This document shows positions 1 through 40,707 of a stretch of 40,707 bases of DNA, piece by piece. Position 1 is the stretch's first letter. Every line of letters begins with the position of its first letter. The stretch comes from an uncultured Erysipelotrichaceae bacterium (GTDB lineage Bacteria; Bacillota_I; Bacilli_A; Erysipelotrichales; Erysipelotrichaceae), in NCBI GenBank assembly GCA_927435855.1, contig CAKMJZ010000053.1, positions 1 to 40,707 of the forward strand, read 5' to 3'. The position numbers and the translations under genes are program-made. The notes under the pieces are model-generated. The model searched no databases. It worked only from the letters and a program-made list of their open reading frames with translations, and was not told the origin of the DNA.

Positions 1-155
1 ATCACTTAAGATTCACATTATGATTTATATAATCATTATGTTAAAAGATAGAATCATTTATTGACGATTATCCTTTACCATTATACCACTAATGCATACT
101 ATAGACTGATATCATAAATTCATGTACATTTATGATTGAACAGTTTCAAACAAAG

Positions 156-180
156 AGCCCTCGAATGAAGGGCTTTTGTT
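156..180. terminator. Rho-independent-type hairpin downstream of the sulfur operon (AGCCCT-cgaatga-AGGGCT-TTTTGTT)
   Basis: 6-bp perfect stem followed by TTTTGTT on the + strand; on the minus strand the tail is cTTTGTTT, so it could end the minus-strand operon that stops at 214. Confidence 0.55.
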
Positions 181-213
181 ATAGCTAGACGCAAAGTTTT
201 TAACCAAAAAAAT

Positions 214-759
214 CTAGATTCCCATATTTTCTAATATGTACATCACCAGAACAAGAGTTGCGGCTATGGGCAATGTAACCTTAAAAGGATTACCGGATAT
301 TTTATGGAAAAGGCTGTATTCACTGAATTTATCTTCAGTAAGTACCCCATTTTTCGTTAGTCTCTCGTATAACATTGCAAATATCACCGTTCCAAAGACG
401 ATTCCAATGAACCCACCCGTTATTGCATCAACAGCTCCATTCCCAATAGCTCCGGCTATTGTTCCTGGGCAGTAACCTAAAAGTCCAAAGCCAACTCCAA
501 ACAGGAGCCCTCCAATGATCGCGTTTTTTATGGATCCTGACTTTGTCTTTACAGGAACCATACCCTTTGGATAAAAGTAGCTCACTCCAAGCATTGATAC
601 TATGATTGCCGTTAAGATTATTTTTATTACTGTAAAATCTGTGAGTCTCAATTGCCCCATGATGACATCGTATTTTGTTACACCTCCTTTTTGAAGAAAG
701 AAACCAAATAATATGCCTACCACAAGACCTTGTAATAATTTTTTATTGTTCTTTGTCAT
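214..759 (-). CDS. YeeE/YedE family sulfur (thiosulfate) transporter, second half-subunit
   Basis: Multi-TM protein with GGLLFGVGFGLLGYCPGT, the conserved Cys-containing YeeE motif. The ORF call at 837 is probably over-extended; AGGAG sits about 8 nt before the ATG at 759 (MTKNNKK). Confidence 0.8.
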   Translation of the reverse strand: MTKNNKKLLQGLVVGILFGFFLQKGGVTKYDVIMGQLRLTDFTVIKIILTAIIVSMLGVSYFYPKGMVPVKTKSGSIKNAIIGGLLFGVGFGLLGYCPGTIAGAIGNGAVDAITGGFIGIVFGTVIFAMLYERLTKNGVLTEDKFSEYSLFHKISGNPFKVTLPIAATLVLVMYILENMGI

Positions 760-770
760 TTCCATCACTC

Positions 771-1283
771 CTATATTCCGTATATAAGCATGGCAACAGC
801 AATTCCACCAATGAAAAACGCTATTGATGCCACCCAACTTATTACTGACAAAAGACTTGTACCGCTAATACCATGTCCGCTGGTACAGCCATTGGTCCAT
901 CGGGCCCCTATTCCAAGCAGTACTCCCCCTATAAAAGCAACAATGAATCTTAGGACAGCGCTGCTTGAAATTTCGCTAGCCCACATATTTGGCACAACAG
1001 TAAATGTGAAGCTACCTGAAAGCAGCGCTGATAAAAATGCTCCCAATATTATTCCAAATACCAGCATAATACCCCAGTCAAGTTCTAATTCGTTTTTCTG
1101 GTAATACATATTACTCTCGACTTTTTCTTTATTGAAGAATCTCAAAATAATACCACCCACCTTCATAAAACTGGTAGATGCTCCTAGTGGTTTTTTCGAT
1201 ACCAGTAAAGCTCCAATATTTAGAAGTCCAATCAGAACACCCAGAGTATAAGGTGACCATCTTTCAAGCATTAAGAAATCCAT
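771..1283 (-). CDS. YeeE/YedE family sulfur (thiosulfate) transporter, first half-subunit
   Basis: GGVLLGIGARWTNGCTSGHG is the hallmark YeeE Cys motif; 170 aa, multi-TM; directly upstream of the second half. Confidence 0.85.
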   Translation of the reverse strand: MDFLMLERWSPYTLGVLIGLLNIGALLVSKKPLGASTSFMKVGGIILRFFNKEKVESNMYYQKNELELDWGIMLVFGIILGAFLSALLSGSFTFTVVPNMWASEISSSAVLRFIVAFIGGVLLGIGARWTNGCTSGHGISGTSLLSVISWVASIAFFIGGIAVAMLIYGI

Positions 1284-1306
1284 TTTCGTCCTCCTTTACA
1301 AGGTTA

Positions 1307-3112
1307 TTAAATATAGAAGAAATAAACAATCAATGTCGATACCAACAGAAATATAATACTCATAAATCCTCCGGCTTTTATAAAGTCGGAATTTTTATAA
1401 TTGCCTGCTCCAATGACATATGCATTTACTTGATGTGTCGGTATTATAAACGCGTTTGAAGCAGCTACTGCAACAAGCAATGCCAAGCTTCTTGGATCTA
1501 TTTCAAAACTCTTCCCCATGATCAGTATCAGTGGTACCAGCAATACAGTTGCTGCAACATTTGACATAAACAATGAAAAGAAGGCTGTTATCGAACCAAT
1601 GATAAGCAGAATAAAAATTACATGCCATGATTCAACCACATTTATTATGGTCATCGCCACAAGTTCTGCGGCTCCGGTCTTTTCAAAAGCTATCCCCAGC
1701 GGTATAAGACCAGCTAGCAGAAAGACAGTCTTCCAATCTATTGCTTTATATAGTTCTTCCTTATAAATCACCTTGGTAACTAACATCATAACAGCTGCCG
1801 AAAGAAAACTCAGGGGTAGAGGAACTCCTAGTAATATCAACACAATACTTATCGCCAAGATCAGCATGGCATGTATTTTTTTGTCAGCCCTCGAATTTTC
1901 TGTGACAGGTTTGATTTGTTGACTGATGACCACAAATTCTTTTGACTCCTTAAGACTCGCAAGATCTTCCCATCTGCCAAAAACAATGGCCTTAAGTCCT
2001 GGCTCCATCTTCCAATCTATAAAGTCCAATCTCTTTCCATCATTGTTTATATATATGATAGGTTCAATTTTATAATTTTTTCTTAGTGCAATCTCTTCAA
2101 TAGTTTTACCTTTCAAACTCGACTCTGGTGGAAGAATAATTTCAGCAAATCCTGCTTCTTTATCATCACCAAGTTCTCTGAAAGTGAATAGCTTGTCTTT
2201 AAGCTTTAAATCATACGCAACAATGAATTTCTCGATTTGTTCCTCTTCGCCAAATATTGCTAACGTCTGACCTTCTTTGAACGTGGTCTTTCGCCATGGT
2301 ATATAGATTTTACTGCCAGAATCCGAAATTGCTAAAATATGAATTCCCGAATCTTTCCATTGTTCAAGTGTGTCAATGGTCTTTCCAATCAGTTCATTAT
2401 CTCCATTAATATCCACCTCATAGATTTTATGTGGAAGATTGTATATGTCCAGAAGTTCATCTTTTAAAGAGCGACTTTCTTCTTCACCAAGCAGAACAAA
2501 TTTTGAAAAGAAGGAGAAGTACAACGTACCTGCAATAAGCAGACTTAAACCTATAGGCGTCACACTGAACATCCCAAAACTGTCATATCCGCCATCTGCA
2601 AGAAGATCATTGAGAATGATCAATGGTCCTGAAGCAACCATTGTGATGGTTCCTCCAATGATTCCTGAGAAAGCCATTGGCATGATAAGTCTCTGATTAC
2701 TGATACCTGACTCATTGCCTATTTTCTTAACGGCTGGTAAAAATAATGCAACTGCTCCGATGTTCTGTAAAAATGAAGAAATAATTCCTGTTACACCCAT
2801 AATAGTGGCAATCACTATGTTTTCTTTATTTGTAATCCTTTTCATAATTATCTGAGCTAAACTATCCATTATTCCTGTCTTTTCTATACCGTAACCCATG
2901 ATCATTACACCAATTATAGCCATCACCGCATTTGATGAAAATCCTGAAAATGCCTGGTCTAGAGTAATGACTCCTGTCCACGCCAAAGATAACATTATAA
3001 TTATCGATGCCACATCATTCCTGATTTTTTCTATTGAGAACATTATCACTGCGGCAAAAAGTATTACAAATACGATGATCATTTCAGTACTCATGGCTAT
3101 TCTCCCATGCAT
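1307..3112 (-). CDS. SLC13-type anion permease with central RCK_C/TrkA-C domains
   Basis: 601 aa: two TM blocks flank a soluble region (residues ~225-400) with two TrkA-C-like segments (YEVDINGDNELIGKTIDTL..., EIILPPESSLKGKTIEEIALRKNY...). Confidence 0.75.
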   Translation of the reverse strand: MHGRIAMSTEMIIVFVILFAAVIMFSIEKIRNDVASIIIMLSLAWTGVITLDQAFSGFSSNAVMAIIGVMIMGYGIEKTGIMDSLAQIIMKRITNKENIVIATIMGVTGIISSFLQNIGAVALFLPAVKKIGNESGISNQRLIMPMAFSGIIGGTITMVASGPLIILNDLLADGGYDSFGMFSVTPIGLSLLIAGTLYFSFFSKFVLLGEEESRSLKDELLDIYNLPHKIYEVDINGDNELIGKTIDTLEQWKDSGIHILAISDSGSKIYIPWRKTTFKEGQTLAIFGEEEQIEKFIVAYDLKLKDKLFTFRELGDDKEAGFAEIILPPESSLKGKTIEEIALRKNYKIEPIIYINNDGKRLDFIDWKMEPGLKAIVFGRWEDLASLKESKEFVVISQQIKPVTENSRADKKIHAMLILAISIVLILLGVPLPLSFLSAAVMMLVTKVIYKEELYKAIDWKTVFLLAGLIPLGIAFEKTGAAELVAMTIINVVESWHVIFILLIIGSITAFFSLFMSNVAATVLLVPLILIMGKSFEIDPRSLALLVAVAASNAFIIPTHQVNAYVIGAGNYKNSDFIKAGGFMSIIFLLVSTLIVYFFYI

Positions 3113-3138
3113 GTAAAAATAGGTAAATCAAAATGATA

Positions 3139-4491
3139 TTATACAAAATTTCTGTACATCTCTATGCCGCCGGTTATGACAACAACATCGTATCCCAACC
3201 TTACAAGGTATGATGCAGCGGTAGTTGCTCTGTTGCCTGAACCACAAAGAATGTATAATTTCTTATTCTTGTCCAATTTGTGTAGACTCTCGTAGAGACT
3301 CTTCAAAGGAATGCTTACTTTGTTCTTGTCTGGATCCTTTTTCTCCACTTCGTTGTCATCTCTTATATCTAATAGTATGAAGTCATGCTTCTTCGACATT
3401 TCCTTATATGCTTTTGCCGATATTGTGGCAAGTTGCTCAACTTCACGAACACTTTCCTGCCACATTTCAATAGCATCCGGAAGGTATCCGACAATATTAT
3501 CAAATCCCATTCTTCTGCAATACCAATAGATCTCTTCCATCTCTCCCACTTCCCCATCAATAGCAAATGCTATTTTCTCTTCCGGCATGAAAATTGAGCC
3601 TAGAAAAGCTGAAATGTTTCCTTTTGGCAAGTAAATGGACCCAGGGATATGTCCGCCAATGAAACCTTCTTTCGTTCTGGCATCTAGCAGTATAATATCA
3701 TCCTTCATTTCAGCAACTTCATCAACAGTTAACACATTAAGCACAACTTCATTCCCAACAAAATCAGCTCCATTTACGTTAAGTTCTTCCATTCGCTCGA
3801 AATATCTTGGCTTGATTCTCATTCGTGCAAAATCCTCAATGAATGCTTCCTTAGTGCTAAATTGCAGATGCTTATTTGTAATCTTTTCATAACCCAAGGA
3901 AGAAGAATCTCTTTCATCCATTGATTCACCGCATGCCGATCCTACACCATGGGCAGGACATAGTATCACATGATCACCCATTGGGAGTAACTTTTTGAAT
4001 ACACTCGTGTATAAAAGCTCTGTCATTTTTTCTAAATTTTCCTCACCATAAAAGTCTGTTCTGCCAAGGTCACCCATAAACAGACAATCACCTGTAAACA
4101 CCATAAACGCTTCCTTGACATCTTCTTCATAAACCGCATAGCTCATATGACCCAAAGTGTGTCCCGGTGTATGAATTGCTTTCAACATAAGCTCCCCTAT
4201 GACAAGTTCGAATCCATCTTTGATTTTCTCCCCATAAACATAAGCAAGGTCCTCATGGTTAGAAATGTAAATGGTTGCTCCGGTTTTTTCAGCCAGCTCT
4301 ATTGATCCTACAATAAAATCTTCGTTTCTGTGAGTTTCGAAAATATACTTGATTCTCATTCCAACATCTCTTGCTTCTTGCATATAAATATGAACATCTC
4401 TCATGGGATCAATTACTGCAATGTCGTCTCCATCACCTATCATGTAAGAATTATGCGCTAGTCCTTTGGTTTCAATTTTTCTAAAAAACAT
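3139..4491 (-). CDS. CstB-like persulfide dioxygenase: MBL domain plus two rhodanese domains
   Basis: MBL ligands THRNED, HTPGHT and FTGDCLF (pattern of mononuclear-iron persulfide dioxygenases). First rhodanese domain lacks an active-site Cys; second has LCGSGNRA. RBS AAGGAG upstream of the ATG. Confidence 0.85.
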   Translation of the reverse strand: MFFRKIETKGLAHNSYMIGDGDDIAVIDPMRDVHIYMQEARDVGMRIKYIFETHRNEDFIVGSIELAEKTGATIYISNHEDLAYVYGEKIKDGFELVIGELMLKAIHTPGHTLGHMSYAVYEEDVKEAFMVFTGDCLFMGDLGRTDFYGEENLEKMTELLYTSVFKKLLPMGDHVILCPAHGVGSACGESMDERDSSSLGYEKITNKHLQFSTKEAFIEDFARMRIKPRYFERMEELNVNGADFVGNEVVLNVLTVDEVAEMKDDIILLDARTKEGFIGGHIPGSIYLPKGNISAFLGSIFMPEEKIAFAIDGEVGEMEEIYWYCRRMGFDNIVGYLPDAIEMWQESVREVEQLATISAKAYKEMSKKHDFILLDIRDDNEVEKKDPDKNKVSIPLKSLYESLHKLDKNKKLYILCGSGNRATTAASYLVRLGYDVVVITGGIEMYRNFV

Positions 4492-4509
4492 AAGTTTCTC
4501 CTTAATTTC

Positions 4510-4522
4510 GTTAGTGTGTTAA
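4510..4522. promoter_or_regulatory. Motif GTTAGTGTGTTAA in the cstB-like 5' leader, similar to half of the feo operator
   Basis: Shares the 10-mer ACACACTAAC (minus strand) with the palindrome upstream of feoA at 9299-9314. Confidence 0.25.
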
Positions 4523-4954
4523 TTTTTTTTAGTTACATCAGCTATATTCAATCTATGCGTGCTACATTTCATTCAATTTTTCACAACATAAATAGGTTTA
4601 TTACCCTAAATAAGGACAACATTCCATTTTTTGTCCACTAAAACAAACATCTGCGACGTAATGTTAAGCAGTTGTCTGGTAGTAATAGACTATACATTTT
4701 ATATCCGCTTTCAACTCAAAGAGTTGCTTCTACCTATAATTATACATTTAATACATGTTATTGTCCATATAATCGGTGTCATACCAGCAAGAGCAAAGAT
4801 TACATTATGGAGTTTTGATACTGAAACGAAGTCTTTCTGATTCAATTGTTGCACGACTAAATTACCAAATTTCAACAAGCATTTGGTTCGGAATGGTATT
4901 AAAAAGTCTTACTATTGCGTGAATCAAGCGATTACACACAAAAAACACCATTTG

Positions 4955-4986
4955 ATCAGGATAATCAATTGATGGTGTTTTATTAC
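4955..4986. terminator. Possible hairpin AACACCAT...ATGGTGTTTTATT
   Basis: 8-9 bp stem with an A-run on one side and a T-rich side on the other, in a 600-bp non-coding gap. Coordinates approximate. Confidence 0.35.
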
Positions 4987-5096
4987 TGAACTACGACTTG
5001 AAAACTTTATTGTTTGTATATGAGAACATAAGCTCTTTTCTGCTCAACATGTACTGTTTATACAAAGTGGATCAAATCTGTTTCTGAATAGCAGAT

Positions 5097-5552
5097 CTAA
5101 TTATCTTTACTATTAATGTCCTCGATTAATTCTTGCATTCTCTTAATTTCTTTTCGTTGTGCCTCAATAATCTCATCAGCAAGTTCTTGCACTCGAGGAT
5201 CCTTGAAATTAGCACGTTCACTGGTTAAGATAGCAATAGAATGATGTGGAATCATTGCTCTCAAATATGAACTGTCATCCACTGTCGTTTGGCTACGGAC
5301 TAAGTACAGTGATGAACCAAATACCATTATGCTTACTATTAAGATTCCGATATTCAGCTTTTTATTCTTTAGCATGTTCAGCATAAAACCTAACATCACG
5401 ATAGCCATTGATGATCCCATTAATATGGACATATAGAATCTTGTCTCACTGAAATACACATGATCTAAACTATAGGTATTTAAATATGTAAAGATAAACA
5501 TTAAAACTGTGGACGTCAAAATCATTGCGGCGAACCTTATATAATTTTTCAT
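5097..5552 (-). CDS. DUF305-domain membrane protein
   Basis: Three N-terminal TM segments, then YLRAMIPHHSIAILTSERA, matching the DUF305 MIPHHxxAI signature; 151 aa; RBS AGGAGG upstream. Confidence 0.8.
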   Translation of the reverse strand: MKNYIRFAAMILTSTVLMFIFTYLNTYSLDHVYFSETRFYMSILMGSSMAIVMLGFMLNMLKNKKLNIGILIVSIMVFGSSLYLVRSQTTVDDSSYLRAMIPHHSIAILTSERANFKDPRVQELADEIIEAQRKEIKRMQELIEDINSKDN

Positions 5553-5796
5553 AGTGAAACCTCCTATGTAAGTTTCTTAGTCTCAATTGCATTTTTTAAC
5601 TTACTTTATATCAGATATTTTCTGATTAAACACAAAAATATCTGTGATTTGTTAAACTAATTTTATTCTCATTTTCGGGCAAAGTCAACGCATGTAACCT
5701 TGATGAGGCCCTGAAGTGACTGAAGTACCGAGAGAAGCGACTCTTGAAATCTAGAGAATCGCTTACTTCAAGACATTTATGACTGAATAAAAAAAA

Positions 5797-5822
5797 CGGC
5801 TGATAAGTCTTTTTATCAACCG
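5797..5822 (-). terminator. Terminator of the tRNA operon
   Basis: On minus: CGGTTGATAA-aaagac-TTATCAGCCG-TTTTTTTT; 10-bp stem with one G-U pair and a strong U-tract. Confidence 0.85.
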
Positions 5823-5833
5823 GTATTGATTTT

Positions 5834-5909
5834 TGGTGGAGCTGAAGGGACTCGAACCCTCGACCCCAACGCTGCCAGCGTTGTGCTCTTCCAGCTGAGC
5901 TACAGCCCC
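5834..5909 (-). tRNA. tRNA-Ala (anticodon GGC), CCA encoded
   Basis: Cloverleaf folded by hand: GGGGCTG/CAGCTCC acceptor, GCTC...GAGC D-arm, CAACG-CTGGCAG-CGTTG anticodon arm, GAGGG-TTCGAGT-CCCTT T-arm, ACCA end. Confidence 0.95.
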
Positions 5910-5916
5910 AAATTCT

Positions 5917-5993
5917 TGGTCGGGACGACAGGATTTGAACCTGCGACCTCTTGCTCCCGAAGCAAGCGCACTACCAAGCTGTGCTACGTCCCG
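5917..5993 (-). tRNA. tRNA-Pro (anticodon CGG), CCA encoded
   Basis: CGGGACG/CGTCCCG acceptor; CTTGC-TTCGGGA-GCAAG anticodon arm; GGTTCAAAT T-loop; ACCA end. Confidence 0.95.
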
Positions 5994-6010
5994 TTTTAAA
6001 CAAAAAAAAT

Positions 6011-6086
6011 TGGCGCGCCCGACAGGAATCGAACCTGTAGCCTTTTGAATCGGAATCAAACGCGCTATCCGTTGCGCCACGGGCGC
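6011..6086 (-). tRNA. tRNA-Arg (anticodon CCG), CCA encoded
   Basis: GCGCCCG/CGGGCGC acceptor; TTTGA-TTCCGAT-TCAAA anticodon arm; ACAGG-TTCGATT-CCTGT T-arm; GCCA end. Confidence 0.95.
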
Positions 6087-6099
6087 ACAATTAATAAAA

Positions 6100-6175
6100 T
6101 GGTGGACACTAAGGGACTCGAACCCCTGACCCTCTGCACGTCAAGCAGATGCTCTCCCAACTGAGCTAAGTGTCC
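6100..6175 (-). tRNA. tRNA-Val (anticodon GAC), CCA encoded
   Basis: GGACACT/AGTGTCC acceptor; TCTGC-TTGACGT-GCAGA anticodon arm; AGGGG-TTCGAGT-CCCTT T-arm; ACCA end. Confidence 0.95.
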
Positions 6176-6239
6176 ATCGCTGTGCCCTAAAATATTAGCA
6201 CAAAAAAACTAAATAATCAATGACCAAACCTACACAAAC

Positions 6240-6467
6240 CTATCTCTTTATAATAAAAATCGTCTCCCCCGGATTGACCGTTTTAATCTTTCCGGTTACT
6301 TTATGATGATCGTACTTACTTACAAAAGTTCTTAAACGTACCCCTGATTGATATCCATGAATAACCGCCACCTCAACAACTCCTTTGGGCAGACGCTCTA
6401 AAAAACGATCCAACACTATCTTCGCCTCATAAACCGTTAATCCATGTAGATCAACTGTCATTTTCAT
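6240..6467 (-). CDS. Smr-domain (MutS2 C-terminal-like) protein
   Basis: VDLHGLTVYEAKIVLDRFL...VIHGYQSGVRLRTFV matches Smr motifs (DLHG, HGxG-like). Confidence 0.8.
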   Translation of the reverse strand: MKMTVDLHGLTVYEAKIVLDRFLERLPKGVVEVAVIHGYQSGVRLRTFVSKYDHHKVTGKIKTVNPGETIFIIKR

Positions 6468-6856
6468 GATTCACCAAGAAACCGATCTACATGATCACTC
6501 AGACGTTCTACAGTATTCTCACAAACAACATGCTCAATTTTACATGCTTCGTCTTCTGCACGCTCATCACTTAATCCCAATACTTCCGTAAGAAAACGCT
6601 TGATTACTGTATGGCGATGTAATATCTTTTTTGCTTGTTCTTTTCCTTGCTCAGTCAGATAAATGACGGAATAGCGCTCTTGTTCGATTAATCCGCCTTC
6701 AACAAGACTTTTAAGTGCACGATTAACACTAGGTTTAGCAACGCGCAACTTATCCGCAACATCCACTGACCGAACCCCTCTTGCATCTTGATCTAACACA
6801 TAAATCGCTTCCAAATAATCCTCAATGGAAGGTGTAAGCTTATCATGCTCTGTCAT
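6464..6856 (-). CDS. DtxR/IdeR-family iron-dependent transcriptional regulator
   Basis: N-terminal wHTH (SIEDYLEAIYVL...VADKLRVAKPSVNRALKSL) and EACKIEHVV, the DtxR-type C-x-x-E-H metal site. Start moved to the ATG at 6856 (GGAGG RBS), which overlaps the upstream stop as ATGA. Confidence 0.85.
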   Translation of the reverse strand: MTEHDKLTPSIEDYLEAIYVLDQDARGVRSVDVADKLRVAKPSVNRALKSLVEGGLIEQERYSVIYLTEQGKEQAKKILHRHTVIKRFLTEVLGLSDERAEDEACKIEHVVCENTVERLSDHVDRFLGES

Positions 6857-7029
6857 TTTGATACCTCCGAATGACAATTGTCTTTCTTTACGTCTTTTAA
6901 ACAACAATCCGCCGCATACTTGCACGAACCGCAAGTAATCGAACGACCCTTACGCTTCGAAACAATCATACGATAAATAATAATCGACAATATAGCGGCG
7001 AGAATGCCACCTACAATGTAATCACCCAT
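6853..7029 (-). CDS. FeoB-associated Cys-rich membrane peptide (58 aa), not in the supplied ORF track
   Basis: Read directly: MGDYIVGGILAAILSIIIYRMIVSKRKGRSITCGSCKYAADCCLKDVKKDNCHSEVSK*. One TM helix and a Cys-rich tail; 4 nt after the feoB stop; its TGA overlaps the regulator's ATG. Confidence 0.9.
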   Translation of the reverse strand: MGDYIVGGILAAILSIIIYRMIVSKRKGRSITCGSCKYAADCCLKDVKKDNCHSEVSK

Positions 7030-7033
7030 GGAT

Positions 7034-9052
7034 TCACCCCAATCCTATTAGCAAGCCGCCTTGATAAATGGCAAAGGCCACCAGCCAGGCAACTGTCGTT
7101 TGATATGATACTGCAATCAATGTCCATTTCCACGAGTTCATCTCACGTTTCATCGCCGCAAAAGCAGCGATACACGGCATATACAATAACGTAAAAGCCA
7201 TAAACGAATAAGCACTTAACGGTGTAAACATTGTGCGCAAAGGAGCTGATAATAATTCCGGATTATCGACCGCCGCTTCACCTACACCATACAGAACACC
7301 TAAAGTACCAACAACCGCTTCTTTTGCTACCAAACCAACAATCAGACTCATTGCTGAGCGCCAATCACCAAATCCCAATGGTTGAAATATAACGGCTAGC
7401 TTTGTTCCAATGATACCAAAGATACTATTGACACTATCATCGACCATTCTAAACGAAAAGTCAAAACTTTGTAAAAACCAAATGATGACCATAGCAACTA
7501 AGATGACGGTTCCCGCTTTGATGATAAAACCTCTGACACGATCCCACGTGTGCAAAAGCAGATTCTTCGGTGTTGGCCAACGATATTCCGGAAGTTCCAT
7601 GATAAAACTTGAAATTTTCCCTTTGGTCACAAATCTTTTTAAGATGATTCCCGATAGTACAGCAATTACGATACCAAGAAGATAAATCGAGAACACGATA
7701 GTTGCTTGAGAGTTCGCAAAGAAGGCGGCCGCAAACACAGCGTAAATCGGAAATCTTGCACCACACGACATAAAGGGAGTTATCATCATTGTGAGGCGAC
7801 GATCACGCTCACTTTCAAGTGTACGAGTTGCCATTAGAGCCGGAACCGTACAGCCAAAACCCATGATCATCGGAATGAACGACCGACCAGATAATCCAAA
7901 CTTACGTAACAGACGATCCATAATGAACGCTGCTCTTGCCATATATCCGGTATCCTCCAGTATCGACAATGTCAGAAATAGTATAGTGATTTCCGGTAGA
8001 AAACTCAGAACTGAGCCAACACCGCCTAAAACACCATCTACAACCAAACTGTACAACCAGTCCGAAACCTCTAAAAGTTCTAGAAGTGAGGAGATTGGAA
8101 TGATGACCCCTTCTTGAATCAACCATTCGAAATTAGACTTAAAGAAACTGCCCACAGGACCAAACGAAAGTGAAAATAACCCAAACATAACTAATAAGAA
8201 AATCGGGATTGCTAATATGCGATGAGTTACGATCGTGTCAATTTTATCAGAGAGAGAGTATTTCTCCTTTTCTTTGATTTGCGTTGTCACACCTTTTACC
8301 AGCGAAGTGATAAATGCATATTTCTCATCGGAAATAACCATATCCCGATCTATATTTTTAAAAGCAATCTTCTTTTCAACTTCTTCATTTAGTTGTGCCA
8401 AGAAGATGGGATCAATGATGTGTCCCAAGACAGCGATGCCACCTTCTTCAACATAGCGAACAGCATGCATACGTGACATAACATCAATTTTCAATTTCTT
8501 CTCAACCATCACAATCACATTTTCAAGTTGCTCGTTGTAAATCATTGGTAATGGAGGTATGATTCCCATCTGTTCCACCGCTGTTTGAAGCAGTTCCTTA
8601 ATTCCCTGCGACTTACTCGCAACGATTGGAACGATTGGCACATTTAATTGTTTTGATAATGCCACACAATCCAATAGTGTTCCACGGGTCTTAAGAACAT
8701 CCATCATATTCATCGCAATGACCATAGGTTTACGCATTTCCAATAGTTGCAAAGTTAAAAACAAGTTTCGCTCGATATTTGATGCATCGACGATATTAAT
8801 GATGACATCCACATCGCCACTCTCCACAAATTCTCTGGCAATGACTTCTTCAAGAGTATAGGTGGAAAAGGAATAAATACCCGGCAAATCGGTGATGTCA
8901 ATAGGTAGGTGATCATGTTTCGCCTTCCCCGTCTTCTTCTCCACCGTTACACCTGGCCAGTTACCTACATATTGATTCGAACCGGTCAAATCATTGAATA
9001 GCGTTGTCTTACCACTATTTGGATTTCCTACAAGAGCTATGTGTAATCCCAT
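7034..9052 (-). CDS. feoB: Ferrous iron transport protein B
   Basis: N-terminal GTPase (GNPNSGKTTLFNDLTG, DLPGIYS), then Nramp-like gate TMs (GFGCTVPALMATRTLE, PFMSCGARFPIY). Confidence 0.97.
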   Translation of the reverse strand: MGLHIALVGNPNSGKTTLFNDLTGSNQYVGNWPGVTVEKKTGKAKHDHLPIDITDLPGIYSFSTYTLEEVIAREFVESGDVDVIINIVDASNIERNLFLTLQLLEMRKPMVIAMNMMDVLKTRGTLLDCVALSKQLNVPIVPIVASKSQGIKELLQTAVEQMGIIPPLPMIYNEQLENVIVMVEKKLKIDVMSRMHAVRYVEEGGIAVLGHIIDPIFLAQLNEEVEKKIAFKNIDRDMVISDEKYAFITSLVKGVTTQIKEKEKYSLSDKIDTIVTHRILAIPIFLLVMFGLFSLSFGPVGSFFKSNFEWLIQEGVIIPISSLLELLEVSDWLYSLVVDGVLGGVGSVLSFLPEITILFLTLSILEDTGYMARAAFIMDRLLRKFGLSGRSFIPMIMGFGCTVPALMATRTLESERDRRLTMMITPFMSCGARFPIYAVFAAAFFANSQATIVFSIYLLGIVIAVLSGIILKRFVTKGKISSFIMELPEYRWPTPKNLLLHTWDRVRGFIIKAGTVILVAMVIIWFLQSFDFSFRMVDDSVNSIFGIIGTKLAVIFQPLGFGDWRSAMSLIVGLVAKEAVVGTLGVLYGVGEAAVDNPELLSAPLRTMFTPLSAYSFMAFTLLYMPCIAAFAAMKREMNSWKWTLIAVSYQTTVAWLVAFAIYQGGLLIGLG

Positions 9053-9276
9053 CAGATTAACCTCACAAACACTTCGGCAGCCTCTGCTTTGCGCAGACTT
9101 AAATGATACCCGCGAATCAAAATTTCAATCGGATCGCCCAATGGTGCCAATTTTCTGACCTCGATCGTTGTTCCAATCGTTAATCCCATATCTATGATAC
9201 GCTTACGTAGCGTACTTTTTTTCCCAATACCCTCTATGACACAAACTTGTCCGGGCTTTACATCTTTTAATGTCAT
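9052..9276 (-). CDS. feoA: Ferrous iron transport protein A
   Basis: 74-aa SH3-like FeoA (LKDVKPGQVCVIEGIGKKSTLRKRIIDMGLTIGTTIEVRKLAPLGDPIEI); overlaps the feoB start as TGATG. Confidence 0.95.
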   Translation of the reverse strand: MTLKDVKPGQVCVIEGIGKKSTLRKRIIDMGLTIGTTIEVRKLAPLGDPIEILIRGYHLSLRKAEAAEVFVRLI

Positions 9277-9298
9277 ACATCCTCCACTTACTAAAAAA

Positions 9299-9314
9299 GT
9301 TAGTACACACTAAC
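9299..9314. promoter_or_regulatory. Candidate DtxR-type operator GTTAGT-ACAC-ACTAAC
   Basis: Perfect 6-bp inverted arms immediately downstream of the feoA -10 box; resembles DtxR/IdeR boxes (TTAGGTTAGSCTAACCTAA). Confidence 0.7.
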
Positions 9315-9315
9315 A

Positions 9316-9343
9316 ATTATAGTTTTCTGTTTCACAAAGTCAA
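9316..9343 (-). promoter_or_regulatory. feoA promoter: TTGACT-N16-TATAAT
   Basis: -35 TTGACT at 9343-9338, -10 TATAAT at 9321-9316, 16-bp spacer. Confidence 0.8.
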
Positions 9344-9377
9344 TGTTTAATACTAATAATTAATGCTGATAATAAAA

Positions 9378-9398
9378 AACTCTCACTTAGTGAGAGTT
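9378..9398 (-). terminator. Terminator of the thiol/sulfur operon
   Basis: AACTCTCAC-taa-GTGAGAGTT followed by TTTTT on the minus strand; the stop codon of the preceding CDS lies in the stem. Confidence 0.85.
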
Positions 9399-9709
9399 GC
9401 TTTTGTACGCTTTCTAATACCTGAGGCCGAAATTGCGAATACCCCATATGTCAGTGTTCCGGCCAGTGATAACCCAAAATAGCTCAGACTCTCTACAAAC
9501 GCTGAGTTGATTGCTCCTTGATATACTGGGAAAACCATAAACAGAAATACAACATTGATGACCAAAGGTATGATCAATCCAGTAATATAATTAAAGTTTT
9601 TATTTATTCTCTTTAATAGCATAATGATTAAAAAATAAGCAAAACCAATAACGATAGGCGCTAAGAAAATAAATAAATATTCGATATACTTTAGTATTAA
9701 AGCTTTCAT
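9383..9709 (-). CDS. Small multi-TM membrane protein of unknown function
   Basis: 108 aa, about 3 TM helices, overlaps the upstream hydrolase gene by 4 nt. Confidence 0.55.
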   Translation of the reverse strand: MKALILKYIEYLFIFLAPIVIGFAYFLIIMLLKRINKNFNYITGLIIPLVINVVFLFMVFPVYQGAINSAFVESLSYFGLSLAGTLTYGVFAISASGIRKRTKATLTK

Positions 9710-10530
9710 GAATCATTTCCTCTATTCTTCATCAAAAATCCCAATAAGCAACTATTAAGAGCGTCGGTAGCTTCATAAATGGCTACATGACCGCAATCCG
9801 GTAACACTACAAACTCACAATCCGGAATGATCTGAGCCATTTGCTTAGAATATCTGACAGGTTTAAGTATATCATCCTGACCGCAAACTACCAATGCTTT
9901 TGAGGTGATTTTCGTCAAATCCCATGTAAAATCCACATCATTGACAAATGTATCGATCAAACTGCAAAGTCCGCTGAAATATTCCTTTGGCAGATCATTA
10001 AAGCTTACAGCACTTTTTTTAAGCATATCTCCATATTCGCGCAAGTACTTCTCGCCATAAACACTTCCCAATATCCCCAAAAAGAAATCTTCACCAGAAA
10101 GCTTCTTTGCCATCATTTGCCACATACGCACCTGATGAACCATTAAAGCATCTGTCTCACTTGTCGAATCGATGATAGAAATCGTTTTAACTCGCTGTGG
10201 AAACTCGATTGCCATTTTCATTGCAACTTCCCCACCGTAACTAGTCCCAATCAAATGTGCTGACTCAATTCCCAAATCGTCCATGATTTCGACAATGTCA
10301 TTACAATGACCTAGAAGGGTGTATACTTCTTCACTCTTATCCGAGCGGAGCTGATTGATGAAATCATGAAAAATCAGACGAAATCCCGCATCTTCAAAAA
10401 TGCTGCGCTGATAACCCCAGCTGTTAACCGAAGCCATAATCCCGTTGAGAAAGAAAATTGCATCTCCCTCTCTGTCTAAATTTAACGTTTCAACATACAA
10501 CTTTAGCTTTAACTTATTATGAATATACAT
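9706..10530 (-). CDS. Alpha/beta hydrolase
   Basis: Nucleophile elbow LIGTSYGGEVAM; late Asp/His (CGQDDILKP..., DCGHVAIYE). Confidence 0.8.
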   Translation of the reverse strand: MYIHNKLKLKLYVETLNLDREGDAIFFLNGIMASVNSWGYQRSIFEDAGFRLIFHDFINQLRSDKSEEVYTLLGHCNDIVEIMDDLGIESAHLIGTSYGGEVAMKMAIEFPQRVKTISIIDSTSETDALMVHQVRMWQMMAKKLSGEDFFLGILGSVYGEKYLREYGDMLKKSAVSFNDLPKEYFSGLCSLIDTFVNDVDFTWDLTKITSKALVVCGQDDILKPVRYSKQMAQIIPDCEFVVLPDCGHVAIYEATDALNSCLLGFLMKNRGNDS

Positions 10531-10542
10531 ATTCCCTCCCTG

Positions 10543-11742
10543 TTAGCTGAAATTAAACATCAGCCAACCCGGTTTAACCACCATCAATATACCAAGAATA
10601 ATCATAATAGCTCCACCAATCAAATGTGAATATTTCGCATACTTCGTCGAGATGCCGGTTAACTCGAACGTCTTCATGGCAATCACAAACACAATGATAT
10701 CGTCTAGCAAGAAGAAAGAAACATAAAGCAATAAGTATCCAATCTTCTCCCAGTAGGTCACTTGGTTAAGTGCTAATACCTGCGTAAACACGATAGGCAA
10801 TCCAGCGGAGCACAATAGTTCAACCAGATTGACGGTTATAGCCAATCCCATGATTCCAACGACAGCTAGAATAAAGGTTGGTTGGTCAGAAATTTCTTGA
10901 ATGCGCTGACGGAGTTTCTTGCGTTGTGTACTGTCAACAACTTCACAGCCATCATCCTTTTTCAAACCGTTTCGGATATTGATCGTACCACCACCCACAG
11001 CCACTGCACCGATGATTAATCGCAATATAAAAACCGAACCAAACAACATTGTGATGTTGAGCCATGATAACATAAAGAAAAAATACATTATAGCCGATGT
11101 GAATAGGAATACCAATCCCAACGTCCACATCTTCCATTTTTCTTTAATATGAACAAGCATACTTATCAACAATAATAATACCCACATCGCACACGGATTA
11201 AAGCCGTCTAATGTTCCAATGACAACCGCTAATAAAGGCAATGAAACTGACTTTGCCTGGACTTCACCAAAAAATGGCAAACGTATGACCGTTTCCCTAG
11301 GATCATCTTCATCTCCGGTAATGGGTACCGCGACTCCCAACATTTCACCCACGATATCGCGTACGACATATGTACGATTATATTCGATCGCTTCCAAGAT
11401 TTCTTTATCAGTAATTCCTTCAGAAAAGCCGATAATCGATTGGCGTCCGATAATCGTATATGGGACCGTCGAAATCTTTATCCCTAATAAATCCTCAATT
11501 TTTTTGGCTACTTCCTGACCTTCTTTGTCATAAGCAATTTCAAAGCGGTAGATTTTAACATTTTTATCAGTTTTCTCCAATTGTTGGAGAAATTCTTCTT
11601 CTTTAGCGCAATACAAACAACCTTCCGCATGGAAGTAGAATATATTGATAACTTTATCTTCAGCTTTTACAGGGCTGATAAATGATGACAACAGTAAAAA
11701 AGCAAAAATCAACAATCCTATTTTTTTAACCATGGAATACAT
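10543..11742 (-). CDS. Exported glutaredoxin-like domain fused to a CcdA/DsbD-like TM domain
   Basis: Signal peptide, then FYFHAEGCLYCAKEEEFL (CxxC); TM region with GFNPCAMWVLLLLISML and LVELLCSAGLPIVFTQVLAL. Confidence 0.8.
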   Translation of the reverse strand: MYSMVKKIGLLIFAFLLLSSFISPVKAEDKVINIFYFHAEGCLYCAKEEEFLQQLEKTDKNVKIYRFEIAYDKEGQEVAKKIEDLLGIKISTVPYTIIGRQSIIGFSEGITDKEILEAIEYNRTYVVRDIVGEMLGVAVPITGDEDDPRETVIRLPFFGEVQAKSVSLPLLAVVIGTLDGFNPCAMWVLLLLISMLVHIKEKWKMWTLGLVFLFTSAIMYFFFMLSWLNITMLFGSVFILRLIIGAVAVGGGTINIRNGLKKDDGCEVVDSTQRKKLRQRIQEISDQPTFILAVVGIMGLAITVNLVELLCSAGLPIVFTQVLALNQVTYWEKIGYLLLYVSFFLLDDIIVFVIAMKTFELTGISTKYAKYSHLIGGAIMIILGILMVVKPGWLMFNFS

Positions 11743-11986
11743 CCTTTACTAATCGATCCTTCGACAATTCACCGATAACTCTGCGAACTTCTATTCCACT
11801 TTCATCCAAGACAATAAATACCGGCAACGTCTTACCTGGATTCCACTTCAAAGCTTCATCTTCATCCATATCTAAATCAAGTTTCTCAAATGTCCAACCC
11901 GGAAATTGTGACAATGCTTCCTTAACCCGCTTACCCATAATCAAACAAGCCGGACACCAGATAGCTGAGATAACGACTAATTTCAT
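11726..11986 (-). CDS. Thioredoxin-family protein
   Basis: 86 aa; WCPACLIMGKRV active site, KTLPVFIV cis-Pro region; overlaps the downstream gene. Confidence 0.8.
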   Translation of the reverse strand: MKLVVISAIWCPACLIMGKRVKEALSQFPGWTFEKLDLDMDEDEALKWNPGKTLPVFIVLDESGIEVRRVIGELSKDRLVKDVFHG

Positions 11987-13102
11987 TTAATCACCTGTTT
12001 CTTTCAAAAATTCTTCCAAAACATCCGAAAATGCGCGCAACTGGTCCATTGTGGTCAAGTGTGACAGACTGATCCGAAGCGAAGAAGTCGCTCGATCATG
12101 ATCTTTTGTAATGGCATATACCGATTTCGAGAAATTCTCCTTACCTGAACAAGCGCTGCGCGCAGATATGCAAATATCTCGCGATGAGAATTTTGTGACC
12201 CATTCATCCGAATCTATGCTTTTCACACTTATATTCAATATCTGATCAATAGCAAACTCATTGGAGTTTATGGATATCTTATCAAATAATGACAATTGTT
12301 TCACTAAAAACGTTCGCAAATCCTTCACTCTTTGGACTCTTGTGTCCATATTCCAGAAGGCAAGTTCCATTGCCTGAGCAAATGCACATATTAATGCGTT
12401 CTGAGGAGTACCTGATCGAAAGGCAGTCGTCGAGCGTCCCCCATGAACCAACGGAACTAAAGAAACACCTTTTCGCTTAACTAATAGTCCGATACCTTTG
12501 GGTCCATATATTTTATGAGCACTACAGCTCACAAGATCGATATTTGTTAAGTCTATCGGACTCTTACCTAATGCTTGAGTGATATCACAATGAAATAATA
12601 CATTTTTACTTCTTGCAAGCTTTGCGATTTCTTCGATGGGCTGACGGATTCCTGTCTCACTATCGACCGCAACCAAACTTAGCATTAATGTATCTTCTTT
12701 GATCAATGATTCCAGATGATTCAAATCAAATCGTCCCCATTCATCAAGATTGACCATGTCAACCACATAGTCGTTTTGTTGTAAATAGTATAGCGGAGCA
12801 ACGACCGAAGAGTGTTCGAGCTCAGATGAAATGATGTGTTTCTTGTTAGGATACTTCAACGCAACTCCTTTAATAGCTGTATTGTTTGCTTCAGAAGCGC
12901 ATGAAGTGTAAATGATTTCACCCGGTTCAACATTGAGAAGCATTGCAATCTTCTTAGTCGAATCCGAAATTTCCGCTTGTGCTCTTAACCCTAATGAATG
13001 CTTGGAATTAGCATTGGCAAAAGCATGTCTTTCAACATTAACATATCGCATCAATACTTCTTCATCAATTGGTGTTGTTGCACTGTAATCCAAATAGATC
13101 AT
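11987..13102 (-). CDS. Cysteine desulfurase (IscS/NifS-like class V aminotransferase)
   Basis: MIYLDYSATTPIDEEV, SCSAHKIYGPKGIGLL (PLP Lys), RSACSGKENFS (active Cys loop). Confidence 0.9.
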   Translation of the reverse strand: MIYLDYSATTPIDEEVLMRYVNVERHAFANANSKHSLGLRAQAEISDSTKKIAMLLNVEPGEIIYTSCASEANNTAIKGVALKYPNKKHIISSELEHSSVVAPLYYLQQNDYVVDMVNLDEWGRFDLNHLESLIKEDTLMLSLVAVDSETGIRQPIEEIAKLARSKNVLFHCDITQALGKSPIDLTNIDLVSCSAHKIYGPKGIGLLVKRKGVSLVPLVHGGRSTTAFRSGTPQNALICAFAQAMELAFWNMDTRVQRVKDLRTFLVKQLSLFDKISINSNEFAIDQILNISVKSIDSDEWVTKFSSRDICISARSACSGKENFSKSVYAITKDHDRATSSLRISLSHLTTMDQLRAFSDVLEEFLKETGD

Positions 13103-13128
13103 ATCGGTTCCTCACTCTAAATCACAAA

Positions 13129-13146
13129 AAGGGGATTTCTCCCCTT
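13129..13146 (-). terminator. Terminator between the ABC operon and the cysteine desulfurase operon
   Basis: AAGGGGA-gaaa-TCCCCTT followed by TTTTTGTG on the minus strand. Confidence 0.8.
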
Positions 13147-13184
13147 CATTTTAATGCTTTTTTGATAATGGTGCAACACACTGT

Positions 13185-13862
13185 TTAGCGGTTGTCCTCA
13201 ATCACAAATGTTCCCTTGGTCGCATGTAAGCGTAAAATGACGTTCGCTTGCTTCGCCACCTTTTCGGAATGAGTTACAACGATGACACATTTATCCTGCT
13301 CACTAGCCAGTTTCCTGAATAGTCCAATGATCGTATCTTCGGTTTCTCCATCAAGATTTCCAGTCGGTTCATCCGCAACAATGATATCCGGTTGATTAGC
13401 CATGGCCCGGGCAATGGCGATACGTTGTTGCTCACCACCGGACAAACGTCGGACATTGCGATTGGCCTTATTCTTCTCGATTCCAATCGAATCTAACAGT
13501 TCATACGCCGAATCTTTCATATGTTTCTTCCCTGAAATTCCCATGGCAACCAAAACATTTTCCAATCCCGTCATGTAGGGGATCAGATTATAACTTTGAA
13601 ATACCATGCCGACATGATTGCGGCGGTACTCCCACAATCCAATCTCTGCAATGTCTTTTCCTTTAAATGTTATACTACCTTCTTGAGCTGTATCAAGTCC
13701 GGCAATCAAGGTAAGAAAGGTCGTTTTCCCTGATCCGGAAGAGCCGACGATCGCATATAGGTTACCTTTTTCAAAAGTAACGTTGACATGATCGAGAATC
13801 GTGCGAACACTATCACCATCCGGATAGGTAAAGAATACATCTTTTATATCTAGCAGTTTCAT
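13185..13862 (-). CDS. ABC transporter ATP-binding protein (MacB/LolD type)
   Basis: Walker A GSSGSGKTT, signature RRLSGGEQQR, Walker B IIVADEPTGNLD. Confidence 0.93.
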   Translation of the reverse strand: MKLLDIKDVFFTYPDGDSVRTILDHVNVTFEKGNLYAIVGSSGSGKTTFLTLIAGLDTAQEGSITFKGKDIAEIGLWEYRRNHVGMVFQSYNLIPYMTGLENVLVAMGISGKKHMKDSAYELLDSIGIEKNKANRNVRRLSGGEQQRIAIARAMANQPDIIVADEPTGNLDGETEDTIIGLFRKLASEQDKCVIVVTHSEKVAKQANVILRLHATKGTFVIEDNR

Positions 13863-13870
13863 ACGCCCTC

Positions 13871-15253
13871 CTATAACAAAATTTCTTTTGGTTTTAACTT
13901 CAGTATATTCACGATTGGCACAATCGTTGATGCGGTCACGGTTAACATAGAAAGTCCGATAAACAATAATATATATTCGTTGGACATCTTCACGGTATAA
14001 GCATCTACAACCTCTTCACGAGTTGGAATATTATCGTTAACGATATCATCTTTACCTTTTTGAACCTCCGCAATCAATAATTGTAGTCGAATCAGTTCCG
14101 ATGAAAATCCCTTAGCAATCCACGTTCCGGCAAATACAGATAATGTCATCGCTAATGCACTGACAATCCATACTTCCATCACGACTTGTAGTACGATATT
14201 GCGCTTCTTTTCACCTAAAGCAAAGTAAATGCCAATTTCATGTCGTCGCTCTTTTAAATAGAGCAAAATAATCAGTGAACATACAAATACGGCAATAATC
14301 ATTGTAAATACCATGACGGCCTCAGCAATCATATTTAGCGTGCCAATCGGACCTAGCACGGCTAGTATCTGATCGTCCGCAAAGTTGAATTTGAAGGGCA
14401 TCGGCAGCTGCTTGCCAAACAGTCTTCGCATTTCCTTAACAGCTTCAAATGACTCCATCTCTAATATGGGTATCCTCATGTCAACATTCTGCCGTAAATT
14501 GATCCCAACCAATCGATAATTCAATTTCGTATTGATGATTTGTTGATCAATGACAATGTTTGGAGCGATCGCTATCGGAAATATATCCCAATCCCGTTGT
14601 GTTTCTGAATAGTAGTAGATCATATACTCATCGAAAGAATCACCTTCAAATAACCAAGATCTTGTGACTTCAGGTCCATCAACGATTCCAATGACTTCCA
14701 TATCAAACCACTCTTCGAAAGGATCAAAATACATAACATACCTTCGACCAAGAGGATAGTTATCACCGACCGTTATATTATGCAAATCCGCCATTTGTTT
14801 TGATACGACCATGACATGCGCGCCTTCAGTTAATTCTTGTTCAGTGAATGTGCGTCCTTCTACTATTTTTGAATTTGGCCAATAATGCTTAATATCAGGA
14901 TTTTGCGTACCTTCCACCAGAACCATGGATTGTTGATGAGCTTTATATGCCTGAAACGGATAAGAAATTCCGTAGTTGTAAGATTTGACACCTTTATAAC
15001 TTACTACTTTTTTCAATTCACTATAAGGAATGTGCTGACCAACCATACCATAAGCCAGCTCTGTGCGTTCAGGAGCAATGGATACTTGTAAGCCGATACG
15101 ATTTTGCATTTCAGCTGTGACATTATTACTGGCAATGCGGATAGCCAACGATGCGGCCATCAAGGTGGTAAGCAAGGTCACGATGAAAAATAACAAGAAG
15201 TTCTTGCCAGGTTTTCGAATGACACTTAACCACGCACGTTTCAATGAATTCAT
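13871..15253 (-). CDS. FtsX-like ABC permease
   Basis: N-terminal TM, large extracytoplasmic domain, three C-terminal TMs; YLKERRHEIGIYFALGEKKRNI is FtsX-typical. Confidence 0.85.
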   Translation of the reverse strand: MNSLKRAWLSVIRKPGKNFLLFFIVTLLTTLMAASLAIRIASNNVTAEMQNRIGLQVSIAPERTELAYGMVGQHIPYSELKKVVSYKGVKSYNYGISYPFQAYKAHQQSMVLVEGTQNPDIKHYWPNSKIVEGRTFTEQELTEGAHVMVVSKQMADLHNITVGDNYPLGRRYVMYFDPFEEWFDMEVIGIVDGPEVTRSWLFEGDSFDEYMIYYYSETQRDWDIFPIAIAPNIVIDQQIINTKLNYRLVGINLRQNVDMRIPILEMESFEAVKEMRRLFGKQLPMPFKFNFADDQILAVLGPIGTLNMIAEAVMVFTMIIAVFVCSLIILLYLKERRHEIGIYFALGEKKRNIVLQVVMEVWIVSALAMTLSVFAGTWIAKGFSSELIRLQLLIAEVQKGKDDIVNDNIPTREEVVDAYTVKMSNEYILLFIGLSMLTVTASTIVPIVNILKLKPKEILL

Positions 15254-15262
15254 CTTGACCCC

Positions 15263-16705
15263 CTACAACAATATTTTCTTCGGTTTGACCGATACAATTA
15301 ATACCATGGGAACAATCGATGATAGCAGTCCGGTCGTTAATAGTATCCCATATAGAACAAATGCATACTCAGCATTCATTTCTATTTTATAAGCTCTAGC
15401 AACTTCTGAAGCACTGATCAAAGCCGCTTCAGACTGATCGACTTTAATCAGTTTAGCCTCATCAACCATTTCCAACTGTTTTAATACGATTGAATCAGAA
15501 AGTTGTTGAGCAAGCACTTGCCCGGTGAACATAGAAATGGATGCTGCGGCGAATGTAATGATCAAAATTTCCATTACGATCTGCATAACACTGAAAATCT
15601 TCTTCTCGCCCAATGCTCCATAAACACCGACCTCGTACACTCGATCACGCAGAAATAGTAAAATGACCAAGCTGACACTGAGAATGGTCGCTCCAAAAGC
15701 CAAGATTAGAATGTATTCAGCGATCAGTGAAATAATCAATACCGGTGCCGCAACGGACTCATAAGCATCATTGGATGTTATGACTTCCACATTTTCCCGC
15801 TCGATAAGTTCGATTGCAAATTGCTTGTATTCATCCAAATATTCATCAGATTTTAGTATAACTTTCGGATAGAACGACTGATGCCAACGGTCTGTCGGAT
15901 CCTCATAGTATTGAGCCTCCGCATATAGCTGTTTGTCCATCAAATAACGCTCATTAACATATTTTTCGGGAACATAGATAAAATAGTACTCTTCCTTCAG
16001 TTCACCTTTTTCATTATATATTTCATCTGTATTGAGTTTAAAAAAACCAACAACCTCAATTTCATAAGATTCCCCAACAAATGCAGCATATTGATGATTT
16101 CTTTTATCCCCAATCTGATGGCGAAACGGGATTTTATCTCCCACACTAATCATATTGAACTTAGCTAAAAATTCTGGAATCAGGCCCACGGCTGCTCCTG
16201 AATCGATTTCGGTTTGAGTCATATTTCGACCTTCAGTAACTGTGATCTTTTTGCTTTCCAAATCGAAGAAACGTTCGGACATGACTCCGCGACCATAAAG
16301 ATCTTCCGTATAAATTACGTAAACATCATCAATCCGATAAACCTGAAGATTGGTATTGGTTCCCCGGTAGTAAACAAAGGGATACTGATGTCCCATATCA
16401 AACACTTCCACAGCAGGATGCGTTGACAGTTGCTCAATAGTATCCTCAGATAAGTTCAAACGAGCAGGCAACGGTTTATCGAAAGGATCTTTCCCAATAA
16501 AATTCGGATCAGTCTTATCCGTCGGACGTATCGCCACGGTAGTTCCGAGTTTCTGTTTGATTTCCTTAGCAACCTTCTCCCCTGTCTGACGGATAGCCAG
16601 TGAACCAGCCATGACATTACCCATGACGAAAAGGATCAAAAATAGTATAAGTGTTTTCGATCGGCCTCGGACGATGCTTAACCAGGCTCGTTGATAAAAT
16701 CTTAT
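15263..16705 (-). CDS. FtsX-like ABC permease, paralogue of 13871-15253; probable AUA start
   Basis: The track starts at an internal TTG (16639). In-frame extension gives (I/M)RFYQRAWLSIVRGRSKTLILFLILFVMGN, aligning with paralogue MNSLKRAWLSVIRKPGKNFLLFFIV. AGGAAGGG lies 5 nt before ATA at 16705. Confidence 0.8.
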   Translation of the reverse strand: MRFYQRAWLSIVRGRSKTLILFLILFVMGNVMAGSLAIRQTGEKVAKEIKQKLGTTVAIRPTDKTDPNFIGKDPFDKPLPARLNLSEDTIEQLSTHPAVEVFDMGHQYPFVYYRGTNTNLQVYRIDDVYVIYTEDLYGRGVMSERFFDLESKKITVTEGRNMTQTEIDSGAAVGLIPEFLAKFNMISVGDKIPFRHQIGDKRNHQYAAFVGESYEIEVVGFFKLNTDEIYNEKGELKEEYYFIYVPEKYVNERYLMDKQLYAEAQYYEDPTDRWHQSFYPKVILKSDEYLDEYKQFAIELIERENVEVITSNDAYESVAAPVLIISLIAEYILILAFGATILSVSLVILLFLRDRVYEVGVYGALGEKKIFSVMQIVMEILIITFAAASISMFTGQVLAQQLSDSIVLKQLEMVDEAKLIKVDQSEAALISASEVARAYKIEMNAEYAFVLYGILLTTGLLSSIVPMVLIVSVKPKKILL

Positions 16706-16719
16706 ATAATCCCTTCCTT

Positions 16720-17253
16720 TTAGATAAGTGTCGGATCGTTTTTGATCCGATTGAAAATGACGATATACATAATTGCAAATATTACCGCAACGATTAATGA
16801 AAACAAACCCAGAAGTGGAGCAATTACAATAAACAAGGTAGCAGCTGCGGCTGATATCGCATGATATTTGAATATTTGATACAAGCGGTCTGCTTCACTT
16901 GGATAAGACATCCTCGGCTTCAAATCAATCACCGCAAGCGTAAGTAAGTATAACAAGTATAATTCGATAATCGTGATTACTACGCCTACTGCCCAGTTGA
17001 ACAACGTCATTTGAGCCATGGCTGTGCTAATACCCATGACATTCATGACGAAGAAGATGACAAATATGATGGTTAGCATCTTAGCAAGTGCGGATACATT
17101 ATCAAACCTGATAGAAGCATCAATCAATTCTTTCGCACCTAAGGAAATAAACAAATACCCAACAAAATCAGGCAATAAAGGCAATATTGTCGATCCCAGT
17201 GTAATATTAAAATTAAAGAAGATAAAAATAAGACCGATAAATATTCTTTTCAT
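16720..17253 (-). CDS. Multi-TM membrane protein of unknown function
   Basis: Hydrophobic; likely start MKRIFIGLIF at 17253 with GGGGGAAG-like RBS; TAA stop lies in the SD region of the FtsX gene. Confidence 0.6.
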   Translation of the reverse strand: MKRIFIGLIFIFFNFNITLGSTILPLLPDFVGYLFISLGAKELIDASIRFDNVSALAKMLTIIFVIFFVMNVMGISTAMAQMTLFNWAVGVVITIIELYLLYLLTLAVIDLKPRMSYPSEADRLYQIFKYHAISAAAATLFIVIAPLLGLFSLIVAVIFAIMYIVIFNRIKNDPTLI

Positions 17254-17351
17254 ACTTCTTCCCCCTGATTGTTCATTTATTACTTTATCACAATCAAAAA
17301 GAAGGGGCAACCCTTCTTGAAACATCCATGGAGATTAAACGATTCATCACA

Positions 17352-18401
17352 TTATGAGTTACGAAGCGTAAACATATGAACCGGTATTTTGCGCTGTTCG
17401 CACCAACTGACCAACGTACGATCCAGAATCAAATCACATGAACCGAATTCTTCAATATGACTTACCCCCAACATCAACATGATCATCATCAGTTCATCTT
17501 TCCAGTTCTCTATGACCGAGACGGCATACTTGACCCCACCGCTATGCAACAAGCTCAATATCGTACCGGAAAGACCGATCGCTTTTGCTCCTAAAGCAAA
17601 GGCTTTGGCCATATCTAACGGATGGCGAATTCCACCGGAAGCAATCACGTCGACTTTATCCGATAAAGCATAACAATCCATGAGTGACTCAACGGTCGAT
17701 AGTCCCCATTCATCTAAGTATTCAAGAGCAACAGGCCGCCTAGCGTTTTCAATGCGAATGAAATTCGTTCCGCCTCGTCCGCTGACATCCACAGTTTTCA
17801 CTTTTAGTTGAATGAGTTGCTTAACTGTCTGACGACTCATACCGAATCCGACTTCCTTAACGATAACCTCAACTCCGACATTTTTAACGATGTTGGAAAT
17901 ATTACTTTCCCAAAGATGAAAATCACGATCCCCCTCTGGCATTACAATCTCCTGAGGAGCATTGAGGTGAATCTGTAGCGCATTAGCGCTAAGAATTTCT
18001 ACTGCTTTTAGAGCGTCGTCCAAACTTCTATCCGCACCGATATTGGCAAATATTATTCCATCCTCATTGGTCTGACGGACGATGCGAAAACTTTCTTCCA
18101 ATGTCGTATCTTTGAGCGCTGAACTTAACGATCCGGTAGCCATAGCTAATCCAGTTGCCTTTGCAACCTGTGCAAGCTGGGCATTTATCTTCTTAGCCGT
18201 ATCACTTCCTCCAGTCATTGCATTAATATAGAATGGAACATTTAAATGTAAGCCAGCAATCTTCGTATGTAAGCTGATTGACTCTTTATTGATAGGAATG
18301 GAACGATGGACAAAGCGAATCCGATCAAAATCAGATACCGGATTTTCCTCAATCTGTTGTAGCGCTAAGCGCATGTGATCATCTTTTCTAATACTGCTCA
18401 T
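17352..18401 (-). CDS. fni: Type 2 isopentenyl-diphosphate delta-isomerase (FMN-dependent)
   Basis: RKDDHMRLAL, FYINAMTGGS, VDVSGRGGTNF, IASGGIRHPLDMAKAFALGAKAIGLSG; ATGA overlap with the upstream gene. Confidence 0.95.
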   Translation of the reverse strand: MSSIRKDDHMRLALQQIEENPVSDFDRIRFVHRSIPINKESISLHTKIAGLHLNVPFYINAMTGGSDTAKKINAQLAQVAKATGLAMATGSLSSALKDTTLEESFRIVRQTNEDGIIFANIGADRSLDDALKAVEILSANALQIHLNAPQEIVMPEGDRDFHLWESNISNIVKNVGVEVIVKEVGFGMSRQTVKQLIQLKVKTVDVSGRGGTNFIRIENARRPVALEYLDEWGLSTVESLMDCYALSDKVDVIASGGIRHPLDMAKAFALGAKAIGLSGTILSLLHSGGVKYAVSVIENWKDELMMIMLMLGVSHIEEFGSCDLILDRTLVSWCEQRKIPVHMFTLRNS

Positions 18402-19414
18402 ACAACCTCCCTCTTGGCTATCGTTATAGTCAATGGCATGATGCCTTCTCTTAATAATATATCACTAATATCTAGTGCATGTGGGAAAAATGCTATTGCA
18501 CAATCACCACCTCCTGCACCGGATGATTTTCCAGAGCCATTATGTTGTATACACACTCCAATAAACGCTTTAATCAAGGGTGTTTCAATCATCAAATCGG
18601 TGAGTATTTCGAGTTGGTTCAACCAATCTCTATATCGACGAATGCCAATTAGAAAATCTTTTACATCAACGCTTTCAATCATATCACTCACAATACTCTT
18701 TGATTGATTCAACAATAGAGCATACTTCTCACTATTTCTATACTCATATACCCAATCTACTTGACTCTGCGTTGAAACCGTTTCTCCAGTCCAACCAACA
18801 ACCCAATGTAACTTAAAAGGAAAATCTATATAAGAAATTGACAATTGAGCCCAATCGCGTGCAATCATATCCGAAATAGATCCTGACATATCCAAATCAG
18901 CAAAACGGGTATATCGAATGACTCCACCAAATATTGCGGCTGCCAAATCACCATAAGAACCACTTACTTTCAGTTGTGACTGACTGATTACGCAAAGTTT
19001 AAATATAGAAATTTCATCAAGGTTCAGTAGGTAAAATCGGTTGAGCCCTTTGATAATTGCCGCAGTGATAGCACCACTTGATCCCAATCCTAGCTTTCTG
19101 CCATCTACACTATCTAAATCACTTTCAATGGTGATGGATACTGCGGAGTGAAAGCGCTTTTTTTCTTTAAGTAATCGATAAAAAACATTTAGAGCTGAGA
19201 CGGCGTATTTCCAATATTGATCTGAATGACTCAAATCATCGAAAATGATTTCTCTATCACTATTCGCGCTTTTTAGTATAAACTGGGTTGAAGATTCAAT
19301 CGATACCCGAATGCACCGCTGCGTAGCCATGATAATAGCCGGATGACCGGGATGAACGACCGCATATTCACCAGCAATATACAATTTACCCCAACCAATC
19401 CCTTCAGCTTTCAT
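18398..19414 (-). CDS. Phosphomevalonate kinase (GHMP family)
   Basis: GKLYIAGEYAVVHPGHPAIIM, KLGLGSSGAITAA, NGSGKSSGAGGGDCAIAF; adjacent to MVK/MvaD and fni; 11-nt overlap with the fusion gene. Confidence 0.92.
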   Translation of the reverse strand: MKAEGIGWGKLYIAGEYAVVHPGHPAIIMATQRCIRVSIESSTQFILKSANSDREIIFDDLSHSDQYWKYAVSALNVFYRLLKEKKRFHSAVSITIESDLDSVDGRKLGLGSSGAITAAIIKGLNRFYLLNLDEISIFKLCVISQSQLKVSGSYGDLAAAIFGGVIRYTRFADLDMSGSISDMIARDWAQLSISYIDFPFKLHWVVGWTGETVSTQSQVDWVYEYRNSEKYALLLNQSKSIVSDMIESVDVKDFLIGIRRYRDWLNQLEILTDLMIETPLIKAFIGVCIQHNGSGKSSGAGGGDCAIAFFPHALDISDILLREGIMPLTITIAKREVV

Positions 19415-21263
19415 TCAGAATCGTCGCCCCCTCTCCTGGGTTGCAAATGATTATACCCTTCTGATCAATTAGCGATGCAAGTTCATCCACAATCACTCGC
19501 ACTTGTGACTGACGAGTAAGTATCTTAACATTAGGCCCGGCATCCATGGTGGCATAACATTCCAATCCTCTTTTATTCAACTCATCCACAAAACGAAGAA
19601 CTGTCAATGTTTGCGGTTGAAAATATATAATCGGAGGAATGGCGGCCATCATGCTTGCATGCATACGTAAAGCATTACTTTGGGTAATTTCACCAAGAAC
19701 TTTAAAATCATGTTTCTTTATAGCTTTCTTTATATTTTCAATATCTATTTGCGCATTCTCTACCCAAGCCGGATAATAGGGTGAAGTATAGACGGTCCTT
19801 CGCATAGCCTCCTTGCTCGACACATCTTTCTTTTCTCTATTGATGATAACCACAATCATCGCAATATCCCAATCAGCACTGTCAAATTCATATGCATAAG
19901 GTATCTCATCTTTTTGCCAGATAACAAACCCACCGAAAAGGCTGCGTGTCGCTGATCCAGAGCCAAAGCGTGTGATTTCTGACAACTTCTTCTTTGATAA
20001 ATTCAGATTGAAATAACGGTTTGCGGCGGTCGCCAATGCCGCAAATCCTGATGCACTGGAAGCTAAACCGGCAGCTGTTGGAAAATTATTGACTGAAGCG
20101 ATACGAATGTAGTTTTTTCTTTGACTTAATTGGCGAAAGCGGTCAATAAATCGGAAGATTTTCTCTGACTCGCTCTTCCCTTGTTTTACGCCATCAAGAA
20201 CAAACTCATCTTTATCCGATGTCTCTATGATCGTATCCGTATAGAGCTTATCTAAGGTCAATGAGAGTGAACTATTGTACGGAATCACCTGCTCTTCATC
20301 TTCTTTACCCCAATATTTAACCAATGCAATATTAGCATGTGCACGGGACTCAACTCTTCGTACGTTAAGATCTAACACCCATAAATTTTCATCATTCCAT
20401 CGCTCAATAACCGCATCTCGCACGATTTCATCTTGACACAAAGCAATCACACAACCCCCACGACCGCCACCTGTCAGTTTTGCGCCAAGGGCACCTACAG
20501 CCAGTGCTTTATCAACTAATTGATCAATCAGCGGATGACTGACGTACAATAGTTTCAATAAACTTTGCGCTTGAATCATTTTCAAGCCCAGTTCTTTCAT
20601 GTTGCCTTCTTCAATCAATCGAATCGAACTCTCACTTAACTTACCCAATTGATCAAGAGAGTCACGTGATTTATCGTCTTTTTTAATCAATTCCGCAATA
20701 TCCGCAACCGCTTGCTTTGTTGATGCAACAATACACGTATCCCGAATCACTAGATAACCGTGTAAACGGGATTGAATCGGTACAATACCTTTTCCACGTT
20801 TAAATAAGACTGGCGTTTTACTATTAACAACGACTCCATCCAATCCTGAAGGATTGCCATGGGCAATAGTTTCGCCGATATGAACTAATTCCAATAACTG
20901 TTCTTGGGTCAAGAAAATCTGCTTATAATGATACATCGCTTTGATGATTGATGATACAACTGCCGCACTTGAACCCATGCCTCGTCCAGAAGGAATTTGA
21001 CTGTCAATCGTGATTTTCAACGTTTCATCAATTTTCAATCTTTTTTTAACTTCTGTAATGACCTCACACACATTATTCAGTTGTGTCGGCGCATTCATCA
21101 TCTTCCCTTTGTATAATGAGCAATCTAAAAAGTCGGCTTTGCTTTTCTCTACAGTAGTCGTAACTGAATGCGAAAAAAGCGGGATTGCGATGGCTCCATA
21201 ACCATACACGACCGCATGTTCACCCATCAATATGACTTTCCCATGACTTAACGATTCATTCAT
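19404..21263 (-). CDS. Mevalonate kinase :: diphosphomevalonate decarboxylase fusion protein
   Basis: One uninterrupted 619-aa frame. MVK half: GKVILMGEHAVVYG, GRGMGSSAAVV, GNPSGLDG, KLTGGGRGGCVIAL. MvaD half: RAHANIALVKYWGK, NFPTAAGLASSASGFAAL, SGSATRSLFGGFVIW, MDAGPNVKILT. Confidence 0.95.
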   Translation of the reverse strand: MNESLSHGKVILMGEHAVVYGYGAIAIPLFSHSVTTTVEKSKADFLDCSLYKGKMMNAPTQLNNVCEVITEVKKRLKIDETLKITIDSQIPSGRGMGSSAAVVSSIIKAMYHYKQIFLTQEQLLELVHIGETIAHGNPSGLDGVVVNSKTPVLFKRGKGIVPIQSRLHGYLVIRDTCIVASTKQAVADIAELIKKDDKSRDSLDQLGKLSESSIRLIEEGNMKELGLKMIQAQSLLKLLYVSHPLIDQLVDKALAVGALGAKLTGGGRGGCVIALCQDEIVRDAVIERWNDENLWVLDLNVRRVESRAHANIALVKYWGKEDEEQVIPYNSSLSLTLDKLYTDTIIETSDKDEFVLDGVKQGKSESEKIFRFIDRFRQLSQRKNYIRIASVNNFPTAAGLASSASGFAALATAANRYFNLNLSKKKLSEITRFGSGSATRSLFGGFVIWQKDEIPYAYEFDSADWDIAMIVVIINREKKDVSSKEAMRRTVYTSPYYPAWVENAQIDIENIKKAIKKHDFKVLGEITQSNALRMHASMMAAIPPIIYFQPQTLTVLRFVDELNKRGLECYATMDAGPNVKILTRQSQVRVIVDELASLIDQKGIIICNPGEGATILNES

Positions 21264-21278
21264 AATAAAACGCTCCTG

Positions 21279-22631
21279 TTATAGTAAGTATTGAACCAAA
21301 AACGGTGCTGCATAAAGTGACATAAACTGAACACCGTAGTTAACTCCTAGTTTATTTAAAGTCCCACTAATAAGTGCGATTAGAAGTACCCCGAATATAT
21401 TGATTAACCCTGCATCCATATATGCCAATAGTAGTATAAATGCGACAAACAGTCCTAACACGGCTTCATGAGGTATGCGCTTGAGGATAAAATTAGTAAA
21501 GCTATTGGCAAAACGACTGATAAATGTGTAAGTGATCGCGGATGCGATTACAGCCGCAAATATGACAACGATTACAAAATGCGATGATGAAAGGATATGG
21601 TGAAGATTGTTTTCAAGGGTTAGTATCGGCGGGGCATTGAACAGTGCACTCCCTGGACCGATAGCGACCGGTGATAATGGTATTCCCAAAGCTAACAGTG
21701 GGATGATGATTTGAGATAAATACGTCGATTGGGCCATCGCCGCTTTTGCGACGATGCTTATTTGAGCACTTTCCGTAACATCTTTGCTGCGCTTGGCAAC
21801 CAGTTCCCCAATCAGAATAATCAATCCAACCGGACTTAGTACAAAGAGGAAATTAGTGATCAATGCCGAAAGCGATGCACTTTGAAGTTCTTTTTTTGTT
21901 AATATCTTAAATGGATTCAATGTCTTAATCTTTTCATCATGCTTGTTTAACTTAATCGTTTTATAATCCGATACTTGCATCTGACTATAGGCATTCTTGT
22001 TTAACAGTGAGAATAATGAGTGGACCAACGGTCCAATCGTAATAGCCAAGAAGAACGACGTAGTGATATTTACATTGGTAGGAATTAAACCGATGCCCCA
22101 ATATAGATGGCGCAGACTTTGAAATAGAATGGCCAGTGGTAATATACTTAGCAATGACAGTGTCCTTGCCTTTGAGGTAAGTGATAAAAAGATAGCACCA
22201 CCAATAAACAAGTATCGAGCATACGGTGTGATTGACGTTGCATAAGGAGCTAGAAGGTTAGCTAAAAGCAATGAAAGTGGTACAGATATGGCAACACTGA
22301 TCAAACCGCCTGCCGCCATTTTCTTAATCGTCATGGCCGCCATTCCTTGATTCTTCAGATGAATCGCATTTTCGATCATCGGACTCGACAAAACTCCACC
22401 AGGAAGGCCAGCAAGTGCCGTAGGCATAGCATTAGTAAAGTTTAGGGTAACGATTGCTGAAATAAAGAAAGCAAGCACGACCATCGGTTGGACTTGCGCT
22501 AAGACAATGACTAATGTAACCGGCAGTAAAACTGAGGTTTCATCCGTGCCCGGAATAAAGCCTATGAATATATAAATCGCAGCAGCAATCAAAATTGCTG
22601 CTAACATTTGTATAATTAGTATCGTATCCAT
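21279..22631 (-). CDS. TctA-family tripartite tricarboxylate transporter-like permease
   Basis: 450 aa, about 11-12 TMs; GFIPGTDETS and LPGGVLSSPMIENAIHLKNQG resemble TctA loops; 15 nt before the MVK fusion. Confidence 0.7.
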   Translation of the reverse strand: MDTILIIQMLAAILIAAAIYIFIGFIPGTDETSVLLPVTLVIVLAQVQPMVVLAFFISAIVTLNFTNAMPTALAGLPGGVLSSPMIENAIHLKNQGMAAMTIKKMAAGGLISVAISVPLSLLLANLLAPYATSITPYARYLFIGGAIFLSLTSKARTLSLLSILPLAILFQSLRHLYWGIGLIPTNVNITTSFFLAITIGPLVHSLFSLLNKNAYSQMQVSDYKTIKLNKHDEKIKTLNPFKILTKKELQSASLSALITNFLFVLSPVGLIILIGELVAKRSKDVTESAQISIVAKAAMAQSTYLSQIIIPLLALGIPLSPVAIGPGSALFNAPPILTLENNLHHILSSSHFVIVVIFAAVIASAITYTFISRFANSFTNFILKRIPHEAVLGLFVAFILLLAYMDAGLINIFGVLLIALISGTLNKLGVNYGVQFMSLYAAPFLVQYLL

Positions 22632-22870
22632 TATTTATCCTCAACAATCAAATGTCGTTTGGGTTTAATTAAAAACACCGAAATTAAAAATCCGATAACT
22701 GCTCCGGTCAACCCAAGCAATAAACCCATAGGTCGATCTCCTTTTGGCGCAAATGAAAATAAAGAAAATGTAGTAACTGTAGTTATGATCATGGAAATGA
22801 GCAGATGACGACTCTCAACGACGTCGCCCCAAATCTCGATAAATTGTTTTTCTTTTAGAAACTTTCTCAT
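22631..22870 (-). CDS. Small two-TM membrane protein, possible minimal TctB-like partner
   Basis: 79 aa; stop overlaps the tctA-like start (TAATG). Confidence 0.55.
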   Translation of the reverse strand: MRKFLKEKQFIEIWGDVVESRHLLISMIITTVTTFSLFSFAPKGDRPMGLLLGLTGAVIGFLISVFLIKPKRHLIVEDK

Positions 22871-23119
22871 ATATCCTCCCTTAGGTTATTCTTATTATAC
22901 CGAAAGATTGCTAAAAAAGTGATATTTTACACTAAAAGAAAATGTCCTTGCGGAATTTGTCATGATTACTATAGTGAACATGTTGAGTTAACTTCTGATA
23001 AATAGACTTTAGACAGATTACTTCCTAGGAGAAGTTAAAGAAATTAAAGTTAATGTTGCCAAGATTGAATTATGATGCCAAAATTTGATTAGCGAATATT
23101 GTTATTTGAGGGAAAGAAC

Positions 23120-23875
23120 ATGAATGATAAACTACTAAGAAGATTGGATGATATGGGAAGTTATTTGACAAAGTGCGAAGACACCTTAGGGTTACTAGGT
23201 TTGGGTTCGGTTGGCATTGAGCTTAATCGATTGGATCAATATTCAGATCTTGATTTTTTCTTGATCGTAAAAAAAGGAAGCAAGTCGACGTATCTTGATT
23301 CCTTATTCTGGCTAAATGATGTCTTTCCGCTGGTTTACTCATTTAGAAACACAATTGATGGGTATAAGATATTGTTTGCGGATGGTATTTATGGTGAACT
23401 CGCGGTATTTGAGGATGATGAAATGGAAAACATTTCATACAGTGAAGGCCGTTGGATATTTAAAAAACCGGAATGCAATATATCTAATATTCAGAAAATA
23501 CCTTTCAGACCTCTGCTAAGCAATAGTACTGATTATGCTATCAATGAACTGCTCACCAACTTGCTGGTGGGTCTGCAACGTTTTAGAAGAGGCGAAAGAC
23601 TAGCCGCACAGCGATTGATCGAAGTTCACGCACTCAATCAATTGTTAAGTATTCTGCCTTCGATTTATATTGAAGAGAACGTATTTGCGGATAGATTCAA
23701 TCTTGATCGACGTATTGAACTTCGCTTTCCTGCATTTGCTAAGAAACTCCCCTTGTTTGTTCAAGGAATCGAAAGCATTCCTGCTTCTGCACAACATGTT
23801 CTTGATTTTGTGATGGCGCATTTTGATGTTAGTGAAGCGATGGTCTTCGAAATAAGAAAATACTTATCCTTCTAA
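23120..23875 (+). CDS. Nucleotidyltransferase-fold protein
   Basis: LGLGSVGIELNRLDQYSDLDFFLIV fits the GS...DxD Pol-beta-like motif. Start chosen at the ATG with upstream GAGGG; the track start at 23099 is TTG. Confidence 0.65.
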   Translation: MNDKLLRRLDDMGSYLTKCEDTLGLLGLGSVGIELNRLDQYSDLDFFLIVKKGSKSTYLDSLFWLNDVFPLVYSFRNTIDGYKILFADGIYGELAVFEDDEMENISYSEGRWIFKKPECNISNIQKIPFRPLLSNSTDYAINELLTNLLVGLQRFRRGERLAAQRLIEVHALNQLLSILPSIYIEENVFADRFNLDRRIELRFPAFAKKLPLFVQGIESIPASAQHVLDFVMAHFDVSEAMVFEIRKYLSF

Positions 23876-24597
23876 ATCTGTGATGTTTTCTTCTTCTTTC
23901 TCATCCCAAAAAGAATCAACATATACAAATACAATATTGGCAATGAGGGCAGTAGAAAGAAAAAGTCATAAGGAATCCATTGAGCAAAAAGCGCGAATGC
24001 CGGATTGGTCGGTGCTGACCAGTCCTTTATCGTAAAGAAGTAATTAGCCGGAATGCGAAAGTTCTGATACATAAATACATTGAATAAATGAAGCGATCCC
24101 CCAACCATTAATACCATGATTGTTAGCTTGATGGCTTTTTTTACGGATGGTTGTGGATCATAGAGTTTCCAGTGGGCCATCATCAGTGGGGTCAAGAAGA
24201 TCAATCCATGAAAAATATAGTAAGATATCGTCATTCCAGAGTAGACGATAGCATAATCATTACTGGGGATTAAGATGGCTGCCAGTGCTCCGGGTAAACA
24301 CAGATAGAAGGCAAAGTCCATTAAAAGTGTTTTCTTAAAATAGATAGATGCCGGTATTAAGAACACTGCAATATTGCACAATTGCAGAGGTAACAACGTT
24401 AATATGTGAGATCCGTAAATAAAAAAGTAGTAGAGATTCCAAACATAAGCAACAAAGGTTACTACGCAAAGAATGTACAGATAGCGAACTTTGGATTCGC
24501 TGCTTGTGTTTTTATACAAATAGAAGCTGACCATAACAAAAACTATGGTCAGTAGATAATAATTAAATAGCGGGAAAATGGAATAGATGAATTTCAT
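23872..24597 (-). CDS. YwaF/TIGR02206-like integral membrane protein
   Basis: 241 aa, about 7 TMs; LLPLQLCNIAVFL and terminal LP-rich TM segments. Confidence 0.6.
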   Translation of the reverse strand: MKFIYSIFPLFNYYLLTIVFVMVSFYLYKNTSSESKVRYLYILCVVTFVAYVWNLYYFFIYGSHILTLLPLQLCNIAVFLIPASIYFKKTLLMDFAFYLCLPGALAAILIPSNDYAIVYSGMTISYYIFHGLIFLTPLMMAHWKLYDPQPSVKKAIKLTIMVLMVGGSLHLFNVFMYQNFRIPANYFFTIKDWSAPTNPAFALFAQWIPYDFFFLLPSLPILYLYMLILFGMRKKKKTSQI

Positions 24598-24599
24598 GG

Positions 24600-25106
24600 T
24601 TAGCGAGCCGATGTATTAGCTGATGACTTTTGTTGTGCCATAACAGCATCAATGGCTAAAACAACGGCCAAAGCATTGATTTCATCACGTGGATCACCAA
24701 TATCCAAAACATAAGTATCGCCCCAGGCAAGCCACTCTTTCTTTATTGTTACGACCACATGCCCTTGATTCAGAACTTCATAATCATGTGCCCAAAAGTT
24801 CCCGGTTACTTCCCAGTTTAAACCTAGAACCGAGTATCTCGGTTTCATAAAAGTAAACTCTTTGACAATCTCAGCAACTTGCAAACCATCAACGAATACA
24901 AAGAATCTCGGTAGGAAACTCCATACTTTCTGTTGAAGATAAATTCGCTCCGTCTGATCAACGTTGTAGACATGAAGTTTTTTACCAAAGGAGAATATTT
25001 CTCCTTCAACAAAATAGCGATCTGCACCACTTTCGTCTTTAACGGTGAACTTATCGTTCCAAGAAAATACTTTTTGTTTGATGTAAAGTTTCATATGGGT
25101 CTCCAT
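24600..25106 (-). CDS. LURP-one-related (tubby-like, YxjI-type) protein
   Basis: MKLYIKQKVFSWNDKFTVKDESGADRYFVEGEIFSFGKKLHVYN and later strands match this family. Confidence 0.75.
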   Translation of the reverse strand: METHMKLYIKQKVFSWNDKFTVKDESGADRYFVEGEIFSFGKKLHVYNVDQTERIYLQQKVWSFLPRFFVFVDGLQVAEIVKEFTFMKPRYSVLGLNWEVTGNFWAHDYEVLNQGHVVVTIKKEWLAWGDTYVLDIGDPRDEINALAVVLAIDAVMAQQKSSANTSAR

Positions 25107-25228
25107 TCATCTCTATCTCTGATTTTACACTGAGATTGACTAAATGTCATCCCAATTTCACCCTTTGTATATACACAACTACCATTAAAGATGATATAGT
25201 GAAGGCGCAATATGGAGACGTGAAATAA

Positions 25229-26581
25229 ATGAAAATCAGAGTCAATATGCTTTCAAGTGCAGATGCAGTTGAAGGTCAAGGTGTTGGAAGTGCTTATTTG
25301 GAACTTATCAATTTATTGAAAGAAGAAGCCTACCATTCCATCGATTTAACAATTAATGAATCCGGATATTTTGATATCAATCATATTCATACGATTGATC
25401 CGATGAATTTTTACAAAGTTAAGATGCATAAAGGCGCAAATATCATGGCCGTTCATTTCCTTCCTCACACATTGGAAGGATCCATTGATTTACCAAAATT
25501 TATCTTTGCCGGGCTTAAGCACTACATTGTTGATTTTTACAAAAGTGCGGACTATCTGGTTGTCGTTAATCCGATATTTATAAAAGAACTGATTCAACTG
25601 GGGATTCCGGAAACACGAATTAAATATATTCCTAATTATGTTTCTAAGAAGAAATTCTTTGCATACGATGAAAAAAGGCGCGATGAAGTCCGAGCAAAAT
25701 ATGGTGTTAAAAAAGATGATTTTGTTGTTATCGGCGTTGGACAAGTCCAAATGCGTAAAGGTGTCGTAGATTTTGTTAACGTAGCCAAACAATGCCCTGA
25801 AGTTAAGTTTTTGTGGTGCGGTGGCTTTTCGTTTGGAGCAATCACCGATGGCTATCACGAACTGAAAGATGTGATGGAAAAACATCCTGAGAATGTTCAA
25901 TTTTTAGGAATTATTCCGCGTGAAGATATGAATGACATATACAATGTCAGTGATGTCTTATTTATGCCTTCCTACAACGAACTGTTTCCAATGGCCATTC
26001 TGGAAGCCTGCAATCTTCATAAGCCACTATTGTTAAGGACTTTAGATTTATACGAAGATATTTTATTTGATTCATATTTGAAAGCTGATAACAACGAAGC
26101 ATTTTCAAAAATTCTGTGTGACTTAAGGAAAGATCCTGACTACTACCAACAGGCAATGAAGTACTCTGAGAAAATCAGTACTTACTACTCAAAAGAGCAT
26201 GTATTGAAACAGTGGTTGGATTTCTATCACCAAGTATACGAAAACTCATATTCAGATATCAAGGTTGTCAAAGTTGACTCAGAAGATTTTGATAAAATCC
26301 TCTGTAAGAAAAAGCAAATGTTGGTATTGGACGATAAACACTATAGTAACAGCATTTTTATTAAGGACCAACCTTTCTCCATCCTGCATCGCTTTAATAA
26401 AGATCGTGTGATCAGTGTGAAAATCGTCGATTTTGAAGAGTTCAATTATCTTGACGAGGAAACTGCTTTGAATGTCTTGATTAAATATCAAGATAGACTG
26501 AATCTATCCGCTAAGGATATGTATAAGTTTAGTAAAAAGAAGGATTTTGCACTTTTAGAATTTGGATCAATTATTGATTGA
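25229..26581 (+). CDS. GT4-family glycosyltransferase (possible glycolipid synthesis)
   Basis: VIGVGQVQMRKGVVDFV, FMPSYNELFPMAILEA (E-x7-E region); RBS GGAG; about 95-aa C-terminal extension beyond the GT-B core. Confidence 0.8.
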   Translation: MKIRVNMLSSADAVEGQGVGSAYLELINLLKEEAYHSIDLTINESGYFDINHIHTIDPMNFYKVKMHKGANIMAVHFLPHTLEGSIDLPKFIFAGLKHYIVDFYKSADYLVVVNPIFIKELIQLGIPETRIKYIPNYVSKKKFFAYDEKRRDEVRAKYGVKKDDFVVIGVGQVQMRKGVVDFVNVAKQCPEVKFLWCGGFSFGAITDGYHELKDVMEKHPENVQFLGIIPREDMNDIYNVSDVLFMPSYNELFPMAILEACNLHKPLLLRTLDLYEDILFDSYLKADNNEAFSKILCDLRKDPDYYQQAMKYSEKISTYYSKEHVLKQWLDFYHQVYENSYSDIKVVKVDSEDFDKILCKKKQMLVLDDKHYSNSIFIKDQPFSILHRFNKDRVISVKIVDFEEFNYLDEETALNVLIKYQDRLNLSAKDMYKFSKKKDFALLEFGSIID

Positions 26582-26583
26582 TG

Positions 26584-26605
26584 ACCGCGCAAGCGGTTTT
26601 CTTTC
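26584..26605 (+). terminator. Terminator after the glycosyltransferase gene
   Basis: ACCGC-GCAA-GCGGT-TTTCTTT. Confidence 0.75.
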
Positions 26606-26667
26606 GGGCAAAGCACTCAAAGAATTCATAGTGATATGATATACTCAAAAAGAAATGAGGGATTTTT

Positions 26668-27147
26668 ATGATTTCTGAAGCAATAAGACTACTAAAAACC
26701 AAAAAGCTGATGTTGCAAGGATTATTCTTCTTTGCTTTCTTTATGGTTATTTATACGATGATTGACGGATTTAACTTAAGCTATCAAGCAATGACACAAC
26801 AATACGGGTCCTATCTGGTTGCAACTAATATATCTCTCAATATAGCGATGGCTTCATTAAGTGCATTATTATTGAACTTAAGCACAGCAATGGCAACATT
26901 GAAAGGTAAGGATAGCAAAGGTTCTAACCTAAGTTTCGCTTCCGTATTATTTGGTATATTGACCTATGGTTGTACACCATGTGTCATCGCTTTCTTTGCA
27001 AGTGTAGGTATTGCCTTTTCGGTTATTGCCCTGCCTTTAGCCGGACTTCCTTATAAATTGATATCACTGTTGCTCATTGTCATCGGAATCTTATGGACAC
27101 TTCGCGAAATCAAATTCGGACAGTGCAAAGTCAAATATTCAAACTAA
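26668..27147 (+). CDS. Membrane protein with a conserved-looking CTPC motif
   Basis: 159 aa, 4 TMs, FGILTYGCTPCVIAFFAS; RBS ATGAGGG. Confidence 0.6.
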   Translation: MISEAIRLLKTKKLMLQGLFFFAFFMVIYTMIDGFNLSYQAMTQQYGSYLVATNISLNIAMASLSALLLNLSTAMATLKGKDSKGSNLSFASVLFGILTYGCTPCVIAFFASVGIAFSVIALPLAGLPYKLISLLLIVIGILWTLREIKFGQCKVKYSN

Positions 27148-27176
27148 AACCACTTCTTGCGAAGTGGTTTTTTGTT
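27147..27176. terminator. Shared bidirectional terminator between convergent genes
   Basis: AAACCACTTC-TTGC-GAAGTGGTTT, with T-run on + and A-run/T-run complement on minus. Confidence 0.9.
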
Positions 27177-27177
27177 A

Positions 27178-28563
27178 TTAAGGAATGTATAGATCTGATG
27201 GTGTTGTAATCTGTATGATTTCACCGGTAATCTTTTTATCCGAGTAAACATAAGTAATTGTTACATAGTAAGTTTGATTTGCTTCCAAATACTCACCGAA
27301 ATCCCCATTATTGTATATTGTCTTATTATCGATTATCCAATAATTCTTAGTAGAATCCGTAATCCAAGCCAGAGAACCATCCTCAGGATACGAAGGGGAG
27401 CTGTTGTTCTTCGAAATGACTACCTTGTACCCTTGTAATGTGTTGCTTGTTTCCTTGGTCCAAATCAATTTAACAGTTGGGCCATTAATTGTAGCGTTGA
27501 CATCGATATCCTCTGCTTTCAATGTTGGCTCACTTCCCGGTGTATATAGAGTTGACGGTGTTTTTATTAATACTGGTTGAGTAGTTATTTTTTCATCTTT
27601 ATATACATACGTGATACTGAAATAATAGTCAGTATCCGCTTTTAAGTATCCCCCGATGTCCCCACCGTTGTACATCGTTTTGTTATCAACATAAGTATAA
27701 TTCATATTTCTATCGGTAATCCACTTCAAATATCCATCATCTGGATAGGTAGGATTCGGATTATTCTTTGAGATAACCACTTTATACCCTTGAAGCTTGA
27801 CACTTGGTTCTTTTGTCCATAACAGTTTAAATCCGGTATCCTTTAGAATAACCTCGAGCTTAAGACTTTCAGGAAGCAACGGTTCAGAGCTTTCAGCACT
27901 AAAAGTAGAAGGCGTTTTAAACTTCACCGCATCCGTAGTCACTTTCTTATCTTTGTAAACATAAGTAATCGCAAAATAATAATAAGTGTCAGCGGCTAGA
28001 ACACTGCCGAAATCCCCATTGTTATAGGACTTTGAGTTATCCAAAATCATCCAGGTCGTATATCGGTCGGTTATGTAAGTCAAGTATCCGTTATCAGGGT
28101 ACGAAGGTGTCGTATCTCCTTTTGATATGACGATTTTGTAACCCTGAAAGTTTGTGGATGTATCTTTTGTCCATATCAATTTCAGTGCAGACTCCTTAAG
28201 ATATACTTGAAGTTTTGGTTGAGTCTGTTCGACCGGCTTTGGTTCCACAGGCTTAGGTTCTACAGGTTTAACAACTACCACCGGATCTGGTTTTGGTTCT
28301 TCTTCCTTCACTACAACGATTGGATCTGGTTTCTGTTGCTCGATTTGCTCTTTCAGTTGATCAATTTCATTCTCCAGTTTGGTAATCTTCTCGTCTTGAT
28401 TTTCAACCTTACCTAAAAGTGTACTGACCATTTGGAAAATATCGATTTCACCAGCTGTTACCGTCCGTAAAAAAATCGGACTTAAAAATACAGACAAAAC
28501 GATAGTTGATGCAATCAGATAAATTTTTGTTTTTCTACCAAAAGTGCTAAACTTGTTCTTCAT
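27178..28563 (-). CDS. Membrane-anchored or exported protein: coiled coil, PEPK/V-rich linker and three FN3-like repeats
   Basis: Start set at MKNKF (AAGGAA RBS). N-terminal TM; heptad coiled coil (KVENQDEKITKLENEIDQLKEQIEQQ); KPDP/KPVEP linker; three ~118-aa repeats. Confidence 0.75.
   Translation of the reverse strand: MKNKFSTFGRKTKIYLIASTIVLSVFLSPIFLRTVTAGEIDIFQMVSTLLGKVENQDEKITKLENEIDQLKEQIEQQKPDPIVVVKEEEPKPDPVVVVKPVEPKPVEPKPVEQTQPKLQVYLKESALKLIWTKDTSTNFQGYKIVISKGDTTPSYPDNGYLTYITDRYTTWMILDNSKSYNNGDFGSVLAADTYYYFAITYVYKDKKVTTDAVKFKTPSTFSAESSEPLLPESLKLEVILKDTGFKLLWTKEPSVKLQGYKVVISKNNPNPTYPDDGYLKWITDRNMNYTYVDNKTMYNGGDIGGYLKADTDYYFSITYVYKDEKITTQPVLIKTPSTLYTPGSEPTLKAEDIDVNATINGPTVKLIWTKETSNTLQGYKVVISKNNSSPSYPEDGSLAWITDSTKNYWIIDNKTIYNNGDFGEYLEANQTYYVTITYVYSDKKITGEIIQITTPSDLYIP
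27181..28218 (-). repeat. Three tandem ~118-aa protein repeats (about 354 bp period)
   Basis: WTK motifs at residues ~142, 260 and 379 of the track ORF, each followed by LQGYKVVISKNxxxPSYPxDGYLxWITD...YNNGDFGxYLxAxTYYYxITYVYxDKK. Confidence 0.9.
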
Positions 28564-28772
28564 GATTTCATTTCCTTCCCTATCAAAGTTAAACGACAAG
28601 TATTACTATTTACTTAATCGTATCATATTATATATTTTTGAAAAGAAGAAAATAATTTCAAAACGTGACAAATGTGTCAAGCTATTTTATGATGTTCATG
28701 ACTTAAAATTGACACTATTCATTATTGGTTGAACATTAGTAAAATTTGGATCTTTAACCAAGTAAACGCACT

Positions 28773-28798
28773 AAAAAACCACTCTTTTCAAGTGGTTT
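28773..28798 (-). terminator. Terminator of the nqr operon
   Basis: AAACCACT-tgaaaag-AGTGGTTT followed by TTTTAG on the minus strand. Confidence 0.85.
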
Positions 28799-28803
28799 AT
28801 GTA

Positions 28804-29889
28804 CTATGAGAATTTATCAAAGAATACGTGTTCATCTTGAATATCATGTTTCTGTAACACTTTGATACAAGCATTGATCATCCCCGGTGAACCGCATAAA
28901 TAGGCTTCAGCTTCTTTTAAATCTCCGGTCATTCGATCAACTACATCGGTAATCAAACCAACTTCACCTGCCCAGTTTTCTTCAGGTTTTGGATCAGATA
29001 ATGCCGGGATGTATTGGAAATTCGGGAATTCTTCGGACATTTTTACAAACTCTTCAGTATAGAATAAATCTTTAGTCGTTCTAGCCCCAAAGAAATATTT
29101 GACTTTACGAGGCATTCCTTGATCTCTTAGATAATGTAAGATGGAGCGAATCGGTGCTTTACCAGAACCCCCCGCAATACAAATCATATCGCGATCAGAA
29201 TCTTCTTGAAGATAAAAGTGACCGAAAGGACCAGTGACGATAATTGTGTCGCCTAGTTCCAAAGCTTTATGTACAAACGTCGTAGCTTGACCTTTGGGTA
29301 CCATTCGGATAATCATTTCAAGGTGTTCCTTTTCCTTAGGATTAGACGCCATCGAATAAGCACGAATGACTTCAATACCCGGAACACGGATTTGTGCATA
29401 TTGACCTGGTTTAAAGTCGATTTGCTCACCTTCTTTTAATTTAAAGCGAACCAATTTAATGTCATATGTGAGATCTTCGATATAATCGACGACGGTTTCA
29501 TATTCCTTAGCATTTAGCAACACTTCCGGAATTTCGATTTTCATGTCGCCTCGAACTTTTACTTGGCACGACAAACGAACTCCGCTGTCTCGTTCTTCTT
29601 GACTGAGAAAGGGATCTTCGGTTGGCTTGATCTCGCCATCGCCCCCTTCGATCAATCGGAATTTGCACATTCCGCACGTCGCCTTGCCACCGCAAGCCGA
29701 TGGTAAAAAGATTTTATTTTGATTCAGCGAAACCAATACACTGTCATCTCCCATGACGGGAATTTGAGTGTCTTGATTGACAGTGATCATTTTCTCACCA
29801 CTTCCACCCATAAGTTTGTCCACTAAAATCAAAATAAAAGTTATCGTTAATAGTATTCCAATCAGTACGATTGGTACGTAAATATTCAT
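28804..29889 (-). CDS. nqrF: Na+-translocating NADH:quinone reductase subunit F
   Basis: N-terminal TM; 2Fe-2S CGGKATCGMCKF...LSCQ; FAD RAYSMAS; NAD GGSGKAPIRSIL; C-terminal CGSPGMINACIKVL. Confidence 0.93.
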   Translation of the reverse strand: MNIYVPIVLIGILLTITFILILVDKLMGGSGEKMITVNQDTQIPVMGDDSVLVSLNQNKIFLPSACGGKATCGMCKFRLIEGGDGEIKPTEDPFLSQEERDSGVRLSCQVKVRGDMKIEIPEVLLNAKEYETVVDYIEDLTYDIKLVRFKLKEGEQIDFKPGQYAQIRVPGIEVIRAYSMASNPKEKEHLEMIIRMVPKGQATTFVHKALELGDTIIVTGPFGHFYLQEDSDRDMICIAGGSGKAPIRSILHYLRDQGMPRKVKYFFGARTTKDLFYTEEFVKMSEEFPNFQYIPALSDPKPEENWAGEVGLITDVVDRMTGDLKEAEAYLCGSPGMINACIKVLQKHDIQDEHVFFDKFS

Positions 29890-29898
29890 GAGAACCTC

Positions 29899-30477
29899 CT
29901 AAAAGCTCAACCCGGTAAATCCTAGAAACGCAAGTGACAGGATTCCGAGAATGATGAATACGATTCCCTTACCAACCAAGCCACGCGGCACATCACTTTG
30001 GATGGCAGCCATTTTCTCACGGACGCCAGCAACAATGATGATAGCCATCATCCAGCCCAATGAAGAAGCGAAGGAGAAGGTAGCAGTTTGTAGGAAATTG
30101 TAATTACGATTGACAAAGAAAAGTGATACAGCTAAGACCACACAGTTAACTGTGATCAAAGGCAAGAAGATACCGAATGAAGAATAAACTTTGGGTAAGT
30201 ATTTTTCAATAAAGATTTCTAGAATTTGAACGGTTGCGGCGATAGTGATGATAAACACCAACAGCGCCAAGTTTGTAGTATTGGTTGCTTTTAGCAGTAA
30301 ATAAATCGGATAGTTGATAATACCGGTTAATGTAACGACGATAACAACTGCCAAGCCCATCCCTCTGGCATTTTTAACGTTGGTAGAAATGGCGATCAGT
30401 GGGCACATACCCAAAATAAAGGTAAAAGCGATATTGTTATTTAATAATGATGAAATAAAGAGATCAGTTAAGTTCAT
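29899..30477 (-). CDS. nqrE: NqrE/RnfA-type membrane subunit
   Basis: ILGMCPLIAISTNVKNARGMG and FLPLITVNCVVLAVSLFF (paired Cys half-motifs). Confidence 0.93.
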   Translation of the reverse strand: MNLTDLFISSLLNNNIAFTFILGMCPLIAISTNVKNARGMGLAVVIVVTLTGIINYPIYLLLKATNTTNLALLVFIITIAATVQILEIFIEKYLPKVYSSFGIFLPLITVNCVVLAVSLFFVNRNYNFLQTATFSFASSLGWMMAIIIVAGVREKMAAIQSDVPRGLVGKGIVFIILGILSLAFLGFTGLSF

Positions 30478-30488
30478 ATAGTGCCTCC

Positions 30489-31112
30489 TTAAACCGTTTC
30501 ATAATAGTTGATCCACTCGCGAATCAACCATATGAACAACCCTAGAACAAAGAAGCCGCCTGGAGCCAATGCCATAACTGCCCACGTTGGGAAAGTGACT
30601 GGCATAATCTGAATGTTTAACAGAGTTCCAAAAGCTAATAATTCACGAACGACGGATACCAATACTAGCACAAACGTATATCCCATTCCACTGGCAAATC
30701 CGTCGATCAATGAATAACGAACCGGATTGCGGACGGCGAAAGCTTCCGCACGTCCCATAACTATACAGTTGGTAATAATCAGGCCTACATATGCGCCTAA
30801 CGCTTTACTGATAGCCGGAAAATAAGCGGATAAGAACATTTGAACGGCAATAACGAAGGTCGAGATGATAACCATGTAGGTAACCATCCGTACTTTTGGC
30901 GGTATGAAATTTCTAATTAATGAAACTGCTGCTGAACTGGCCATAACGACGAAGGTTACACCCAATCCCATGGCAATCGCATTTTCAACTTTATTAGTGA
31001 CAGCTAGCGCACTGCAAATCCCCAACACAGCCACAACGACCGGGTTATTTCGGGAAACACCGTCTTTCATGATGTTATACCATTTGGTATATTTTAATCG
31101 GATAAGTTTCAT
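30489..31112 (-). CDS. nqrD: NqrD/RnfE-type membrane subunit
   Basis: AVLGICSALAVTNKVENAIAMG and YVGLIITNCIVMGRAEAFA. Confidence 0.93.
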   Translation of the reverse strand: MKLIRLKYTKWYNIMKDGVSRNNPVVVAVLGICSALAVTNKVENAIAMGLGVTFVVMASSAAVSLIRNFIPPKVRMVTYMVIISTFVIAVQMFLSAYFPAISKALGAYVGLIITNCIVMGRAEAFAVRNPVRYSLIDGFASGMGYTFVLVLVSVVRELLAFGTLLNIQIMPVTFPTWAVMALAPGGFFVLGLFIWLIREWINYYETV

Positions 31113-31113
31113 G

Positions 31114-31701
31114 TTACTCTCCTAACTGTGCCAAAGCACTGACACGCTCGGCATAACTGTCGTTAAGCATTTGTTCAAAGGCTTTAGACGTCCGGGTTGC
31201 ACCGGTGATACTGTCCACTTCGTTAGGTTTATTAACTGCAGAGTCAGGAATATTGACTTCTATCTGCGGAACGATCATGATGCCCACATATTTCGCCAAA
31301 TATTTCAAATCTGCGACCACACCACCGAGACCCGGAGTTTCTTCTTGTTGCATAATTCGGATTTGACGAATCGTTTCCTTATCATTTTCCAAGGTGATTA
31401 TTCCAATGATCGGGCCCCAGACACCACCACCGCTAAACTGATAGCTGATACGCCCAGAACTCTTCTCAACATAGAAAGTAAATTCGCCAACTTCTTCAAC
31501 TTTAATGTTTTCATCAAATAACGTTGAAATGTTTCCGGTATTGAATGAAATGTCATTAGCATTTAATACGATCGATTTAAGCTCATTAGCTGCATTAGCA
31601 TCAATAAGAGGGCGCGTCCAAACTTCCATGCCCACAAATACAACGGATGTTAATGTCCCCAGAATCAGAATAAACCACACCATTTTTAAGTAACGTTTCA
31701 T
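31114..31701 (-). CDS. nqrC: NqrC/RnfG-type FMN-binding subunit
   Basis: DSITGATRTSKA is a covalent flavinylation motif; N-terminal TM. Confidence 0.92.
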   Translation of the reverse strand: MKRYLKMVWFILILGTLTSVVFVGMEVWTRPLIDANAANELKSIVLNANDISFNTGNISTLFDENIKVEEVGEFTFYVEKSSGRISYQFSGGGVWGPIIGIITLENDKETIRQIRIMQQEETPGLGGVVADLKYLAKYVGIMIVPQIEVNIPDSAVNKPNEVDSITGATRTSKAFEQMLNDSYAERVSALAQLGE

Positions 31702-32708
31702 TGTGATACCTCCGAGAATTTACGATTGATTTTCATACTGTCAATAATCGGTGCTAGTGCATTCATAATTATGACCGCAAATACGACTCCTTCAGGGAAA
31801 GTCGCAAAGTTGCGAATAATGACTGTAATCAAGGCAATGCCTATACCATAGATGATTTTTGAATATGGATATTTCGGTGCTGTCGATGCGTCTGAGACTA
31901 AGAAGAATGCCGCAAACATGACTCCACCGACTAATAAGGAAAGTAAGGGATCTCTAAATCTCTCAGGCGACAATAATCCTCCAACGAAATTTACGATAAA
32001 TATCGTTGCCAAAAATGACAAGGGGGCTTTCCAATCAACGATTTTCAATATTATTAATAATAAGCCAAGAACAATAATACCTAAACGGAAGGTCTCTCCA
32101 ATTGTCCCCGGTACATTTCCCATTAATAAATCTGTTACTGAATACGGAAATTCAAGCGCTCGGTTAAGCGTTATTAATGGCGTAGCTGTGGCGACGACAT
32201 CTTCTGTAACCGGGTTCAACCATTTTGTCAGCATATTGGGTGGAAAAGCAAAGTATAAAAACAGAATTCCAACAACAGAAGGATGGAATACATTTTTACC
32301 TAATCCGCCGAAGATAGCTTTACCGAAGAATACGCCAAATGTTGAGCCGATAGCAGCCATCCACCAGGTGGCTGTTGGCGGCATCATCAATGCAAATATC
32401 AACGGAACTATAATCCATGCCTTTTCAATGGTTTTTTTGCGAACCTTAGCAAATAGAACTTCGACCAGATATGCAAAAAACACGGATACAGCTGTTATCA
32501 GCAATACATTTAATCCAAAAATATACGTAGCATAAATCAGGAGTACCCCAAGAGAGGAAGCGAATATAATCAGATTTTTCTGTGACATCACCTCGATAGG
32601 GTTTGAGGGTTGAATTGAAGTCATTGGATCACCACTTTCTAATAGAAGCTTTTTCTTAAATGTCAGAATATCTTTCCCGAATATTCGATTTGAGTATATC
32701 ACATTCAT
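31698..32708 (-). CDS. nqrB: NqrB/RnfD-type membrane subunit
   Basis: About 8-10 TMs; GGLGKNVFHPSVVGILFLYFAFP, ATATPLITL flavin-site region, VSDASTAPKYP. Start uncertain (32708 or MTSIQP at 32624). Confidence 0.92.
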   Translation of the reverse strand: MNVIYSNRIFGKDILTFKKKLLLESGDPMTSIQPSNPIEVMSQKNLIIFASSLGVLLIYATYIFGLNVLLITAVSVFFAYLVEVLFAKVRKKTIEKAWIIVPLIFALMMPPTATWWMAAIGSTFGVFFGKAIFGGLGKNVFHPSVVGILFLYFAFPPNMLTKWLNPVTEDVVATATPLITLNRALEFPYSVTDLLMGNVPGTIGETFRLGIIVLGLLLIILKIVDWKAPLSFLATIFIVNFVGGLLSPERFRDPLLSLLVGGVMFAAFFLVSDASTAPKYPYSKIIYGIGIALITVIIRNFATFPEGVVFAVIIMNALAPIIDSMKINRKFSEVSQ

Positions 32709-32973
32709 TTCTCATGTTTAAGTGATATACATTATCGATTAAAATGATAAAAAACCTACTAAATAGTGTAATTTTACGATATTTTCACAATGTCGGTTCT
32801 GTCTCTTCCTAAAGTCAAAAAAAGATACCGAGACTGTGAATCAATCGGCCAATCGTGTGATATTTTTCGATGTTTTATCATTCTATAACAACATTGTAAC
32901 GGATATCGCTGTTTTTTGATAGTGATATTATGGTCTTAGAAATTTATAAAAGTCACTTTTTATATAAAAAATA

Positions 32974-33010
32974 CACCCCTTTCTGTTAGTATGTCTAACA
33001 GAAAGGGGTG
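32974..33010 (-). terminator. Strong terminator of the amino-acid ABC operon
   Basis: Perfect 16-bp stem CACCCCTTTCTGTTAG/CTAACAGAAAGGGGTG, then TATTTTTTATA on the minus strand. Confidence 0.92.
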
Positions 33011-33026
33011 CACTTCACTGAGCGGT

Positions 33027-33746
33027 CTACTCCATGACAAACTCAACAAATTTCTTTAACGAGTCCGTTTGAGGTTTTTCTAGTATTGAAACGGGGCCAT
33101 GCTCTACGATCCGCCCGTCTTCCATAAACAATATATAGTCAGCAACTTTCTTGGCAAATCCTAATTCATGAGTGACAATGACAAACCTCATATTCTTTTC
33201 ACGTAGTTTCAATACAGTTCGCAGTACTTCACGAGTCAGAATCGGGTCAAGCGCGGAGGTTGGTTCATCGAGAAACATAACTTCCGGAGATATGGCTAAG
33301 CTGCGAATAATGGATACCCTTTGAGCTTGCCCCCCAGATAGTTGGCTTGGTTTTTTATTCATATGTTCAACCAGTTCAAACTGAGTTAACAAATCAATCG
33401 CCAATCGCTTAGCATCTTCAGGAGTTTTATTATGAACTTTTTCGAGGACTAGTGTGATATTTCTTAGAGCGGTCAAATGCGGGAACAGATTGTGAGATTG
33501 AAACACGAACCCAATCTTTTTGTAATACTCTTTAGCTTCGGTTTTGATGACATCGATATCGTTGACATGGATATCACCACTATCAGGATCTTCGATTTTG
33601 GACAATAAGCGTAGCAATGTTGACTTCCCTGCTCCACTAGGCCCAATGATCGCGATTGCTTCAGCGTGTTCGAGTTTAAGGGTTAAATCTTGTAGGATAG
33701 CTTTTCCATTGTAGGAATGATTAATGTTGGATAAGTTTATTTTCAT
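33027..33746 (-). CDS. Polar amino-acid ABC transporter ATP-binding protein (GlnQ-like)
   Basis: GPSGAGKSTLLR, SQLSGGQAQRVSI, VMFLDEPTSALDP; ATGA overlap with the permease. Confidence 0.93.
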   Translation of the reverse strand: MKINLSNINHSYNGKAILQDLTLKLEHAEAIAIIGPSGAGKSTLLRLLSKIEDPDSGDIHVNDIDVIKTEAKEYYKKIGFVFQSHNLFPHLTALRNITLVLEKVHNKTPEDAKRLAIDLLTQFELVEHMNKKPSQLSGGQAQRVSIIRSLAISPEVMFLDEPTSALDPILTREVLRTVLKLREKNMRFVIVTHELGFAKKVADYILFMEDGRIVEHGPVSILEKPQTDSLKKFVEFVME

Positions 33747-34480
33747 GCGGACACCTTCTTTTCGATCCATCGAGACAATGCGACCAACGGAATTGTCATT
33801 AGCAGATATGTCACAAACATCAAGAGATATCCTTCTACGTAGAGTAGAAGATTCGCTTGAATGCGATCGATTTGGAAGTATAGTTCTTTTACACCGATGA
33901 CACTAAGCAAACTGCTTCCCTTGATAATGAAGGTCAGATTACCTATCAATGGCGGAAAGATGACTTTTAATATTTGGGGAATAATAATATAGCGATAGGC
34001 TTGTGACTTAGTAAAGCCCAGTACCTGAATGGCTTGATATTGACTGGCTTCAATGGATTCCATCGCGCCTAACAATACACTTTTCATATAGGGAGCCATG
34101 TATAAGCTAAAAGCCAGAATCCCAACGTTTAGGCGGTTACTAATGCCCATTGGTATAGCGATGAAGTAGTACATAGCAATAATAAATACGATCAATGGCG
34201 AGCCGAATACGATTTCATCGAAAATCCGGCCGACATAGCGGAAGAATGGTAATTTTGATACAGATGCTAAGTATAGTACAAATCCGGTGAACATGCTGAA
34301 GAAGAGTGAGGCCAAACTGATATAAAGCGTCAAAAGCCAGCTCTGGAAAATTTCCGGACCGGCTGGCCATAGACGTGTCATATCAAAGTTTTCTTTTCCT
34401 GGGTAGGAGTAGGCTATAAAGAAGATTAATAATCCATATAGCGCTAATGCAAGCAGGAAATGAATACTTTTTTTAATCAT
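33743..34480 (-). CDS. Polar amino-acid ABC transporter permease
   Basis: HisM/GlnP-like TM topology and EAA loop (GFTKSQAYRYIIIPQILKVIFPPLIGN). Confidence 0.9.
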   Translation of the reverse strand: MIKKSIHFLLALALYGLLIFFIAYSYPGKENFDMTRLWPAGPEIFQSWLLTLYISLASLFFSMFTGFVLYLASVSKLPFFRYVGRIFDEIVFGSPLIVFIIAMYYFIAIPMGISNRLNVGILAFSLYMAPYMKSVLLGAMESIEASQYQAIQVLGFTKSQAYRYIIIPQILKVIFPPLIGNLTFIIKGSSLLSVIGVKELYFQIDRIQANLLLYVEGYLLMFVTYLLMTIPLVALSRWIEKKVSA

Positions 34481-35291
34481 TGGATGTTAAGAATAAATCA
34501 AAACCTTCTTCAAGCAAGTATTCGGATAAAAGGATCGGATCGTACTTTTCGCGCAGACGAGTATTAACACCTTCAGATTCCATTGTAGCAATGAATTCGT
34601 TAGCTTTTTGAAGAAGTTCAGTATTTCCCTTCTTGACGCCCATGCCAATCGGATTGACTTGCAAAGCATTTAAGAACAGAACGGTTGATGCCGGATTAGC
34701 CTTTTGATTACTTGCAGCAGCCAGTAAACTTAATACTGTAGCTTGAGCAGCTCCGGTAGTAACTTCAATTACAGCCAGTGCAGCACTGTCAGTTTCAATA
34801 GCAGTTCCAGGATTAGCAGCTTTAGAAGTAGGGATATCCAAGAATACTGTACCTTTTTGACCAGCGAATTTAACGCCGTCAAACGCTAATACATCTTCTA
34901 TGGTTTGAATGTTATTGGATTCTACGAACGTTTTGTTCACTAGTGTGACCAACGGGAAGTAAACATAAGGATTGGTGAAGTCAATAGTTTCTTGACGTGC
35001 CGGAGTGATGGACATCGATGCGATGATGATATCGATTTCCCCTGTTTGTAAGGATGTAATCAATGAACCAAACGGTAAGTCAATAATTTCAATTTCACGA
35101 CCCATAAATTCGCCAAGTTCTTTGGCAATGTCTACGCTTATACCACTTGGATTGCTAGAGGAATCTACCGTTTCAAATGGCGGATAGCGAAGATCCATAC
35201 CTACTTTCAAGGTCGGTAGTTCTTCTTTGGGTGCGCAAGCAGATAATGCGAGCAAGATGACAGATATAATGAGGATGAGTGATTTTTTCAT
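34473..35291 (-). CDS. Amino-acid ABC transporter substrate-binding lipoprotein
   Basis: Lipobox LLALSAC; KVGMDLRYPPFETVD...ELGEFMGREIEIIDLPFGSLITSLQTGEIDIIIASMSITPAR. Confidence 0.92.
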   Translation of the reverse strand: MKKSLILIISVILLALSACAPKEELPTLKVGMDLRYPPFETVDSSSNPSGISVDIAKELGEFMGREIEIIDLPFGSLITSLQTGEIDIIIASMSITPARQETIDFTNPYVYFPLVTLVNKTFVESNNIQTIEDVLAFDGVKFAGQKGTVFLDIPTSKAANPGTAIETDSAALAVIEVTTGAAQATVLSLLAAASNQKANPASTVLFLNALQVNPIGMGVKKGNTELLQKANEFIATMESEGVNTRLREKYDPILLSEYLLEEGFDLFLTSND

Positions 35292-35322
35292 GTTAAGGGT
35301 TTCCTTTTCTAATCGTAAATAC

Positions 35323-35351
35323 AGTATACGTATAATACGCTATCGTTTCAA
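35323..35351 (-). promoter_or_regulatory. Promoter of the amino-acid ABC operon: TTGAAA-N17-TATACT
   Basis: -35 at 35351-35346, -10 at 35328-35323, 17-bp spacer. Confidence 0.7.
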
Positions 35352-35382
35352 TCAAAATGATTTTATACAATTTAATTGATTA

Positions 35383-36249
35383 TCAACTATTGGTCAATCC
35401 GATCCATTCTTTCGGTATTTCAGAATTTTGAGCGAAAATCGCCCCTAACAACATCGCTCTTTCTGCACTCGCTCCACCCAAACGGATATTAGTCTCAACC
35501 ATATCTTCAAATGAAGTGCATAAATTCAAAATCCGGAAGATCAGTGGAACCGATTGTGGTATGTGACAGGCAATTCCGGCATATTGTTTAATGAAGTCTC
35601 GGGTGTTCTTCATACTTAATGCCATTGATAGCTTTTCTTTGAAAGTCTCTGGCGCGAGTTCTATCGCATTTTCAAGTAATTCCAATCTTGGCAAGCGAGC
35701 GATATTCTCGAAAATGTAGTCAAACATATCGAAAAACTGACGATATTCAACTTTATCAGTGAATAGTTGTGTCAGTTGCCAAGCCCGATCATTTCCTAAT
35801 CCAAATTCTTTACTTACCAAATACGGAACAAATCCGACCAAATGGTCGTCAGATATTGGTAATGTCGGCAAACTCAGTCTCAGTTTTGATGATATAGCAT
35901 TGATTAACAACGTATGGTTGTACGTTTCAATATAACCTACATAAGGTCCTCCGGGTTTGGTCTGTTCAAAAATCAACGTCCGATAATCTTCCACATCGAA
36001 ATCCGGTTTTTCTTTAACAGCATCGTAAAGCCATTTTAGATACATTCCTTGGGTTGTAACGTCCCCTAATTTTGCTTGGGGATACACATAGAAAGATGGT
36101 TTAGCTTTTGAATAGTGTTCAAGTGATGGAAGTTGAAATACTAAAGATTGTTTATTTGCCAATTCTTCAAGATAGTCCATATCATAAATCCAGTGGAAGC
36201 CAAGGCTTGCAGCATTGGCAATAAGTGCAGGTTTAATATATTGGTTCAT
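35383..36249 (-). CDS. ADP-ribosylglycohydrolase/J1-crystallin-like protein, probably catalytically divergent
   Basis: ALIANAASLGFHWIYD, LGDVTTQGMYLKW, NIRLGGASAERAMLLGAIFAQNSEIPKEW fit the superfamily, but the GGDxDTxA metal motif is GGASAERA. Confidence 0.65.
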   Translation of the reverse strand: MNQYIKPALIANAASLGFHWIYDMDYLEELANKQSLVFQLPSLEHYSKAKPSFYVYPQAKLGDVTTQGMYLKWLYDAVKEKPDFDVEDYRTLIFEQTKPGGPYVGYIETYNHTLLINAISSKLRLSLPTLPISDDHLVGFVPYLVSKEFGLGNDRAWQLTQLFTDKVEYRQFFDMFDYIFENIARLPRLELLENAIELAPETFKEKLSMALSMKNTRDFIKQYAGIACHIPQSVPLIFRILNLCTSFEDMVETNIRLGGASAERAMLLGAIFAQNSEIPKEWIGLTNS

Positions 36250-36320
36250 ATGTTACCTCTTTTATTTATTATATTTACAATCCTGACATTCACCTAGTAA
36301 TATGCATTGCATACAATTTA

Positions 36321-36340
36321 AAAGCCCCTTTTTAGGAGCT
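36321..36340 (-). terminator. Terminator overlapping the hydrolase stop codon
   Basis: AGCTCCT-aaaa-AGGGGCT-TTT on the minus strand (one G-U pair). Confidence 0.7.
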
Positions 36341-37126
36341 AGTACTATGTAGGATAAAGTTTTCTAGAATCTGATTGAATGATCCTGGAGAATCTAAGTT
36401 TGCTACATGAGCAGCACCTTCGACCGTGAAAGTTCTACATCCTGGATAGGCATCCTGCCAGTATTTCATACACTTTTTAATCGTGCTTGTTTTGTCATGT
36501 TCTCCACATCCGACAAATAGAGGTGCATCAAACTGAAAGTTCATTTCTCTTAGACAAGAATTAATACCGCCCCATGAACTGACAAATTCCTTTTTATTGA
36601 ATTTGTTAATCATGGACGCAAACGCTTCTCTTGCTTGAGGTGTCGTTGCGCAAGCCTTGGTCATTTCTTTTTTAAGAATATCCCATGGATATAGGTTCAT
36701 TAATGCCACGGAATGCTTCAACGTCCATTTCTCAAAAGGTGTGTATACGGGTAGAAAGATTGGTGTTGAACCTGTGATTAAGTATCCCTTCGCTTTTCCG
36801 TAGTTGTGAGCGAACTCTTGAATGATGTATCCTCCCATAGATAAGCCGATTAATAGATAATTCTCGATCTCTTCTTTAAGAATAATGTTGTACACATCTT
36901 CAGCCGCAAGTCTTACTGAGAAGTCTTCACAAGGTCTTGATTTTCCGTGTCCACGCACATCGATGTTGACGATAGAATAGCGTTCACTAAAATATTCAAT
37001 CTGAGGACTCCACATATCGCTGTCGACTCCATACCCGTGAATAAATATTAGCGTCAAATCTGTATTCAAATCATTCATATAATAGTTAGTGTCACATAGA
37101 TAGCCGTTAATTATTCTTCGTTCCAT
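36332..37126 (-). CDS. Alpha/beta hydrolase
   Basis: FIHGYGVDSDMW, LIGLSMGGYI, GCGEHD, AAHVANLD; start MERRIING chosen over the track start. Confidence 0.85.
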   Translation of the reverse strand: MERRIINGYLCDTNYYMNDLNTDLTLIFIHGYGVDSDMWSPQIEYFSERYSIVNIDVRGHGKSRPCEDFSVRLAAEDVYNIILKEEIENYLLIGLSMGGYIIQEFAHNYGKAKGYLITGSTPIFLPVYTPFEKWTLKHSVALMNLYPWDILKKEMTKACATTPQAREAFASMINKFNKKEFVSSWGGINSCLREMNFQFDAPLFVGCGEHDKTSTIKKCMKYWQDAYPGCRTFTVEGAAHVANLDSPGSFNQILENFILHSTSS

Positions 37127-37324
37127 AATTTTACCTTTTGTTTCTATCACATGCTTATTATAACACTAAAACTATAATTTGCACCATTAATCGTAATATA
37201 ATATGAATAATTATATGAAATATAATTCATATAACTATTTGTGTTAGTTAATTCTAAACCAAACGTCTAATTTGTTAACTTTTGGTTTATGTAAACAAGT
37301 AATTCAGTAGCGTGTTAAAAGAAA

Positions 37325-37348
37325 AAATACCCTGCGAACAGGGTATTT
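37325..37348 (-). terminator. Terminator of the subtilase gene
   Basis: AAATACCCTG-ttcg-CAGGGTATTT followed by TTT on the minus strand. Confidence 0.9.
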
Positions 37349-37361
37349 GGTAATCGATATA

Positions 37362-38762
37362 CTACGGTACTAATGGTGTTCCAGCTAATGCGGCATCAGC
37401 TGTTATAAAACCGTGACCGGTAGCGTCATCACCCCAAGAGATTTCTTCCCAAACACGTAAGCTAGGATTAAAGACCTGTTTCGAACCAGGTGCTAAAGGA
37501 ATTGCGGCTACCTCGAGAATGTCCTCTGCATCAGAGGCACTTAATGTTGGATTCTTCTCAAGCATAAGTGCAACGATGCCGGCTACATGTGGTGCTGCCA
37601 TTGAGGTCCCACCGAGGAAATAGTAACTTGTTTTATTCCCACTATTTAGTTGATATGGACCAACAATCCATGATCCCGGAGCAATAACATCCAGATCTTG
37701 TTCATCTGATATTGAGCGACTGGAGAAATCAGAGATGTAAATTTGATCTAAAGGTGTAGGTTCTGATGGGTCTAATAAATACCACCATGAACTTCTATAA
37801 TCAGGGTGAAAGATAGTCCACTCTTCTTGCCATCCAGCTGCACCGACAGATATTACTGGTTCATAAGCCCCAGGATAACCCATACCCATCGTACCGTTAT
37901 TACCAGCTGAAGCAACTATGATAACCCCTGCTTCAATTGCATAATCTATGGCTGCTTTTTCTATCGGATCTAAAGCAGATCCACCTAAACTCATATTGAT
38001 AACAACTGGATAATCCTTTAGTTCATTCAATTTCAAGTCAGCAATATAGGTAATACCCATAGCAATAACCGAAGACCATCCACGCCCATTTTGATTCAAT
38101 ACTTTAACCGGAATGATGGTTACATTCGGAGCGACACCGTTAACTGGCGTGTCACCCAAACTATAACCCAGAATCGTACTAGTTACATGTGTACCATGTC
38201 CATTTTGGTCATGTTCCCATTTGTTAGGCTGAGTCGAAACTCTTGCTACTTCACCGGCTCCACCACCAAATGATTTCGCGTATTCAACTGCAATTCTTTC
38301 TTCTGGGAAGTATTTACGCCATGAATCATGTAGGCCAGTATCTAATACAGCTACATAGACTCCAGTACCGTCATAATCAACTTGTCGATTATCAAACCAA
38401 TAATCAGTTACATTTATGAGGTCTAAATTCCATGTACTTAAACCATCACCGAAGTCTGTTGCAAGTACTGTGTCGATAGGAGCCCCATTTCGCTCAGCAT
38501 CTTCACCAATCGCTTCAACAAACGGTAGTGTCGCAATCAATGCAACCTTGTTTGCCTTAACCTTCATTGTTACAGCGTCTAGTTCTTCATATACAGTAAG
38601 AACTGTTCCATGTCCTTTTAATGCCTTAAGGACCTCGGCTGTAACAGCTGTCTTCAAAACAACATTTAAATTCACGGATCCGATTTTACCGGCTGCTCCT
38701 ACAGGTAGAAGTGCTAGGAGCATAGTAGAGACAACAACAAACTTCAACAAGATTCGTTTCAT
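37362..38762 (-). CDS. Secreted S8-family serine peptidase (subtilase)
   Basis: Signal peptide; triad regions VAVLDTGLHD, NGHGTHVTS, GGTSMAAPHVAG. Confidence 0.95.
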   Translation of the reverse strand: MKRILLKFVVVSTMLLALLPVGAAGKIGSVNLNVVLKTAVTAEVLKALKGHGTVLTVYEELDAVTMKVKANKVALIATLPFVEAIGEDAERNGAPIDTVLATDFGDGLSTWNLDLINVTDYWFDNRQVDYDGTGVYVAVLDTGLHDSWRKYFPEERIAVEYAKSFGGGAGEVARVSTQPNKWEHDQNGHGTHVTSTILGYSLGDTPVNGVAPNVTIIPVKVLNQNGRGWSSVIAMGITYIADLKLNELKDYPVVINMSLGGSALDPIEKAAIDYAIEAGVIIVASAGNNGTMGMGYPGAYEPVISVGAAGWQEEWTIFHPDYRSSWWYLLDPSEPTPLDQIYISDFSSRSISDEQDLDVIAPGSWIVGPYQLNSGNKTSYYFLGGTSMAAPHVAGIVALMLEKNPTLSASDAEDILEVAAIPLAPGSKQVFNPSLRVWEEISWGDDATGHGFITADAALAGTPLVP

Positions 38763-38964
38763 AAGTTACCCCTTTCTTAAACGACTTGGATCCTATTTAA
38801 ATCGGATGAGATTTGACAAAATACACTTCCTGTGTCGAAGTGCTTTGACAATTTTGCTCATTTACCGAAATCTTGGATTAATTTAATTATACTCCTTTAA
38901 TAATAAATAAAAACTGAAATGCGCCTTTTTCTTGATTAAATGTAAGGGGATGGTTGTCTTTATT

Positions 38965-39020
38965 CATGACTTTTCATGATTTTTCATGACAAACCAAATC
39001 ATGACAAGTCAATCTCATGA
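38965..39020 (+). promoter_or_regulatory. Five TCATGA-type elements upstream of PPK2
   Basis: CATGA at 38965, 38975, 38985, 39000 and 39016; the first three are spaced exactly 10 bp as TTTTCATGA direct repeats. Confidence 0.5.
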
Positions 39021-39090
39021 TAACGGGGTTGGTAAAGTGTTATAATTAAACTAATTTAAGATTTGTAAATCAAAATAAGGGAGGCATACT

Positions 39091-39954
39091 ATGAACATCA
39101 ATGATTTTCGTTTTGACGGAAGAAAGAAATTCAAAGTTAGAAATTTCGAAACCAAGCAGGAAGGCGATTTTAAAGATCGAACTGAAGCTGAGGATCTTCG
39201 TGATGATCACATAATGGACTTGCAGGGATTGCAAGACAGATTGTATGCAGAGGGTAAGGAAGGTGTTTTGATCATCTTTCAAGCGATGGATGCAGCGGGG
39301 AAAGACGGATCTGTTAAATATGTGATGAGTGGGATTAATCCAGCTGGAGTTGTTGTTCATAATTTCAAAGTCCCTTCCGCCGAGGAGCTATCTCACGACT
39401 ATTTATGGAGAGCAATGATAGCAGCACCTCAACGAGGTATGATTACGATTTTCAACAGATCGTACTATGAGGATGTTCTCATCGTCAAAGTCCATGACTT
39501 TCACAAGAGAGTTCCCCTACCAGAAAGAGTTCTTACTGGTGACATTTTCAAAAATCGGTACGAACAAATCAAAAACTATGAGAAACATTTGCATGAAAAT
39601 GGATTTCGAATCATTAAGATATTCTTGAAGATATCAAAAAACGAACAAAAAAAGCGATTTTTGCAGCGCATTGACAACCCGGAGAAAAACTGGAAGTTTA
39701 GTGATGGAGATATTGTCGAGCGCAAGTTTTGGGATAAGTACATGGCCGCATATGAAGAAGCGATTAATGCAACATCCACACCTGAATGTCCATGGTATGT
39801 CGTTCCTGCTGATCGGAAATGGTTTGCGCGAGCTCTGATTGCGGAAATCGTAGTTAGCACATTAGAATCAATCGACCCAAAATACCCCGATGTTAGTGAG
39901 GAAAGAAAGAAGAGACTTGCAGAATTTAGGGAAATGTTGATAAAAGAAGAATAA
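39091..39954 (+). CDS. Polyphosphate kinase 2 family (polyP:nucleotide phosphotransferase)
   Basis: Walker A FQAMDAAGKDGSVKYVMSGINPAGV; LWRAMIAAPQRGMITIFNRSYYEDVLIVKVH; RBS GGGAGG. Confidence 0.93.
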   Translation: MNINDFRFDGRKKFKVRNFETKQEGDFKDRTEAEDLRDDHIMDLQGLQDRLYAEGKEGVLIIFQAMDAAGKDGSVKYVMSGINPAGVVVHNFKVPSAEELSHDYLWRAMIAAPQRGMITIFNRSYYEDVLIVKVHDFHKRVPLPERVLTGDIFKNRYEQIKNYEKHLHENGFRIIKIFLKISKNEQKKRFLQRIDNPEKNWKFSDGDIVERKFWDKYMAAYEEAINATSTPECPWYVVPADRKWFARALIAEIVVSTLESIDPKYPDVSEERKKRLAEFREMLIKEE

Positions 39955-39963
39955 TTGACTAAG

Positions 39964-39988
39964 ACCACCAGTAAGGTGGTTTTTTTCT
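39964..39988 (+). terminator. Terminator after PPK2
   Basis: ACCACC-agtaa-GGTGGT-TTTTTTTC. Confidence 0.85.
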
Positions 39989-40049
39989 GTATGTCAGTAA
40001 AAGAAAAATCACTCCATCAAGTGAAGTGATATTTACTTAAAATCAAGAT

Positions 40050-40352
40050 TTACTCATAATAGGATGAATTCAATCGCTTGAGCATTTCATAAACCGCTTC
40101 AAAAGTTTCACAGACATCATTTGGAATTGTGTAATTGTTCGTAACTTCACGCAACTGAGCAAATTCCTCAATTAGATCAGGTTTTGCGGGATAAGCAGCT
40201 TTGGTTTTCTGATGAATGCTGTCAAACAATCCTCGAACATCATGGAATTCCGGATGATGATCACCATGCACCCGATCTACTACTGGAACGTACTGTATCA
40301 ATGCCGGTAATGTATCCTGAACCGCTTTGTCAAACGTTGATAATTGTGCCAT
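40050..40352 (-). CDS. Ric-like iron-sulfur cluster repair di-iron protein (short form)
   Basis: YVPVVDRVHGDHHPEFHDVRGLFDSIHQKT resembles the Ric/YtfE-type His-rich motif; 100 aa. Confidence 0.55.
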   Translation of the reverse strand: MAQLSTFDKAVQDTLPALIQYVPVVDRVHGDHHPEFHDVRGLFDSIHQKTKAAYPAKPDLIEEFAQLREVTNNYTIPNDVCETFEAVYEMLKRLNSSYYE

Positions 40353-40403
40353 TGTTTATTTCCTCTTTCTTTAGAAATTGAGAATCCGATTCCCTTCTTC
40401 CTC

Positions 40404-40447
40404 ATTATAAACTCAAAACATACAGTATTTCTTTGATACAAGTCAAA
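40404..40447 (-). promoter_or_regulatory. ric promoter region: Crp/Fnr-like box TTGAC-TTGT-ATCAA upstream of TATAAT
   Basis: Box at 40447-40434, -10 TATAAT at 40409-40404; box centre about 42-43 bp upstream of the predicted TSS. Confidence 0.55.
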
Positions 40448-40610
40448 TTTTGGGTTATTTATGAAAAAACAAAACCGCTAACCAGCGGCTCAGTTATTGC
40501 ATTGGTGGAGGTGAACAGTACATAAGCTTACCTAACGACAAGAATAAAGCAGAAATCTATAAAAAAACAGAAGAAACATACTAATCATGAAAATGTGACT
40601 TGTATCAAAG
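40431..40610. repeat. 21-bp inverted repeat pair (40431-40451 and 40590-40610), 20/21 identical
   Basis: CTTTGATACAAGTCAAATTTT versus reverse complement CTTTGATACAAGTCACATTTT, 138 bp apart. Confidence 0.85.
40475..40488 (-). terminator. Hairpin CCGCT-ggtt-AGCGG followed by TTTTGTTTTTT on the minus strand
   Basis: 5-6 bp GC stem with a U-tract, lying between the two inverted repeat arms. Confidence 0.5.
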
Positions 40611-40636
40611 TAATGTTGTTTTGTCAGGGGCATAAT

Positions 40637-40707
40637 GTGAATGAAGGAAATCGAATTTCCAATAACTTAAATAAGGAGGACCATTTTACTTCGATTCCGA
40701 ATGTTTA
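40637..40707 (+). CDS. Possible truncated ORF leaving the window (GTG start, MNEGNRISNNLNKEDHFTSIPNV...)
   Basis: Open to the window end; AGGGG 6 nt before GTG. Too short for a firm family call. Confidence 0.25.
   Translation, partial: MNEGNRISNNLNKEDHFTSIPNV

Follow-up and report, generated by a model that had tools for sequence, protein, structure and literature searches.

A mevalonate kinase-diphosphomevalonate decarboxylase fusion in one genus of Erysipelotrichaceae, in a candidate mevalonate salvage operon headed by a TctA-family permease

The closest described counterpart of the locus presented here is the mvaK1-mvaD-mvaK2 (+fni/idi2) operon of Gram-positive bacteria such as Enterococcus, Ligilactobacillus and Erysipelotrichaceae, with which it shares its enzymes, its gene order and its small gene overlaps. 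Unlike in that operon, the genes for mevalonate kinase (MVK, mvk) and diphosphomevalonate decarboxylase (MvaD, mvaD) are a single gene, the genome has no HMG-CoA reductase (HMGR), HMG-CoA synthase was not found in it, and a TctA-family permease heads the operon. Over their full lengths, the two halves of the fused gene align with the free-standing enzymes, and the fold, motifs and catalytic residues are those of free-standing mevalonate kinase (2x7i, 2oi2) and MvaD (6e2s, 3qt5), but here the two are joined by about 4 residues. Enterococcal mvaE is itself a fusion, of a thiolase with HMGR. IspDF, treated in a review (PMC13001223), joins non-consecutive steps; it resembles the present protein in that both fuse neighbouring pathway genes for such steps, whereas the partners in this case are MVK and MvaD.

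For the permease, the nearest described relatives are the TctA components of tripartite tricarboxylate transporters (PF01970), which it matches over the whole length, although it is linked to mevalonate rather than tricarboxylate genes. Other TctA proteins usually act with TctB and a binding protein. The substrate proposed for it is the same as that of a mutant MCT1 (F360C) and of an evolved JEN1, but the candidate here is natural and bacterial; MCT1 and JEN1 belong to protein families other than TctA. Several bacteria import mevalonate, the only importer known before being the mutant mammalian MCT1 (F360C), and yeast JEN1 has been evolved into a mevalonate importer (PMC12405511). Incomplete isoprenoid pathways of bacteria have been reviewed, and a lower-mevalonate salvage operon is not described in the available portion of that review (PMC13001223); other corynebacteria combine the MEP pathway with an incomplete mevalonate pathway (PMC13244258). 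The open-access PMC papers searched yielded no bacterial gene for mevalonate uptake and no TctA protein tied to mevalonate.

The window, i.e. the whole stretch of 40,707 nucleotides that was analysed (contig CAKMJZ010000053.1 of assembly GCA_927435855.1, from an uncultured Erysipelotrichaceae bacterium), has the following features at this locus, given in the order in which they are read:

21279 to 22631, minus strand: TctA-family permease, 450 aa, first gene of the operon and candidate mevalonate importer (Pfam PF01970, E=7.7e-23)
19404 to 21263, minus strand: mevalonate kinase-diphosphomevalonate decarboxylase fusion, 619 aa (TIGR00549 and TIGR01240 above cut-off; kept in 6 of the 7 genomes of the genus)
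20364 to 21263, minus strand: mevalonate kinase half of the fusion, aa 1-300 (aligned to S. aureus MVK 2x7i, E=1.9e-44)
19404 to 20357, minus strand: diphosphomevalonate decarboxylase half, aa 303-619 plus stop codon (aligned to E. faecalis MvaD 6e2s, E=3e-82)
18398 to 19414, minus strand: phosphomevalonate kinase (PMK, pmk), 338 aa, overlapping the fusion by 11 nt (TIGR01220, 235.9 bits against a cut-off of 165.7; 3k17 and 1k47 in the PDB)
17352 to 18401, minus strand: type 2 isopentenyl-diphosphate isomerase (IDI, idi2), 349 aa, overlapping the PMK gene by 4 nt (TIGR02151, 368.9 bits against a cut-off of 281.3)
16720 to 17325, minus strand: small membrane-type protein, 201 aa, after the isomerase; conserved in the genus, operon membership uncertain

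The run from 22631 to 17352 on the minus strand is read here as a module for the import and salvage of mevalonate, with the TctA protein as the candidate importer, at a probability of roughly 0.7. Mevalonate is the candidate substrate of the permease on the grounds of gene neighbourhood and phyletic pattern.

The fused gene itself is a frame of 619 codons, uninterrupted from its ATG (19404-21263, minus strand). The first-pass annotation of this DNA had proposed one open frame holding a complete MVK and a complete MvaD, and the profile searches bear this out. Specifically, residues 6-275 match the full-length NCBIfam mevalonate kinase model TIGR00549 (271.7 bits, cut-off 163.05) and residues 306-593 the full-length diphosphomevalonate decarboxylase model TIGR01240 (354.1 bits, cut-off 171.35), while Pfam assigns GHMP_kinases_N/C plus MVD-like_N/MDD_C. 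The decarboxylase half falls below the cut-offs of the models for the phosphomevalonate and bisphosphomevalonate variants (NF040704, 161 of 475; NF040847, 62 of 560). The signature motifs of both halves had been called intact, and indeed the residues concerned are invariant in our alignment (A3): K9, E131, D142 and the GSSAA loop (G97-A101) in the kinase half, and KYWGK (K316-K320), the SSAS loop (S402-S405), R440 and D574 (in MDAGPNV) in the decarboxylase half. We take K9, E131, D142 and GSSAA, as well as KYWGK, R440 and D574, to be the catalytic residues of their families, K9 being the Lys of GKVILxGEH, E131 and D142 the Glu and Asp of the E...NPSGxD motif, and GSSAA the ATP-binding loop; the roles in the kinase are those of Lys13, Glu193 and Asp204 of rat MVK. 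In the S. epidermidis decarboxylase, the residue changed in 4dpw is Asp283, going by the PDB title. As judged from the sequence, the catalytic motifs are thus retained in both halves, and each is proposed to work like its free-standing relatives.

An AlphaFold model of the fusion shows two complete GHMP folds and no extra domain. The near absence of a linker that had been claimed for the protein agrees with this model, in which a strand at 294-298 closes the kinase and a strand at 303-320 opens the decarboxylase, leaving a joint of about 4 residues. The alignment behind the model is shallow, with six rows, of which two are neighbouring genes read through one stop codon; the model has a mean pLDDT of 81.6 and a pTM of 0.67, at which the relative placement of the halves is unsupported. 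Foldseek places the decarboxylase half at a TM-score of 0.84-0.87 to solved MvaD structures.

A fused reading frame in a draft genome may of course stem from an error, and a sequencing error hiding a stop or start between the halves had been named as something that would undo the observation. This is rejected on the evidence of independent open frames across the genus. The fusion occurs in 6 of its 7 genomes (G000-G006); the frame is fully open in four of them, i.e. the window's own genome (G000) and G005, G004 and G002 (82%, 77% and 74% identical to it, respectively), and in G006 (L034) the sequence starts inside the kinase tail at the contig edge and continues in frame. In G001 (L031, HGW-Firmicutes-10) the only break in the fusion is a stretch of N in the scaffold; a frameshift as its cause was rejected. 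The seventh genome, G003, has two separate genes with 38-50% identity. An internal start that would give a separate MvaD is not supported either: no in-frame ATG, GTG or TTG is common to the five junctions, so that a separately translated decarboxylase is unlikely. The lower pathway in the genus is under purifying selection; dN/dS is 0.04-0.12 in both halves where dS is unsaturated, values that are rough because several pairs are near dS saturation, and the joint is looser.

Outside the genus the fusion was not encountered. It is absent from the other 30 lower-pathway genomes of the family (36 such genomes out of 276), from 24 further lower-pathway genomes in the class draw, and from the loci inspected in Lactobacillales, Actinomycetota, Proteobacteria and Planctomycetota; the phylum draw overlapped the class draw and therefore contributed little on the spread of the fusion. 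Long frames in the GC-rich loci L054, L055 and L060 were considered as the same fusion and rejected, being overlapping frames instead. No description of an MVK-MvaD fusion was found in the open-access PMC papers searched, so the concern that it might be common or already characterised has not materialised within this sample and this literature. We regard the fusion as genuine and, within what was searched, confined to a single genus; as a novelty it is modest. Fusions of other kinds occur in the same pathway. In Bifidobacterium subtile and B. tibiigranuli (L067:8682-11468 and L071:8634-11102), a single frame of 929 and 823 aa, respectively, encodes phosphomevalonate kinase together with type 2 IDI, and each part exceeds its NCBIfam cut-off; this is another lower-pathway fusion. 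A third kind of mevalonate-pathway fusion is found in a Planctomycetota bin (L053:4594-6921), where HMGR and mevalonate kinase share a 776-aa frame (436 and 235 bits).

The likely origin of the fusion can be read from its relatives, where mvk, mvaD, pmk, idi2 is the general order and mvk and mvaD touch or overlap. In G229, G205 and G481 these two genes even share a reading frame, separated by a single TAA, and within the genus the fusion would have arisen when the stop codon separating the adjacent genes was lost. That PMK is encoded by the next gene, overlapping by 11 nt, had been correctly noticed (the overlap is 19404-19414 exactly). The emphasis on a fusion that skips the intermediate enzyme does not hold up: since pmk comes third, after the neighbours mvk and mvaD, in most relatives' operons, the joining of steps 1 and 3 follows from gene order, and it is a by-product of the ordinary mvk-mvaD-pmk-idi2 arrangement with no functional message. 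The likely gain would be 1:1 expression of the two enzymes, whose ratio the fusion probably fixes.

At the downstream end of the operon, the small protein at 16720-17325 has counterparts of 73-78% identity at the same place in L029, L031 and L034 and no Pfam match above cut-off. A search of the window with Rfam gave no riboswitch at the operon; its only hits were four tRNAs, clustered at 5837-6175 on the minus strand.

At the upstream end stands the permease, which ends 15 nt before the fusion starts. It is a many-helix membrane protein that scores 81.2 bits against PF01970 (gathering threshold 28.9) over model positions 1-417 of 423, and no TctB or TctC partner gene is adjacent to it within the window. 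By sequence no solved structure is close to it, and a Foldseek search with the TctA model gave no credible PDB match. Within the genus it is 90-96% identical, exceeding the fusion's own conservation. In G000-G005 its gene stands immediately upstream of mvk, and in G006 a contig end truncates it. Homologues of 57-66% identity occupy the same position in G003, G192, G228, G229, G293, G351, G451, G481, G524, G570, G582, G613, G628 and Helcococcus sueciensis, and one of 40% does so in G425 and G473; in the latter two (L104 for G473, L103 for G425) permease, mvk and mvaD stand together, and pmk and idi are not beside mvk-mvaD. In three Actinomyces species a 49-51% homologue closely follows idi and is encoded on the opposite strand, and the Actinomyces loci L055, L057 and L061, with this TctA-like gene adjoining idi, come with ispG and the lower pathway and without HMGR. 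In the family, a permease homologue of any kind was found in 14 of 276 genomes, and all 11 with at least 59% identity bear the lower pathway; in the class draw no homologue was found in genomes lacking the lower pathway, except for a broken scrap in G322.

The operon-linked permease and HMGR all but exclude each other. Among 60 lower-pathway genomes from the family and class draw, 20 have a linked permease and no HMGR, 35 have HMGR and no linked permease, 4 have neither and 1 has both (Fisher p=4.8e-11, a value that is too small because the genomes are related). The genome with both is G582, where HMGR (L102, G582:C49) is on a 5.6-kb contig with 51% G+C, compared with 44% for the mevalonate contig, in an 83%-complete bin; this contig is possibly contamination. 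The genomes with neither (G207, G588, G227 and G013) may be incomplete or have another supply of mevalonate. On a tree of the two enzymes, at least 5 changes of the permease label fall on supported branches. In random sets of 5 independent pairs HMGR differed in the opposite direction in 3.4, in the same direction in 0.1 and not at all in 1.5, a result that is consistent yet not significant alone (median p 0.25) because the pairs are too few. Outside the class, the three Actinomyces and Helcococcus have the permease without HMGR, i.e. the same direction.

In the genus itself it is the upper pathway that is missing. HMGR (PF00368) had zero matches in G000-G006, including G002 (98% complete) and G005 (99%), and HMG-CoA synthase (TIGR01835) had none above cut-off in these genomes, its weak matches being short, far below the cut-off and probably ketoacyl-synthase-like proteins; the positive controls of these searches (Lactococcus, archaea and other genomes of the family) were matched. 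With neither enzyme found, the known route to mevalonate would be closed to the genus. It is highly improbable that an upper pathway is present and was missed through incomplete assemblies. The window's own genome is about 70% complete and G001, G003, G004 and G006 are at 62-79%, which leaves room for missed genes; however, the two nearly complete genomes are likewise without the upper pathway, HMGR is also absent from G351, from G425 and G473 (99%), from the three Actinomyces and from Helcococcus, and seven absences in seven genomes of the genus are unlikely by chance. The MEP pathway marker ispG was detected in 6 of the 7 (G000 and G002-G006). G425 and G473 (both 99% complete) lack ispG as well as HMGR and are predicted to be obligate users of mevalonate, i.e. 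auxotrophs.

Taken as a salvage module, the operon would work as follows. The solitary TctA-family permease would take up external mevalonate, the kinase half of the fusion would convert it to phosphomevalonate and the separate PMK to diphosphomevalonate, the decarboxylase half would yield IPP, and the type 2 IDI would supply DMAPP and so balance IPP and DMAPP, the activities being those predicted from sequence. With IspG present, salvage would supplement the MEP pathway in the genus, and relatives such as G425 and G473 would rely on it. The lower pathway could also be fed by some other route or by the passive entry of mevalonolactone. Beyond the genus, we lean towards the view that a clade of solitary TctA-family permeases is the bacterial mevalonate importer, belonging to a salvage operon with mvk-mvaD-pmk-idi2 in Erysipelotrichia-type Firmicutes, Helcococcus and Actinomyces, with some carriers having the MEP pathway too, others depending on import, and the enzymes fused in one genus.

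The first-pass annotation was sound in seeing a conserved fusion beside PMK in an operon, and overlooked both the missing upper pathway and the permease at the head of the operon. Without these two elements the locus could pass for a plain lineage-specific fusion in an ordinary biosynthetic operon, the TctA gene being an unrelated neighbour such as a citrate-type permease. PF01970 is after all named for tricarboxylate transport, and the relatives with a single TAA between in-frame genes show how small the step to a fusion is. Such a reading is nevertheless unlikely, given that an ordinary pathway needs HMGR, absent from all seven genomes of the genus, and that the permease is met again in this position in at least 4 families and beside the operon in Actinomycetota, and is anti-correlated with HMGR. 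Another proposal, made in the earlier annotation and compatible with salvage, is that the fusion and PMK form a channelling MVK-PMK-MvaD complex. The fusion plus the overlapping pmk gene implies co-translation, and MVK, PMK and MvaD are all GHMP-fold proteins, but overlapping genes are also frequent in the operons of fusion-less relatives and a joint of about 4 residues gives no recruiting domain; such a complex is therefore improbable and its proposal speculative.

Granted a role in this pathway, the permease might still export, or import something related such as 3-hydroxy-3-methylglutarate, phosphomevalonate or an isoprenoid precursor. A homologue (37%) in G014 is relevant in this respect, as it sits with HMGR, CoA-transferase III and AtuA-like genes, a setting that 3-hydroxy-3-methylglutarate would fit equally well. 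The run concerned (L097, G014:C41, 5709-11824, minus strand) comprises CoA-transferase III, AtuA, an AtuA ferredoxin-like protein, HMGR, a small protein and the TctA-like permease; a small protein precedes the permease homologue in G013 and G230 as well. G014 has no mvk-mvaD match, its HMGR is called degradative by TIGR00532, and by its gene content the run looks like one for the catabolism of mevalonate or HMG. Even so, an exporter or a different substrate is quite unlikely for the operon-linked permease: mevalonate is precisely what is missing where it occurs, 3-hydroxy-3-methylglutarate would be unusable without HMGR, and an exporter would be senseless without mevalonate synthesis. Mevalonate is also the substance common to the G014 context and the salvage operon, a hint as to what the permease may carry.

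As a case of stop-codon loss between neighbours, the fusion is neat but modest. The wider meaning lies in the permease: it is conserved, goes with the lower pathway and is present where the means of making mevalonate are lacking, which makes the question of a bacterial importer directly testable. If the proposed role is true, it would (i) imply that microbial communities exchange mevalonate, which then serves as a source of the cell-wall lipid carrier, (ii) offer a way to feed mevalonate to engineered microbes and (iii) explain why some bacteria with an MEP gene retain half of the mevalonate pathway.
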